From the NCBI RefSeq assembly GCF_900188425.1, contig NZ_FZON01000036.1, forward strand, positions 1-51,394: a stretch of DNA of 51,394 nt, given 5' to 3'. The stretch's first letter is position 1; each line of letters opens with the position of its first letter. Source of the DNA: Antarctobacter heliothermus (GTDB lineage: Bacteria > Pseudomonadota > Alphaproteobacteria > Rhodobacterales > Rhodobacteraceae). Position numbers and translations under genes: made by a program. Shown piece by piece: positions 1 through 51,394 of this stretch. The notes under the pieces are model-generated. The model was not told the DNA's origin. It worked only from the letters and a program-made list of their open reading frames with translations, and did not search any database.

Positions 1-346
1 CGTCATACCGCCGCGCAAGAATGCCAAGCCGTGGAAGCCATCGACTGCAGGGGCTATCGCTCGGAACGAGGCGCTGCGCGCTTCGAAATACCTTGGCCGC
101 GCCATCTGGAGAAAATGGAGCGGATACCACCGACGAAGCCGCGCCGAGACGAAGATGCATTGCGTGAAGCTGCTGGGGCAGAGCCTCATGGCGCGCGACT
201 TCGATCGTCAGGTCGCCGAACTTCAGATCCGCGCCGCCGTGCTCAACGGCTACACCGCGCTCGGCATACCCGTCACAGAGCCTGTGGGATAATTGCGTCC
301 GGGGAAAGGGGAACTCCGGACGTTACCGACTTTGCGCAACAAAGCC
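1..346 (+). mobile_element. IS5-family element, right end (left part outside window)
   Basis: The window opens inside an insertion sequence. It holds the transposase C-terminus and then about 54 nt up to a terminal sequence whose reverse complement begins GGCTTTGTTGCGCAAA, a typical IS5-family inverted repeat end. The element appears to end at about 346. The following sequence is less GC-rich and reads as the tail of an interrupted gene. The left end and the target duplication cannot be seen. Confidence 0.75.
2..292 (+). CDS. IS5-family transposase, C-terminal part (5' end outside window)
   Basis: The frame starting at base 2 is open to a TAA at 290-292 and gives about 96 residues. The start reads VIPPRKNAKPWK, and further on come LGRAIWRKWSGYHRRSRAETKMHC and VAELQIRAAVLNGYTALGIP. 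This is the pattern of the last third of IS5-family DDE transposases, with the catalytic Glu of the final motif expected in SRAETKMHC. A longer ORF in another frame over the same bases is a shadow. The remaining two thirds of the protein lie to the left of the window, so integrity cannot be judged. Confidence 0.8.
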   Translation, partial: VIPPRKNAKPWKPSTAGAIARNEALRASKYLGRAIWRKWSGYHRRSRAETKMHCVKLLGQSLMARDFDRQVAELQIRAAVLNGYTALGIPVTEPVG

Positions 347-561
347 CACTCGACCCAGGTGTTTTCCTTATTTCAAATGCGCTTGCAGACAGAGAGACGC
401 CAACGGTTTCTGAAGTGCTCGGTGGCGAAAATGATCGAAATAAGCTTTGGCTCAAGATCAAGAGGCATCGATTGGCGGGCCGGAAATTCTATGGATTCGC
501 GAATGAGGCCACTTACCAGGAATGGCGACAAGCTCGAGACAGTGCATCTTGGGAGACATAA
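346..561 (+). pseudogene. C-terminal remnant of a gene interrupted by the IS5 element
   Basis: Immediately after the IS end, one frame stays open to a TAA at 559-561. It encodes about 70 residues that look like real protein (KLWLKIKRHRLAGRKFYGF, then EATYQEWRQAR), with AT-richer codons than the rest of the window. No start codon or ribosome site lies at its head, so this is best read as the tail of a gene whose front lies beyond the IS. No family is recognised. Confidence 0.45.
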
Positions 562-910
562 CACATAACCAACGCACAGAATTTCCTCAAAATGGACTCT
601 ATCAGCCAATCGGGGCGGTACTGCACGTCCTACTTTCGCATGGGACTTCAATCGCAGTCGCGACTTGAGTCGTTTTTGGCAGTGTGAAAGGCATTCGGTT
701 GGTCCGCAGACGGCTGACGGCAGTCGTCGATAAGGTTCATGTCGCTGTGATAGCACGCGCCGTGTGCCCTACTACCTAGCTTTTCCCCGTTGAGCCACGG
801 CTTCTACCGTTTTAGCGCGGTTGAGTGCGGGTCGGGCTACTAAGGTGTTGGATTAGCACGCAGTTTGGGTTGTTTTGTTGACCTATTGTTGACCTGGAAT
901 GCGGGCATGC
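562..910. other. intergenic, no gene seen
   Basis: No convincing ORF on either strand; the short ORFs here lack ribosome sites and normal composition. The only structure is a pair of GTTGACC heptamers at 877-883 and 888-894, spaced one DNA helical turn apart, close to the tRNA-Met scar. A similar pair lies on the other side of the scar (1150-1167). Confidence 0.4.
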
Positions 911-933
911 AAAAGCCGCCCCGGAGGGCGGCT
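911..933 (-). terminator. Rho-independent terminator downstream of the tRNA-Met remnant
   Basis: The inverted repeat AGCCGCCC (914-921) / GGGCGGCT (926-933) has a 4-nt loop. On the minus strand it is followed by a run of four T. It lies just past the 3' end of the tRNA-Met half, where the native terminator of that tRNA gene would be expected. Confidence 0.7.
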
Positions 934-961
934 GTTAGCGTCTTGATAATGCCTGGTTTTT

Positions 962-1008
962 TGGTTGCGGGAGTAGGATTTGAACCTACGACCTTCAGGT
1001 TATGAGCC
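962..1008 (-). tRNA. tRNA-Met (CAT), 3' half only; probable att scar
   Basis: On the minus strand the sequence runs from the anticodon loop CTCATAA (1001-1007, anticodon CAT) through the anticodon 3' stem, variable loop, T arm and acceptor 3' strand to an encoded CCA (964-962). The 5' half is absent: identity to a tRNA-Met stops at about 1008, inside the anticodon stem. This is what remains at the distal end when an element integrates into a tRNA gene at the anticodon loop, with the rebuilt tRNA expected at the other end of the element. The element would lie to the right, and no intact tRNA-Met is in the window. It is not a functional tRNA. Confidence 0.8.
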
Positions 1009-1452
1009 GAAGCCTCCCGACAAGTTCGACCCTAATCTTTTCAACAGCTTACGCGATAAGCCTTTGACATCACAAACTGAAACGACCTCTTCCAATAATG
1101 TTTCGCGGGATTTCGACTGCGCAGTCCGTGCCCCAAATCAGTTTCAAGGGTTGACCAGACGTTGACAAGAGCACCAACGGATTGCTCGAGAACTTAATCT
1201 GGAACCTACACGAAGGGCGGCCTCCAGACCTTCGCTGCAACAGCAAGTGAATATTGCCGCCAGTCAAAGAACAGACGTTGATCCGCCGCTTGAGGAGGTT
1301 TGGCGGTGTCCGGGCAAACTGCTTCCGGTTTTCAGCATCTGCAGATCAGGTAGCCGCTCGCATCCCCCGAATGGCCATGAAAAGAATATTATGAATGTCG
1401 GGATGTGGCGGGCCGAGGTCTCCGTATGCAAAGAAAAGCTGGGGAGACCGGA
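1009..1452. other. intergenic between att scar and cargo operon
   Basis: No supported gene. GTTGACC (1150-1156) and GTTGACA (1161-1167) form a direct repeat with an 11-bp period, mirroring 877-894 across the tRNA scar; these could be integrase arm-type sites. The promoter of the operon starting at 1453 should be here but no clear box was recognised. Confidence 0.4.
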
Positions 1453-2622
1453 ATGACCACACCACTGCACATTGACGCGACAACCTTCCTGACACCGGGC
1501 GATCCGGCTCCCAGATTCATCCAGCGGAGCGTTGCAAATCCGCGCTATGCCTTCGACAGCGCAGCTGGGCGGTACCTGGTTCTTTGCTTCTTCGGCAGCG
1601 CAGCGGATGGCCATGCGCAGGCGGCGCTCAAAACTGCATATGACCGGCCGGACATCTTCAACGATGACTTCGCGTGCTTCTTCGGTGTCAGCATCGACCC
1701 CGAGGATGAGGCAAGCGGGCGGGTCAAAAACCGCATGCCGGGGTATCGCCATTTTTGGGACTTCGATCTGCTGGCCTCGTGCCTCTACGGAGTCGCTGCA
1801 AAGAATGCCTCGCGTGCCAACGGACCAGTCGCACTTGCACGGCAATGGGTGGTCATCGATCCAACCATGCGCGTTCTGGCGGCGATCCCGTTCCAGAAAG
1901 ATCGGGGCGACCTCGACGAGGTTATGGCGTTCATGGACAGCCTGCCACCGCCAGAACGCTTTGCCGGAGTCGAAATCATGGCGCCGGTCCTGTTCCTGCC
2001 GCGCGTGTTCGAGCCCGAGCTCTGCCGCCACCTGATCGGGCTTTATCAAGCGCAAGGCGGGGAAGAAAGCGGCTTCATGCGTGAGATCGGCGGCAAGACG
2101 ATGGGGATCACTGACCCGGGCTTCAAGCGCCGCAAGGACTACAGCATCGAGGATCGCGACCTGATCTCGGCCCTGCAGGCGCGGTTCCTGCGCCGTGTCG
2201 TTCCCGAGATCGCAAAGGTGCACCAGTTCAAGGTGACCCGGATGGAGCGCTACATCGTCTCCTGCTACGCGGCCGAGGATGGCGGCCACTTCTCTGCACA
2301 CCGCGACAACACGACAAAGGGCACGGCGCATCGCCGCTTTGCCGTATCGGTCAATCTCAATGACGACTTCGAGGGCGGCGAGGTCAGCTTCCCGGAATAC
2401 GGTCCACGCAGCTTCAAGGCACCGCCTGGCGGGGCTGTGGTCTTCTCCTGCTCGCTGCTGCACAAGGTCAGCAAGGTAACGAAAGGTCGGCGCTTTGCCT
2501 TCCTGCCTTTCCTTTACGACGACGCAGCGGCGCGCATACGTGAAGAGAATGCCCGCTTCATTGGCGAGACCGGCTCGAACTATCGTGTGAGTGACCAGAC
2601 ATCGGCAGAACAGAGCGCATGA
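1453..2622 (+). CDS. Redoxin-like / 2-oxoglutarate-Fe(II) oxygenase fusion protein
   Basis: 389 aa. The start is the ATG at 1453, preceded by GGGGAG. The N-terminal ~150 residues read as a thioredoxin/peroxiredoxin fold (YLVLCFFGSA, then FFGVSIDPEDE), with one Cys in the usual peroxidatic area but no CxxC. The C-terminal half is a prolyl-4-hydroxylase-type 2OG-Fe(II) dioxygenase: iron ligands H283-x-D285 in SAHRDN, distal His H337 in LLHKVSKV, and Arg 346/347 for 2-oxoglutarate. The expected chemistry is oxygen-dependent hydroxylation of a protein or small molecule; the substrate is unknown. It is followed after 29 nt by an ECF sigma factor and is probably in the same operon, so a redox or stress role is plausible but inferred. 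Confidence 0.8.
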   Translation: MTTPLHIDATTFLTPGDPAPRFIQRSVANPRYAFDSAAGRYLVLCFFGSAADGHAQAALKTAYDRPDIFNDDFACFFGVSIDPEDEASGRVKNRMPGYRHFWDFDLLASCLYGVAAKNASRANGPVALARQWVVIDPTMRVLAAIPFQKDRGDLDEVMAFMDSLPPPERFAGVEIMAPVLFLPRVFEPELCRHLIGLYQAQGGEESGFMREIGGKTMGITDPGFKRRKDYSIEDRDLISALQARFLRRVVPEIAKVHQFKVTRMERYIVSCYAAEDGGHFSAHRDNTTKGTAHRRFAVSVNLNDDFEGGEVSFPEYGPRSFKAPPGGAVVFSCSLLHKVSKVTKGRRFAFLPFLYDDAAARIREENARFIGETGSNYRVSDQTSAEQSA

Positions 2623-2651
2623 AACGCGCCCGAAAGGAGATATGAGTTACC

Positions 2652-3194
2652 ATGGCCCATGATGACCTCGACATCGTTGGACAAATCGATACCCTGCGCC
2701 GCTATGCACGCGTCCTGACGCGCGACGCCGAAGCCGCCGACGACCTTGTGCAGGCGACCTTCCTGCGGGCGCAGGAGCGGCGCGCGACCTTCCGCGAGGG
2801 GGCGGATGTACGGGTCTGGCTCATGGCGATCCTGCACAATCTCTTCATCGACACCCTGCGCAGCGCGCGGGCGGCGCAAGCACGCGAACAGGCATGGGCG
2901 GAGACGCGACCGTCCTTCGTGGAGGCGTCCGGCGAAATGGCGGCACGGCTGGCGCAGCTGCGTGCCGCATTACTGTCGCTCAGCGCCGAACAACGCGAAG
3001 CGCTGCACCTGGTGGCGGTAGAGGGGCTCGGACCGATCGAGGCGGCGCAGGTTTTAGGTGTGCCGCCGGGCACGGTGATGTCGCGCGTCGGCCGGGCGCG
3101 CGCGGCACTCCGAGCCTTCGAGGACGGTCGGGGTGAGGCAGCGTCGGCAAAACCATTCAGGATTGTAGGAGGACGCGATGAGCGACAGGACTGA
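2652..3194 (+). CDS. ECF-type RNA polymerase sigma factor
   Basis: 180 aa, the usual ECF length with only regions 2 and 4. Region 2 covers about residues 10-75 (RRYARVLTRDAEAADDLVQ, then RVWLMAILHNLFID). Region 4 covers about 105-160 (LSAEQREALHLVAVEGL, then the helix-turn-helix AAQVLGVPPGTVMSRVGRAR). AAAGGAG lies upstream of the ATG; an earlier ATG at 2642 runs into a stop. Its last 17 nt overlap the start of the membrane anti-sigma gene, the standard arrangement of a sigma factor held inactive by its partner. Target promoters are unknown. Confidence 0.9.
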   Translation: MAHDDLDIVGQIDTLRRYARVLTRDAEAADDLVQATFLRAQERRATFREGADVRVWLMAILHNLFIDTLRSARAAQAREQAWAETRPSFVEASGEMAARLAQLRAALLSLSAEQREALHLVAVEGLGPIEAAQVLGVPPGTVMSRVGRARAALRAFEDGRGEAASAKPFRIVGGRDERQD

Positions 3195-3945
3195 GGTCGA
3201 TCCGGACATTGAGGCTGACCTTCTGGCGCTTCTCCAGGGGCGTCTTGACCCTGATCGCACCCTTGCGATTGCCGATTACCTGAACGAGAGGCCGGAGCGG
3301 ACAGCGGAGTTGCTTGCCGATGCAAGCAACACTGCCGCACTGCGAATGGCGCTTTCATCTGCGGACGATCCGGTGCCGCCTCGACTCGTGGCGGAGGCGC
3401 AGCGTTTGCAGGGCCGTTTGCGCGGGCAGCGCGTGTTGCGTCGCGCTGTTCCCTTCGCGGCAGCCGTGGTTCTGTTCGCAGCAGGTTGGGTTGGCCATGC
3501 GACGTGGCAAATGACCGGGCCCGCAAGCGCTCCACCGCTGGTGGAGGCGGCGCTCGACGCGCAGTCGGCGCTGGAGCTTCGACACTGGATGGTATCGCAG
3601 CCCGAAACTGCGGACCTGAACGCGCAGGAGATCGTCGCTGCGCTCGGGGTAGACCTGCCGTCCTTGCCCGAGGATTGGACAGTGCGCGATGTGCAAATCG
3701 TCGCAACACCTGATCGCCCCGCCATTGCAATTGTAGTAGACGCTCCCGATCTCGGACGGCTCTTGCTGATGGTTGTTGCTCGCAGCCCCGAAGACACAGA
3801 GGAACCGCCGAGTGCCTTCGAGTACCAGGGACGCACCATCGCCCTCTTCGAGCGCGGCCGGTCCTCCTTCGTACTCGTCGATGAGTCCGGTCATCCCGAT
3901 CAATTGGCGCTTGGCGCCGAGAGGCTGCTGTCGGCAAGCGACTGA
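3178..3945 (+). CDS. Membrane-anchored anti-sigma factor
   Basis: 255 aa. An acidic N-terminal cytoplasmic part (about 1-85) would bind the sigma factor. One transmembrane segment (about 91-107, VPFAAAVVLFAAGWVGH) is followed by a C-terminal ~145-residue part predicted outside the cytoplasm. No zinc-binding HxxxCxxC motif of the ZAS type is seen. Assignment rests on the 17-nt overlap with the ECF gene plus this topology. The start has AGGAGG (3167-3172) about 5 nt upstream. The signal that would release the sigma factor cannot be read from sequence. Confidence 0.8.
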   Translation: MSDRTEVDPDIEADLLALLQGRLDPDRTLAIADYLNERPERTAELLADASNTAALRMALSSADDPVPPRLVAEAQRLQGRLRGQRVLRRAVPFAAAVVLFAAGWVGHATWQMTGPASAPPLVEAALDAQSALELRHWMVSQPETADLNAQEIVAALGVDLPSLPEDWTVRDVQIVATPDRPAIAIVVDAPDLGRLLLMVVARSPEDTEEPPSAFEYQGRTIALFERGRSSFVLVDESGHPDQLALGAERLLSASD

Positions 3946-4041
3946 CATGACGCAGTACCCGCATAATGGGATGCCGATGACGAAGGAAACACCTTCGGTA
4001 GCATCGTCGTGTTGAACACGAGAAACGAAAAGAAGGATCAT

Positions 4042-4296
4042 ATGCCTCCATCTACACGGCCTGACGATATCAAACCGAAATCCGAGCGCCGCCCAACTTC
4101 CAAGCTGTTGCGACTTGGGAAACAAACGCCAAGGTTGCCGATCCGAGGTAGATACCGCAACTCGAACGCATCGATCTGGGTTCTCGCAATCTGCATTGCG
4201 ATTGCCTTGATCCTGCGCAGCACCACGGACGCGGAGTCACGGGAGATTTGTCGTGACTGCCCGCTCAGTCCCGCGATTCAGTCATCCGACGGCTAG
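4042..4296 (+). CDS. Small single-span membrane protein, unknown function
   Basis: 84 aa from the ATG at 4042, which has AAGGAT upstream; an in-frame ATG at 4009 lacks a ribosome site. A strongly basic N-terminal tail (residues 1-43) precedes one hydrophobic segment (about 44-59, SIWVLAICIAIALILR), and a short C-terminal tail contains two Cys (ICRDC). By position, 96 nt after the anti-sigma gene, it may be the last gene of the ECF operon or a target of it. No family recognised. Confidence 0.5.
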   Translation: MPPSTRPDDIKPKSERRPTSKLLRLGKQTPRLPIRGRYRNSNASIWVLAICIAIALILRSTTDAESREICRDCPLSPAIQSSDG

Positions 4297-4387
4297 ATGA
4301 TTTTGCGATTTCGGCGAATGTACGGTTCGACGGGCCGCACTGCAGCATCGAACTTGTATGGTCAATGTCCGGTACGGGCCGGTTACG

Positions 4388-4837
4388 TCATTGCGGTGAA
4401 TCTCGCGGGGTCACGTCGCGCATTCCCTTTTGCAGCAGCAGCACCACCTCGTCCGCGGTGAATTTGAACCCCTGCCCGTCCGGGATGCGTTCTGCCGATA
4501 TTGGGTACTTTGGCCTGCGCGGATCGATGCCGACAATCCGGAAGGTCTCGCGGCCGGTGCTGAAATGGCGACCGTAGTCGGTGGCCGACAGTCCGAAGGC
4601 TTCCGCCAGCGCCTCGAAACGAAGCCTTTCCGGGTCGAGCGCAGTCCCGTTCGGAAGCGGGATCGACACGCGGAACGCGAGATCGAAGCCCCACCGCAGA
4701 TCAATCGCCGCGATCTCCTTGGCCTCGACCACCAAGCCATGTCGTGCCGCCACGTCTTGGCAGGCCTTCAGCATCTCATGTGACAGGCGCTGGCAGAGTG
4801 CGGGCGTCAGGTTTCTGGGTGGCTTGGGGTTTGGCAT
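4388..4837 (-). CDS. Hypothetical prophage protein upstream of the integrase
   Basis: 149 aa, transcribed away from the integrase. It is a soluble protein with no membrane segment: an N-terminal helical part (LTPALCQRLSHEMLKACQDVA), a middle part with mixed charge, and an end reading FKFTADEVVLLLQKGMRD. It has normal GC-rich codon use and no overlap with another good ORF, so it is probably real. I do not recognise a family. It sits at the integrase end of the prophage, where control or exclusion genes are often found, but nothing in the sequence supports a specific role. Confidence 0.6.
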   Translation of the reverse strand: MPNPKPPRNLTPALCQRLSHEMLKACQDVAARHGLVVEAKEIAAIDLRWGFDLAFRVSIPLPNGTALDPERLRFEALAEAFGLSATDYGRHFSTGRETFRIVGIDPRRPKYPISAERIPDGQGFKFTADEVVLLLQKGMRDVTPRDSPQ

Positions 4838-5178
4838 GATGCTGGACTCGGGAATCTGAAGATGCGCTGTGGTTTTCGGTATTCGTAACGCATGTGTTCC
4901 ACGGCATCAAACGACGCTCAGCTTGCCAGCGAACTCGTCGACAGGATCCACGACCTGCGCCCGGATCACGATGCCCGGCGCTGATTGTTCGACAGAGTCG
5001 TTCCCTGACCATTCGCGGCGGCGCTGGGCATGCCCATCTAACCCATTGATCTCTCGATCCGGAACTCCCTAGCCCACTTCAATTCCACCTTCCGCCTGTA
5101 TTCCGCCCCTCCCCCCATGCTCTCTCTTGATAACGACGCAGGTCTACGCCTGTGTCGGGGCGCAAGGAGGCTGGAGAC
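4838..5178. other. Region upstream of integrase; possible 30-codon ORF and shared repeat
   Basis: Between the divergent gene at 4388-4837 and the integrase there is no long ORF. A small ORF (4892-4984, 30 codons, helical and charged) has plausible codons but no clear ribosome site. A segment at 5078-5110 is nearly identical to one at 7596-7628 upstream of the excisionase-like gene. The integrase ribosome site AAGGAGG is at 5164-5170. Confidence 0.4.
5078..5110 (+). promoter_or_regulatory. Repeated element, copy 1 (upstream of integrase)
   Basis: 33 bp: the first 22 bp (5078-5099, starting TTCAATTCCACC) are identical to 7596-7617, and the next 11 bp differ at two positions. One copy precedes the integrase and the other precedes the excisionase-like gene. 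That suggests a common protein-binding site such as an operator or a recombinase arm site. No function is proven. Confidence 0.5.
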
Positions 5179-6450
5179 ATGGTCAAGCGACTGAAACTGA
5201 ACGAGAAAGCCCTGCGCGACGCCGAGCCGAAACCGGGCGTCAGCTATCAGGTTTTCGACACCGAGGTGGTCGGATTTGCCGCGCGGATCCAGGCCTCGGG
5301 CGCGCGGACCTTCACCATCGACTATCGCCATGCGGGACGGCAGCGGCGGATGAACATCGGGCGCTGGCCAGAGTGGAGTGTGACGGCCGCCCGCGAGCGC
5401 GCCAAGGAACTGCGCCGCGCCATCGACGAGGGGCACGACCCTCTGGCGGTACGGGAGGACTTTCGCGAGGCCCCGCGCATCAAGGACATGATCGATCGCT
5501 ACATCCGGGAACATCTGCCGAAGCTGGCGAAGAACAATGCCGCTGACCAGACCTCAATGCTTAAAAAGATGGTTGAACCCGCCTGGGGCAACAAGCTGGT
5601 GACCGAGATCACCAAGTCCGATGTCGCGCGGTTTCTTGATTTTGTGGCAGAAGGTCGCCCCCGCCCCAGCAAGGAAAAACCCAACAACCGCGCGCGCAAG
5701 CTGCAGGGGCACAAGCCCACTCCGATCCGGGCGAACCGCACTGGCGAGGTGCTGCGGAAGATGTTCACCCTCGCCATCGAATGGGAATGGCGCACTGACA
5801 ATCCGGCGCAGGGGTTTCACCGGCGCATCGAAGAGGCGCGTGAACGCTTTCTTGGGCCCGACGAACTGGCCCGGATCGCAGCTGTTCTCGACAGCGCCGA
5901 GGATCAGCGCGCGGCGTCGATCATCCGGATGTGCATGCTGACTGGTGCCCGTGTGGGCGAGGTGCGGACGGCGCGGTTCGAACAGTTCAACCTCGACTAT
6001 GTTGTCTGGTCGAAACCCGCCTCGACCACGAAGCAGCGCAAGATCCACCGTGTGCCAATCTCGCAGGAGGTCGTGGCCATCGTGCGCCAGCGCCAGCTGG
6101 TCGTCCCGAAGGGCAATCCATGGCTGTTCCCCGGCGAAACCGTCGGCCAGCCGGTCCGGGAAATTCGCCGCTTCTGGTCAAAGGTGCAGAAGGAAGCCGA
6201 TCTGCCCGACCTGCACATCCACGACCTGCGCCACACCTTTGCGTCCCTGCTCGTCAGCGGTGGCGCGTCGCTGGAAATGATCGGCAAGCTGCTGGGCCAC
6301 AGCCAGATGCAGACCACGCAGCGCTATGCTCACCTCATGGATTCGCCCTTGCGCGCTGGGGTCGACACGGTGGCCAGCCTCCTGCGCCCTCGTCCGCGGT
6401 TGGTGCACGGCGCTGATCAGGATGAGGGCGGCCTGACGAAGTTGGCGTGA
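5179..6450 (+). CDS. int: Tyrosine-type site-specific integrase (DUF4102 N-terminus)
   Basis: 423 aa from the ATG at 5179, which has AAGGAGG 8 nt upstream; the in-frame ATG at 5152 has none. Residues ~5-90 match the DUF4102 DNA-binding domain of P4/CP4-type integrases (VFDTEVVGFAARIQASGART). A core-binding domain covers ~95-200. The catalytic domain follows with R258 (TGARVGEVR), H348-x-x-R351 (HDLRHTF), H374 (LLGHSQ) and nucleophile Y383 (RYAHL), so it is complete. It would catalyse integration and excision of the prophage. Integrases of this class often use tRNA genes, which fits the tRNA-Met scar at 962-1008, but that lies 4.2 kb away and the link is inferred. Confidence 0.93.
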   Translation: MVKRLKLNEKALRDAEPKPGVSYQVFDTEVVGFAARIQASGARTFTIDYRHAGRQRRMNIGRWPEWSVTAARERAKELRRAIDEGHDPLAVREDFREAPRIKDMIDRYIREHLPKLAKNNAADQTSMLKKMVEPAWGNKLVTEITKSDVARFLDFVAEGRPRPSKEKPNNRARKLQGHKPTPIRANRTGEVLRKMFTLAIEWEWRTDNPAQGFHRRIEEARERFLGPDELARIAAVLDSAEDQRAASIIRMCMLTGARVGEVRTARFEQFNLDYVVWSKPASTTKQRKIHRVPISQEVVAIVRQRQLVVPKGNPWLFPGETVGQPVREIRRFWSKVQKEADLPDLHIHDLRHTFASLLVSGGASLEMIGKLLGHSQMQTTQRYAHLMDSPLRAGVDTVASLLRPRPRLVHGADQDEGGLTKLA

Positions 6451-6453
6451 CCC

Positions 6454-7056
6454 TCAGGCCGGTTCTTCGCCGCGCAGCTTGCGCCAGAGTGCTGCCAGGC
6501 GCTTGCGAATGGTGCTTTCCTCCGGCACCTCGCCCGACCTAGAGTTTTGCACGAACCATTCTTGGACCAGCGCCACCAGCGCCGTTTGGCTTTCAGGCAC
6601 GCCTTTCTCGAAGACGAACCACGTCAACCATGCGTACATCGCGTCCCATTCATACCGCGGGGCAGCGCCCGTGTTCGCGGCTGGTCGGCGCATAAGATCG
6701 CGTTCTTCCTCAAACTGCTGCACCGTATGGGCGGCCAAGAGCAGGTCCGAGGATCGGATGGGCAGGCCATCAGGTGGATCAGTTACTTTCAGCCAGGATT
6801 TGCTGCCGGGCGGCAGCACACGTTTCAGGCGGCAAAGCTCATCGCTGGGGCCATAGCGGCGAAACATCGGCATCAACTCGGCAATCGGCACCTCGACCAG
6901 CCCGGCGACGGTTTCGTCATCACAGCTGACCGGTGGGATGCCCGCAAGCACCTGAAAATGCCCGGCTGCGGCCCAGCCTGCAACATCAGCTGCAGGACAG
7001 CCCCAGCGCGCAGAAAGTTCATAAATTGAATAAAAGGCAATCGGCGGTAGTGGCAT
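6454..7056 (-). CDS. Hypothetical prophage protein, convergent with integrase
   Basis: 200 aa if started at the ATG 7056-7054, which has AAAGGAT 7-8 nt upstream on the minus strand; an upstream ATG at 7077 is possible. It ends 3 nt from the integrase stop, tail to tail. The N-terminus reads like a short DNA-binding motif (FYSIYELSARWGCPAADVAGW), the middle is VEVPIAELMPMFRRYG, and the C-terminus is helical and basic (STIRKRLAALWRKLRG). Such a layout suggests a DNA-binding regulator, but this is weak. No named family recognised. Confidence 0.65.
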   Translation of the reverse strand: MPLPPIAFYSIYELSARWGCPAADVAGWAAAGHFQVLAGIPPVSCDDETVAGLVEVPIAELMPMFRRYGPSDELCRLKRVLPPGSKSWLKVTDPPDGLPIRSSDLLLAAHTVQQFEEERDLMRRPAANTGAAPRYEWDAMYAWLTWFVFEKGVPESQTALVALVQEWFVQNSRSGEVPEESTIRKRLAALWRKLRGEEPA

Positions 7057-7372
7057 AGATAAAATCCTTTCAGACATGCTGCATCGTTCAGCCAGAAGCC
7101 GTCGGAACGCGGGGTTACAAAGCCCGCGCTGCCAAGCACGCGGACGGTTTAGGTGCTGAGCCTTGTGTCGAGGAAAACCGCCTGTGGTCCAGAGCCGCGT
7201 CCCTCGGGATGCTGGCACCTGACTGTGTTCGTCTTTTTCGATTCTTGTTTGCTGCTCATCCCCAGAATACGCATCCTATGGGCGAGCACGCAATCACGAA
7301 CCCGTGATAGTCGGCCAATGCAGCCGGTTGCCGTAACAAACTGTTGAGTGCCGTTGAATGTCGGCAGCGCGG

Positions 7373-7386
7373 GACCGGAATTGGTC
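7373..7386. promoter_or_regulatory. 14-bp repeat GACCGGAATTGGTC, copy 1
   Basis: Identical to 7575-7588. The outer four bases are palindromic (GACC...GGTC) and the centre is GGAATT. Candidate operator half of a two-site regulatory region. Confidence 0.35.
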
Positions 7387-7574
7387 GTAGAGGCAATTCC
7401 GCACCGCGTAAATCCCGCGAATCACTGTTAAGAGCCAGCCTCTTTGACCTGCCAGGACGAACGAGCAGTTCAGTCCTGTGACCAGCGCATAAAGCCTTGC
7501 AGTATTGGATCTGTCAGGCGCGCGGTTACGGTCTTTCCATCAATCCAAATCGCCCGAAAGCCCAATGAAACAAG

Positions 7575-7588
7575 GACCGGAATTGGTC
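7575..7588. promoter_or_regulatory. 14-bp repeat GACCGGAATTGGTC, copy 2
   Basis: Second exact copy, 202 bp after the first and 8 bp before the element shared with the integrase leader. Candidate operator. Confidence 0.35.
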
Positions 7589-7595
7589 ATGAGGT

Positions 7596-7628
7596 TTCAA
7601 TTCCACCTTCCGCCTGTCTTCCACCCCT
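7596..7628 (+). promoter_or_regulatory. Repeated element, copy 2 (upstream of excisionase-like gene)
   Basis: Matches 5078-5110 (22 identical bases, then 9 of 11). It ends about 60 nt before the ATG of the excisionase-like gene, a spacing similar to that of the other copy from the integrase ATG (about 70 nt). Confidence 0.5.
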
Positions 7629-7687
7629 CGCGGTCTGCTTCGCTGTCCCTGCCCCCAAGAGAGGGGCATGAGGCAATTGGAGCAGTC

Positions 7688-7936
7688 ATGAAACAACCCC
7701 AGCTTGAGGCCCCGCACGAAACGTTGAATCTTTTGGCTGACTGGATCAGCCGCGAACAGTTGGCGCAGGAATTGGGCCTCACATCCGACACGCTCTCCCG
7801 TTGGGAGGCGCGGCGTCAGGGTCCACCCTGCACACGCATAGGGCGAAAGACGCTGTACCGGCGCGCATCAGTTCAGGACTGGATCCGCGCACAAGAACAG
7901 GTGCACCCGGTGCGCAAAACGCGGGGGCGGTCATGA
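7688..7936 (+). CDS. Excisionase-like HTH DNA-binding protein
   Basis: 82 aa from the ATG at 7688, with TTGGAG upstream; the longer in-frame reading to 7505 is composition-poor. It contains a MerR/excisionase-type winged helix (about residues 18-75): ISREQLAQELGLTSDTLSRW followed by the wing GPPCTRIGRKTLYRRASVQDW. This fold is shared by small excisionases and transcriptional activators that bend DNA. First gene of a tightly coupled early operon: its TGA overlaps the next ATG (ATGA). It shares a leader repeat with the integrase gene, which supports a role in recombination control. Confidence 0.75.
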   Translation: MKQPQLEAPHETLNLLADWISREQLAQELGLTSDTLSRWEARRQGPPCTRIGRKTLYRRASVQDWIRAQEQVHPVRKTRGRS

Positions 7937-8178
7937 GCCTCCTCAACATCTTGCCCTCCAAATGGCCCGCTGAGCGCCTAGCAGAGGCCCGCGCCGTCAT
8001 CGCCGATGTCGCCCACCACAGCGACCATCTGATCCGGCTCGCCTGCAGGGTGCTTGCCACCCATGGCGAGACAGCGGCCGAGCGCGAGGACGCCCGGGTG
8101 CTGCTGGTGGTGATCGATGCGCAGCGTCCCATCCGCACGGCGCAACGCGGCGACGATACCGGGAGGGCCGCACGATGA
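7933..8178 (+). CDS. Small hypothetical early prophage protein
   Basis: 81 aa, start ATG 7933 overlapping the previous stop (ATGA), stop overlapping the next start in the same way. It is almost entirely helical (WPAERLAEARAVIADVAHH, LIRLACRVLATHGE). No motif or family recognised. Position between an excisionase-like protein and a VRR-NUC nuclease points to early DNA metabolism or regulation. Confidence 0.65.
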   Translation: MSLLNILPSKWPAERLAEARAVIADVAHHSDHLIRLACRVLATHGETAAEREDARVLLVVIDAQRPIRTAQRGDDTGRAAR

Positions 8179-8567
8179 ACCGGCGCAGCACCCCCGAGGC
8201 TGACGCCCAGCGCGCCATTGTCGTTGCATTGCGCGTCGCGCTGCCCCGCGACGCCATCGTCCATCACTGTGCCAACGAGGTGACCGTGGCCGGACCGCGT
8301 GGCGCCCGCCGCCAGGCAATCCTGGTCGGCATGGGCGTCCATGCAGGCTTTGCCGATCTGATCGTGATCTCCGGCGGTCGCGTGCTGTTTCTCGAGGTGA
8401 AGAGCGAGACCGGCCGGTTGCGCAAATCCCAGGAGGTGTTTCGCGACACGGTTTGCTCGCAAGGCTTCGCCTGGTCGCTGGTGCGCTCGGTGGACGATGC
8501 GCTGGGTGCATTGGCTGATCATGGCTTCACCAGCCGTGTGCGCCCCGCGCGGAGGGCCCAGCCATGA
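8175..8567 (+). CDS. VRR-NUC domain nuclease
   Basis: 130 aa. It is a compact PD-(D/E)xK nuclease of the VRR-NUC type, with D61 in GFADLIV and E74-V-K76 in LFLEVKSETG, followed by QEVFRDT and a C-terminal helix. Stand-alone VRR-NUC proteins in phages are thought to cut branched DNA or act in replication/recombination; eukaryotic FAN1 carries the same domain. All three catalytic positions are present, so it should be active. ATGA overlaps with both neighbours show translational coupling. Confidence 0.85.
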   Translation: MNRRSTPEADAQRAIVVALRVALPRDAIVHHCANEVTVAGPRGARRQAILVGMGVHAGFADLIVISGGRVLFLEVKSETGRLRKSQEVFRDTVCSQGFAWSLVRSVDDALGALADHGFTSRVRPARRAQP

Positions 8568-8980
8568 GCCACAAGGCAACCGTCTGGGCCATCCAGCAAC
8601 GCGGGCTGAAGCCCGCCACAAAAATCGTGCTGTGGTTTCTCTGCGACCGGCACAATCCAGATTTCGGCTGCTTCCCGACGCAGGCACGGCTGGCCGAGGA
8701 TGCGGAGATGTCGGTCTCGGCGCTGAACGAACATCTCGCCAAGCTCGAGGACCTGCGCCTGATCCACCGGGTACGCACCCATGATCCCCGCACCCACAAG
8801 CGTCAGGCCACACGCTACATCTTGGGGTTCGAGGACGGTTTTCCACAAGACCCAACTTCGGAAACCGGAGACGGCTTTGCCGGAACGGACGATGAACAAG
8901 ACGACGATCCAACTCCGGTTTCTGGACATGGAGCCATCTCCGGGTTTTGCCCAAAGCCATCTCCGGAATCCGGAGACTAA
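8564..8980 (+). CDS. Replication-type HTH protein, N-terminal frame (probably frameshifted)
   Basis: 138 aa. Residues ~1-90 form a winged helix-turn-helix (LKPATKIVLWFLCDRHN, FPTQARLAEDAEMSVSALNEHLAKLEDLRLIHR), the fold used by phage replication initiators and related regulators. A low-complexity linker with SETGDG, PVSGHG and PESGD repeats follows and stops at 8978-8980. The next ORF, in the +1 frame, continues with what looks like the natural continuation (NLVREPLSKPVKEEED). Loss of two bases near the stop would explain the break. Alternatively these are two overlapping genes. Confidence 0.65.
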   Translation: MSHKATVWAIQQRGLKPATKIVLWFLCDRHNPDFGCFPTQARLAEDAEMSVSALNEHLAKLEDLRLIHRVRTHDPRTHKRQATRYILGFEDGFPQDPTSETGDGFAGTDDEQDDDPTPVSGHGAISGFCPKPSPESGD

Positions 8981-9491
8981 CCTTGTAAGAGAACCCCTAA
9001 GTAAACCTGTAAAGGAGGAGGAGGACGCGCAAGCCTGCGCGGCGATCTCTGATCAGTTTTTCGAAGAGCTGCTGGCAGCGCTAGGCCTCGATGCCACCGC
9101 CCTGCCCGGCTGGTGGCAAGGCGGGCCACCCCGACTGCACGTCCAGCGCTGGCGCGACGAGCTGGGGCTGAGCGAGGCGGAAATCGTCACGGCGGCCAAA
9201 GCTTCCCGCCAGCAACATCCCGAACCGCCGGATGGGCCGAAGGCACTGGACCGCGCCATGCAGCGCGCCGCCCAGCGCAAGGTCGGGGCAGCTGGGCAGA
9301 CACGGCGCAAGCGCAAACGCAGACCAGCACCAGCGACAAAGCCGATCGCAGACCTTCCCGCCTTCTACGCCAAGATCGTCAACGCCGACGGGTACCTCGC
9401 GGTCAGCGCGATCAGCAACACCATGCGCGATGCGATGCTGGACCGCGGGCTGGTCACCGCCGAACGGCTGCGCCAGCGGGGCGTGCGATGA
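8892..9491 (+). CDS. C-terminal partner of the HTH protein or separate overlapping gene
   Basis: 199 aa if started at ATG 8892; the start is uncertain and no good ribosome site precedes it. The first ~45 residues overlap the upstream ORF out of frame and have odd composition. From about 9010 on the protein looks genuine: DQFFEELLAALGLDATALPGW, HVQRWRDELGLSEAEIV, PPDGPKALDRAMQRAA, then a basic stretch and a compact end. I read it as the C-terminal part of the replication-type HTH protein detached by a frameshift. The last four bases overlap the next ATG. Confidence 0.55.
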   Translation: MNKTTIQLRFLDMEPSPGFAQSHLRNPETNLVREPLSKPVKEEEDAQACAAISDQFFEELLAALGLDATALPGWWQGGPPRLHVQRWRDELGLSEAEIVTAAKASRQQHPEPPDGPKALDRAMQRAAQRKVGAAGQTRRKRKRRPAPATKPIADLPAFYAKIVNADGYLAVSAISNTMRDAMLDRGLVTAERLRQRGVR

Positions 9492-10141
9492 CCGTGCATC
9501 GATCAACTCCGCGCGGATCAAAGCCGAAGCGCGCGCTGGGCGTGCAGGCCGCGCTGCAATGGGCGTTCCGGGTGGAAAAGGCGCAGCTGGAATTGCCGCC
9601 GCCGAAGGACGTGACCGAGGAGGGCTTCGGCTTTGGCCTCGAATATGTCCTGTTGCAGCGCGCCGCGCTGGGCTGTCAGGTCGATGGCGGGCAACACAAG
9701 TTGGGCAGCTACACCCACGCGGATGCCGAGGTGATCGCGGCCACCGTCGCCGGAATGCCTGACGCGCTGGGCGGCAAGCGCATGGCGATCCGCGTGGCCG
9801 AACTGGCCCGCGCCGGGCTGACCCCCGACTGGATGCCCGGTGCGGTGCCGCGCTGTGTACCGGTCGAAACCAGGTGCAATCAGCATGGCGAAAGGGCGAC
9901 CACGGTGGTGGTCGGCGTCGAGCGCATACTCTACCGTGGCCGCTGGCGAACGGTTGAGGTTCTGGCCTGCACGGTCACCTGGCGACCACATCCGGAGCAG
10001 ATCGCATCCGCCCGGCGCGGCTATGAGGACTGGTGGCAGGCGCTGGACTGGATGCGTGATGGGTTGGTGGCGGGTGGAATGCTGCGGGAGATGGAGGTGA
10101 CGGCAGCGATGCCGAGGGTGCGGCCATGGCAGCCTCGGTAG
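9488..10141 (+). CDS. Conserved-looking prophage protein, unknown function
   Basis: 217 aa from ATG 9488 (ATGA overlap with the previous stop). Soluble and mixed alpha/beta: ALQWAFRVEKAQLELP, then YVLLQRAALGCQVDGG, ADAEVIAATVAGMP, and a C-terminal part with RGRWRTVEVLACTVTW. No catalytic pattern identified. By its place at the end of the early operon it could be a late-gene regulator or DNA-metabolism protein, but that is a positional guess. The type I restriction-modification locus begins 92 nt downstream. Confidence 0.65.
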   Translation: MTVHRSTPRGSKPKRALGVQAALQWAFRVEKAQLELPPPKDVTEEGFGFGLEYVLLQRAALGCQVDGGQHKLGSYTHADAEVIAATVAGMPDALGGKRMAIRVAELARAGLTPDWMPGAVPRCVPVETRCNQHGERATTVVVGVERILYRGRWRTVEVLACTVTWRPHPEQIASARRGYEDWWQALDWMRDGLVAGGMLREMEVTAAMPRVRPWQPR

Positions 10142-10154
10142 GACGTAACGTCCT
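10140..10154. promoter_or_regulatory. Perfect 7-bp inverted repeat AGGACGT-A-ACGTCCT
   Basis: Two perfect 7-bp arms around a single A, overlapping the stop codon of the previous gene and 80 bp before hsdM. Together with the hairpin at 10177-10195 and the palindrome at 10206-10217 it makes this short gap rich in dyads. Could bind a controller of the restriction-modification genes. Confidence 0.4.
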
Positions 10155-10176
10155 TGAATGCTGCGTAATGTCTGGA

Positions 10177-10195
10177 TTTCAGCTGCCCGCTGAAA
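10177..10195. promoter_or_regulatory. Hairpin TTTCAGC-TGCCC-GCTGAAA upstream of hsdM
   Basis: Perfect 7-bp stem with a 5-nt loop, 38 nt before the hsdM ATG; no T-run follows directly, so an operator or leader hairpin is more likely than a terminator. The 12-bp palindrome AAAACCGGTTTT lies at 10206-10217. Confidence 0.35.
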
Positions 10196-10233
10196 TACGG
10201 TCCTGAAAACCGGTTTTGGGGGCAGATTTACCA

Positions 10234-11775
10234 ATGGCATCAACAGACAAAGGCTCTGACCTCGGAATTGAAGCCAGCCTCTTCAAAACGGCCGACAAGC
10301 TGCGCGGCAATATGGAGCCGTCAGATTACAAGCATGTTGCTCTCGGACTGATCTTTCTCAAGCACATCTCGGATGGGTTTGAGTTGAAACGCCAGGCCCT
10401 GCTGGTCGAATACCCTGAGGATGCGGAAGACCCCGACGCTTATCTCGCCGACAACATCTTCTGGGTTCCGACCGATGCCCGGTGGTCGCATCTGCAGGCC
10501 AGTGCCAAACAGCCCACCATCGGCAAACTGATTGACGAGGCGATGATCGCCATCGAAAAGGTGAACCCTTCGCTCAAGGGTGTGCTGCCCAAGGACTATG
10601 GTCGCCCCGCCCTCAGCGCTGTCATGCTGGGGGAACTGATCGACCTCATCTCAGGCATCGCGCTGGGCGAGGGCAAGGACAAGGCGCGCGATCTGCTGGG
10701 GCGGGTCTATGAATACTTCCTTGGCCAATTCGCGGGCAGCGAGGGCAAGCGTGGCGGCGAGTTTTACACACCCCGATCTGTCGTGCGCACCATGGTTGAG
10801 ATGTTGGAGCCTTACAAAGGCCGCGTCTATGACCCCTGTTGCGGATCGGGTGGCATGTTCGTTCAGTCGGAAAAGTTTGTGGAGGCCCATGGCGGCCGTC
10901 TGGGCGACATCGCCATCTACGGGCAGGAAAGCAACTACACCACCTGGCGCTTGTGCAAGATGAACCTTGCCGTGCGGGGCATCGACGCCGACATCAAGTG
11001 GAACTCCGAAGGCACCTTCCACAAGAACGAACTGCCCGACCTGCGCGCTGATGTGATCCTGGCCAACCCGCCGTTCAATATCTCTGATTGGGGCGGCGAG
11101 CGGCTGCGCGAAGATGGGCGCTGGAAATTTGGCACGCCCCCGGCAGGCAATGCCAACTACGCCTGGTTGCAGCATATCCTGCATCATCTGGCCCCCTCGG
11201 GCACGGCGGGGGTGGTGCTGGCCAATGGCTCGATGTCGTCAACCCAATCGGGTGAGGGCGAGATGCGCAAGGCTATGATCGAGGGCGAGGTGGTGGATTG
11301 CATGATCGCCCTGCCGGGGCAGTTGTTCTATTCCACCCAGATTCCGGCCTGCCTGTGGTTTCTGGCCAAGGACAAATCCAACGGCATCGCGCGGGACCGC
11401 AAACTGCGTGACCGGCGCGGCGAGGTGCTGTTCATCGACGCCCGCAAGCTGGGCTTCATGGTGGACCGGACGCGCAAAGAATTTGCCGATGCTGATGTGG
11501 CTCAGATTGCCGAAACCTACCACGCTTGGCGGCTGGGCGAGGGCTACGCCGACATTCCGGGCTTTTGCAAATCCGCCAGCCTTGAGGAGATCCGCAGCCA
11601 TGGCCACGTCCTGACCCCGGGCCGCTATGTGGGATCGCAAGCGGCAGAGGAGGACGACACGCCCTTTGCCGAGCGCTTTGCTGCTTTGCAGGACGAATTG
11701 GAGGGGCAGTTCGCGGAGGCGGAGGTGTTGACCGCGACGATCCGTGAGCGGTTGGCGGGGGTTGTCCAGAAATGA
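10234..11775 (+). CDS. hsdM: Type I restriction-modification, methyltransferase subunit
   Basis: 513 aa. The ATG at 10234 is preferred to the in-frame TTG at 10216. HsdM N-terminal helical domain ([27 protein letters not shown]) is followed by the N6-adenine methyltransferase core: AdoMet motif [11 protein letters not shown] from residue 200, catalytic motif NPPF at 278-281. It is full length for the family. With HsdS it methylates adenine in a bipartite target; with HsdR added it forms the restriction complex. Stop overlaps the hsdS start (ATGA), so M and S are translationally coupled. Confidence 0.95.
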
Positions 11776-13103
11776 CAGCGTGGACAACTGAAACGCTGGA
11801 AAGCTGTCTGGAGGCTTTGCTCGACTATCGCGGCAAGAGTCCGACCAAATCCGAGTCGGGCATCCCCGTTTTGTCAGCCAAGGTTGTCAAAACCGCTGGA
11901 TTATTGCGTCCGATCGAACAAACAATCGCGCCAGATTATTATCCCAAGTGGATGACGCGCGGTTTTCCGATGCCGGGCGACGTAGTGATGACAACAGAGG
12001 CCCCTCTCGGTGAAGTAATCCAACTAGACGAAGAAACTGCGTCATTCGCTCTGGGCCAGCGTCTCGTTTGTCTTCGAGGCAAGGCCGGAAAGCTGGACAA
12101 CACTTTCCTGCGCTATCTCTTAGCCTCGCCCGGCCAGCAAGAGGTTCTTGCAAATCGTGCTACTGGCACAACTGTATTGGGGGTTAGCCAAAAGACGCTT
12201 CGATCAATGCCAATCGCCTTTCCGGAGTTCTCGGAACAGCAGAGAATAGGCGATTTGCTTGCAACGCTGGATGACAAGATCGAGTTGAACCGGCGGATGA
12301 ACGAGACGCTGGAGGCCATGGCGCGGGCGCTGTTCCGCGACTGGTTCGTCGACTTCGGCCCCACCCGCGCCAAGATGGCCCAAAGCGCCGCTGGCGCGAA
12401 AGATCAAAACGAACTGGCCGCCCCCTATCTCTCGCCCGACCTCTGGTCCCTGTTCCCCGACCGTCTGGATGAAGCGGGCAAGCCGGAGGAGTGGAGCTCA
12501 ACTCGGCTTCTAGACTTGGCGCGCTTGATTTCCGGCGGGACGCCGAAGACCGACAATCTGAAATACTGGGATGGTGGCATTGCATGGGCAAGCGCCAAGG
12601 ATGTCAGCCAATGTAGCGATGCTTTTCTGTTGCGAACCCAACGGAACATTTCGAAAGAAGGGCTGACCAACAGTTCAACGAAGATGATCCCGAAATACTC
12701 GACCGCAATAGTCGCGCGGGGTGCGACGACCGGGCGAAGCTGCCTCTTTGGTGCCGAAATCGCAATGAACCAGACCTGCTATGCGCTTGCTTCACGCAAC
12801 GATCAGCCCTTCTGGCTGAATTGTGCCTTTGGCGAATTTGTTGAGCGGCTTGTAAACGCCGCCCACGGATCAGTCTTTGATACTATCACCACCCGGACTA
12901 TCGAAGGCATTTCATTGATTGATGGCTCAGGTCCGTTACGTGCCGCATTCGAGAAGAATGCGACCCCCTTGTTTGAGCGCATCCTTTCAAATGTTTTGGA
13001 GACCCGCACTCTCGCCCAAACCCGCGACCTGCTGCTGCCCCGCCTCATGTCAGGCGAGCTGCGCGTGACTGAGGCCGCGCGCGCTGTCGAGGCGGTGCTG
13101 TAA
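11772..13103 (+). CDS. hsdS: Type I restriction-modification, specificity subunit
   Basis: 443 aa with the two-TRD layout: TRD1 about residues 1-155, the conserved helical spacer ([30 protein letters not shown]), TRD2 about 235-400 ([23 protein letters not shown]), and a C-terminal repeat helix ending [12 protein letters not shown]. It reads intact. TRD1 has lower GC and different codon use than hsdM, typical of exchangeable specificity domains. The recognition sequence cannot be derived from sequence. Its stop shares a base with the Fic ATG (TAATG). Confidence 0.93.
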
Positions 13104-14218
13104 TGGCCGTTGCCTATCACCTTGGCCGGTTTCCGCCAGAGGCGCTCGACTGGCCGCAGCTTTTGCCGTTGATCGGCCCGGCCAATGCCGCCGTCGCGCG
13201 CTATGAGGGCGTGTTGCACGGCATCCCCAACCCAAACGTGCTGCTCTCGCCGCTGACCTCGCAAGAGGCCGTGCTGTCCAGCCGGATCGAGGGCACGCAG
13301 GCCACCCTGGGCGAAGTGCTGGAATTCGAGGCCGAAGGCGCGCCCGACGATGAAAGCACGCCCAAAAAGGCCGACATTCGCGAGGTGCTGAACTATCGCG
13401 CCGCCCTTGCCGAAGCCGCGCGCCTGTTGGAGGACCTGCCGCTGTCGCAACGCCTGATCCGCCTGACTCACGAACGCTTGATGCAGGGCGTGCGCGGGCG
13501 CAACAAATCACCGGGCGAGTATCGCCGCATCCCCAACTGGATCGGCCCCGAAGGTTGCACCATCGAGGCGGCGCGGTTTATCCCCTGTTCCGCCGAGGCG
13601 CTGCCCGACGCGATGACTGCCTGGGAGGAGTACATCCACGCCCCGGCCCCGGATGCGATGATCCAGCTTGCCATTCTGCACGCCGAATTCGAGGCGATCC
13701 ACCCGTTTCTGGATGGCAACGGACGGTTGGGACGGCTGATCATCCCGCTGTTTCTGAAATCCAAGGGCCTGCTGTCGGCCCCGAATTTCTACCTGTCGGA
13801 ATATCTGGAAGCCCACCGCGGTGAATACTACGACCGCCTGCTGGCCGTGTCGCGCGACGACGATTGGACCGGCTGGTGCGGGTTCTTCCTGCGCGCCATT
13901 ATCGAACAGGCCGGAACGAACCAGGCCAAGGCTCAGGCAATCCACGCGCTTTACACCGCACGCAAGGACTGGATGGTCGAGGCCACCCGGTCTCAATACG
14001 GGGTGCGTGCGCTGGACTGGTTCTTCAGCCGCCCGATCTTCGCTGCGTCGGATTTCGTGTCGCAGGCCGACATTCCTGAACCGACCGCCAAACGCATCCT
14101 GCGGCTGGTGCGCGACAACGGACTGTTGCGCGAGATCAGACCGTCAAGTGGGAGGCGTCCCGCGGTGCTGTCCTTTCCCGAATTGCTAAACATCTGCGAA
14201 GGACGGGCAGCGTTTTGA
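13103..14218 (+). CDS. Fic-domain protein (AMPylator-type) within the hsd locus
   Basis: 371 aa. The Fic core motif HPFLDGNGRLGRL lies at residues 200-212, with the catalytic His at 200 and all phosphate-binding positions intact. An N-terminal inhibitory helix of the S/T-xxx-E-G type is at 59-64 (SSRIEG), so this is a self-inhibited Fic protein that would need release to transfer AMP to a target hydroxyl. A winged-helix-like C-terminus follows (FVSQADIPEPTAKRILRLV). TAATG coupling to hsdS indicates co-expression. Fic genes do occur inside type I loci; the target here is unknown. Confidence 0.9.
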   Translation: MAVAYHLGRFPPEALDWPQLLPLIGPANAAVARYEGVLHGIPNPNVLLSPLTSQEAVLSSRIEGTQATLGEVLEFEAEGAPDDESTPKKADIREVLNYRAALAEAARLLEDLPLSQRLIRLTHERLMQGVRGRNKSPGEYRRIPNWIGPEGCTIEAARFIPCSAEALPDAMTAWEEYIHAPAPDAMIQLAILHAEFEAIHPFLDGNGRLGRLIIPLFLKSKGLLSAPNFYLSEYLEAHRGEYYDRLLAVSRDDDWTGWCGFFLRAIIEQAGTNQAKAQAIHALYTARKDWMVEATRSQYGVRALDWFFSRPIFAASDFVSQADIPEPTAKRILRLVRDNGLLREIRPSSGRRPAVLSFPELLNICEGRAAF

Positions 14219-14341
14219 GGATCACTTATTCACCTCAAGCTACCTTGTCGGTCGCATTGAAGGGAAAACTGACCCACAAGAAATGTCGCGGTGCACAAGT
14301 GATCGACAACGCAGCAGTGCATCCCTGAAGCGAGGATTTTC

Positions 14342-17300
14342 ATGGCCACGTTGACCGAAGCCGAAGTTGAAGCCGTCCTCCTCGATCATCTTGCGGCGCT
14401 GGGCTACGCTTGCCTTGACGACTCGGTCTCGGGCCCCGACGGCCGCGCCCCGGAACGCCACGCCTACTCCGACACGTTTCTAGCAACCCGGTTGCGCGAT
14501 GCCATCGTGAGACTGAACCCCCACATCCCGGAAGAGGCCCGCGAGGATGCGCTCCGCAAGCTGTTGTCGGTCGAGCGCCCCTCACTGATCGAAGAGAACC
14601 GTCGATTGCACCGTGCCATGGTCGAGGGCGTGCCTGTGGAATACCGCGCCGACGATGGCACGATCCGCGGCGATGCGGTGCGTCTGGTCGACGCTGACGA
14701 CCAACTGAACGACTGGCTGGCCATTGCCCAGTTCACCGTGACCGAGAACGGCAACAAGCGCCGACCAGATGTGGTGGTGTTTCTCAACGGTCTGCCCGTG
14801 GGTGTGATCGAGGTGAAGAAGCCCGGTGCCGAAAACGCAACATTGGGCGCCGCCTTTAATCAGTTGCAGACCTACAAGGCGCAGATACCAGCGCTTTTCC
14901 GTGCCAATGCGGTGCTGGTCACGACCGACGGCATCCAGGCGCGCATCGGCTCGCTTACGGCTGACCTTGAACGGTTCATGCCATGGCGCACGACTGATGG
15001 CGCTGATGTCGCTCCGAAAGGTGCGCCAGAGATGTCTGTGCTGATTGAGGGCGTATTCAATCGGGCACGGTTGCTGTCGCTGCTGCGGGACTTCACTGTG
15101 TTTGGAGAAACGCCCGGTGGCATCGCCAAGATCATTGCGGGATACCACCAGTTCCACGCGGTAAAGCGGGCTGTCGCCAGCACGGTTGAGGCCAGCCGAG
15201 TGCAAGGTGACCGCAGGGCCGGAGTGATATGGCACACCCAAGGGTCGGGCAAAAGCCTGCTGATGGCGTTCTATGCCGGGCAGCTGGTGCGTGACCCGGC
15301 GATGGAAAATCCCACCATTGTCGTCGTCACCGATCGCAACGACCTTGACGACCAGCTGTTCGGGACCTTCGCGATGTGCCGCGACCTGTTCCGCCAGACG
15401 CCGGTGCAGGCCGAGAACCGTGAGGACCTACAAAACGCGCTAGCCCGGGCATCCGGTGGAGTAGTTTTCACCACGATCCAGAAGTTCGCCCCCGAAAAGG
15501 GCGAGGCCTATCCGATGCTGACCGACCGGCGCAACGTCGTGGTCATCGCGGACGAGGCGCACCGCAGCCAGTACGGGTTCAAGGCGCGGATCGAGAAGAC
15601 AGGCGCAATCGCCTATGGGTTTGCCAAACATCTGCGCGATGCTTTGCCCAACGCATCCTTCATCGGTTTCACGGGCACGCCGATCGAACAGGACGATGTA
15701 AACACGCCCGCCGTTTTTGGCCATTACATCGACGTCTATGATATCAGTCGCGCGGTTGAGGACGGGGCGACGGTGCCGATCTACTACGAAAGCCGTCTTG
15801 CACGGATCGAACTTCCCGAGGAGGAAAAGCCAAGGATTGACGCCGAGATCGAAGAACTGACCGAGGACGAGGCCACCAGCGAGCAGGAGCGTCTGAAGCG
15901 CAAATGGTCCACCGTCGAGGCGCTTGTCGGCTCCGAAAAGCGCCTGCAAATGGTTGCGGAGGACCTCGTCGAACATTTCGAGGCCCGGGTGCAGGCGATG
16001 GATGGCAAGGCAATGGTTGTTGGCATGAGCCGCCGGATATGCGTGGATCTCTATGACAGGATCGTCGCCCTGCGGCCGGACTGGCATTCCACCGATGATA
16101 CGAGTGGTCTGATTAAAATCGTGATGACAGGATCGGCCTCTGACCCCGAGGCCTGGCAACAGCATGTTGGTGGCAAGGCACGGCGCGATCTTCTGGCCAA
16201 GCGCGCAAAGGACCCGAAAGACCCGCTCAAACTGGCAATCGTCCGCGACATGTGGCTGACCGGATTCGACGCGCCATCCATGCACACAATGTACATCGAC
16301 AAGCCGATGCGTGGTCACGGGCTGATGCAGGCCATTGCTCGCGTGAACCGGGTCTTCCGCGACAAACCTGCCGGGCTGATCGTGGATTACATCGGCATTG
16401 CTCAGAACCTGAAATCAGCATTAGGCCAATACTCTGCATCAGATCAGGAGCAGGCAGGCATCGACGAGGCGGAGGCGGTCACCGCTCTTCTGGAACGGCT
16501 CGATGTGGTGCGCGCAATGTTCCACGGCTTCGACTATTCAAATGGGCTGTCGGGAACACCGCATCAGCGACTTGTGGCTTTGGCAGAGGCGCTCGACTGG
16601 GTGCTGGCAAAGCAGGATGAGGCGGCGCAGCGGGAAACCGACAAGGAGGTCAAGAAGGCCGCACACCGGCGCTATCAGGATGCGGTGCTGGGGCTATCAA
16701 AAGCCTTTGCCCTCTGCTCGGCCAGCGACACGGCCCGTGATGTGCGCGATGAAGTGGGCTTCTTTCAGACCGTCCGCGCCGCGATGGTCAAGGCCGCCGA
16801 TACCTCCGGTCGTTCGGCCACCGACCGCGATCTTGCCATCCGCCAGATCGTGAATGGTGCCGTCGCCTCGACCGAGATCGTCGACATACTGTCGGCAGCC
16901 GGACTTTCATCACCAGACATTTCCATCCTGTCGGACGAGTTCCTCGCCGAAGTCGGGCAGATGGAAAAAAAGAACCTCGCGCTTGAGGCCCTCAAGAAGC
17001 TGTTGAACGACGAGATCAGGTCGCGCAGCAGGTCGAACGTCATCGAGACCCGGAAGTTCTCGGAACGGCTGGAAGAGGCGATCTCGCGGTATCACACCAA
17101 CGCCATCAGCACGGTCGAGGTGCTGCAAGAACTGATTGGGCTGGCAAAGGAGGTCCGCGAGGCCAGGAACCGTGGCGAGGAAACCGGGCTGACGCCCGAG
17201 GAGATTGCCTTTTACGATGCGCTGGCCGACAATAAGAGCGCCGTCGATATTCTCGGCAATGATCAGTTGAAGATCATCGCGCATGAACTGCTCACGGGGC

Positions 17301-17470
17301 TGAAAGCGAACGTAAGCATTGACTGGGCTCGCCGCGATAGCGCTCGGGCTCGCCTGCGCGTTCTCGTGAAACGGATTTTGCGGAAGTACGGCTATCCACC
17401 CGATCTGGAGGACGCTGCGGTTCAAGGCGTGCTGGCGCAGGCGGAAGCGATGCTATCGGAGATTGTCTAA
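14342..17470 (+). CDS. hsdR: Type I restriction-modification, endonuclease/translocase subunit
   Basis: 1042 aa, normal for HsdR. An N-terminal PD-ExK nuclease has D143 (RRPDVVVFL) and E157-V-K159 (GVIEVKKP). Next come the SF2 motor domains: Walker A HTQGSGKS at 298-305, DEAH at 404-407, then GFTGTPI, and a C-terminal helical domain that docks on HsdM. It is preceded by 123 nt without a gene and by GAAGCGAGGA, so it may have its own promoter, as is common. Intact; with hsdM and hsdS the system should restrict unmethylated DNA. Confidence 0.95.
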
Positions 17471-17904
17471 TGACCAAAAGCTTCTTCCACGTGCACTGGA
17501 CACTGTTTTGGGTATCACACGCCTCTCGCAGAAAGCCAGAGCTACAATCAAGTAACTATTGGTTTCGTTTCCCCTCATCCGCGTCTTGCTTCCTCCCTGT
17601 ACTCGCGCTGATCATTGCAGCAGTCCAAGCCTCGGCTGATACGTATCAGCTGATCTGTGAAAACCCGCTCCGCGAATACACAGTGAGTTTTAGTGACGGC
17701 GACATAAACATTCAGCTCGGAACGCCTGATGGCACCACGCTCTACCGCGTGCTCGCCGTCGAGGAGACAACTGAGCGTCATGTCGTGGTGGCTTTGACCG
17801 TCAATGATGGCCCAACAGCCAGGCTTTCACTGCGACCATATTTGCGAATGGAATACTGGAGCGGGAACGAGCTCTTCCAAACAGATGCATGCCGGGTCCC
17901 CTGA
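17470..17904 (+). CDS. Small secreted or periplasmic protein coupled to hsdR, unknown
   Basis: 144 aa; the ATG shares its A with the hsdR stop (TAATG). A ~35-residue N-terminal extension precedes a signal-peptide-like core (ASCFLPVLALIIAAVQASA, residues ~39-56) with a plausible cleavage site after ASA. The mature part is beta-rich, has one Cys near each end (LICENP, DACRVP) that could form a disulfide, and ends at CRVP. GC is lower than its neighbours. An exported protein translationally linked to hsdR is unexpected. It may be unrelated cargo or may need a later start. Confidence 0.6.
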   Translation: MTKSFFHVHWTLFWVSHASRRKPELQSSNYWFRFPSSASCFLPVLALIIAAVQASADTYQLICENPLREYTVSFSDGDINIQLGTPDGTTLYRVLAVEETTERHVVVALTVNDGPTARLSLRPYLRMEYWSGNELFQTDACRVP

Positions 17905-18290
17905 GCCTAGACTAGGCTCTGCCGTTGGCAGCGCTGACTTCACTCCGCCCCCCCATGGCATGGTTCCTCCCCGGCCCCGAACGTATGCGGGGGGGCGTAG
18001 CGCGGCATTTCGCTAGCGACTGGCTTCTTCACCGGGGAATCCACTTGGAATCCACCTTGGCGACAAGCCAAAATAAAATCACTAAATTACAGTACCTTAC
18101 GTTGGCCCACCCGGCTCTCAGGGTGGATTTTACTATTTTTGTCAAGAATCCACCCAGCGGAGTCCAGGGAAGCCATTTTGACCAGAAGCCAGGCATCGGA
18201 AGCCACCCCATGGTGAAGGCATTGAATCCATGTCAGTTTTCCGATTGACAGACCTGCCCCCCTTGACTCATACCTTGATCATCGAAGAAT
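17905..18290. other. AT-richer spacer with GAATCCAC repeats
   Basis: No supported gene. Several GAATCCAC-like words occur in direct and inverted orientation. One inverted pair is perfect (GGGTGGATT 18121-18129 / AATCCACCC 18147-18155, 17-nt loop). A TTGACA with a TCATAC 17 nt later (around 18246-18274) could be a promoter. The repeats resemble recombinase-binding sites and may mark the right border of the restriction-modification insertion. Confidence 0.4.
18121..18155. repeat. Inverted repeat GGGTGGATT / AATCCACCC
   Basis: Perfect 9-bp arms, 17-nt loop, in an AT-rich spacer with further copies of the same word. Candidate protein-binding or recombination site. Confidence 0.4.
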
Positions 18291-18328
18291 AGCGCCCGCA
18301 GGAAACCCCTCTCGGGCGCTTTCTTTTT
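18291..18328 (+). terminator. Rho-independent terminator before the methyltransferase pair
   Basis: Stem AGCGCCCG (18291-18298) / CGGGCGCT (18313-18320), 14-nt loop, followed by TTTCTTTTT. It would stop transcripts coming from the restriction-modification side and isolate the downstream module. Confidence 0.75.
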
Positions 18329-18410
18329 CCCCACATCGCGGACCCCGATCTTGTCGCTGGCCATGCTGCCCGTGCGCATCGGCATGTCCGCCTGCCCGAG
18401 AGAGCCACCA

Positions 18411-19673
18411 ATGGACCTGGTCTTTGCGCCGAGCCAGATCGAGACTTGGCCGATCGCCCGGCTGCGCCCCTATGCCCGCAATGCCAAGATCCACGGCGAC
18501 GACCAAGTGGCGAAGATTGCGGCCAGCATGGCCAAGTTTGGCTGGACCGTTCCTTGCATGGTCGCCGACGATGGCGAGTTGATTGCCGGGCATGGCCGGG
18601 TGCTGGCGGCCGCCATGTTGGGGCTGACCGACGTGCCGGTGATCCGGCTTGGCCATCTCGACGAGGCAGAGCGTCGGGCGTACCGCATCGCCGACAATAA
18701 GCTCACCGAGTTGGGCGAATGGGACGAGGCCCTGCTGCGCGACGAGATCGCGGGGCTGTTGGCCGAGGATTTCGACCTGTCCTTGCTGGGCATCACCGAC
18801 GACGATCTGGACGCCCTGCTGCGCGATCCGGATGCGCTGGGCGGTGAAGGGCCGGTGGAGGGCGAGGATGACATTCCCGAACCGCCGGTCACCCCGGTGT
18901 CGGTGGCGGGCGACCTCTGGCAGCTCGGATCGCACCGGCTGATTTGCGGCGACAGCACCTCCGCCGATGTGGTCGCGCGACTGCTGGGCGATGTGCGACC
19001 GCTGCTGATGGTCACCGATCCGCCCTACGGTGTGGAATACGATCCGTCTTGGCGCAACCAGGCTGGTGCGGCCAAGACCAAACGCACCGGCAAGGTGCTG
19101 AACGACGACCGTGCCGACTGGCGCGAGGCGTGGGCGCTGTTCCCCGGAGACGTCGCCTATGTCTGGCATGGCGCGCTGCATGCGGCGACCGTGGCGGAGA
19201 GCCTTGTGGCGGCTGGATTTGCCGTGCGGGCGCAGATCATCTGGGCCAAAGATCGGCTGGTGCTGAGCCGGGGCGACTATCACTGGCAGCATGAACCCTG
19301 CTGGTATGCCGTGAAAAAGACCGGCAAGGGCCATTGGGCGGGCGACCGCAAGCAGACCACGCTGTGGAGCATTTCCGGCAAGGACCAGGACGCAGCCACC
19401 GTCCACGGGACGCAAAAGCCAGTGGAATGCATGCGCCGCCCGATCCTGAACAACTCCAACCCGGGTCAGGCGGTGTATGAACCCTTCATGGGATCCGGCA
19501 CCACGCTGATCGCGGCAGAAACCACCGGGCGTGTCTGCTTTGGCATCGAATTAAACCCGGCCTATGTCGACGTGGCCATCGAGCGCTGGCAGCAGTTCAC
19601 CGGTGCCAATGCCGTGCTGGCCGAGACCGGGGAAACCTTCGCCGAGCTGAAGGCAAAGAGGCTGGCGGCATGA
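18411..19673 (+). CDS. ParB-domain DNA methyltransferase (DPPY type)
   Basis: 420 aa from ATG 18411. Residues ~5-100 form a ParB/Srx-like nuclease fold (PYARNAKIHGDDQVAKIAAS, DGELIAGHGRVLAA, RIADNKL). The methyltransferase domain has catalytic DPPY at 203-206 before the AdoMet motif FMGSGTT at 359-365, the order of beta-class amino-methyltransferases; DPPY favours N6-adenine. ParB-methyltransferase fusions are frequent in alphaproteobacterial prophages, where they may mask phage DNA from host restriction. Its stop overlaps the start of a paralogue. Confidence 0.9.
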   Translation: MDLVFAPSQIETWPIARLRPYARNAKIHGDDQVAKIAASMAKFGWTVPCMVADDGELIAGHGRVLAAAMLGLTDVPVIRLGHLDEAERRAYRIADNKLTELGEWDEALLRDEIAGLLAEDFDLSLLGITDDDLDALLRDPDALGGEGPVEGEDDIPEPPVTPVSVAGDLWQLGSHRLICGDSTSADVVARLLGDVRPLLMVTDPPYGVEYDPSWRNQAGAAKTKRTGKVLNDDRADWREAWALFPGDVAYVWHGALHAATVAESLVAAGFAVRAQIIWAKDRLVLSRGDYHWQHEPCWYAVKKTGKGHWAGDRKQTTLWSISGKDQDAATVHGTQKPVECMRRPILNNSNPGQAVYEPFMGSGTTLIAAETTGRVCFGIELNPAYVDVAIERWQQFTGANAVLAETGETFAELKAKRLAA

Positions 19674-20998
19674 CTGCGCATCTGCGCGCCAACCAGATCG
19701 AATTCTGGCCGCTGTCCCGCCTCAAACCCTACGCCCGCAACGCCAAGACCCATGATGCCGATCAGGTGGCAAAGATCGCCGCGAGCATGGCAGAGTTCGG
19801 CTGGACCGTGCCGGTGCTGGTCGCGGCTGATGGCGAGCTGATCGCAGGCCATGGCCGCATCCTGGCCGCCGCGCACCTCGGGCTATCTGAAGCCCCGGTC
19901 ATCGTGCTGGGTCATCTGACCGAGGCGCAGCGCCGTGCCTACCGGATCGCCGACAATAAGTTGACGGAGATGGGCGGCTGGGACGAGGCCTTGCTGTTGC
20001 AGGAGTTGCAGGCGCTGCTGGCCGAGGACTTTGACCTCGGGCTGATCGGGATCCCGGAGGATGAGCTGGACGCCCTATTGGCAGACGCCGACGACCGCCC
20101 GGCGATTTCTGACGACGCGGCCGATGCCATCCCGGACCCACCTGCTGAACAGATCACCAAGCCCGGCGACATCTGGGCGCTGGGCAAACACCGGCTGTGC
20201 TGCGGTGATGCCACCGATCCGACGGCAGTCGGCAGGCTGATGCAGGGTGAACAGGCCAAGCTGATGTTCACCTCGCCGCCCTACGCGCAGCAGCGCGACT
20301 ATGGCGCGGCCAAAGAGAAGGTCGGCGATTGGGATGCGCTGATGCAGGGCGTGTTCGCCGCAGCCCCGATCACCAATGACGCGCAGCTGCTGGTCAACCT
20401 TGGCCTCGTGCATCGCGACGGCGAATGGTTGCCCTATTGGGAAGGATGGGTCGAATGGATGCGCGCATCTGGCTGGCGGCGGTTTGGGTGGTATGTCTGG
20501 GATCAGGGCCCCGGTTTGCCGGGCGATTGGCAGGGGCGCTTGGCCCCATCGCACGAGTTCATTTTCCACTTCAACCGCGCGCCCCGCAAACCGCACAAAA
20601 CCGTCCCGTCCAAGCACGCAGGCGAAACCTTGGGCGGCGGCGGGCTGCGCGGGGCCGACGGCACCGTCCACGCCAAAACCGGCACCGGCAACGCGATCCA
20701 GAGCCACCGCATCCCAGACTCTGTGTTCCGCATCATGCGCCACAAGGGCGGGCTGGGCGCGGCAGGATCGCACCCGGCCGTGTTCCCGGTGGCGCTGGTC
20801 GAGGCGGTGCTGAGGGCTTTCTCGGATCCGGGCGACCTGATCTATGAACCGTTCTGCGGCTCCGGCACGCAGATCGTCGCAGCCGAACGCGCTGGGCGGC
20901 GCTGTTTCGCGATGGAACTAGACCCGGTCTATTGCGACGTGGCCGTGCGGCGGTGGGAGATGGTGACGAGGAAAAAGGCCATAACGGCTACGAATTGA
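19670..20998 (+). CDS. ParB-domain DNA methyltransferase (SPPY type), tandem paralogue
   Basis: 442 aa, ATGA overlap with the preceding gene. The N-terminal ParB-like domain is clearly homologous to that of its neighbour (PYARNAKTHDADQVAKIAAS, GHGRILAA, RIADNKL). The catalytic motif is SPPY (202-205) and the AdoMet motif FCGSGTQ (395-401). SPPY is commonest in N4-cytosine enzymes, so the pair may mark two different bases or sites. A central insertion (about 255-345, with KHAGETLGGGGLRG) is not present in the first enzyme. Confidence 0.9.
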   Translation: MTAHLRANQIEFWPLSRLKPYARNAKTHDADQVAKIAASMAEFGWTVPVLVAADGELIAGHGRILAAAHLGLSEAPVIVLGHLTEAQRRAYRIADNKLTEMGGWDEALLLQELQALLAEDFDLGLIGIPEDELDALLADADDRPAISDDAADAIPDPPAEQITKPGDIWALGKHRLCCGDATDPTAVGRLMQGEQAKLMFTSPPYAQQRDYGAAKEKVGDWDALMQGVFAAAPITNDAQLLVNLGLVHRDGEWLPYWEGWVEWMRASGWRRFGWYVWDQGPGLPGDWQGRLAPSHEFIFHFNRAPRKPHKTVPSKHAGETLGGGGLRGADGTVHAKTGTGNAIQSHRIPDSVFRIMRHKGGLGAAGSHPAVFPVALVEAVLRAFSDPGDLIYEPFCGSGTQIVAAERAGRRCFAMELDPVYCDVAVRRWEMVTRKKAITATN

Positions 20999-21047
20999 CG
21001 CCCGTACATCTTGCAGCCAATCTCTACTTTGCGGACGAAGGGTGAGA

Positions 21048-21503
21048 TCACCGAATTTTCTGCAAATGCGCCTTCAGTCCTTCTGGGTAAAGCTGAGGTC
21101 GGCCCGCTAAATCAAGCGTGTCGAGAGCAAACCACTCGGCAAAGCACGTTGTCCCGTCGTCCTCGTGGAACTCAATTCGGGTCACGTCTGCAAAAGCACC
21201 ATCAGGAAATGACACATCGAAGATCGCTAGAATTTCATGACCAAGGCAACCTTCATGGATAAAGATGTTTTCCATGAAAACAGGCGGGCCGAGGGTATCG
21301 ACCGCGATTCCGAGCTCCTCTTGAAACTCTCGGACAACAGCAGCCTCTGCTGTCTCCCCTAACTCGACGGAACCGCCGAGCGGGCGCACACCCTTCACAC
21401 GTCCAGCGTCATCCATTACTTCAGCAACAAGAAGCCGGTTGCCACGCCAGTGGAGGCCAAGTGCCTTAAAGCGAATTCTGGGTGCAGGACGCCAAGTTGT
21501 CAT
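21048..21503 (-). CDS. Nudix hydrolase
   Basis: 151 aa. The complete Nudix box Gx5Ex7REUxEExGU spans residues 44-66 (GSVELGETAEAAVVREFQEELGI), with all metal-binding glutamates present. It would hydrolyse a nucleoside diphosphate linked to another group; the substrate (NTP, nucleotide sugar, capped RNA) cannot be assigned. It lies on the minus strand, convergent with the methyltransferase pair. GC is lower than the flanks, so this may be a recent cargo gene. Confidence 0.9.
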   Translation of the reverse strand: MTTWRPAPRIRFKALGLHWRGNRLLVAEVMDDAGRVKGVRPLGGSVELGETAEAAVVREFQEELGIAVDTLGPPVFMENIFIHEGCLGHEILAIFDVSFPDGAFADVTRIEFHEDDGTTCFAEWFALDTLDLAGRPQLYPEGLKAHLQKIR

Positions 21504-21555
21504 ATCTGATCAGTACCGGAAAACCGCCAAGGGCCGCAATTGACTCCTTTCGTCG

Positions 21556-22089
21556 TCAGCTAATCCGATACACTGATCCCCTGCCATCTTCCTTGGTCGA
21601 GCCGACCACCAGGCCCAACTTTTTCTTCAGCACCCCCGAGATCAAGCCTCTGGCCGAGTGAGCCTGCCACGCAGTCGCCTCCACAATTTCGGCAATGGTC
21701 GCGCCCTCGGGGCGTTGAAGCAGGGCGATGATCTGTGCCTGCTTGGTCCCGGCGCGCTGGCTGGGCGGCTTTGGGTTCGCAGCCTTTGCGGCATGTTCGC
21801 GTAAGGCAACTACCGTCTTCACTACCACCGGCTCAATCCCGATGGCCAGTAACCCGGCGTCCGTCACGATCAGCGTGGTGCCATGGCCATCGCCAGTCTC
21901 GCGCCAAAGCGGATCATTCCGGCGCAGGTCGGCGTCGACCTCTTGCAGCCAGCCGTGTTCGATCATCTTCGTGACGGCCATCTTCGCGGCCGCCCCGGCC
22001 AGCCCCTTGGGCAGCGGCAGGGCGATGTTCTCCGGGCGCTGGGCCCCGGCGCTGAGGATGATGGTCTGGGTTTTGGTCAGCTTGGTCAT
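21556..22089 (-). CDS. DUF3489 protein
   Basis: 177 aa from the ATG at 22089-22087. The C-terminal ~70 residues match DUF3489 (TKQAQIIALLQRPEGATIAEIVEAT, then ARGLISGVLKKKLGL, SVYRI), a small winged-helix-like domain. The N-terminal part (LTKTQTIILSAGAQRPENIALPLP) is also typical of the family. These proteins are common on phages and plasmids of alphaproteobacteria; a DNA-binding function is suspected, not shown. Last gene of the leftward small-gene set. Confidence 0.85.
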   Translation of the reverse strand: MTKLTKTQTIILSAGAQRPENIALPLPKGLAGAAAKMAVTKMIEHGWLQEVDADLRRNDPLWRETGDGHGTTLIVTDAGLLAIGIEPVVVKTVVALREHAAKAANPKPPSQRAGTKQAQIIALLQRPEGATIAEIVEATAWQAHSARGLISGVLKKKLGLVVGSTKEDGRGSVYRIS

Positions 22090-22100
22090 GGCGGGATCCT

Positions 22101-22325
22101 CTATTGGTCGTTGGTGACAAGGAAGGCGGCAATGCGCGACATGAGGTCGTTGTGGCCGTCGGCATCCGCGCCGATGATCACATCCCCGTCGTCGTCGTGG
22201 TCCAGATCGGCAATCTCGCGCAGCAGGGCGATGGCGGCGTCGCAGGCGGCGAGGCGGTCTGCCTCCCAAGCGGCGGTGATCGCGTCCTGTTCGATCTGGT
22301 GGCGCTGGGCGGGATCAAGCGGCAT
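22101..22325 (-). CDS. Small acidic hypothetical protein
   Basis: 74 aa from the ATG at 22325-22323. Helical N-terminal two thirds (EQDAITAAWEADRLAACDAAIALLREI) then an Asp-rich loop (DLDHDDDGDVIIGADADGHND) and a terminal helix. Overlaps the preceding gene by a few bases, 11 nt before the DUF3489 gene. Unknown function. Confidence 0.55.
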   Translation of the reverse strand: MPLDPAQRHQIEQDAITAAWEADRLAACDAAIALLREIADLDHDDDGDVIIGADADGHNDLMSRIAAFLVTNDQ

Positions 22326-22545
22326 GTTCGCCCTCCTTGAAGGCGCTGTCGGTGATCTGGCGCAGCAGGCTGGCATAGTGGTTCAGGGTGCCGACATCGC
22401 CCCAGTTGATCTCGTCTGGATGGGTTTCAAAATGGTCGTCGCTCAGGGCCTTCAGGCGTTCCAGCATCGCGTCGATCTGGACCTTGGTGGTCATGAAGGC
22501 GTCGAGGGCTTTGGAATTGTCGGTGGTGGTGCGGCGGGTGGTCAT
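22315..22545 (-). CDS. Small helical hypothetical protein
   Basis: 76 aa from the ATG at 22545-22543. Pattern ALDAFMTTKVQIDAMLERLKAL, then HFETHPDEINWGDVGTLNHY and LLRQITDSAF suggests a helical hairpin. It overlaps the next gene downstream by 11 nt. GTGTAATCAC (22581-22590) lies upstream and matches motifs at 23705-23719 and 23758-23766. Unknown function. Confidence 0.6.
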   Translation of the reverse strand: MTTRRTTTDNSKALDAFMTTKVQIDAMLERLKALSDDHFETHPDEINWGDVGTLNHYASLLRQITDSAFKEGEHAA

Positions 22546-22648
22546 GGCGAGGGTTTCCTTGGCTGAGTTGCATCGTTTTCGTGTAATCACCATCGCTCCG
22601 CTGGGAGCACTATTGTAGGCAAATCCAAGCAATATCAGTGCGTTCTGA

Positions 22649-22945
22649 TTATACTCTGTTCGCATCGGCTTGCGGCACCACATGCACCCACTGGCATCCG
22701 ATCCACATGTAAAGATGCGCAAACTCGCGCGTCGGGCGCGGCAGGATGCGCGGATTGCGGGGTGGGCTGAAGCAGTCCAGCGTTTCGGCCATGACCTGCC
22801 GGATTTCTTTCGCGGCAAGGACATCCTCGGGCGTCCACGGTGCCAGCGCGGGCAGCATGTGCGACGGATAGCCGTCATAGTGCACGTATGTGTGGGCCCA
22901 TTCTCCGGGACCGATTTCGATGGCGATCTGCGCGCGCGTGCTCAT
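22649..22945 (-). CDS. Hypothetical protein with an STRAQIAI N-terminus
   Basis: 98 aa. The start MSTRAQIAIEI followed by YVHYDGYPSHMLPAL is a pattern I associate with small proteins of phages and plasmids. It continues with WTPEDVLAAKEIRQVMAETLDCF and an aromatic end (YMWIGCQWVHVV). No catalytic motif recognised. Part of the leftward set. Confidence 0.65.
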   Translation of the reverse strand: MSTRAQIAIEIGPGEWAHTYVHYDGYPSHMLPALAPWTPEDVLAAKEIRQVMAETLDCFSPPRNPRILPRPTREFAHLYMWIGCQWVHVVPQADANRV

Positions 22946-22969
22946 GTGGATCTCCGTATTGGGGGCGGC

Positions 22970-23182
22970 TCAAATGAGCCCGTGCTGTTTCAGGACCGGC
23001 ACGACATCGGCCAGCTCGATGGTGAGGCAGTCGATCCCGATCCGGCCCACCATCTCGAAGACCTCGGAGTTCAGGTTCTGGTCATTGAAATGGTCCTGCA
23101 GCGCGGCGACGCTCATGGCCTGAATGAAGCGGGCGCGGTCGATGAAGATGCGGGTCGTGTCGGTGGGGGTGGCGATGGTCAT
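22970..23182 (-). CDS. Small hypothetical protein
   Basis: 70 aa. FIDRARFIQAMSVAALQDHF, then EVFEMVGRIGIDCLTIELADVV, ending KQHGLI. Compact, probably alpha/beta. Starts 12 nt downstream of the previous gene's stop in the leftward set. Unknown function. Confidence 0.6.
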   Translation of the reverse strand: MTIATPTDTTRIFIDRARFIQAMSVAALQDHFNDQNLNSEVFEMVGRIGIDCLTIELADVVPVLKQHGLI

Positions 23183-23194
23183 GATCTGGTCCTT

Positions 23195-23413
23195 TCAGGA
23201 TTTGGTTGTGGTGGTTTCAGCGGCAAGTCGTCCGGCCTCAAAGGCCTCCTCGAGTGCCGCGCGGATCGCCCAGACGGCGACATCGTGGAAATCGAGCCGG
23301 TCCCAGTTGCGGGTTTCCAGCGTCTCGATGCTGTGGAAATGCTTGGCTGCGATCTCCAGCAGCAGGGCGTCGCTGGGGGCTTTGGCGGCGGCGGGCTTGC
23401 GGGCGCGTGCCAT
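23195..23413 (-). CDS. Small hypothetical protein
   Basis: 72 aa from the ATG at 23413-23411. GGGAGGA stands directly before another ATG at 23419, so the second ATG has the better spacing. Basic Ala-rich N-terminus, then LLLEIAAKHFHSIETL and VAVWAIRAALEEAFEAGRLA. Unknown function. Confidence 0.6.
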   Translation of the reverse strand: MARARKPAAAKAPSDALLLEIAAKHFHSIETLETRNWDRLDFHDVAVWAIRAALEEAFEAGRLAAETTTTKS

Positions 23414-23415
23414 GC

Positions 23416-23634
23416 TCATTCCTCCCAAGTGTGTTCGGGGTGGGTCGTCCGCGCGCGGGCTTCCTCGCGCATCATCTCTTGGGCGCGTTCCATCTCGACC
23501 ATCCCGTCGGCCTGGCTCATCCGCCCGGACATGACCTCGTCCATCACCCAGTTCACCCGTTCCTGCGCGGGGCTGGTGTGGCGGCGCCACCCCTCGCTCA
23601 TCGAGCTGTGTCCCATCTTCTCTTGTGCGCGCAT
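23416..23634 (-). CDS. Small Met/Glu-rich helical hypothetical protein
   Basis: 72 aa from the ATG at 23634-23632, with GGAG 7 nt upstream. It has many Met and Glu (VNWVMDEVMSGRMSQADGMV, EMERAQEMMREEARAR), probably a single long helix pair. First gene of the leftward set, so the promoter should lie in 23635-23773. Unknown function. Confidence 0.6.
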   Translation of the reverse strand: MRAQEKMGHSSMSEGWRRHTSPAQERVNWVMDEVMSGRMSQADGMVEMERAQEMMREEARARTTHPEHTWEE

Positions 23635-23704
23635 GGTGGTCTCCGATCCTTGTGTGCGGGCTGCGATGCACCCGTTTGCTGACACCATGAATCGCTCTAT
23701 CGGG

Positions 23705-23719
23705 GAGTGTAATCAACTC
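23705..23719. promoter_or_regulatory. GAGTGTAATCAACTC, dyad-like operator candidate
   Basis: GAGT/ACTC arms around GTAATCA. The core GTAATCA recurs at 23758-23766 and, as GTGTAATCAC, at 22581-22590. All three lie before gene starts of this region. Confidence 0.35.
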
Positions 23720-23745
23720 AAATAGACAGGCTTTCCTGTTTATTT
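23720..23745. promoter_or_regulatory. Operator-like inverted repeat between divergent transcripts
   Basis: AAATAGACAGG (23720-23730) and CCTGTTTATTT (23735-23745) form 11-bp arms with one mismatch and a 4-nt spacer. The site sits in the 139-bp gap between the leftward small-gene set and the terminase genes, a natural place for a regulator that controls both. Confidence 0.5.
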
Positions 23746-23773
23746 ACAATATCTTGAGGGTAATCACAGCGCC

Positions 23774-24310
23774 ATGGAAGGTATGTCAGAGCGGGAGTAT
23801 TCCGCCCATTCCGGCCTGTCACGCGGGGCGATCCAGAAGGCCCGCAAAGCCGGGCGGCTGGTGGTCTACAAGGACGGGTCGATCAACGCCGCTGCATCGG
23901 ACGTGCGCCGCGCCGACATGACCGATCCCGATCAGCAGCGCCGCAGCACTGGCGGCGATACCGGGTTCAGCGGTCCGGCTGATAGCTCGTCCTACCTGAA
24001 GGCCCGCACCGCGCTGACGGTCTATCAGGCGCAGGAGCGTCAGCTCGCGATCCAGAAGAAAAAGGGCACGCTGGTCGATCGGGCGCGCGCCGAAACGCTG
24101 GTGTTTCGCCTCGCGCGGCAAGAGCGCGACACATGGGTCACTTGGCCCAGCCGCGTGGCGGCGTTGATGGCGGCTGAAGTGGCAGCGGAGGTGGAAAAAC
24201 AATCCGGAATTCCGGTGATCATCGAGGCCGCGATCCTGCAGAGGGTGCTGGAAACCCATGTCAGAGCGCAACTCGACGCCCTTGCCGATCTCCGGGTCAG
24301 CCTCGGATAG
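23774..24310 (+). CDS. Terminase small subunit (Nu1-like)
   Basis: 178 aa, or 175 if started at the ATG 23783. The N-terminal winged HTH binds the packaging site in lambda Nu1 (EYSAHSGLSRGAIQKARKAGRLVVYKDGSI, about residues 8-38). It is followed by a helical oligomerisation region (YLKARTALTVYQAQERQLAIQKKKG) and a C-terminal part expected to contact the large subunit. It overlaps the large subunit gene by 53 bp. First gene of the structural operon; the dyads upstream probably include its control region. Confidence 0.8.
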   Translation: MEGMSEREYSAHSGLSRGAIQKARKAGRLVVYKDGSINAAASDVRRADMTDPDQQRRSTGGDTGFSGPADSSSYLKARTALTVYQAQERQLAIQKKKGTLVDRARAETLVFRLARQERDTWVTWPSRVAALMAAEVAAEVEKQSGIPVIIEAAILQRVLETHVRAQLDALADLRVSLG

Positions 24311-26309
24311 TGACGACACGGCCACCGACGATCTGACGGCAGACCTCGACCTCGGGTTTGACGGGGCCGAGGATGTCTTGCGCGCATGGCGTCGCGGCAT
24401 GCGTCCCGACCCCGATCTGACAGTGTCGGAATGGGCCGATGCGCATCGCTGGCTGTCGTCGCGCGCGGCGGCCGAACCCGGCCAATACCGCACTGCGCGG
24501 ACGCCCTATCTGCGCGAAATCATGGATGCCCTTTCGCCCAGCCACCCGGCGCAGCGAGTGACCTTCATGAAGGCCGCGCAGGTGGGCGCGACCGAGGCGG
24601 GCAACAACTGGATCGGCTTTGTCATTCACCACGCACCGGGCCCGATGCTGGCGGTGCTGCCGACGGTCGAGATGGCCAAACGCACCTCGCGCGGGCGGAT
24701 TGATCCGCTGATCGAAGACAGCCCGGCGCTGAAAGAGCGCGTCAGCCCCGCGCGGTCTCGCGATGCCGGCAATTCGATGCTGTCCAAGGAATTCCCCGGC
24801 GGCATTCTGGTGCTGACCGGTGCCAACTCGGCGACCGGCCTGCGGTCGATGCCTGCACGCTATGTGTTTCTGGATGAGGTCGATGCCTATCCGGCCTCGG
24901 CCGACGAGGAAGGCGACCCGGTCACGCTGGCAGAAGCGCGCACCACCACCTTCGCGCATCGGCGCAAGGTGTTCATGGTCTCGACGCCCACCATCCGGGG
25001 GCTGTCGCGCATTGAGCGGGAGTTCGAGGCTTCCGATCAGCGCCGCTATTTCGTGCCGTGCCCAAACTGCGGCCACATGCAATGGCTGCAATTTGAACGG
25101 CTGCGCTGGGACAAGGGGCGGCCCGACACAGCCGCCTATCATTGCGAGGGCTGTGAAAAGCCCATCGCCGAGCATCACAAGACGCAGATGCTGGAAAAGG
25201 GCGAATGGCGGCCGACGGCCGTGTCCGCCGATCCGCATTCCATCGGCTTCCACATCTCCGCGCTCTATTCGCCGCTGGGCTGGAAAAGCTGGCAGCAGAT
25301 CGCGCGGGACTGGCTGGCCGCGCAGGGTTCGGAAGAAATGCTGCGCGCTGCGCGCAACACCCTGCTGGGCGAAACTTGGGTGGAGTCGGGCGATGCGCCC
25401 GAATGGCAGCGGCTGGCGGAACGCCGCGAAGCCTTCGGGACACAGATCCCAGTTGGAGGTCTGTTCCTGACGGCTGGTGTTGATGTGCAGAAGGACCGCA
25501 TCGAGGTTGATGTCTGGGCCTGGGGTCGCAGTCTCGAAAGCTGGCTCGTCGATCACATCGTCATTGCCGGTGGTCCGGATGATCCGGCCTGCTGGGAAAA
25601 GCTGACGGTCCTGCTCGGTCGGACATGGGTCTGCGCGAACGGGGCGGTGATGGTAATCGGCAAGCTGGCCATCGACACCGGCTATGAGGCGGCGGCCGTG
25701 TATGCATGGGCGCGGGCGCAGGGGTTCGATCAGGTCGCACCCGTAAAGGGCCTCGAAGGCTTCAACCGCGCGACGCCGGTGTCGGGTCCGACCTTCGTCG
25801 ACGCCACCATCGGCGGCAAGCGACTGCGCCGGGGCGCACGGCTGTGGTCGGTGGCCACGGCGACCTTCAAAACCGAGACCTACCGCTTCCTGCGGCTCGA
25901 GCGGCCAAGCGACGAGGACCGGGCGCTGGGTGTGCTGGATGCCCCCGGCACCGTGCATCTGCCCGACTGGATCGACACCGAATGGCTCAAGCAACTGGTG
26001 GCCGAACAGTTGGTCACGGTGCGCAACAAGCGCGGCTATGCCCACCCCGAATGGCAGAAAATGCGGGAACGCAACGAGGCGCTCGACTGCCGTGTCTATG
26101 CCCGCGCGGCGGCCTGGATCATGGGCACGGATCGCTGGGACGAGGCCACATGGCGGCGGCTTGAGGAACAGGCCGGGGTCGAAACGAAGCCTCAGACGCC
26201 TGTGGCAACACTTGCGCCATCAGAGGCCCCGACCGCGCCAAAGGCCGGAACACCAACGACGCCGCGGCGCAAACGCCGGGCTTACACACCGAACTTCATG
26301 AGGGACTGA
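24258..26309 (+). CDS. Terminase large subunit (GpA family)
   Basis: 683 aa, similar in length to lambda gpA (641). The ATPase part has a deviant Walker A at about 105-113 (KAAQVGATE) and Walker B in ARYVFLDEVDAYP. A Cys cluster (CPNCGH, CEGCEKP) is typical of this family. The nuclease domain covers roughly 400-640 (FLTAGVDVQKDRIEVDVWAW). It cuts and pumps phage DNA into the prohead together with the small subunit. Intact. Confidence 0.95.
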   Translation: MSERNSTPLPISGSASDSDDTATDDLTADLDLGFDGAEDVLRAWRRGMRPDPDLTVSEWADAHRWLSSRAAAEPGQYRTARTPYLREIMDALSPSHPAQRVTFMKAAQVGATEAGNNWIGFVIHHAPGPMLAVLPTVEMAKRTSRGRIDPLIEDSPALKERVSPARSRDAGNSMLSKEFPGGILVLTGANSATGLRSMPARYVFLDEVDAYPASADEEGDPVTLAEARTTTFAHRRKVFMVSTPTIRGLSRIEREFEASDQRRYFVPCPNCGHMQWLQFERLRWDKGRPDTAAYHCEGCEKPIAEHHKTQMLEKGEWRPTAVSADPHSIGFHISALYSPLGWKSWQQIARDWLAAQGSEEMLRAARNTLLGETWVESGDAPEWQRLAERREAFGTQIPVGGLFLTAGVDVQKDRIEVDVWAWGRSLESWLVDHIVIAGGPDDPACWEKLTVLLGRTWVCANGAVMVIGKLAIDTGYEAAAVYAWARAQGFDQVAPVKGLEGFNRATPVSGPTFVDATIGGKRLRRGARLWSVATATFKTETYRFLRLERPSDEDRALGVLDAPGTVHLPDWIDTEWLKQLVAEQLVTVRNKRGYAHPEWQKMRERNEALDCRVYARAAAWIMGTDRWDEATWRRLEEQAGVETKPQTPVATLAPSEAPTAPKAGTPTTPRRKRRAYTPNFMRD

Positions 26310-26310
26310 G

Positions 26311-26526
26311 ATGGATCTGGAACGGATGCGTGCCCTGCTGGCCGCGCTGCAGGAGGCGCGCTACGCGGGCGTCCGCTCGGTCAGCTATGACGGAAAATCG
26401 ATCACCTACGGCTCAGACGCAGAACTGGCGAACGCCATCAGTGACCTCGAAACCCGGATCGCCAGCGCCACAACCGGTGCGCCACGTCGTCGGCGCTGGG
26501 GCACTGTTGCGTCAAAAGGCCTGTGA
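26311..26526 (+). CDS. Head-tail joining protein, gpW-like
   Basis: 71 aa, the size of lambda gpW (68). MDLERMRALLAALQEARYAG, VSYDGKSITYGSDAELANAI, SDLETRIA gives the helix, beta-hairpin, helix pattern of gpW. Lies between terminase and portal exactly as in lambda, 1 nt after the terminase stop. It seals the connector after packaging. Confidence 0.85.
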   Translation: MDLERMRALLAALQEARYAGVRSVSYDGKSITYGSDAELANAISDLETRIASATTGAPRRRRWGTVASKGL

Positions 26527-26529
26527 ACC

Positions 26530-28026
26530 ATGGCGTTTGAGGCCTTCCGACAACGCATCGGCAGCATCATCGGTGGGTTCGATGCCGCGCAAGCCCATCG
26601 TCGTCTGCGCGGGTTCCGCGCCAGCCGCGCACATGTGAACACGCTGATCGCGGCCTCGGGCGACACGATCACTGCCCGCGCCCGCTGGCTGGTGCGGAAC
26701 AATGGCTATGCGGCGAACGCGGTTGAAAGCTTCGCCAGCAATGTGGTCGGCGATGGCATCAAGCCGTCGTCGACCATCACGGACGCCGCCAAGAAGGAAG
26801 AGTTGCAGGCGCTATGGCTCGCCTGGACCGATGATGCCGACGCCGAGGGTCTGACGGACTTCTATGGTTTGCAGCGCAGGGCCGCCCGCGAGGTGTTCCT
26901 GTCAGGCGAGGTGTTCATCCGCATCCGGCCGCGCCGGGCGGAAGATGGCCTGACCGTTCCCCTGCAATTGCAGATGCTGCCTGCCGAGATGCTGCCGCTC
27001 GACATGAACCGCACCTTGCCCGGCGCAGGGCTCATCCGGCAGGGCATCGAGTTTGATGGTATCGGACGCCGTGTCGCCTATCATTTTCTGCGTCGCCATC
27101 CCGGTGATCTGACCGATCCGGGCCTTGCAGGCGAAACGGTCCGCGTGCCCGCCGCAGATGTTATCCATGTGTTGGACCCGGTCGAAGCGGGCCAGCTGCG
27201 CGGCGTGTCGCGCTTTGCAGCCGCCATCGTCAAGCTGTTCACCTTGGACCTCTACGACGACGCCGAGCTGGAGCGAAAGAAGATCGCAGCGATGTTCGCG
27301 ATGTTCATCACCTCGCCCGCCCCAGAAACCCCACTGGAACCGACCGAGGAGGATCTGGAGGTCGAACCCGGCCAGGTGGTGCGGCTCGATCCGGGCGAGG
27401 ATGTGTCCACCCCGGCAACGCCAGACTCGGGCGGTACCTACGAGCCGTTCCAGTACCGCACCCTGCTGCAAATCGCGGCGGCGCTCGGTGTGCCCTACGG
27501 TTATCTGACCGGCGACACGGCGAAGGGCAACTTCTCCAATACCCGGATCAGCCTCATCGAATTCCGCCGCCGGATCTCCGCCTGGCAACATGGCGTGCTG
27601 GTCTATCAGCTCTGCCGCGCCGTCTGGGTGCGCTGGATGGATACGGCCGTGTTGTCAGGCGCGCTTGACTTGCCCGGCTACTACAGCCAGCGGCGGCAAT
27701 ATCAGGCCTGCGCATGGCTTCCGACCAAATGGGACTGGATCGACCCGATGAAGGACGCCTCGGCCGAGATCCTGCAGATCGAAGCGGGCCTGAAATCCCG
27801 CACCCAAGCGCTGGCTGAGCGGGGATACGACGCTGAACAGGTTGATCGTGAAATCGCTGCGGAGCGCAAACGGGAATTGGCGCTGGGCCTCGACTTTCGT
27901 CGTCCGGGATCCCCGGCGCAGGGGCCTGGCGAAGGCGGCAAGACGGATGAGGATCCCAACGCCGAAAAGGACGACGAGGCCGACGATAGCGGCGATGAAA
28001 AACCCGACCCCAAGGAGGGCGCATGA
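26530..28026 (+). CDS. Portal protein (lambda gpB family)
   Basis: 498 aa. Recognisable lambda-type portal patterns: ARWLVRNNGYAANAVESFASN, then VFIRIRPRRAEDG, DVIHVLDPVEAGQLRGVSRF, and GNFSNTRISLIEFRRRI. The C-terminal ~50 residues are acidic and disordered. Forms the dodecameric ring through which DNA is packaged. Stop overlaps the next ATG (ATGA), linking translation to the head protease. Confidence 0.93.
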   Translation: MAFEAFRQRIGSIIGGFDAAQAHRRLRGFRASRAHVNTLIAASGDTITARARWLVRNNGYAANAVESFASNVVGDGIKPSSTITDAAKKEELQALWLAWTDDADAEGLTDFYGLQRRAAREVFLSGEVFIRIRPRRAEDGLTVPLQLQMLPAEMLPLDMNRTLPGAGLIRQGIEFDGIGRRVAYHFLRRHPGDLTDPGLAGETVRVPAADVIHVLDPVEAGQLRGVSRFAAAIVKLFTLDLYDDAELERKKIAAMFAMFITSPAPETPLEPTEEDLEVEPGQVVRLDPGEDVSTPATPDSGGTYEPFQYRTLLQIAAALGVPYGYLTGDTAKGNFSNTRISLIEFRRRISAWQHGVLVYQLCRAVWVRWMDTAVLSGALDLPGYYSQRRQYQACAWLPTKWDWIDPMKDASAEILQIEAGLKSRTQALAERGYDAEQVDREIAAERKRELALGLDFRRPGSPAQGPGEGGKTDEDPNAEKDDEADDSGDEKPDPKEGA

Positions 28027-29381
28027 TGCACCACGCGCAAATCGCCCAGCGCGCCTTCAACACGCCCTTGATGGTCGACCCGGCCAAGGCGCTGGCGTTC
28101 CTGTCCGGGTTGGGCCCGCGCATCACTGGGCAGGAAATCACCTTCCATGGCGTTGACGCGGACGTTTCCGATCAGACCGCAGTTGCTCTTCCAGCCCGGG
28201 CCTCGCTGTTCGGCAATGACCTCGCCCAGCGTCATCAGCGCAATGGCACACAGCCCTATGCGGTGGTCGATGGCATCGCAGTCATCGAAATCGCGGGCAC
28301 ACTGGTGCATCGCGGCGCGTGGATCGGGCAATCTTCCGGCCTGACGTCCTACGAGGGGATCGCCGCTCAGCTTCAGGCGGCCGTCGCAGATCCGGGCGTC
28401 CGTGGTATCGCTCTCGATATCGACAGCTTCGGCGGCGAAGTGGCGGGAGCCTTCGATCTGGCGGATCGCATTCGGGCGGCCCGGGCACAGAAACCCGTCC
28501 ATGCCTTTGTCGCGGAACATGCCCTGTCGGCTGGCTATGTGCTGGCATCACAAGCCGACCGCATCATCCTGCCGCGCACGGGTGCGGTTGGCAGCATCGG
28601 TGTCGTGGTCCTGCACACCGACATGAGCGGTGCCCTCGACCAAAAGGGGATCGCCGTCACCCTGATCCATGCGGGATCACACAAGATCGACGCCAATCCC
28701 TACCAGCCGCTGCCCGAGGCGGTGCACGACCAGATGCAGCGCCAACTGGAGGTCGTGCGCTTTCTCTTTGCTGAAACCGTCGCTGCCGGTCGCGGGGATC
28801 GACTGACCCACGCGGCAGCGCTGGCCACAGAGGCCGCCGTGTTCCGCGGGGCCGATGCCATCGCGGCCGGTCTGGCCGATGAAATCGCAGATCCCATCAC
28901 CGCCTTCCGCACCTTCGCCGCCGCACCCCGCGGCATCACGCCCCCCACCAGAAAGGGTCCACAGATGACTATCGCCGAAACCCCGAACCAGACCGAAACC
29001 GAGATGCCGACGACCACATCCGCGTCGCCGGAAGCAGCGGCCGCGCCTGTGCCGGAAGCAGCGGCCGCGCCTGTGCCGGATGCAGCCGCACCCGCCACCA
29101 TCGCGCCCGACGCCCCGACACTGACCGCCGAGACCATCCGCGCAGAAGCCGCCGAAGTGGCGCAGGTCTGTGCGCAGGCAGCCCGGCTGGGTGTGAGCAT
29201 CGATGCGGCAGACGCCGTCACGCGTGGCATCAAACCCGAGGCCCTGCGCGCCCGCGTGCTGGCCGACCTTGCTGCCCGCAGTGATGCCGCTGGCATCATC
29301 GCCACCGCCCCGGCCGCTGCTGCCAAAGACAGCCCGATCATCGCTGCCGCCAAGAAAACTGCGACCGACGCCAAGCGCTGA
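28023..29381 (+). CDS. S49-family head maturation protease fused to scaffold (lambda C/Nu3-like)
   Basis: 452 aa. Residues ~60-290 are a ClpP-fold S49 peptidase: GIALDIDSFGGEVAGAFDLAD, nucleophile Ser in EHALSAGYVLAS, catalytic Lys in GSHKIDANPYQPLPE. The remaining ~150 residues are Ala/Pro-rich with EAAAAPVP repeats and a helical end, as expected for the scaffold part, which in lambda is also made separately as Nu3 from an internal start (an in-frame ATG at 28965 is a candidate). A 24-bp unit is tandemly duplicated at 29028-29075. Confidence 0.9.
   Translation: MMHHAQIAQRAFNTPLMVDPAKALAFLSGLGPRITGQEITFHGVDADVSDQTAVALPARASLFGNDLAQRHQRNGTQPYAVVDGIAVIEIAGTLVHRGAWIGQSSGLTSYEGIAAQLQAAVADPGVRGIALDIDSFGGEVAGAFDLADRIRAARAQKPVHAFVAEHALSAGYVLASQADRIILPRTGAVGSIGVVVLHTDMSGALDQKGIAVTLIHAGSHKIDANPYQPLPEAVHDQMQRQLEVVRFLFAETVAAGRGDRLTHAAALATEAAVFRGADAIAAGLADEIADPITAFRTFAAAPRGITPPTRKGPQMTIAETPNQTETEMPTTTSASPEAAAAPVPEAAAAPVPDAAAPATIAPDAPTLTAETIRAEAAEVAQVCAQAARLGVSIDAADAVTRGIKPEALRARVLADLAARSDAAGIIATAPAAAAKDSPIIAAAKKTATDAKR
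29028..29075 (+). repeat. 24-bp tandem duplication in the scaffold region
   Basis: Two identical 24-bp units (29028-29051, 29052-29075) plus a partial third, encoding PEAAAAPV repeats. Lies in a disordered protein region where length change is tolerated. Confidence 0.7.
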
Positions 29382-29435
29382 ACCGGCGCCCGCTTCCTAC
29401 ACCTTCCCCATCCCCCAAACCATGGAGACTGACCA

Positions 29436-29816
29436 ATGCCCGTCCTGACGCAACCGCCCAGCATGGGCGACGTCCTCAAATATGAGGTCAACCCAAACTA
29501 CACCCGCGAAGTGATCATCCTGCTGCAAGGCATGCCCTATCCGGTCGGCTCAGTCCTCGGGAAAATCACCGCCAGCGGCAAATACAAGCTGGCCACCAGC
29601 GGCGGCAGCGATGGTGCGCAGACCGCGACGGCCGTGCTGCTTTATGCCGTGGATGCCACGCTGGCGGATGCCACCGGCATCGTTGTCGTGCGCGGCCCCT
29701 CAATCGTCTCGCGCGCAGGCCTCGCCTATGACGCCACTGTCGATGACGCCGCGAAAATCACCACCAAGATCGGCCAGTTGGCGACCGTCAGCATCATCGC
29801 TCGCGACGGCGTCTGA
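29436..29816 (+). CDS. Head decoration protein (lambda gpD family)
   Basis: 126 aa, close to lambda gpD (110). NPNYTREVIILLQGMPYPVGSVLG, then ATAVLLYAVDATLADATGIVVVRGP, and a C-terminus carrying KIGQLATVSIIARDGV match the gpD beta-rich fold. It trimerises on the expanded capsid and stabilises it. Position between protease/scaffold and major capsid gene is as in lambda. Confidence 0.9.
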   Translation: MPVLTQPPSMGDVLKYEVNPNYTREVIILLQGMPYPVGSVLGKITASGKYKLATSGGSDGAQTATAVLLYAVDATLADATGIVVVRGPSIVSRAGLAYDATVDDAAKITTKIGQLATVSIIARDGV

Positions 29817-29843
29817 TCCCCCTTCATTTCCCCGGAGCACCCC

Positions 29844-30866
29844 ATGACCCTTGTCCGCAATCCCTTTGACGCTGGCGGCTATTCGCTGGCCGAGATGACG
29901 CAGGCCATCAACATCCTGCCCAACCTCTACACCCGCCTTGGCCAGATCGGCCTGTTCCGCTTCGAGGGCGTCAGCCAGCGGTCGGTGATCATCGAGCAAT
30001 ACGAGGGCGTGCTGAACCTGCTGCCCTCCGTCCCACTGGGAGGTCCTGCAACGGTCGGCACCCGCGAGGGGCGGTCGATGCGCAGTTTTGCGCTGCCGTG
30101 GATCCCGCATGATGACGTGATCCTGCCCGGCGATATTCAGGGGCAACCCGCGCTTGGCGTGTTTGACGGCGCTGATCCTCTGGTCGAAGTGATGAACCGC
30201 AAGCTGCAGCTGATGCGCCGCAAGCATGCCCAGACCCGCGAATATATGGAAATGAACGCCCTGCGGGGCATCGTGAAGGATGGCGCGGGCACCACCCTCT
30301 ACAACTACTTCACCGAATTCGGCCTTGCGCAAATCTCGGTCGACTTCGTCCTCGGCACGGCTGGCACCAACGTCCAAGGCAAGGTCCGCGAGGTCTTGCG
30401 GGCGATGGAAGACAACCTCCTCGGCGAAAGCATGACGGACGTGCATGCCCTCGTCAGCCGCGAATTCTTCGACAAGCTAATCAGCCACCCCAAGACCGAG
30501 GAAGCCTACAAATTCTACGCCGCCACCGGCGCGCAGCCCCTGCGCCAGGATGTGCGGCGCAACTTCCCCTTCGCGGGTATCGTGTTCGAGGAATATTCCG
30601 GCACCGTCACCCTTTCGACCAAGGCCACCGAACGGCTGGTTCCCGCCAGCGAGGGCATCGCCTTTCCGCTCGGCACCATGGACACCTTCACCACCTATGG
30701 CGGCCCGGCCAACCTGCTGGAGGCGGCCAACACCATGGGCCTGCCACTCTACGCACGCCAGCATCTCGACGAGAAAGGCCGCTGGATCGACCTGATGACC
30801 GAGGCCTCGATCCTGCCGGTGAACAAACGGCCGCGCATCGCGATCCGCCTGCACACCTCGAACTGA
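29844..30866 (+). CDS. Major capsid protein (lambda gpE family)
   Basis: 340 aa (lambda gpE 341). Family patterns: NPFDAGGYSLAEMTQAINILPN at the N-terminus, RSFALPWIPHDDVILPGDIQG, and the C-terminal region with TYGGPANLLEAANT and PLYARQHLDEKGRWIDL. HK97-fold shell protein. Intact, with CCCCGGAGCA upstream as ribosome site. Confidence 0.95.
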   Translation: MTLVRNPFDAGGYSLAEMTQAINILPNLYTRLGQIGLFRFEGVSQRSVIIEQYEGVLNLLPSVPLGGPATVGTREGRSMRSFALPWIPHDDVILPGDIQGQPALGVFDGADPLVEVMNRKLQLMRRKHAQTREYMEMNALRGIVKDGAGTTLYNYFTEFGLAQISVDFVLGTAGTNVQGKVREVLRAMEDNLLGESMTDVHALVSREFFDKLISHPKTEEAYKFYAATGAQPLRQDVRRNFPFAGIVFEEYSGTVTLSTKATERLVPASEGIAFPLGTMDTFTTYGGPANLLEAANTMGLPLYARQHLDEKGRWIDLMTEASILPVNKRPRIAIRLHTSN

Positions 30867-30877
30867 CGGTCGCCAGC

Positions 30878-31192
30878 ATGTCGGTGTTCGAGACGGCGCT
30901 GGGCCGCATCTATTCCAACCCCTCCATGGCGGTGTCCGCGCTCTGGATCTCTGCAACCACCTCGCAGGAACGCACCATCCGCGTGATCCAGCGCGCCCCG
31001 GATCGCATCACCGAATTCGGGGCTGGGCGCTTTGTCAGCGACACCACGATGGTGGACGTGCGTGTCGGTGATCTGCCCAGTCCCCGCTCCGGAGATCTGA
31101 TCGTGATCGGGGTGGATAGCTTCACCGTTCAGGGAGAGCCAGTGCGCGACCGAGAACGCCTGCTCTGGACGCTGGACCTGCGGCCAACATGA
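30878..31192 (+). CDS. Head-tail joining protein, FII-like
   Basis: 104 aa (lambda FII 117). Small beta-rich protein: ALWISATTSQERTIRVIQ, then DTTMVDVRVGDLPSPRSGDLIVIG and EPVRDRERLLWTLDL. Length, position right after the capsid gene and the DVRVxDL pattern fit FII, which caps the head for tail joining. Stop overlaps the next start. Confidence 0.75.
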   Translation: MSVFETALGRIYSNPSMAVSALWISATTSQERTIRVIQRAPDRITEFGAGRFVSDTTMVDVRVGDLPSPRSGDLIVIGVDSFTVQGEPVRDRERLLWTLDLRPT

Positions 31193-31818
31193 GGCTCCGG
31201 ATCGACATTCGGCCTGACATCGCCGCCTTGATGCAGGCAGAAATTGCAGCTGGTGAAAAAGCGGTGTCGGCGGCGATGCGAGAGGCGGGCAGCTCTCTGA
31301 AATCTGACTGGCGGGCACAGATCACCGGCGCGGGTCTGGGGCGAAGACTGGCAAATTCGATCCGCAGTCAGACCTTTCCCAAAACCGGCGACAGCCTGAA
31401 CGCGGCGGCGCTGGTCTGGTCCAAGGCCCCGGTGATCATCAACGCGCATGACACCGGCCCGCTGATCCGGTCCAAGAATGGCTTTTGGCTGGCAATCCCC
31501 ACCCCCGCAGCCGGGAAGAGCACCAAAGGTGGCCGCATCACGCCCTTTGAGTGGGAACGTCGCACCGGCTTGCGCCTGCGGTTCATCTACCGCCGTCGCG
31601 GGCCAAGCCTGCTGGTCGCGGAGGGGAGATTGAATACCAAGGGTCGCGCGGTGGCGTCCAGATCAAAGACAGGACGCGGCGTGGCAACCGTGCCAATTTT
31701 CCTGCTGGTCCCGCAGGTCAAACTGCGCAAACGGCTGGATCTGGCCCGGGATGCAGAGCGCGCGGTGGACGGCGTGCCGGGGCTGATCGTGGCGAATTGG
31801 GTAGGGGCGAGGCGGTGA
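31189..31818 (+). CDS. DUF6441-type tail-completion protein (lambda Z position)
   Basis: 209 aa. Basic protein with AAMREAGSSLKSDWRAQITGAGLGRRLANSIR, AALVWSKAPVIINAHDTGPLIRSKNGFWLAIPTP, and a C-terminus FLLVPQVKLRKRLDLARDAE, which I associate with DUF6441. Lies where lambda carries the minor tail protein Z gene, so a tail-completion role is likely. The phage gene order is broken directly after it by foreign DNA and resumes at 36081. Confidence 0.75.
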   Translation: MRLRIDIRPDIAALMQAEIAAGEKAVSAAMREAGSSLKSDWRAQITGAGLGRRLANSIRSQTFPKTGDSLNAAALVWSKAPVIINAHDTGPLIRSKNGFWLAIPTPAAGKSTKGGRITPFEWERRTGLRLRFIYRRRGPSLLVAEGRLNTKGRAVASRSKTGRGVATVPIFLLVPQVKLRKRLDLARDAERAVDGVPGLIVANWVGARR

Positions 31819-32021
31819 CCAATTTTGCGGTTGATGGGACTTCGAAGATATTGCGGGAAAAGAGACGAACGGCTTGCTGCGGACCTTCGTCGACGGCGCA
31901 GCTAACGGCAGCAGTGAGCCCACTTTGACCGATGCTGCGATGCCAACGAATGTCAGCTTTTCCTGGCGCCGCTCCGAGCATAAACTTGGTCCGAAGTCAT
32001 GGCCCTCCGTGCCAATAAGCG
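31819..32021. other. Foreign spacer between phage gene and IS3
   Basis: 203 nt, less GC-rich than the phage genes and without a supported gene. It is bounded by the end of the DUF6441 gene and the IS3 left end. It may be leftover cargo, possibly downstream sequence of the large leftward gene cut by the IS. No homology could be recognised. Confidence 0.4.
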
Positions 32022-32074
32022 TGAGACATTTGACTGTCTGAAGTTTACACTTGAGGGCGAAGGAGACCGAACCC

Positions 32075-32554
32075 ATGGTAATGCCTTCACAGATGCCGCT
32101 TTCAGCGGATGCCGGATCTGAGATTTCGCCTGCGATGCCACCCTCTCGTGTCGTGGCTGCGCCGAGTGTCCCGACGGCCGAGCTGACAGCCACCCCGAAG
32201 CGGCGCAGTTTCACTGCAAAATACAAGCTGCGCATTCTGAACGAAACGGACCGCGCGGCGGATACGGGTGGCGTTTCAGCCATTCTGCGGCGGGAGGGGC
32301 TGTACTCTTCGGCGCTGACCGACTGGCGGCGACAGCGCGCGGCAGGCACGTTGGGAGCCTTGCAACCCCGCCCGCGTGGCCCGGAAAAGGTACCTGTCAA
32401 TTCCCTGCAAGCCGAGTTATCCAAAGCACACCGCGAGGTCTCCGCACTGCGTCGGCGCCTGGATCAGGCAGAGGCGATCATCGCAATCCAAAAAAAAGTT
32501 GCGGCACTTCTGGACGAGATGGAGCAGACGCCAGAGCGCAGCGGCAAATCATGA
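32075..32554 (+). CDS. IS3-family transposase OrfA
   Basis: 159 aa from the ATG 32075, with AAGGAG upstream. HTH region [19 protein letters not shown], then [23 protein letters not shown], followed by a leucine-rich coiled coil ([20 protein letters not shown]). A run of eight A then G (32490-32498) gives A AAA AAA G in frame, and the -1 frame stays open from there into OrfB. An OrfAB fusion by frameshift is therefore possible in addition to ATGA coupling. Confidence 0.85.
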
Positions 32555-33564
32555 TGGCCGCAGCAATTGCCTTGCCTGCGGGCAGCGGCCTTACGACGGC
32601 CGTTTGTGCTGCGCTGTCGGTATCTCGGGCAAGCGTTCTCAGGCATCGCGCGGCGCTTCTTGCCCCGCCTCGCACCCAAAAACCACGCCAGCCGTCCCCG
32701 CGGGCCTTGCCCGAAGTCGAGCGCGATCAGGTGCTTGCACATCTGCGCACACCCCGCTTCGCCGATCAGACACCCACTGAGGTCTTTGCCACCTTGCTGG
32801 ACGAAGGCGTCTACCTCTGCTCGATCCGCACGATGTATCGGATCCTTTCCGCGCAGGGGGAAGTTGCCGAGCGCCGCCGACAGCGCCGCCACCCGGTCTA
32901 TCAGAAGCCCGAACTGCTGGCCGAAGCCCCCAATCAGGTCTGGTCATGGGATATCACCAAGCTGATGGGGCCGGTGAAATGGTCCTACTTCTACCTCTAT
33001 GTCATCCTCGACATCTTCAGCCGCCGCGTCGTTGGCTGGCGCATCGAGCACGCCGAAAGTGCAAACCAGTTCAAGACCCTGTTCATCGACGCGATGGACA
33101 AACATGCCGTGCCACCCAACCAGCTGACGTTGCACGCAGATCGCGGCGGACCAATGAAGGCAAAGGCCACGGCCCTGATGCTGACCGATCTCGGCGTGGT
33201 CAAATCTCACAGCCGACCACACACGTCGAACGATAACCCCTTCTCGGAAGCCCACTTCAAAACAATGAAGTATCAGCCAGAATTCCCGAAGCGGTTTGAA
33301 ACCATCGACGAGGCCCGCGCTTTCTGCCGCATTTTCTTTGCCTGGTATAACCAAGACCATCATCATTCAGGGATTGGGCTTATGACACCTGACCAGATGC
33401 ACTTCGGGCAGGCCGAGGAAATCTATGCCGCACGACAGGAAACCCTGGACGCCGCATTCCTCAGCACGCCCCAGCGCTTCGTCCACAAGCCGCCAAAACC
33501 ACCTCAAATCCCGACCGCAGTTTGGATCAATCCACCAACCCATACGGAAGACGAACAAGTCTAA
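32551..33564 (+). CDS. IS3-family transposase OrfB (DDE integrase domain)
   Basis: 337 aa. A rve-type integrase core: first Asp in [21 protein letters not shown], second Asp in [14 protein letters not shown], Glu in [18 protein letters not shown], then the [12 protein letters not shown] end. It reads intact, so the element may still be mobile. The ATG overlaps the OrfA stop (ATGA). Confidence 0.92.
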
Positions 33565-35713
33565 AGTCCAAACCACGCTGTCTCAAAGTCGTTGACACGT
33601 TCCGTGGGGCGAAAGGATGTATTCCTTGCACCCACCCCAAGAATACCTCGTCAGACGACGGTGTTTCGCCGGAAATAGCGCGACCCAAGCCAGCCAAAGC
33701 AGGCGCGAAGCGTGCTTGATACTCTGTGGATTGATTGCCCGCTGTCGATTCGATGCTCTCGAATGCGACACCCTGTTCCGCCGGGGTCAATTCGGACATG
33801 AACGCGATCATCTGGCGCCACGCATAGGCGGTGTTCTTCGTCATCTGCAATTTAGCGCGCCAATCGGTTAGTGGCGTCTGCTGGCGCCAGCAAATCCATT
33901 CAAAGCACCGAAGTGCCATGTCCTCAAATCTAAGGTCACTCAAATCAAGCACGGACAAAACCTGCGCCAGATTGTGGGTCGTGATGATTTGTTGCTGTTC
34001 AATGATCATCCCATTGGATGAAACCGACCAGTTGCGTGTTTTGCGCACGCCAGCACGCTCAGCACAGATTTCAGCAAGACGTAGGGTTCTTTTTTGATCA
34101 GGTAGGTCGTAGTAGCGCGCATAAAGAGTGCCTGCGTAGTAAGACAATCCAACATTCGCCGCCTTCGCGAATTGCTCTGAGAAAGCCCCCATGAAGATGT
34201 CAGCCGCGATCTCATTGGTGAACGGAATTTCCAAATCCGCCAATTTTGCGAGCATCGAAAACTCCTGAATCAGAGTGTTTGGGAAGATCAAGTGTGGGAA
34301 ATGGGTCAAAGACAAGCGCACGAGTTCGGTCAGAGCTTGGAGAGGAATTTCCTTTGCATCGTGTTCGCCATCACGCCGCCGCAAGAGAGCCTGTGCCCAT
34401 GGCAGTTCTTCAAGCCGTACCTGCGATTTCAAATTCAACAAAAGGAGGGACCGCCTGTTGCTGAACGCACGGTATAGGGTGCGGCAGACCTCTGCTTCGG
34501 CTTCCGTCGGAAGGCCTGACGCATAGATGCTGGATGTTATCTGCGGCAAAACCTTGGCCAGCACCTCTGATGCTCCGATCTGCCCGCCTTCAACAAGCTC
34601 GTCGATAGAAGCCATCCTAGCCGAATGAATTCCTCGCTCGAAACTTCGCGGAAGCTGGGCACCGGAAGGACCTCCGACGACTTCTTCGTCTGGTCCAATC
34701 GGGCCAGTGACGCTGCTTGGATCGGCAACGCCCATATCTAGTGGCAATTTGGCTAGGCGCGCTGCCACGATCTTTGCGACAGCATCGTGCCAGACTTTTA
34801 CATCTTGCTCAGCTTGTGATTGGCGGTGTGCGCGCCGCTCTTCTGCTATGCCGTATTTCAACCGGTGCCGCTTAATGATCGTCTCAACATTGTCGTTGGG
34901 ATCGCCGCCTCTCCGCAAGGCGAGCAGCGCGCGCCGAGCCCTTTGGAGCTGTCCGGTCGGCTTTTTCCAACGTTGCGCTGTTGGTGCGGTTAGGGCCTGA
35001 TCGTAGTCGGCACACCAATCATCTACGCGGATTGTCCAACCTTCTGATTCGTGCTCCGCCAGCAGATCGATTAGGCGGTCGTAAAGCGGAATCCATCTCG
35101 TCAGGGTGTTGTGTTGGACGACGATCTGTTCACGCGGAACCTTGCCGCTCAACTGATCGCGAATTTCTTGAACGCTCCGTACAAACGCGCCGTCCGTTTT
35201 TCGTGCTGCGCAGGGCGCCGGATAAAATCTCAATCGATCAAAAAAAGGGGTGATCTCGGCTAGGATTTCCTCCGCAGCATCGGGATCATGTTCCAACAAC
35301 AGACAGACTGTAAGCAGCGCCGTTTCTTCGGGCGTCTGGGCCGCGAACTCAGCAGCCGCCGCTTGCTGGCTCAGCTTTTTGAGGCCTTCGTCGGTCAGAT
35401 GCCAGTTGTTGAGCGCGAGGCGCGCGCGTGAAACATCGGATGTTTGTAGGCCCAACTCTTCCGCCTTAGCAACTTCGTGGGGTCTTAGTTTCCCGCCCGC
35501 CGCGAAAGCAGTGGTTGCAAATCCACCTCGAACCACCTCGGGCGTCGCCCATTTCGGCATGCCCGCAACCGGTGTCCGACTGCCAACGGTGAGATCGCCT
35601 GCCTTCATCGCGGCAAGAACATCGCGCCATTGTCTGATCTTCTTACTGCTTTCAGCGCTTAGGGCTTTGGCAAGATTAAGAAAAGCGTATTTCTCGCCAG
35701 GTTGCTCGGCCAT
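33527..35713 (-). CDS. Large protein of unknown function, 3' end cut by IS3; preceded by a tRNA-like element
   Basis: 728 aa from the ATG at 35713-35711, with AGAGG 5 nt upstream. It is a mostly helical, soluble protein without membrane segments. The N-terminus YAFLNLAKALSAESSKKIRQW is followed by TPEVVRGGFATTAFAAGGKL, a winged-helix-like stretch LNNWHLTDEGLKKLSQ, EITPFFDRLRFYP, and NRRSLLLLNLKSQVRLEELPW in the second half. No nuclease, NTPase or protease motif is recognised. The last ~19 codons ([19 protein letters not shown]) are translated from the IS3 terminus, so the native C-terminus is missing. GC is visibly lower than in the phage genes. It lies opposite to the phage late operon, like a moron or defence cargo. 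The possible upstream start at 35749 lies inside the tRNA-like sequence and is rejected. Confidence 0.8.
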   Translation of the reverse strand: MAEQPGEKYAFLNLAKALSAESSKKIRQWRDVLAAMKAGDLTVGSRTPVAGMPKWATPEVVRGGFATTAFAAGGKLRPHEVAKAEELGLQTSDVSRARLALNNWHLTDEGLKKLSQQAAAAEFAAQTPEETALLTVCLLLEHDPDAAEEILAEITPFFDRLRFYPAPCAARKTDGAFVRSVQEIRDQLSGKVPREQIVVQHNTLTRWIPLYDRLIDLLAEHESEGWTIRVDDWCADYDQALTAPTAQRWKKPTGQLQRARRALLALRRGGDPNDNVETIIKRHRLKYGIAEERRAHRQSQAEQDVKVWHDAVAKIVAARLAKLPLDMGVADPSSVTGPIGPDEEVVGGPSGAQLPRSFERGIHSARMASIDELVEGGQIGASEVLAKVLPQITSSIYASGLPTEAEAEVCRTLYRAFSNRRSLLLLNLKSQVRLEELPWAQALLRRRDGEHDAKEIPLQALTELVRLSLTHFPHLIFPNTLIQEFSMLAKLADLEIPFTNEIAADIFMGAFSEQFAKAANVGLSYYAGTLYARYYDLPDQKRTLRLAEICAERAGVRKTRNWSVSSNGMIIEQQQIITTHNLAQVLSVLDLSDLRFEDMALRCFEWICWRQQTPLTDWRAKLQMTKNTAYAWRQMIAFMSELTPAEQGVAFESIESTAGNQSTEYQARFAPALAGLGRAISGETPSSDEVFLGWVQGIHPFAPRNVSTTLRQRGLDFRLVRLPYGLVD

Positions 35714-35725
35714 AGTTGCCTCTGT

Positions 35726-35800
35726 TGGGTCCGAGGGCGGGACTTGCACCCGCGCTCCCCGGGTTACGAGCCCGGTGCTTTGCTACTAAGCTACCTCGGA
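35726..35800 (-). tRNA. tRNA-like element, anticodon CGT (Thr), abnormal D- and T-loops
   Basis: 75 nt with four perfect stems: acceptor TCCGAGG/CCTCGGA, D GCTT/AAGC, anticodon CCGGG/CCCGG with loop CTCGTAA (anticodon CGT), T GCGGG/CCCGC, then discriminator C and an encoded CCA. The D-loop is only AGTAGCA and lacks the G18-G19 pair; the T-loop is TGCAAGT instead of TTC-type. U1-A72 and C73 do not suit a threonine tRNA. It ends 12 nt before the ATG of the large leftward gene and is probably on the same transcript. It may be a divergent tRNA, a decoy, or a structured leader mimicking tRNA. Confidence 0.8.
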
Positions 35801-36080
35801 ACAAAGCTATAATTGGCATATGTTTATACTGTGCACTAAACGTCCGGTGCGTCCAAGTCAAAACTCAAATGGAAACTGCAAGCTGATTTCTTTGTGTGTC
35901 ACCAAAGCTGACATCCACTTTGAGAAATCCAACGGCGGTTTTGTCCGCATCTTACCAGTTCGCGACTCGCGCGGCGGAGGGCAGCTTTAGCCCATGGCGT
36001 CGAACGATGCGTTCGAGCTTTTCCGTTCTGAATTTGTCTCCAAACTGCTGCCGCGTTGAAGAAAAACAGACTGAGCCAAA
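35801..36080. other. AT-rich spacer upstream of the tRNA-like element
   Basis: 280 nt without a supported gene. The first ~50 nt are strikingly AT-rich for this DNA (TATAATTGGCATATG and GTTTATACTG), a likely place for the promoter that reads leftward into the tRNA-like element; no well-spaced -35/-10 pair can be fixed. A 21-codon ORF at 35994-36059 is probably chance or a remnant of phage sequence. Confidence 0.4.
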
Positions 36081-36503
36081 ATGCCCACCACCCGCGAAAC
36101 CGTCCTCGCCGCGCTGCATGCGCGACTGCAACCGCTTGCCGCTCTTGTTTTGCGCGATGAGGTTCTGCCCGAGCGGATCCCGGCCGATGGGCTGATCATT
36201 TTGCGCGACGGCGAGCCGGGGGAGCCGGAGGTGACGCTGTCGCCGCTGCGCTACCACTATCAGCACCGCGCCGAGCTGGAGGTTGTCGTCCAGGTTGGGA
36301 CCAGCCGGGCGAGCGCCTTCGACGCCCTGATTGCCGCCATCGGGCAAGTTCTGGAGGCCGACCGCACGCTTGGCGGCCTCTGCGACTGGGTCGAACCCGA
36401 AGCCCCGGCCTCGGTCGATCTGCCCATCGAGGGCGCGGCGGCGCTGAAGGCTGCGGTGATCACGCTCAACTTGCACTACACCACAACCGGCCCGCTGGCC
36501 TGA
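36081..36503 (+). CDS. Tail terminator / minor tail protein (lambda U position)
   Basis: 140 aa (lambda U 131). Patterns RETVLAALHARLQPL, LRYHYQHRAELEVVVQ, FDALIAAIGQVLEADRTLGG, and AALKAAVITLNLHYTTTGPLA match small tail-terminator proteins, which stop tail-tube growth and join tail to head. Lies directly before the tail-tube gene as in lambda. Confidence 0.75.
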   Translation: MPTTRETVLAALHARLQPLAALVLRDEVLPERIPADGLIILRDGEPGEPEVTLSPLRYHYQHRAELEVVVQVGTSRASAFDALIAAIGQVLEADRTLGGLCDWVEPEAPASVDLPIEGAAALKAAVITLNLHYTTTGPLA

Positions 36504-36527
36504 CACCCCAACATTCAGGAGAACGAC

Positions 36528-36749
36528 ATGGCACGTGCGCAAGGCGCGCGGGCGCAGATGGCGCTTGCGTTTGAGACGGTTTACGGCACCCCGCCGGTCA
36601 GTGGGTTCACCAAAATGCCCTTCGCCAGCACCTCGCTGGGATCGGAGCAACCGCTTCTGAACAGTGAATTGCTGGGTTACGGCCGCGATCCGCTGGCCCC
36701 TATCAAGGATGCGGTGACGGCAGACGGCGACGTTGTCGTGCCGATTGAG
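36528..36749 (+). pseudogene. Tail-tube protein, N-terminal fragment (split by IS110)
   Basis: 74 codons: ARAQGARAQMALAFETVYGT, VSGFTKMPFASTSLGSEQPL, then TADGDVVVPIE, where the IS110 element interrupts. Removing the element and one TGAG joins this to 37911-38621 in frame and restores a 310-aa protein (VVVPIE-AFGFWLKAAFG). Tail-tube subunits form the tube the DNA passes through, so the break should prevent functional tails. The frame runs on into IS sequence as far as 37001. Confidence 0.85.
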
Positions 36750-36755
36750 TATCCG

Positions 36756-37697
36756 TCATGCGCAAGCGGGTCTTTTGGCCCAAAGACGGTCGGCTTTGAT
36801 GAGTGCGTTCGCGATCTCGATAAGCTTGCGCATGAGTGCCACCAGAGCGACTTTCGCGGGTTTTCCAGCATCACGCAGTTGCTGATATTTGGCCTTGAGA
36901 TCCGGATTGAACCGCATGGCGACAAGAGCCGGCATGTAAAGCGCATCCCGGAGCGGTTTGCGCCCGCCGCTGATAAAGGACTTACCCTTCCATTGGCCTG
37001 ACTCCCGTGTGTGCGGAACCAGTCCGGCCAAGCTCCCAGCCTGCTTTCGTCCCAGAGTGCCGATTTCGGGCATGAAGGTCAAAATGGCGGCAGCGGCAAT
37101 TGGGCCGATACCCGGGATCGATCCCAGAATGTAGCGCTTCCGTGCGGCCGATTTATCTTCGGAAATGCGGCGCGCGATCTCGGCGTCGAGCTCTACGAGT
37201 TGGCGCTCTACCAAGGCCAGGCGGGTCTTGCTCTGACGCTTCAGAAGGGTGTCTGTCAGGATCAATCGGCGATTGCGCAAGCGCCCGCGTTCCTTGATCA
37301 ACGCTACTCGTGCCGTCTGCAAATCACGGAGATCGCGCAGATTTTCCGAAATGGGCTCGTCGGGTTCCAGGCCCAACGCGACCCCCATACGCGCCAGACA
37401 CTGGGCGTCCACCGCATCCGTTTTGGCATGTGTGCCAAGGGCCTGCGCAAAGCGACGCGCCTGCAACGGATTGACCTTCACTAGAGGCAGCTTGCCTGAG
37501 AGAGCGGTTTCGAGCCGCCGATGATAAGGCCCCGTCGCCTCGTACACGATGCGCGTCACCTCGAAAGAATTCAGCCATTTCTGGAGGGCGCGCAAACCCT
37601 TCGCCGAATTCTCGAACCGCCGCGCATCATCTGCCTCCAGATGAAATGCATCGAGGTGGGATTTGGAAATGTCGATCCCGATGTTATGCTCCGTCAT
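36756..37697 (-). CDS. IS110-family transposase (DEDD recombinase)
   Basis: 313 aa. The RuvC-like DEDD domain starts HNIGIDISKSHLDAFHLEAD and continues with VYEATGPYHRRLE and KTDAVDAQCLARMG, giving the acidic residues. The C-terminal transposase_20 domain contains LGSIPGIGPIAAAAIL and the Ser-containing LAGLVPHTRESGQWKGKSFISGGR. Complete. Members of this family use an RNA encoded in the non-coding end to choose target and donor. Confidence 0.93.
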   Translation of the reverse strand: MTEHNIGIDISKSHLDAFHLEADDARRFENSAKGLRALQKWLNSFEVTRIVYEATGPYHRRLETALSGKLPLVKVNPLQARRFAQALGTHAKTDAVDAQCLARMGVALGLEPDEPISENLRDLRDLQTARVALIKERGRLRNRRLILTDTLLKRQSKTRLALVERQLVELDAEIARRISEDKSAARKRYILGSIPGIGPIAAAAILTFMPEIGTLGRKQAGSLAGLVPHTRESGQWKGKSFISGGRKPLRDALYMPALVAMRFNPDLKAKYQQLRDAGKPAKVALVALMRKLIEIANALIKADRLWAKRPACA

Positions 37698-37906
37698 CTT
37701 CGCCTTGTCCTATCCTTGTCATGCGTGATCCGAACACGCGTATCCGTTCAGGCCCTGAGGTGAAGACGGCGGTCGACCTTACTCAATATCGGTCCTGCAA
37801 GACCCTTGCTGACACGATCCAACCGCCGCCATGGCCCGCCATAAATGGCGTGGCGGGCCATGGCTCCCGATTACCCCGAGAACCAAGGAAAATCATAAGA
37901 CAATGC
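37698..37906 (-). ncRNA. Candidate bridge RNA region of the IS110 element
   Basis: 209 nt between the transposase start and the element end, in the position where IS110 elements encode their bridge RNA. It holds a 12-bp perfect hairpin (37830-37841/37851-37862) and a GACC/GGTC loop (37775-37794). On the RNA strand that loop reads CCGAT, two bases, then TGAG, close to the target CCGATTGAG. GTATCCGT at 37740-37747 equals the element's other end (36749-36756), a candidate donor guide. RNA ends are not defined. Confidence 0.5.
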
Positions 37907-37910
37907 TGAG

Positions 37911-38621
37911 GCTTTCGGGTTTTGGCTGAAGGCGGCCTTTGGCGATCCGACCACGTCCGGCACCGGCCCTTGGACCCATGAATTTCAGTCCGGATCCTGG
38001 ACGCTGCCATCGATGTCGATCGAAACCGGTATGCCCGAGGTGCCGCGCTTTGCGATGTATTCCGGCTGCGTGCTGGATCAGCTGTCATGGCAGATACAGC
38101 GCTCGGGCCTGCTGACCGCCACCGCGCGGCTGGTGGCGCAGGGCGAGGCCATCGCCACAACAACCGGCGCGGGCACGCCTGCTGATCTGGCCCTGAAACG
38201 CTTCGGTCATTTCAACGGCGCGATCAGCCGCAATGGCTCTGCGCTGGGCAATGTGGTGTCAGCAGAAATCACCTATGCCAACACTCTCGACCGGATCGAG
38301 ACCATCCGCAGCGACGGCAAGATCGACGGGGCCGACCCGTCCATCGCAGCCCTCACCGGCCGGATCGAGGTCCGCTTCGCCGACAGCACGCTCGTCAGCC
38401 AGGCGATCAATGGCGATCCCTGCGAGATCAGCTTCGCCTATGTGCTGCCGTCCGGCGAAAGCTTTACCTTCACCGTCCACGCCGTCTACCTACCGCGCCC
38501 CCGGATCGAGATTTCCGGGCCGCAGGGTGTGCAGGCGACGTTCGACTGGCAAGCCGCCAAAGCTGCCAGCCCCGCCCGCATGTGCACCGCAACCCTGATC
38601 AACGATATCGAGGCCTACTGA
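37911..38621 (+). pseudogene. Tail-tube protein, C-terminal fragment (split by IS110)
   Basis: Continues the tail-tube frame after the IS: AFGFWLKAAFGDPTTSGTGPW, SWTLPSMSIETGMPEVPRF, SCVLDQLSWQ-type beta segments and a C-terminal Ig-like or coat region ending TLINDIEAY. An internal ATG at 38013 could start a 202-aa product lacking the N-terminus. Stop overlaps the start of the chaperone gene (TGATG). Confidence 0.85.
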
Positions 38622-39058
38622 TGATCCGACTGAACCTGACCGCCGCCCCTGAATGGCTGGAGCTTGCCCCCGGCCTGCGCCTGCTGGTCGCGCCGCTGAC
38701 CACCGCCCTGATGGTCTCGGCCCGCGCCGATGCCGCCCTTGAGGCCTTGCCCGAAGAGGCCAGCCAGGAAGAGCTGGCGCTGGTCATGGCCAAGTCCGTG
38801 GCCCGTCGCGCCGTTCTGGATTGGGAGGGCGTCGGCGATGACGCGGGCAATCTCATCCCCGTTTCGCCCGAGGGCATCGACGCGCTGCTGGAAATCTGGC
38901 CGGTCTTTGAGGCCTTCCAGACCCAATACGTCGCGCGTGGTCTGCTGCTGGATCAGGAAAAAAACGCCTCCGCGCCCTCGCCGAATGGTCCTTCGGCGGC
39001 GGCGACCGGTACTGCGAAGCTTGCGAAGGGCGCTGTGCCGACTGCCCAGCCAGACTGA
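38621..39058 (+). CDS. Tail assembly chaperone, short form (lambda G analogue)
   Basis: 145 aa from ATG 38621. N-terminal domain LTAAPEWLELAPGLRLLVAP, then EELALVMAKSVARRAVLDWEG and EIWPVFEAFQTQYVARGLLL. After the slippery site A AAA AAC at 38959-38965 the zero frame gives a low-complexity tail (APSPNGPSAAATGTAKLAKG) and stops. Binds the tape measure during tail assembly. Location between tail tube and tape measure and the frameshift site match the lambda G/GT arrangement. Confidence 0.85.
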   Translation: MIRLNLTAAPEWLELAPGLRLLVAPLTTALMVSARADAALEALPEEASQEELALVMAKSVARRAVLDWEGVGDDAGNLIPVSPEGIDALLEIWPVFEAFQTQYVARGLLLDQEKNASAPSPNGPSAAATGTAKLAKGAVPTAQPD

Positions 39059-39288
39059 ACCGGCCCCAAACACAGGACGGCTGGCAGGTCTGGGATCTGG
39101 TCGGTCGCCTTGGCGGGCAGCTGCGCGTGACCCAAGGCGCTGTGCTGGGCTGGGACTTGGGCGCGGCCCTCGCTCTGGCCCACGCCCTCGGCATCGACAC
39201 CCTGATCGCCGCCGAACTGCTGCCCGAGATCGAGGCGGTCATGGCCCGCAAGCTGAATGAACAGATGGAAGGAGGCCGCGATGGCTGA
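38621..39288 (+). CDS. Tail assembly chaperone, -1 frameshift product (lambda GT analogue)
   Basis: 222 aa by joining 38621-38962 with 38962-39288 after a -1 slip on A AAA AAC. Downstream of the slip the -1 frame reads EKKRLRALAEWSFGGGDRY, then a C-x2-C-x3-C-x2-C cluster (CEACEGRCADC), DGWQVWDLVGRLGG, and LGWDLGAALALAHALGI, IAAELLPEIEAVMARKLNE. This looks far more like protein than the +1 reading. The stop overlaps the tape-measure ATG by 8 nt. The Cys cluster may bind zinc. Confidence 0.8.
38959..38965 (+). promoter_or_regulatory. Programmed -1 frameshift heptamer A AAA AAC
   Basis: In the zero frame the codons are GAA AAA AAC, a canonical X XXY YYZ slippery heptamer, placed before the zero-frame stop and inside the -1 open frame. 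It sits where tail chaperone genes of lambda-type and many other phages carry their frameshift. Confidence 0.8.
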
Positions 39289-41737
39289 AAAACGGGTCAG
39301 TGTCCGCCTCGTGGCGGAAGGCGGCCGTCAGGTGCGGGCCGAGTTGGAAGGCGTCGGTGAGGCTGGGGCGCGCGGTTTCGGGCGTCTGTCGCGCGAGATG
39401 GATCTGGCGAATGCGCGCGTCGCGGCCTTCGCCCGTCGCGCCACGCTGGCGGCCGCAGCGGCAACTGCTGCACTGGCCGCTGCCGGGGCTGCGATGATCC
39501 GCTCTGGCCTGCAGACGGTGGATGCGCAGGCCAAGCTGGCGGCCTCGCTCGGCACCACCGTCGCCAGCATTCAGGTGCTGGAGCGCGCGGGCGATCTGGC
39601 GGGCGTCTCGATGGGTCAGGTCGAACAGGCCACGGTGCAGCTGACGCGGCGGTTGAGCCAGGCGGCGGCGGGGACCGGGCCCGCCGTGGACGCCCTGCGC
39701 CGCCTGCACCTCACGGCCGAAGACCTGCAGCGCCTGCCGCTCGACCAGCGCATTGCGGCCATTCAGGAGGCGCTGGGCCAGTTTGTCCCCGAGGCCGAGC
39801 GCGCGGCGGTGGCTTCGCAGCTGTTTGGCGACCGCGCTGCACTGGTGTTCACCCGGATCGACACAGCCACCTTGCGGCAGGCAACAGCGGATGTGCTGGA
39901 TTTCGGGGTGGTGGTATCCGATCAGGACGCGGCGCAGATTGAGCGCACGAACGATGCGATCTCGCGACTGGGGCTGATCTGGCGCGGGGTCTCGAACCAA
40001 CTCGCGGTTGCAGCGGCCCCGGCGCTCGAGGCCGTGGCCAATGCGCTGGCCAGCGTCGCGCGCACGACCGGGCCGGTGGGCATCGCGATCAAAGTGCTCT
40101 TCGACAACATCGGACGACTGACCAGCTATGCCGCCACATTCGCAGGCCTCATGGCCGGGCGCTGGGTGGCCGGGCTGGCGGCGGCGGCCCTGTCCGTTCG
40201 TGGCCTCGCCACAGCGCTGGTCATCCTGCGCGGCGCGCTGATCCGCACCGGCATCGGCGCGCTGATCGTCGGTGCGGGCGAGTTGGTCTATCAATTCTCG
40301 CAGCTGGTGACCAAGGTCGGCGGCGTCGGTGAGGCGTTTCGCCTGCTGGGGGATCTCGCAAAGGAGGTCTGGTCGCGCATGGGGCTGGCGCTGGATAGCG
40401 CGTTCTCCAATATGGCGGCCGGTTGGGAGGGGCTGAAGGCGTCCGGACTATCGGCGCTCGAGGGCACCATCGCAGGCGTTGTCAGCTTCGGCGACCGGAC
40501 GGCGGCGATTTTCCAGGGGGCCTATGATGCAGCGGTGGCGATCTGGGGCAGTCTGCCGGGGGCCATCGGCGACTTTGCGTTTCAGGCGGCAAACGGCCTG
40601 ATCTCTGGCGTCGAGGCCATGCTGAACGGCGTGGCCATGCGCATCAACATGTTCATCACCGGCCTCAATGCCGCGCTGGACCTGCTGCCCGCCTGGGCCG
40701 TTGGCGAAGACGGCATCCGGATCGGCATGCTCGACCCGGTGGACCTTAGGCGGATTGAAAACCCTTTCGAAGGGGCGGCCACGACCGCCGGAACTGCGGC
40801 CGCAGATGCCTTTTCGGCCGCCCTGTCGCGCAGCTATCTGGAACCGCCCGACATTGGCCTTGGCGCAATGGCCGAGGATGCCCGCACCCGCGCCGATGGA
40901 TACCGCGAGGCCGCTGGCATGCTCGCCGATGCCGCAGGCCGCCCGCTGGCCAGTTGGCAGGCGCTGCGCGACGCGGTGTCTGGCAGCGGGACGGAGGCTG
41001 AGGCCGCACTTGCCGGTGCCGCTTCTGCCGCCACCGCGCTGGGCGAGGACCTGGACGACACGACCACTGCAGCAAACGGCGCAGGCGGGGCTGCCCGCAA
41101 TGCCGGTGCAACGGTTGCTGCCAGTGCCGAACAGGCAGCAACAGGCTGGGCAGCCATCACCGCGTCGCTCGCCGACTACGCCGCCAAGGCCAGCGATATT
41201 GGAGGCGATATCGGCCAGACATTGGTCGGGGCCTTCCAGAGTGCCGAGAATGCCGTGGCCACCTTCGTCAAAACCGGCAAGCTCGATTTCCGCGACCTCG
41301 TCACCTCGATGATCGCCGATCTGGCCAAGCTGGCAGCGCGCAAGTTTATCCTCGGCCCGATTGCGAACGCGCTCGGTGGGGTGCTTGGCGGCGCAGGTGG
41401 CGCTGGCGGACTCTTTGCCAACATCCTGCACGCAGGCGGCGTTGTCGGATCGCCGGGCCCGGGCCGCATGGTCCCGGCCATGGCCTTCGCAGGCGCGCCA
41501 CGTATGCATGCGGGCGGTTGGGCCGGGCTGAAGCCGGACGAGGTTCCGGCGATCCTGCAACGCGGGGAACGGGTGCTGTCGCGTCGGGAGGCAGCGGGAT
41601 ACGGCCATGGGCAGTCCTCCACGCCCAACGTCAACGTCACCATCATGTCCCGCGACGCCGAAAGCTTCCGGCAATCGCGCACGCAGATCGCGGCCGACAT
41701 CGCCCGCGCCGTCTCGCTCGGGCGCAGGGGCATGTGA
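39281..41737 (+). CDS. Tail tape-measure protein
   Basis: 818 aa from ATG 39281, with GGAAGGAGG upstream. Long helical N-terminus (RLVAEGGRQVRAELEGVGEAG), a hydrophobic Ala-rich stretch near 60-80, tape-measure motifs (ASLGTTVASIQVLERAGDLAG), central hydrophobic segments about 290-330, and a C-terminal conserved domain ending QSRTQIAADIARAVSLGRRGM. Its length sets tail length; at 818 aa (lambda H 853) a lambda-length tail is expected. Intact. Confidence 0.92.
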   Translation: MAEKRVSVRLVAEGGRQVRAELEGVGEAGARGFGRLSREMDLANARVAAFARRATLAAAAATAALAAAGAAMIRSGLQTVDAQAKLAASLGTTVASIQVLERAGDLAGVSMGQVEQATVQLTRRLSQAAAGTGPAVDALRRLHLTAEDLQRLPLDQRIAAIQEALGQFVPEAERAAVASQLFGDRAALVFTRIDTATLRQATADVLDFGVVVSDQDAAQIERTNDAISRLGLIWRGVSNQLAVAAAPALEAVANALASVARTTGPVGIAIKVLFDNIGRLTSYAATFAGLMAGRWVAGLAAAALSVRGLATALVILRGALIRTGIGALIVGAGELVYQFSQLVTKVGGVGEAFRLLGDLAKEVWSRMGLALDSAFSNMAAGWEGLKASGLSALEGTIAGVVSFGDRTAAIFQGAYDAAVAIWGSLPGAIGDFAFQAANGLISGVEAMLNGVAMRINMFITGLNAALDLLPAWAVGEDGIRIGMLDPVDLRRIENPFEGAATTAGTAAADAFSAALSRSYLEPPDIGLGAMAEDARTRADGYREAAGMLADAAGRPLASWQALRDAVSGSGTEAEAALAGAASAATALGEDLDDTTTAANGAGGAARNAGATVAASAEQAATGWAAITASLADYAAKASDIGGDIGQTLVGAFQSAENAVATFVKTGKLDFRDLVTSMIADLAKLAARKFILGPIANALGGVLGGAGGAGGLFANILHAGGVVGSPGPGRMVPAMAFAGAPRMHAGGWAGLKPDEVPAILQRGERVLSRREAAGYGHGQSSTPNVNVTIMSRDAESFRQSRTQIAADIARAVSLGRRGM

Positions 41738-41798
41738 GTGCGACCCCGCAAGTGGGATCCGGTTGCGGGGTCCAGAGCATGAAAAACGGAGAATATTG

Positions 41799-42425
41799 AT
41801 GGCGTTTCATGAGGTGCGTTTTCCCGACAACATCAGTCGCGGTGCGCGCGGCGGGCCGGAACGGCGCACGCAGATCGTCGAACTGGCCTCGGGAGAAGAA
41901 GAGCGCAACGCCAGTTGGGCAAACAGCCGGCGTCGCTATGATGTCGCCTATGGCATCCGCCGCACCGACGATCTGGCCGCCGTGGTCGCCTTCTTCGAGG
42001 CCCGCAACGGCCGCCTGCACGGCTTTCGCTACAAGGACTGGGCCGACTACAAATCGAGCCTGCCGTCACAGACGATCACCGCGACCGACCAGCCCATTGG
42101 AACCGGCAACGGGGCCGTCACCACCTTCGCGCTGCTGAAGCGCTACACCTCCGGTGCCCAAAGCTGGACCCGCGCCATCGCAAAGCCGGTCGCGGGCAGC
42201 GTCCGCCTCGCCCTGAACGGCGTCGAACAGATGTCGGGCTGGAGCATCGACACCACCACAGGCCGCGTCAGTTTTGCGGCTGCGCCCGGAGCAGGCGTGG
42301 CCATCACGGCAGGCTTCGAATTCGACGTGCCGGTGCGTTTCGACAGCGACACGCTCGACGTGACCCTCGACTTTGAACGGCTGGGGTCGATCACCTCCAT
42401 CCCCCTTTTGGAGATCCGCAGATGA
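41799..42425 (+). CDS. Distal tail protein, DUF2460 (GTA-like)
   Basis: 208 aa from ATG 41799, with AAACGGAG upstream. Family patterns: FHEVRFPDNISRGARGGPER, then FFEARNGRLHGFRYKDWADYKS, SVRLALNGVEQ and DVPVRFDSDTLDV. DUF2460 proteins form the distal-tail hexamer in the Rhodobacter gene transfer agent. Starts the GTA-like tip block. Confidence 0.92.
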   Translation: MAFHEVRFPDNISRGARGGPERRTQIVELASGEEERNASWANSRRRYDVAYGIRRTDDLAAVVAFFEARNGRLHGFRYKDWADYKSSLPSQTITATDQPIGTGNGAVTTFALLKRYTSGAQSWTRAIAKPVAGSVRLALNGVEQMSGWSIDTTTGRVSFAAAPGAGVAITAGFEFDVPVRFDSDTLDVTLDFERLGSITSIPLLEIRR

Positions 42426-43306
42426 AAGCCATCTCCCCTGCGCTGCAATCCCATCTGGACGAGGGCACAACGACGCTGTCCTGGTGCTGGCGGATCAGCC
42501 GTGCCGACGGTGTGGCGCTGGGCTTCACCGATCATGATCGCCCACTTGCCTTCGATGGCACCACGTTTGAACCCGAGAGCGGATTTGCGGCATCAGAGAT
42601 CCGCGCTGGCTCCGATCTGGCTGTTGATGCGCAGGACGCGACCGGCGTGCTGACCTCGGATCGGATCACGGAAACCGACATCCTCGACGGGCGTTGGGAC
42701 AATGCGGCGGTGGAGCTCTGGCGGGTGAACTGGGCTGACACCGGCCAGCGCGTCTTGCTGCGCCGGGGGGCTGTGGGACAAATCCGGCGTGGTCGGATGG
42801 CGTTTGTCGCCGAGGTCCGCTCGCTGGCGCATGTGCTGGGCCAGACCGTGGGGCGGACGTTTCAGGCGGGGTGTGATGCTGCGCTTGGCGATGCCCGCTG
42901 TGGCATCGATCTGGAAAACGCGATCTACAAGGGCGCGGGCGTGGTCGCCAACCTGTTGCGCGACCGGGCCTTCATGGCTTCTGGATTGTCCAGTTTTGAC
43001 GCGGGCTGGTTCACCTCTGGCACACTCACCTGGACCAGCGGGGCCAATGCCGGGCGCATGACTGAAGTGTTGGCGCACGGGCTGGATGGCAGCATCACCA
43101 CCCTGACCCTGCTGGAAGCACCAGTGCGATCTATCGCGGGCGGTGATGCGTTCACCATCCGTGCTGGCTGCGACAAACGCATCGAGACCTGCAGCGCGAA
43201 GTTCGCGAACACCGCAAACTTCCGGGGGTTCCCGAGCATCCCCGGCCAGGATGCGGTGTTGCGCTATGCCAGCCAGGATGGCAGCCATGAGGGGAATGTG
43301 CTGTGA
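42422..43306 (+). CDS. Tail-tip hub protein, DUF2163 (GTA-like)
   Basis: 294 aa, ATGA overlap with the previous gene. LSWCWRISRADGVALGFTDHDRP is the DUF2163 N-terminus. The C-terminal part has Cys residues (GCDAALGDARCGIDL, GCDKRIETCSAKF, NTANFRGFPSIPGQD) typical of this family, whose GTA member binds an iron-sulphur cluster. The Cys pattern is kept here. Part of the tail tip. Confidence 0.92.
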   Translation: MKAISPALQSHLDEGTTTLSWCWRISRADGVALGFTDHDRPLAFDGTTFEPESGFAASEIRAGSDLAVDAQDATGVLTSDRITETDILDGRWDNAAVELWRVNWADTGQRVLLRRGAVGQIRRGRMAFVAEVRSLAHVLGQTVGRTFQAGCDAALGDARCGIDLENAIYKGAGVVANLLRDRAFMASGLSSFDAGWFTSGTLTWTSGANAGRMTEVLAHGLDGSITTLTLLEAPVRSIAGGDAFTIRAGCDKRIETCSAKFANTANFRGFPSIPGQDAVLRYASQDGSHEGNVL

Positions 43307-43764
43307 GCCATTTTCCCTCTGTAGCCGATCCCGCTTTGGTCATTGCCACTGCCCGCAGCTGGCTCGGAACGCCTTACCATGATCAGGCCAGCCTGCGCGG
43401 GGTCGGCTGCGATTGCCTTGGCCTGGCGAGGGGTGTCTGGCGCGAGGTGGTGGGCGATGAGCTTTTCCCGATCCCACCCTACAGCCGCGATTGGGGCGAG
43501 ACTGGTCCTCGCGAAGTTCTGGCGGACGGTGCGCGAACGATGATGCCGGAGATCACGGTTGCTGACGCCAAACCCGGAGCGCTGGTCCTGTTCCGCATCG
43601 GTCTGAGCACTGCTCCGACGCGCGCCATTGCCAAACATGTCGGGATCCTGACCGCGCCCGACCACTTCATTCATGCCTATGAACGGCTGGGTGTCATTGA
43701 AGAAACCCTCACCCCATCCTGGCGGCGGCGCATCGCCTTTGCCTTCCTGTTTCCCAAAAGCTGA
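43303..43764 (+). CDS. NlpC/P60 tail peptidase (GTA-like)
   Basis: 153 aa. Catalytic Cys in GCDCLGLARGVW (C38 most likely) and His in AKHVGILTAP, as in NlpC/P60 cysteine peptidases that cut cell-wall peptides. In GTA-type tails this enzyme opens the peptidoglycan during DNA entry. ATGA overlap with the previous gene. Confidence 0.92.
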   Translation: MSHFPSVADPALVIATARSWLGTPYHDQASLRGVGCDCLGLARGVWREVVGDELFPIPPYSRDWGETGPREVLADGARTMMPEITVADAKPGALVLFRIGLSTAPTRAIAKHVGILTAPDHFIHAYERLGVIEETLTPSWRRRIAFAFLFPKS

Positions 43765-43774
43765 GATTTCGCAC

Positions 43775-46700
43775 ATGGCAACATTGGTTCTCGGCGCTGT
43801 CGGCTCCGCGATTGGCGGCAGCATTGGCGGGTCCATCCTTGGCTTTTCGGCTGCGGCCATTGGCGGCTTCGTCGGCTCGACCATCGGCTCGGTTGTCGAC
43901 AATTGGATCGTGTCATCGCTGGCCCCGGCCCAGCGGATCGAAGGCGCGCGGTTGGACAGCTTGCGCATCACGTCCTCGACCGAAGGGGCGGTGATCCCGC
44001 GCCTGTTCGGCCGGATGCGGATTGGCGGCAATATCATCTGGGCCACTGACTTCCGGGAGGAGGTCAACACGACCCGTCAGGGCGGCGGCAAAGGGGGCGC
44101 GCCCAAGGTCACCACCACCGAATATCTCTATTATGCCTCCTTCGCCGTTGCGCTGTGTGAGGGCGAGATCACCGGGATCGGCCGGGTCTGGGCCGATGGC
44201 AAGCCGATGGACCTCTCCGGCGTCACCTGGCGGTGGTATCCGGGCGATGAGGCGCAGACCCCCGATCCATTCATTGCTGCCAAAATGTGTGCTGCCAACA
44301 CCCCGGCCTATCGCGGCACCGCCTATGTGGTCTTTGAAGAGCTGGACCTCAGCACCTTCGGCAATCGCCTGCCGCAGATCAGCTTTGAGGTGTTTCGCCC
44401 ACTGGCCGATCCGGATACGGCCGAAGGGCTGGTGAAAGCGGTAACGATGATCCCGGCCTCGGGCGAGTTCAGCTATGCGACGGCCCCGGTCAAGAAGACC
44501 AGCGGCGCAGGCAGTGCGATCGTGGCGGAGAACCTGAATGCGATCACTGATACCGCCGACATCGTGGTGGCGCTCGACCGGCTGCCGGCGATGGCCCCGG
44601 CGGTGGAATCGGTGTCGCTGGTGGTGGCATGGTTCGGCGATGATCTGCGTGCGGGGAACTGCAAACTGCGCCCCGGTGTGGAGGTGGCGGCCAAGACCAC
44701 GACGCCGTCGTCCTGGTCGGTGAACGGTGTCGGACGCGCAGATGCCTTTATGGTCAGCCAAGACGCTGAGGACCGTCCGGTCTATGGCGGTACGCCTGCC
44801 GATTTCGCAGTCGTCCAAGCCATCCAGGAGATGAAGGCGCGGGGCCTGCGCGTGACGCTCTATACGTTCATCTTGATGGATGTCCCGCCCGGCAACACGC
44901 TGCCAAACCCCTACAGTGACAACGCAGCCGATGCGGGACAGCCCGCGTTCCCTTGGCGGGGTCGGATCACCTGTTCCCCGGCGGCAGGGTATGCAGGATC
45001 GGTGGACAAAACCGCTGCGGCGGCCACGCAGGTCGCAGCGCTGTTTGGCGCGGCCACGCCCGCGAACTTCAATGTTTCGGGTGAGAGCATCAACTGGACT
45101 GGACCCTCCAGCGACTGGGGCCTGCGCCGGATGATCCTGCACTATGCGCATCTGTGCAAAGCCGCCGGGGGCGTCGATGCCTTCCTGATCGGGTCTGAGA
45201 TGCCCGGTCTGACCACCATCCGTTCGGGCGCGGCCACATATCCTGCGGTCACTGCTTTCAAAGCTCTCGCCGCCGATGTCCGTGCGATCCTCGGGGCGGG
45301 CACCAAGATCGGCTATGCGGCCGACTGGTCGGAATACTTCGGCCACCAGCCGGGCGATGGCAGTGGTGATGTGTATTTCCACCTCGACCCGCTCTGGTCA
45401 GACGCGAACATAGATTTCATCGGCATCGACACCTACATGCCGCTGTCGGATTGGCGCGATGGCTTTGAGCATGCTGATGGTGCATTGGCCCCGGCGATCT
45501 ACGACCGCGCCTATTTGCAATCCAACATTGCGGGCGGCGAGGGCTTTGACTGGTTCTACGCCAGCGCCGCAGACCGAACCGCGCAGGTCCGCACGCCGAT
45601 CACCGATGACACTTTTGGCGCGCCGTGGGTGTTTCGCTATAAGGCTCTGCGCGATTGGTGGGACCGGCCGCACTACGACCGGCCCGGCGGCGTCCTGGTG
45701 GGGCTGATCCCGGACGGGCACCGGCCAAACCTCTGGGCCAGCGGCGGCTTCGCCACGTTGACGCCCGAGCCACAGACATACCTTGGCGGGCTTTTCGGCG
45801 ACGCCGTTCGCGTCACTGACACGACGGGCCATTTTCTCTCCATGGCGCGATCGGCGGGCACCGCGCTCATTGCCGGAGAGACCTGTGACGTGAGCCTGCT
45901 CTATCAGGCGGGCAGCGCCACATCCCTGCGGCTCACCCTCGATATCCGCGACGCGGACGGCCTCTACTGGGCCTACGTCTTCGGCGCGCCGGGTGCATTG
46001 GCCGTGTTGCTCTCGGGCGGCCATGCGTTTGGCCCGATCGAGAATATCGATCACGGGGACGGCGTCTTTGAGGCGCGGTTCACCTTCACACCCGCCAAAA
46101 ATGATCCCGTCTCCAAATGGGGATTCGGACCGGGCAACAACATTCCGGGCCGGGACGTGGTCCTCATCGCGATCCGTTTGACCTCACGGATCCGCTCGGG
46201 CACGGCATGGGGGCCGCAGTCCAAGCCGATCTGGTTCACGGAACTCGGCTGCCCGGCCATCGACCGGGGCACGAACCAGCCGAACGTGTTTTTCGACCCG
46301 AAGTCGTCCGAGAGCGCCACGCCCTACTTTTCGCGAGGCTGGCGCGACGATGCCATCCAGCGGGCCTATCTGGAGGCGACGTATCTCTGGTGGGGTGAGG
46401 CCGCGAACAATCCGGTCTCGTCCGTCTATAGCGCCCCGATGGTGCATGTTCCCGAATGCGCGGCTTGGACATGGGACGCGCGGCCGCATCCGTTCTTTCC
46501 CGCGCTGACCGACGTCTGGACGGACGGCGCGCACTGGCGGCTCGGCCATTGGCTAACCGGGCGGCTGGGGGCCGTATCGCTGGCGGCATTGGTGCGCCAC
46601 CTCTGCCTGCGGGCGGGAATGCCGGAGGCGCAGATCGACGTCTCCGGCCTCTGGGGCGCGGTCGAGGGCTATGTGATCTCGGCTCTGGAGGCCCCGCGTG

Positions 46701-48241
46701 CGTCGATTTCCACCCTCGCGCGCCACTTCGGCTTTGATGCGGTCGAAAGCGAGGGCCGCATCCGCTTTCTGATGCGTGGCCGGATCGCCAGCGCGACGAT
46801 TGCACATGACGACCTGGTAGCTGCCCGCGCGGGCGACCTACTGGAGCTCACCCGCGCGCAGGAAACCGAACTGCCGCAGGCGCTCAAATGGCAGATCGCC
46901 CGCGCCGACGAGGACTATGACGCAGCGCAGGTCGAGGCGCGGCGGATCACCGTCGACACCACCCGCATCGCGTCCGAATCCTTCCCGCTGGCCGTGCCGC
47001 CAGAGGAGGCCGAACGCCGCTGCCGCCGCGCGCTGATGGAGGCTTGGGTGGGCCGCGAAAGTGCGGTGTTCCGCCTGCCGCCGTCCCGTCTGGCACTGGA
47101 CCCCTGCGACGTGATCCTGCTTGATCACGATGGCCGCCTGACGGAACTGCGCCTCGTGTCCATCGCCGACTCGGACCTGCGCAGCGTGGACGCCGTGCGT
47201 CAGGATCGCGCGGTCTATGACCTGCCGCCCGGCGAACCCCGCCCGGCCACGCTGTCGACGCCGACGGTCTTTGGCACGCCCGACATCATCCTGCTGGACC
47301 TGCCGCAGCTGCGCGAGGATCAGCCTGTACATCGCCCTCTGGTTGCGGCCCATGCCAAGCCATGGCCGGGAGAAATCGCGGTCTACCGCAGTGCTGCGAC
47401 CGATGGGTTTGAGGTGCTGACCACCTTTGGCTCGCGAGTGCGCATGGGGGTGCTGGTGGCCGACTTCTTTGCGGGGCCTGTGTCCCGCTTCGATCTCGGC
47501 AATGCGCTGGTCGTCGATCTCTATTCCGGCACGCTGGAAAGCGTCACGGATATCGCCCTGCTGGGTGGGGCGAACGCGCTGGCTGTCGAGAGCGCCCCCG
47601 GCACTTGGGAGATCGTGCAGGCGGGCGTGGCAGAACTGATCGCGCCCGGACAATACCGCCTGACCCGATTGCTGCGCGGCCAGCGTGGAACCGAAGAGGC
47701 GATGGTCAGCATGGTGCCGATTGGCGCGCGGGTGGTGGTGCTGGATGCGACTTTGGCATCGTTGCCGATTTCCGAAGCTGACCTTGGGCTGCCGTGGAAT
47801 TGGCGCATCGGCCCGGCCTCTCGCTCGGTCAGCGACGAGACCTATGTGGCGCAAGCCTTCACCCCCGAAGGCGCCGGGCTGCGGCCGTTCTCGGTGGCCC
47901 ATGTGGAACAGCCTTGGCGCAAGCCACGCTCAACCGGCGAATTGGCGCATCTGACGATCCGCTGGACGCGCCGATCCCGCGCTCTCTCCGCCGACAGCTG
48001 GGGCGCGATGGAGGTGTCCGTGGCTGAGGACAGTGAAGCCTACGAGGTCGAGATCCTCGATGGCGCTGCGATCAAGAGAGTGCTGAGCGCGACCACGACC
48101 AGTGCAGTTTATTCCGTCGCCCATCAGAGCGCTGATTGGGGCGCGCCGCTCGGCCCCGGCGACACGCTCGCCATCCGCATCTACCAGCTCTCCGCCCGGA
48201 TCGGGCGGGGGGCCGCCAAAACCGTCACACTGACATTCTGA
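43775..48241 (+). CDS. Baseplate hub / host-specificity megaprotein (GTA gp15-like) with inserted domain
   Basis: 1488 aa from ATG 43775. A glycine-rich hydrophobic N-terminus (LGAVGSAIGGSIGGSILGF) and phage-tail hub domain are followed by a GTA TIM-barrel glycoside-hydrolase-like domain (about 420-860, with DWSEYFGHQ, FHLDPLWSD, IDFIGIDTYMPL) and C-terminal Phage-tail_3 type domains. Between RPHYDRPGG and AWGPQSKPIWFTELGCPA, where GTA proteins run on almost directly, about 165 residues (640-808) are inserted. They are beta-rich and look like a carbohydrate-binding jelly-roll. It probably recognises the host surface. Confidence 0.9.
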   Translation: MATLVLGAVGSAIGGSIGGSILGFSAAAIGGFVGSTIGSVVDNWIVSSLAPAQRIEGARLDSLRITSSTEGAVIPRLFGRMRIGGNIIWATDFREEVNTTRQGGGKGGAPKVTTTEYLYYASFAVALCEGEITGIGRVWADGKPMDLSGVTWRWYPGDEAQTPDPFIAAKMCAANTPAYRGTAYVVFEELDLSTFGNRLPQISFEVFRPLADPDTAEGLVKAVTMIPASGEFSYATAPVKKTSGAGSAIVAENLNAITDTADIVVALDRLPAMAPAVESVSLVVAWFGDDLRAGNCKLRPGVEVAAKTTTPSSWSVNGVGRADAFMVSQDAEDRPVYGGTPADFAVVQAIQEMKARGLRVTLYTFILMDVPPGNTLPNPYSDNAADAGQPAFPWRGRITCSPAAGYAGSVDKTAAAATQVAALFGAATPANFNVSGESINWTGPSSDWGLRRMILHYAHLCKAAGGVDAFLIGSEMPGLTTIRSGAATYPAVTAFKALAADVRAILGAGTKIGYAADWSEYFGHQPGDGSGDVYFHLDPLWSDANIDFIGIDTYMPLSDWRDGFEHADGALAPAIYDRAYLQSNIAGGEGFDWFYASAADRTAQVRTPITDDTFGAPWVFRYKALRDWWDRPHYDRPGGVLVGLIPDGHRPNLWASGGFATLTPEPQTYLGGLFGDAVRVTDTTGHFLSMARSAGTALIAGETCDVSLLYQAGSATSLRLTLDIRDADGLYWAYVFGAPGALAVLLSGGHAFGPIENIDHGDGVFEARFTFTPAKNDPVSKWGFGPGNNIPGRDVVLIAIRLTSRIRSGTAWGPQSKPIWFTELGCPAIDRGTNQPNVFFDPKSSESATPYFSRGWRDDAIQRAYLEATYLWWGEAANNPVSSVYSAPMVHVPECAAWTWDARPHPFFPALTDVWTDGAHWRLGHWLTGRLGAVSLAALVRHLCLRAGMPEAQIDVSGLWGAVEGYVISALEAPRASISTLARHFGFDAVESEGRIRFLMRGRIASATIAHDDLVAARAGDLLELTRAQETELPQALKWQIARADEDYDAAQVEARRITVDTTRIASESFPLAVPPEEAERRCRRALMEAWVGRESAVFRLPPSRLALDPCDVILLDHDGRLTELRLVSIADSDLRSVDAVRQDRAVYDLPPGEPRPATLSTPTVFGTPDIILLDLPQLREDQPVHRPLVAAHAKPWPGEIAVYRSAATDGFEVLTTFGSRVRMGVLVADFFAGPVSRFDLGNALVVDLYSGTLESVTDIALLGGANALAVESAPGTWEIVQAGVAELIAPGQYRLTRLLRGQRGTEEAMVSMVPIGARVVVLDATLASLPISEADLGLPWNWRIGPASRSVSDETYVAQAFTPEGAGLRPFSVAHVEQPWRKPRSTGELAHLTIRWTRRSRALSADSWGAMEVSVAEDSEAYEVEILDGAAIKRVLSATTTSAVYSVAHQSADWGAPLGPGDTLAIRIYQLSARIGRGAAKTVTLTF

Positions 48242-48251
48242 AGGCAACACC

Positions 48252-49004
48252 ATGTCCGACACCACGACCAACCTGCTGCTCCCTTACATCCTCGCAGCGC
48301 AGGCCCAGAAGCATGTCACCCACAACGAGGCCCTGCGCATCCTTGACGGGCTTGTCCAGCTTTCTGTCCTCGACCGCGATCTGACCGCGCCGCCCGGTTC
48401 TCCAAATGATGGCGACCGCTACATCGTCGGCTCGGGCGCAACAGGCGACTGGGCGGGATGGGACGAAGATGTGGCACTGTTCACGGATGGGACCTGGCTG
48501 CGCCTGCCGCCGCGCGCAGGCTGGCTCGTCTGGGTGCAGGATGAAGCCCGGGCTCTTGTCTGGATCAGCGCCGTCTGGACGCCGCTGGACGTGGCCATGG
48601 GGCTGCTGTCACAGGCCGCCAGCGTGGATGTCGCCCGGGGCGCATTGGGCAGCACCACCGGAATAGCCGTGCTGGAGCAGACCCTCGCAGGCCTCACTGG
48701 CCTCGCCGGGCCCACGGTGACCTCTGACATCGAGATCCCTGACCGGGCCATTGTGCTCGGTGTCTCGACGCGGACCGCGACCACAATCACGGGTGCCACC
48801 TCATATGATTGCGGGATTGCGGGCGAGACCAGCAAGTTTGGCGGCGCGCTCGGCATCGCTGCGGGAAGCACCAACATCGGCGTGATCGGCCCGCAGGCAT
48901 TTTATGCCGACACGCCCATCCAGCTCACCGCCCGGGGGGGCAGTTTTACAGGCGGCGCGGTGCGCATTGCCATCCATTATCTGACATTGGGAGCGCCCAC
49001 ATGA
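48252..49004 (+). CDS. DUF2793 tail protein
   Basis: 250 aa. The DUF2793 N-terminus reads TNLLLPYILAAQAQKHVTHNEALRILDGL and continues with PGSPNDGDRYIVGSGATGDW and FTDGTWLRLPPRAGW. The C-terminal ~100 residues are beta-rich with YDCGIAGETSKFGGALGIAAGS, the usual end of these proteins. It is normally the last structural gene of GTA-like tails and is a candidate tail fibre or spike. Confidence 0.9.
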   Translation: MSDTTTNLLLPYILAAQAQKHVTHNEALRILDGLVQLSVLDRDLTAPPGSPNDGDRYIVGSGATGDWAGWDEDVALFTDGTWLRLPPRAGWLVWVQDEARALVWISAVWTPLDVAMGLLSQAASVDVARGALGSTTGIAVLEQTLAGLTGLAGPTVTSDIEIPDRAIVLGVSTRTATTITGATSYDCGIAGETSKFGGALGIAAGSTNIGVIGPQAFYADTPIQLTARGGSFTGGAVRIAIHYLTLGAPT

Positions 49005-49312
49005 ACGATCACGCCTCCAGCCTGCTGGCCGAGATCGGTCAGGCGTTGCGCGATCACGGACTGACGGCCGCCATCACCGCCCTGATCGGCGGGACCATTG
49101 CCCTGCTTGCCGCCGTCACGCGCCGCGCCTTCACCAATGACGCGATGCTGGCACGGCTCGACCGAGAGCTGCTGGCCGAGCGCGACCGCGTCGATCGCCA
49201 GCGCGCCGAGGACCGAAAGGGCGACGCAGACCGGCTGGAGCGCATCGAGGCCGACATCCGCGCCATGCGGGATCTGATGTTCGAGGCGTACCAGCGCGGG
49301 CACACCGACTGA
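49001..49312 (+). CDS. Small membrane protein, possible holin or lysis accessory
   Basis: 103 aa, ATGA overlap with the previous gene. One membrane segment (about 23-42, TAAITALIGGTIALLAAVTR) is followed by a charged coiled coil (LDRELLAERDRVDRQRAEDRKGDADRLERI). Position before the endolysin suggests a holin or lysis accessory, but a single span plus long coiled coil would also fit other roles. Confidence 0.6.
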   Translation: MNDHASSLLAEIGQALRDHGLTAAITALIGGTIALLAAVTRRAFTNDAMLARLDRELLAERDRVDRQRAEDRKGDADRLERIEADIRAMRDLMFEAYQRGHTD

Positions 49313-49370
49313 CCAAGACCCAATCACGACCCTGCCGACCCACCCAACCCGCCACCAACCCGCCCCCGAC

Positions 49371-49461
49371 AGGCAATGCCTGCCGGATTCTAAAGTCTGC
49401 GTGGCCTTGCCACCCGGCGGGCAATGCCCGCCAGACTCTAAAGTCTGCGTGGCTTTGCCAC
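49371..49461. repeat. Two tandem hairpin-rich units before the endolysin
   Basis: Units of about 45 nt (49371-49413 and 49416-49461). Each holds GGCAATGCC-type, GACTCTAAAGTC-type and GTGGCNTTGCCAC inverted repeats, with compensating differences that keep the stems (AGGCAATGCCT versus GGCGGGCAATGCCCGCC). They are followed by CGCGGGGGCGGGTTTTG. May attenuate or protect the lysis transcript. Confidence 0.6.
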
Positions 49462-49495
49462 GCGGGGGCGGGTTTTGCATTTCTGGAGACCCACC

Positions 49496-50170
49496 ATGCC
49501 AACCACAACCTACGCCCATTTCCGCGACGTGCCTGACTCCACCTGGCGCTGGCCCAGCTTTTCCCCGGCCGAGATCGCCTGCCGCGGCACCGGCGCGATC
49601 AGGATCAACACCGAGGCCATGGACAAGCTGCAATCCCTGCGCAACCACCTCGGCAAGCCGCTGATCGTGCGCTCCGGCTATCGCAGCCCCAGCCACAACC
49701 GCGCCGTCGGTGGGGCACCGGCCTCCAAGCACATGCTGGGCACGGCATTCGACATCGCCATGTCGAACCACGACCCCGCAGCTTTCATGGTGGCCGCCCG
49801 CGCCGTCGGCTTCCTCGGCTTTGGCACCTATCCCCGCTCGGGCTTCATGCACATCGACCTCGGCCCCGCGCGCAGCTGGGGCGAGCCGTTTCCCGCACGT
49901 CCCACGCCCTTCGCGCTAGAAACCCCACCCGCCCGCGAAGTGCTGGCCGACAGCCGCACCCTGAAGGGCAGCGGGGCCGCAGGCATCGCCACAGTCGGTG
50001 CCGCCGGTATCGAGGTCGCGCAGGACGTCCTCGCCGAAACCCAATCCGCCATCCTGCCGCTGCTGCCCTACCTCGACACCCTGCGTTGGGTCTTCATCGC
50101 CCTGGCGCTGACCGGCATAGCCGTCGCCATCCACGCCCGGATCGACGACTGGAAGCGGGGCCAGCGATGA
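49496..50170 (+). CDS. Endolysin, M15 peptidase with C-terminal membrane segment
   Basis: 224 aa from ATG 49496, with GGAG upstream. The M15 (D-Ala-D-Ala carboxypeptidase-type) zinc site: H79 and D86 in SKHMLGTAFD and H119-x-D121 in MHID; substrate motif SGYRSPSHNRAVGG. A linker with Ala/Gly is followed by one membrane segment near residues 195-216 (LRWVFIALALTGIAVAI) and a basic tail. A C-terminal anchor on an endolysin would tether it to the inner membrane. Confidence 0.88.
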   Translation: MPTTTYAHFRDVPDSTWRWPSFSPAEIACRGTGAIRINTEAMDKLQSLRNHLGKPLIVRSGYRSPSHNRAVGGAPASKHMLGTAFDIAMSNHDPAAFMVAARAVGFLGFGTYPRSGFMHIDLGPARSWGEPFPARPTPFALETPPAREVLADSRTLKGSGAAGIATVGAAGIEVAQDVLAETQSAILPLLPYLDTLRWVFIALALTGIAVAIHARIDDWKRGQR

Positions 50171-50421
50171 TGGGCTGGATCACCGCGAACCTCACCAGCG
50201 GCCTGGCGCGCAAAGCGCGGCACCTCCTGCTGGCCGCCCTCACCATCGCTCTGTTCCTTTTGAACCTCCGCCGCACGGGCGAACGCGCCGGGCGGCTGGC
50301 AGAGCGCCTTTCAACATCGGAGAGAGCCCATGAAATCCAACGCCAGATGCTGGACGCCGCCAGCCGCCGCCCCGCTGATCGGGATTCTCTGGCTCAGCGC
50401 CTGCGCGACAGGCGGTTCTGA
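50167..50421 (+). CDS. Inner-membrane spanin-like protein (Rz analogue)
   Basis: 84 aa, ATGA overlap with the endolysin. One membrane segment (ARHLLLAALTIALFLLNL) followed by an amphipathic charged helix (GRLAERLSTSERAHEIQRQML), the layout of an i-spanin. The partner outer lipoprotein starts inside this gene in another frame at 50330, as Rz1 does inside Rz. Confidence 0.7.
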   Translation: MMGWITANLTSGLARKARHLLLAALTIALFLLNLRRTGERAGRLAERLSTSERAHEIQRQMLDAASRRPADRDSLAQRLRDRRF

Positions 50422-50530
50422 TCGAACGGGACAGGTCTGCCCGCCGGTGGTCGACTACAGCGCGGCCGAACTGGCCCGCGCGACCTCAGAGGTGGAGGCG
50501 CAGCCAGACGGCGCAATGATCGTCCGGATG
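50330..50530 (+). pseudogene. Outer-membrane spanin lipoprotein (Rz1 analogue), 3' end cut
   Basis: Starts at ATG 50330 in another frame inside the i-spanin gene. A lipoprotein signal with lipobox LSAC (LIGILWLSACATGG) is followed by Pro/Val and helical mature sequence (CPPVVDYSAAELARATSEVE). After MIVRML the frame passes into IS5-type transposase sequence, so the natural end is missing. The fused ORF runs to 50992. Confidence 0.65.
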
Positions 50531-50909
50531 CTCCTGGAAGCCGCGTTCGCCACCGTGCTGGAGCGCGCCGAGCGCATCCTTGAGCAACAGAAAGACGACA
50601 AGGTGAAACTCTATGCGTTCCACGCGCCGGAGGTGGAATGCATCGGCAAGGGCAAGGCCCGCACCCGCTACGAGTTCGGCTGCAAGACATCCATCGCCAC
50701 GACCAATGAGCGCTGCAAAGGTGGCCAGTTCGTCCTCGGAGCCATTGCGCTGCCTGGCAATCCCTATGACGGTCACAGCCTCGCCGGACAGATCGACCAG
50801 GTGGTCCGCCTGACCGGAACATCCGTCGCACGCGCCTATGTCGATCGCGGCTACTGCGGCCACAAGATCGACCGTGACGGCCTCGATATCACCATCTCTC
50901 ACACACGAG
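50531..50909 (+). pseudogene. IS5-family transposase internal fragment
   Basis: Reads ERILEQQKDDKVKLYAFHAP, EVECIGKGKARTRYEFGCKT, KGGQFVLGAIALPGNPYDGH, then RAYVDRGYCGHKIDRDGL, all typical of the middle of an IS5-family DDE transposase (second Asp in YVDRGYCGH). Both ends are missing. The fragment is fused in frame to the spanin remnant on the left and abuts an IS1111-type piece at about 50909. Confidence 0.75.
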
Positions 50910-51042
50910 GGATCTTGGAGAAGAAAGGCAACAACTGCACCCGTCTCAAAGGTCGGTTGAAGGCGACGTCTTCGTCTTCTGTAATGCCGTGAACTTGAAA
51001 AACGTTCTTGGCCAGGTCCAGGCCGATTGTGGTAACTTGCAT
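50899..51042 (-). pseudogene. IS110/IS1111-type transposase, N-terminal fragment
   Basis: 47 codons from ATG 51042-51040: MQVTTIGLDLAKNVFQVHGI, then TEDEDVAFNRPLRRVQLLPF. This is the typical start of IS1111-group transposases with the first Asp of the DEDD site (GLDLAKN). It breaks off at about 50908 where the IS5-type fragment begins. Different from the intact IS110 at 36750. Confidence 0.75.
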
Positions 51043-51073
51043 TGTATGCGTCCGGCCACGCAGCGCTTGACGC

Positions 51074-51394
51074 CTATTTCGGCGTCCAGTTCCATGGCGC
51101 GAGTTCGCCGATGCGGTTGATCTTGTGATCGGCGATCCGTTCGAGAACCCAGGTGAGCCAGGCTTCGGGATTAACGCTGTTCATGCGGGCGGTTTCGATG
51201 AGTGTGTAGGCGACAGCCGCGGCCTTGCCGCCACCTTCCGAACCCATGAACAGGTAGTTTTTCCTGCCGAGAGTCAGGGGCCTGATTGACCGCTCGCAGA
51301 TGTTGTTGTCCAGTTCCAGAAGCCCGTTATCGAGGTATGGACGCGCCTTGGGCATGCGGCCGAGCGCGTAGCGGATCGCCTCGGCCAGCTTGGT
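51074..51394 (-). CDS. IS66-family transposase (TnpC), C-terminal part, continues outside window
   Basis: The frame is open to the window edge, 107 codons seen. [13 protein letters not shown], then [40 protein letters not shown] and a C-terminus with [17 protein letters not shown] are typical of the end of IS66 TnpC, including the last catalytic acidic residue ([10 protein letters not shown]). Transcription is leftward and the rest lies to the right of the window. Confidence 0.88.

Follow-up and report, generated by a model that had tools for sequence, protein, structure and literature searches.

A tRNA-like RNA stands just upstream of the gene for a large helical protein, on the gene's own strand, in 75 of the 86 bacterial loci that we examined; it was absent from 10 of them, and one locus was cut by the end of its contig. 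This recurrence supports the proposal of an earlier note, made from a single stretch of DNA, that the two form a two-part RNA-protein module. Our results suggest a conserved ribonucleoprotein that resembles Ro60 with its Y RNA without being homologous to it, and that would most likely act in the response to tRNA damage or in tRNA repair; we regard the case for this reading as evenly poised. No recognised description of the RNA-protein pair was found in a literature search that did not extend to most subscription papers.

The pair in the Antarctobacter window

The window, by which we mean the whole 51,394-nt stretch of the Antarctobacter heliothermus contig NZ_FZON01000036.1 analysed here, carries the RNA on the minus strand at 35726..35800. 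It is the sole ARAGORN tRNA call in the window, a tRNA-Thr(CGT), and scores 65.1 bits (E 5.4e-12) with the Rfam model RF00005 and 85.7 bits with our family model R1, whose next match in the same genome, at 72.9 bits, is an ordinary tRNA-Asn. The 75-nt cloverleaf described in the earlier note, with its encoded CCA, U1-A72, C73 and Thr anticodon CGT, is therefore borne out by ARAGORN, by Rfam and by the sequence, with stems of 7 bp (acceptor), 4 bp (D), 5 bp (anticodon) and 5 bp (T). The same holds for TGC in place of TTC in the T-loop, which reads TGCAAGT, and for the gap of 12 nt between the 3′ end of the RNA and the ATG at 35713. The claim that G18-G19 is missing was half right, since position 18 does depart from the norm but G19 is present, so that the elbow consists of an A18-G55 pair beside a normal G19-C56. 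The fold alone says little, because 5 of 200 shuffled sequences fold equally well (z -2.07), and it is the comparison among relatives that establishes the element. A sigma-70 scan upstream of the RNA found no promoter, and the Rfam YrlA model had no match in the window at its gathering score.

The ORF that follows the RNA (33527-35713, minus strand, 728 aa) is the large gene without a recognised family that had been noted at this place. Its native part, of about 703 residues, occupies 33605..35713, as judged from the ORF, the full-length relatives, a comparison of its C-terminus with those of loci L009 and L010, and a structural model with a pLDDT of 90.7. The terminal 25 or so codons (33527..33604, minus strand) are not native, as indicated by a BLAST match to an insertion sequence, by the C-terminal comparison and by the low pLDDT of residues 706-728, which form the disordered part of the model. 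In place of the stop codon lies an IS3-family insertion element (32003..33604, plus strand), which is 80.7% identical in BLAST to a stretch of the Octadecabacter plasmid NC_020910.1 annotated as an IS3 family transposase region and contains an rve domain in the ORF 32551-33564. The element has taken over the stop codon and appended about 25 residues to the protein. The native protein is essentially complete, since its nearest relatives end at HPFSP or HPFCP and the window reads HPFAPR before the insertion sequence begins.

The pair is surrounded by a phage late operon with genes for a terminase, portal, protease, major head protein and tape measure, and was previously described as prophage cargo between two tail genes. 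On the right this is correct, the flanking gene being a tail terminator (phrog_4204; 36081..36503, plus strand), but the left-hand late gene (31189..31818, plus strand) belongs to phrog_6367, which has no assigned function. The position in the window is cargo-like; as a general rule, however, the cargo description is not supported, as no relatives of the protein were found among 50,697 phage records or in viral contigs scanned twice. Phage carriage of the pair was seen in the window only, and six actinobacterial plasmid records carry relatives. The earlier note had held that the same tRNA occurring alone in related phages would speak against a module, and a search of viral contigs with three exact tRNA-like patterns gave 0 matches.

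Recurrence of the pair and character of the RNA

An alignment-based scan of genome contigs found 315 stretches encoding relatives of the protein, and the loci examined are the best 80 of these together with 6 plasmid loci. ARAGORN alone calls a tRNA upstream of the gene in 62 of the 86. Homologues without an upstream tRNA-like RNA, which had been named as the other possible argument against the pairing, are, among the 86, the 10 loci mentioned above. In nine of these, nothing in the locus DNA examined matches the Rfam tRNA model, and L028, which also lacks the RNA, has a tRNA array 2.5 kb away on the opposite strand. In the genomes of such loci we found no orphan copies of the RNA, the best R1 matches being no stronger than ordinary tRNAs; four top R1 matches checked with ARAGORN, three of them from these genomes, were ordinary tRNA-Pro and tRNA-Asn. 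The pair recurs across distantly related bacteria. Searches of near relatives with single proteins returned the window's own genome only (1 of 147 and 1 of 385), and of 398 Pseudomonadota genomes searched with the protein alignment A3 just 2 gave a match, one of them being the window's own. The module is thus sporadic, and it took the alignment-based scan of genome contigs to bring out its relatives. A blastn search of plasmids with one RNA gave 241 records, and the 15 matches listed, at 77-79% identity, are presumably ordinary tRNAs.

The earlier suggestion that selection for a tRNA shape lies behind the combination of perfect stems and altered loops is supported by covariation across the relatives. 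In an alignment of 57 RNAs, mostly picked from ARAGORN matches, 99.0% of the cells in the 21 cloverleaf pairs are paired and 15 of the 21 pairs show changes on both sides, with a covariation of 0.558 against 0.165 ± 0.011 after shuffling. Together with the Rfam matches and the tertiary pairs, this indicates that the cloverleaf and the tertiary core of tRNA are retained. Pair 18-55 is A-G in 28 RNAs, G-U in 27 and something else in 2; pair 54-58 is U-A in 40, G-G in 16 and C-A in 1; and pair 15-48 is G-C in 50, A-U in 5 and something else in 2. The choice between G55 and U55 switches at least four times on the protein tree. The family nevertheless departs from ordinary tRNAs: G1 and A73 each occur in 0 of 57 RNAs and U55 in 27 of 57, as against 29, 21 and 36 of the 36 best-scoring ordinary tRNAs from three genomes, and position 73 is occupied by three different bases. 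Among the 87 RNA matches that reach 68 bits, from a total of 92, the anticodon loop has 7 nt in 80, which show 27 anticodons, and 6 nt in the other 7. With 27 anticodons, six-nucleotide loops and neither G1 nor A73, the comparative evidence argues that the RNA is under selection and yet is not a decoding tRNA.

The protein, its neighbours and related systems

The protein family, aligned from 66 of the 80 genome loci and the window (L060 was omitted for a frame break, and the others as near copies), has no model in the libraries that we searched, and its predicted fold matches no solved structure. Foldseek gave no match at E 0.001 in the PDB or BFVD (best 0.19 and 0.14), and neither the family nor the structure searches matched an enzyme family or fold. 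There was likewise no match to Band_7.

A conserved gene neighbourhood was sought across the loci and not found, the largest clusters being loose. RNA-repair genes (RtcB, RtcA, RNA ligase, Hen1 or RlaP) do lie within 6 kb of the pair in 5 of the 86 loci: an RNA ligase with an AAA_33 kinase in L011; the same combination and a second ligase in L012; RtcB and RtcA in L013; Hen1 and two RlaP in L016; and RtcB immediately downstream in L028. For these families, which were picked for counting after their discovery at the loci, RtcB and RNA ligase together account for 5 genes, spread over 4 of 50 loci, where 0.18 were expected (P 3.6e-5 for 4 or more). At 58 of the 86 loci the probing was by phmmer from those seeds alone. 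The earlier note had thought of defence or tRNA sensing; the background-tested neighbourhood signal points to RNA repair. A motif search for repair genes had one true match, the Hen1 of L016; an RtcB that it suggested in L058 was a false lead, unsupported in the follow-up search.

According to two papers (PMC7790460, PMC8394870), Rsr, its Y RNA and rtcBA provide a precedent for a protein and a tRNA-mimicking RNA encoded beside repair genes. Like Ro60/Rsr (TROVE) with YrlA in the rsr-yrlBA-rtcBA operons, the pair described here encodes a protein beside a non-coding tRNA mimic, and the likeness extends in some genomes to rtcB and rtcA (L013) or rtcB (L028) alongside, a link confined to these two of the 86 loci. 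The proteins, however, are unrelated: Pfam found no TROVE domain in 28 members at E up to 0.5, hhalign of the family against four TROVE proteins gave a probability of 0.1%, and Ro60 was absent from the best 50 Foldseek matches. The RNAs differ as well, since ours has a full tRNA body with an anticodon arm and YrlA a long basal stem with a partial tRNA domain; the YrlA model RF02553 had one weak match in the family (L005, 26.8 bits against a gathering score of 69). In tmRNA and SmpB, as PMC8394870 describes, a tRNA mimic has a dedicated protein partner, much as we suppose here. Our RNA, in contrast, has no mRNA domain or tag and drew no ARAGORN tmRNA call at these places, and a protein of about 700 aa is not SmpB-sized. 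The nearest prior mention is possibly that of Burroughs and Aravind in 2016, who reportedly described "a novel tRNA-like molecule" in RNA-repair systems of the SPFH/Band-7 kind. Both cases place an RNA that resembles a tRNA in the context of RNA repair, but our protein gives no Band_7 match and Band_7 ORFs lie near only 2 of the 86 loci (L009 and L048).

Alternative readings and the proposed ribonucleoprotein

The alternative that survives best, though we consider it unlikely, is that the tRNA-like fold remains part of the mRNA and works as a cis-acting leader, through which the protein or tRNA-binding enzymes switch translation in the manner of thrS, at whose operator ThrRS does so. The first in-frame start codon lies within 32 nt of the RNA in 73 of the 75 loci and within 1 nt in 35, as in the Actinomycetota, where the RNA abuts it; at those 35 loci translation must feel the fold, and autoregulation would come naturally to a protein that binds tRNA. 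In the other 40 loci, however, the start codon is 6-96 nt away. A leader also sits poorly with the complete tandem copies, two or three per locus, at 10 loci, with the CCA encoded by 20 of the 57 aligned RNAs, and with elbow contacts that a simple operator does not need. The thrS operator and T-box leaders share with our RNA the mimicry or recognition of tRNA upstream of a gene, but here the RNA is a complete, compact tRNA with a 3′ end and an elbow, and the gene is no synthetase by family search.

A second alternative, which strikes us as improbable, is a bait for anticodon nucleases: the mimic would hold out an anticodon loop that the cell can spare, and the protein would detect the cut in it and respond in defence. 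A conserved body that presents 27 anticodon triplets, at least two copies with different anticodons in each of the 8 multi-copy loci inspected, carriage on the window's phage operon and on the actinobacterial plasmids, and RNA-repair neighbours would all suit such a bait. Hypervariability of the anticodon itself was rejected, because positions 35-37 (entropy 1.70-1.82) are no more variable than D-loop column 21 (1.84) or acceptor column 3 (1.87), so that the anticodon shows no excess diversity. PADLOC models gave no match to the protein (best E 0.029, one member each), and the PADLOC matches among 124 neighbour ORFs have no background control. Moreover, according to PMC7790460, the tRNA-like domain of YrlA is no substrate of the Salmonella nuclease.

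It is very improbable that the protein is an enzyme with the RNA as its dedicated substrate, charged or modified like a tRNA. The CCA that some members of the RNA family encode and the many invariant polar residues (R420, R421, E501, D505, E572, Q573, N581 and R633) are what such an enzyme might show, but without a constant anticodon, G1 or A73, and with three bases at position 73, the RNAs present no single synthetase identity set, 7 of the loops have 6 nt, and the protein matched no enzyme family or fold. That the RNA is a normal tRNA, a decaying one or the scar of an integration, and precedes the gene by chance, as the ARAGORN and Rfam calls might suggest, is already refuted by its recurrence beside the same gene, the compensated changes, the missing G1 and A73 and the six-nucleotide loops, barring the case that the association is an artefact of the scan.

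We therefore return to the ribonucleoprotein. RNA and gene form a single conserved module, the RNA on the 5′ side, from whose shared transcript tRNA-processing enzymes may cut the RNA, yielding a free tRNA mimic and an mRNA. The large helical protein would then bind the mimic, which could fill or gate a tRNA-binding surface, and the protein might recognise, hold or pass on damaged tRNAs or the enzymes that process them. Against this reading speak the 10 loci that have the protein without the RNA, the restriction of RNA-repair neighbours to 5 of the 86 loci, the negative sigma-70 scan upstream of the window's RNA, and a Shine-Dalgarno-like motif in only 13 of the 40 loci whose gap is 6 nt or more. 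The larger claim, which we find plausible but a little short of even, is that the pair represents a new class of widespread bacterial ribonucleoprotein, in which a large helical protein of new fold, with a dedicated tRNA mimic that takes no part in decoding and is cut out of the protein's own mRNA, senses or chaperones damaged tRNAs, having evolved independently of Ro60 and Y RNA, and joins RtcBA, ligase-kinase and Hen1-RlaP repair kits. If this is true, bacteria have evolved tRNA mimicry by a protein-bound non-coding RNA on more than one occasion, and the RNA-damage response gains a protein family without a model in the libraries searched or a recognisable fold. The RNA family is in addition a natural test of tRNA architecture, with its paired swaps of G-U for A-G at 18-55 and of U-A for G-G at 54-58. 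Genome annotations may at present list such pseudo-tRNAs as genuine tRNAs with unusual anticodons, and counts of tRNA genes would then be distorted.

The tRNA-like RNA and its gene

The 75-nt tRNA-like RNA of the window (35726-35800, minus strand) is recognised by both ARAGORN and Rfam, and the ORF of the large protein (33527-35713, minus) begins with an ATG 12 nt past its 3′ CCA. The RNA has U1-A72, C73, the anticodon CGT, A18 with G19 and the T-loop TGCAAGT. The gene is opposed to the prophage late operon and is flanked by phrog_6367 and a tail terminator. Its last ~25 codons are sequence of an IS3-family element (about 32003-33604, BLAST match), and the C-termini of the closest relatives end exactly at the junction of protein and IS (HPFSP and HPFCP vs HPFAPR in the window). 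An IS110-type transposase gene (DEDD_Tnp_IS110, Transposase_20; 36756-37697, minus) also lies in the tail region, overlapping an ORF that starts at 36528. At 963-1022 (minus) there is the 3′ part of an apparent initiator-Met tRNA gene, scoring 28.7 bits with R1, our covariance model of the RNA family; this piece may be what is left of an attachment site of the prophage.

R1 was built from 57 of the RNAs and run over the window and the 86 loci of the protein's relatives. In 75 of the 86 loci it placed an RNA scoring 68 bits or more directly upstream of the gene and on the same strand, a count that includes many RNAs of the training set; untrained ARAGORN alone found a same-strand RNA in 62 of the 86. 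Two or three tandem copies are present in 10 loci. The upstream RNA is absent from ten loci (L019, L027, L028, L029, L034, L035, L038, L040, L044 and L046), and in L074 the gene begins at the contig end. Presence and absence amount to three changes on the protein tree, the RNA-less loci clustering in Corallococcus and kin, Obscuribacterales, one Comamonas and one Planctomycetaceae bin (L028). Should the protein function in these loci without the RNA, the RNA would not be indispensable. L028 has an array of about five tRNA-like units (3046-3457, minus) 2.5 kb from the gene on the other strand; the units have G at position 55, and four of them score 36-58 bits with RF00005. On the same contig, about 8.7 kb away from the module's gene, lies a TROVE (Ro60/Rsr domain) gene.

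Selection on the RNA and its proposed release

In the alignment of the 57 RNAs, standard pairs fill 99.0% of the pair cells, and both sides have changed in 15 of the 21 pairs. The covariation score of 0.558 compares with 0.165 for shuffled and no more than 0.113 for slid versions. The tertiary contacts covary as well: 18-55 is A-G in 28 RNAs, G-U in 27, U-G in one and G-C in one; 54-58 is U-A in 40, G-G in 16 and C-A in one; 15-48 is G-C in 50 and A-U in five; and 19-56 is G-C in 52. The tree requires four or more switches in the state of position 55. The elbow that the earlier note saw as altered is thus a compensated one.

No RNA has G at position 1 (C-G 32, U-A 24, U-C 1) or A at position 73 (C 21, G 19, U 17), whereas 36 ordinary tRNAs from three of these genomes, the best-scoring ones rather than a random draw, have G1 in 29, A73 in 21 and U55 in all 36. 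C32 and U33 are invariant in the 80 seven-nt anticodon loops, which contain 27 different anticodons, with A34 once; seven further loops have six nt. Since positions 35-37 vary about as much as the most variable other positions of the RNA, the pattern shows that anticodon identity has been lost and does not show an arms race. Judged by its sequences, the RNA family is selected, yet is not a decoding tRNA.

The first in-frame start codon follows the RNA by at most 32 nt in 73 of the 75 loci and by at most 1 nt in 35, mostly Actinomycetota. Because the start codon touches the fold in these 35 loci, we infer that translation requires the tRNA-like part to be opened or taken off; if tRNA-processing enzymes cut it out, the products would be a tRNA mimic and an mRNA with a short leader or none. 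A Shine-Dalgarno-like motif is present in just 13 of the 40 loci with longer gaps, so translation signals were given no weight. By eye and unscored, actinobacterial upstream regions have TTG-like and TA-rich boxes directly before the RNA; a sigma-70 scan of the window found no promoter upstream of its RNA.

The protein family

Searches of Pfam, PADLOC, NCBIfam and PHROGs gave no significant family for the window's protein. The same was true of 28 diverse members searched against Pfam, PADLOC and NCBIfam, which gave single-member matches only (best E 0.007, 0.029 and 0.0025, respectively). Six actinobacterial relatives with 31-38% identity were obtained by tblastn from plasmid records, and the alignment made with them, run against 84,980 species genomes, yielded 315 relatives among 410 candidate stretches, of which the best 80 were retained. 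The closest among these 80 (L009 and L010) come from two alphaproteobacterial metagenome-derived genomes, at 62-63%. The tree has 67 proteins, which by record title represent ten phylum-level groups, among them Pseudomonadota, Actinomycetota, Myxococcota, Verrucomicrobiota, Planctomycetota, Acidobacteriota, Chloroflexota and Melainabacteria/Cyanobacteriota. An AlphaFold2 model with the 67 sequences as input (pLDDT 90.7, pTM 0.87) is almost all helix, and Foldseek found no match to it in PDB or BFVD at E 0.001. Membership of the TROVE family was considered and rejected, by Pfam on the 28 members and by profile comparison.

RNA repair genes and known systems

No gene generally accompanies the pair among the loci. 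Among 124 neighbour ORFs taken from 28 loci, Pfam identified RNA ligase, RtcB and Hen1, and these proteins then served as phmmer seeds for all 86 loci. L011 and L012 share a gene pair of RNA ligase and AAA_33-kinase, with a second ligase on the opposite side in L012. In L013 an RtcB interrupted by an intein (PF14890; 2705-4654, plus) is followed by RtcA and, close behind, by the tRNA-like RNA and the gene, and in L028 RtcB is directly downstream. L016 has two RlaP-family genes (741-2683, minus) near Hen1; its module has two tandem RNAs, one with a 6-nt anticodon loop. For RtcB and RNA ligase together, five genes in four loci were seen vs 0.18 genes expected in the flanks (P 3.6e-5 for four or more; expectation from 82 and 42 whole-genome matches, respectively, in 361 Mb of 50 genomes), a comparison in which the families were named after being seen and 58 loci were probed with phmmer seeds only. 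PADLOC matches among the 124 ORFs (Mads, viperin, PD-T4-6, PDC-S02 and RecD) are few per family and without background, so we draw no inference from them. Band_7/SPFH proteins lie beside the module in two of the 86 loci (L009, 6575-8389, minus; L048, 4233-5459, plus).

A tRNA body that does not decode suggests that the RNA is bound as a ligand by a tRNA-binding protein, and the neighbouring repair genes suggest that the module deals with damaged tRNA. The known precedent is the operon rsr-yrlBA-rtcBA with Rsr and Y RNA, which is induced by tRNA fragments (PMC7790460, PMC8394870). Since the module's protein, unlike Rsr, is not a TROVE protein and its RNA is below the threshold of the model for YrlA, a bacterial Y RNA, the module would at most work like that system.

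No published description of this RNA-protein pair was recognised in the literature searched. Burroughs and Aravind (2016) reportedly mention, in the context of RNA repair, a new tRNA-like molecule that occurs with SPFH/Band-7 proteins. If that molecule is this RNA, then the RNA half of the module is not new, but the protein half and the covariation of the elbow may still be new.
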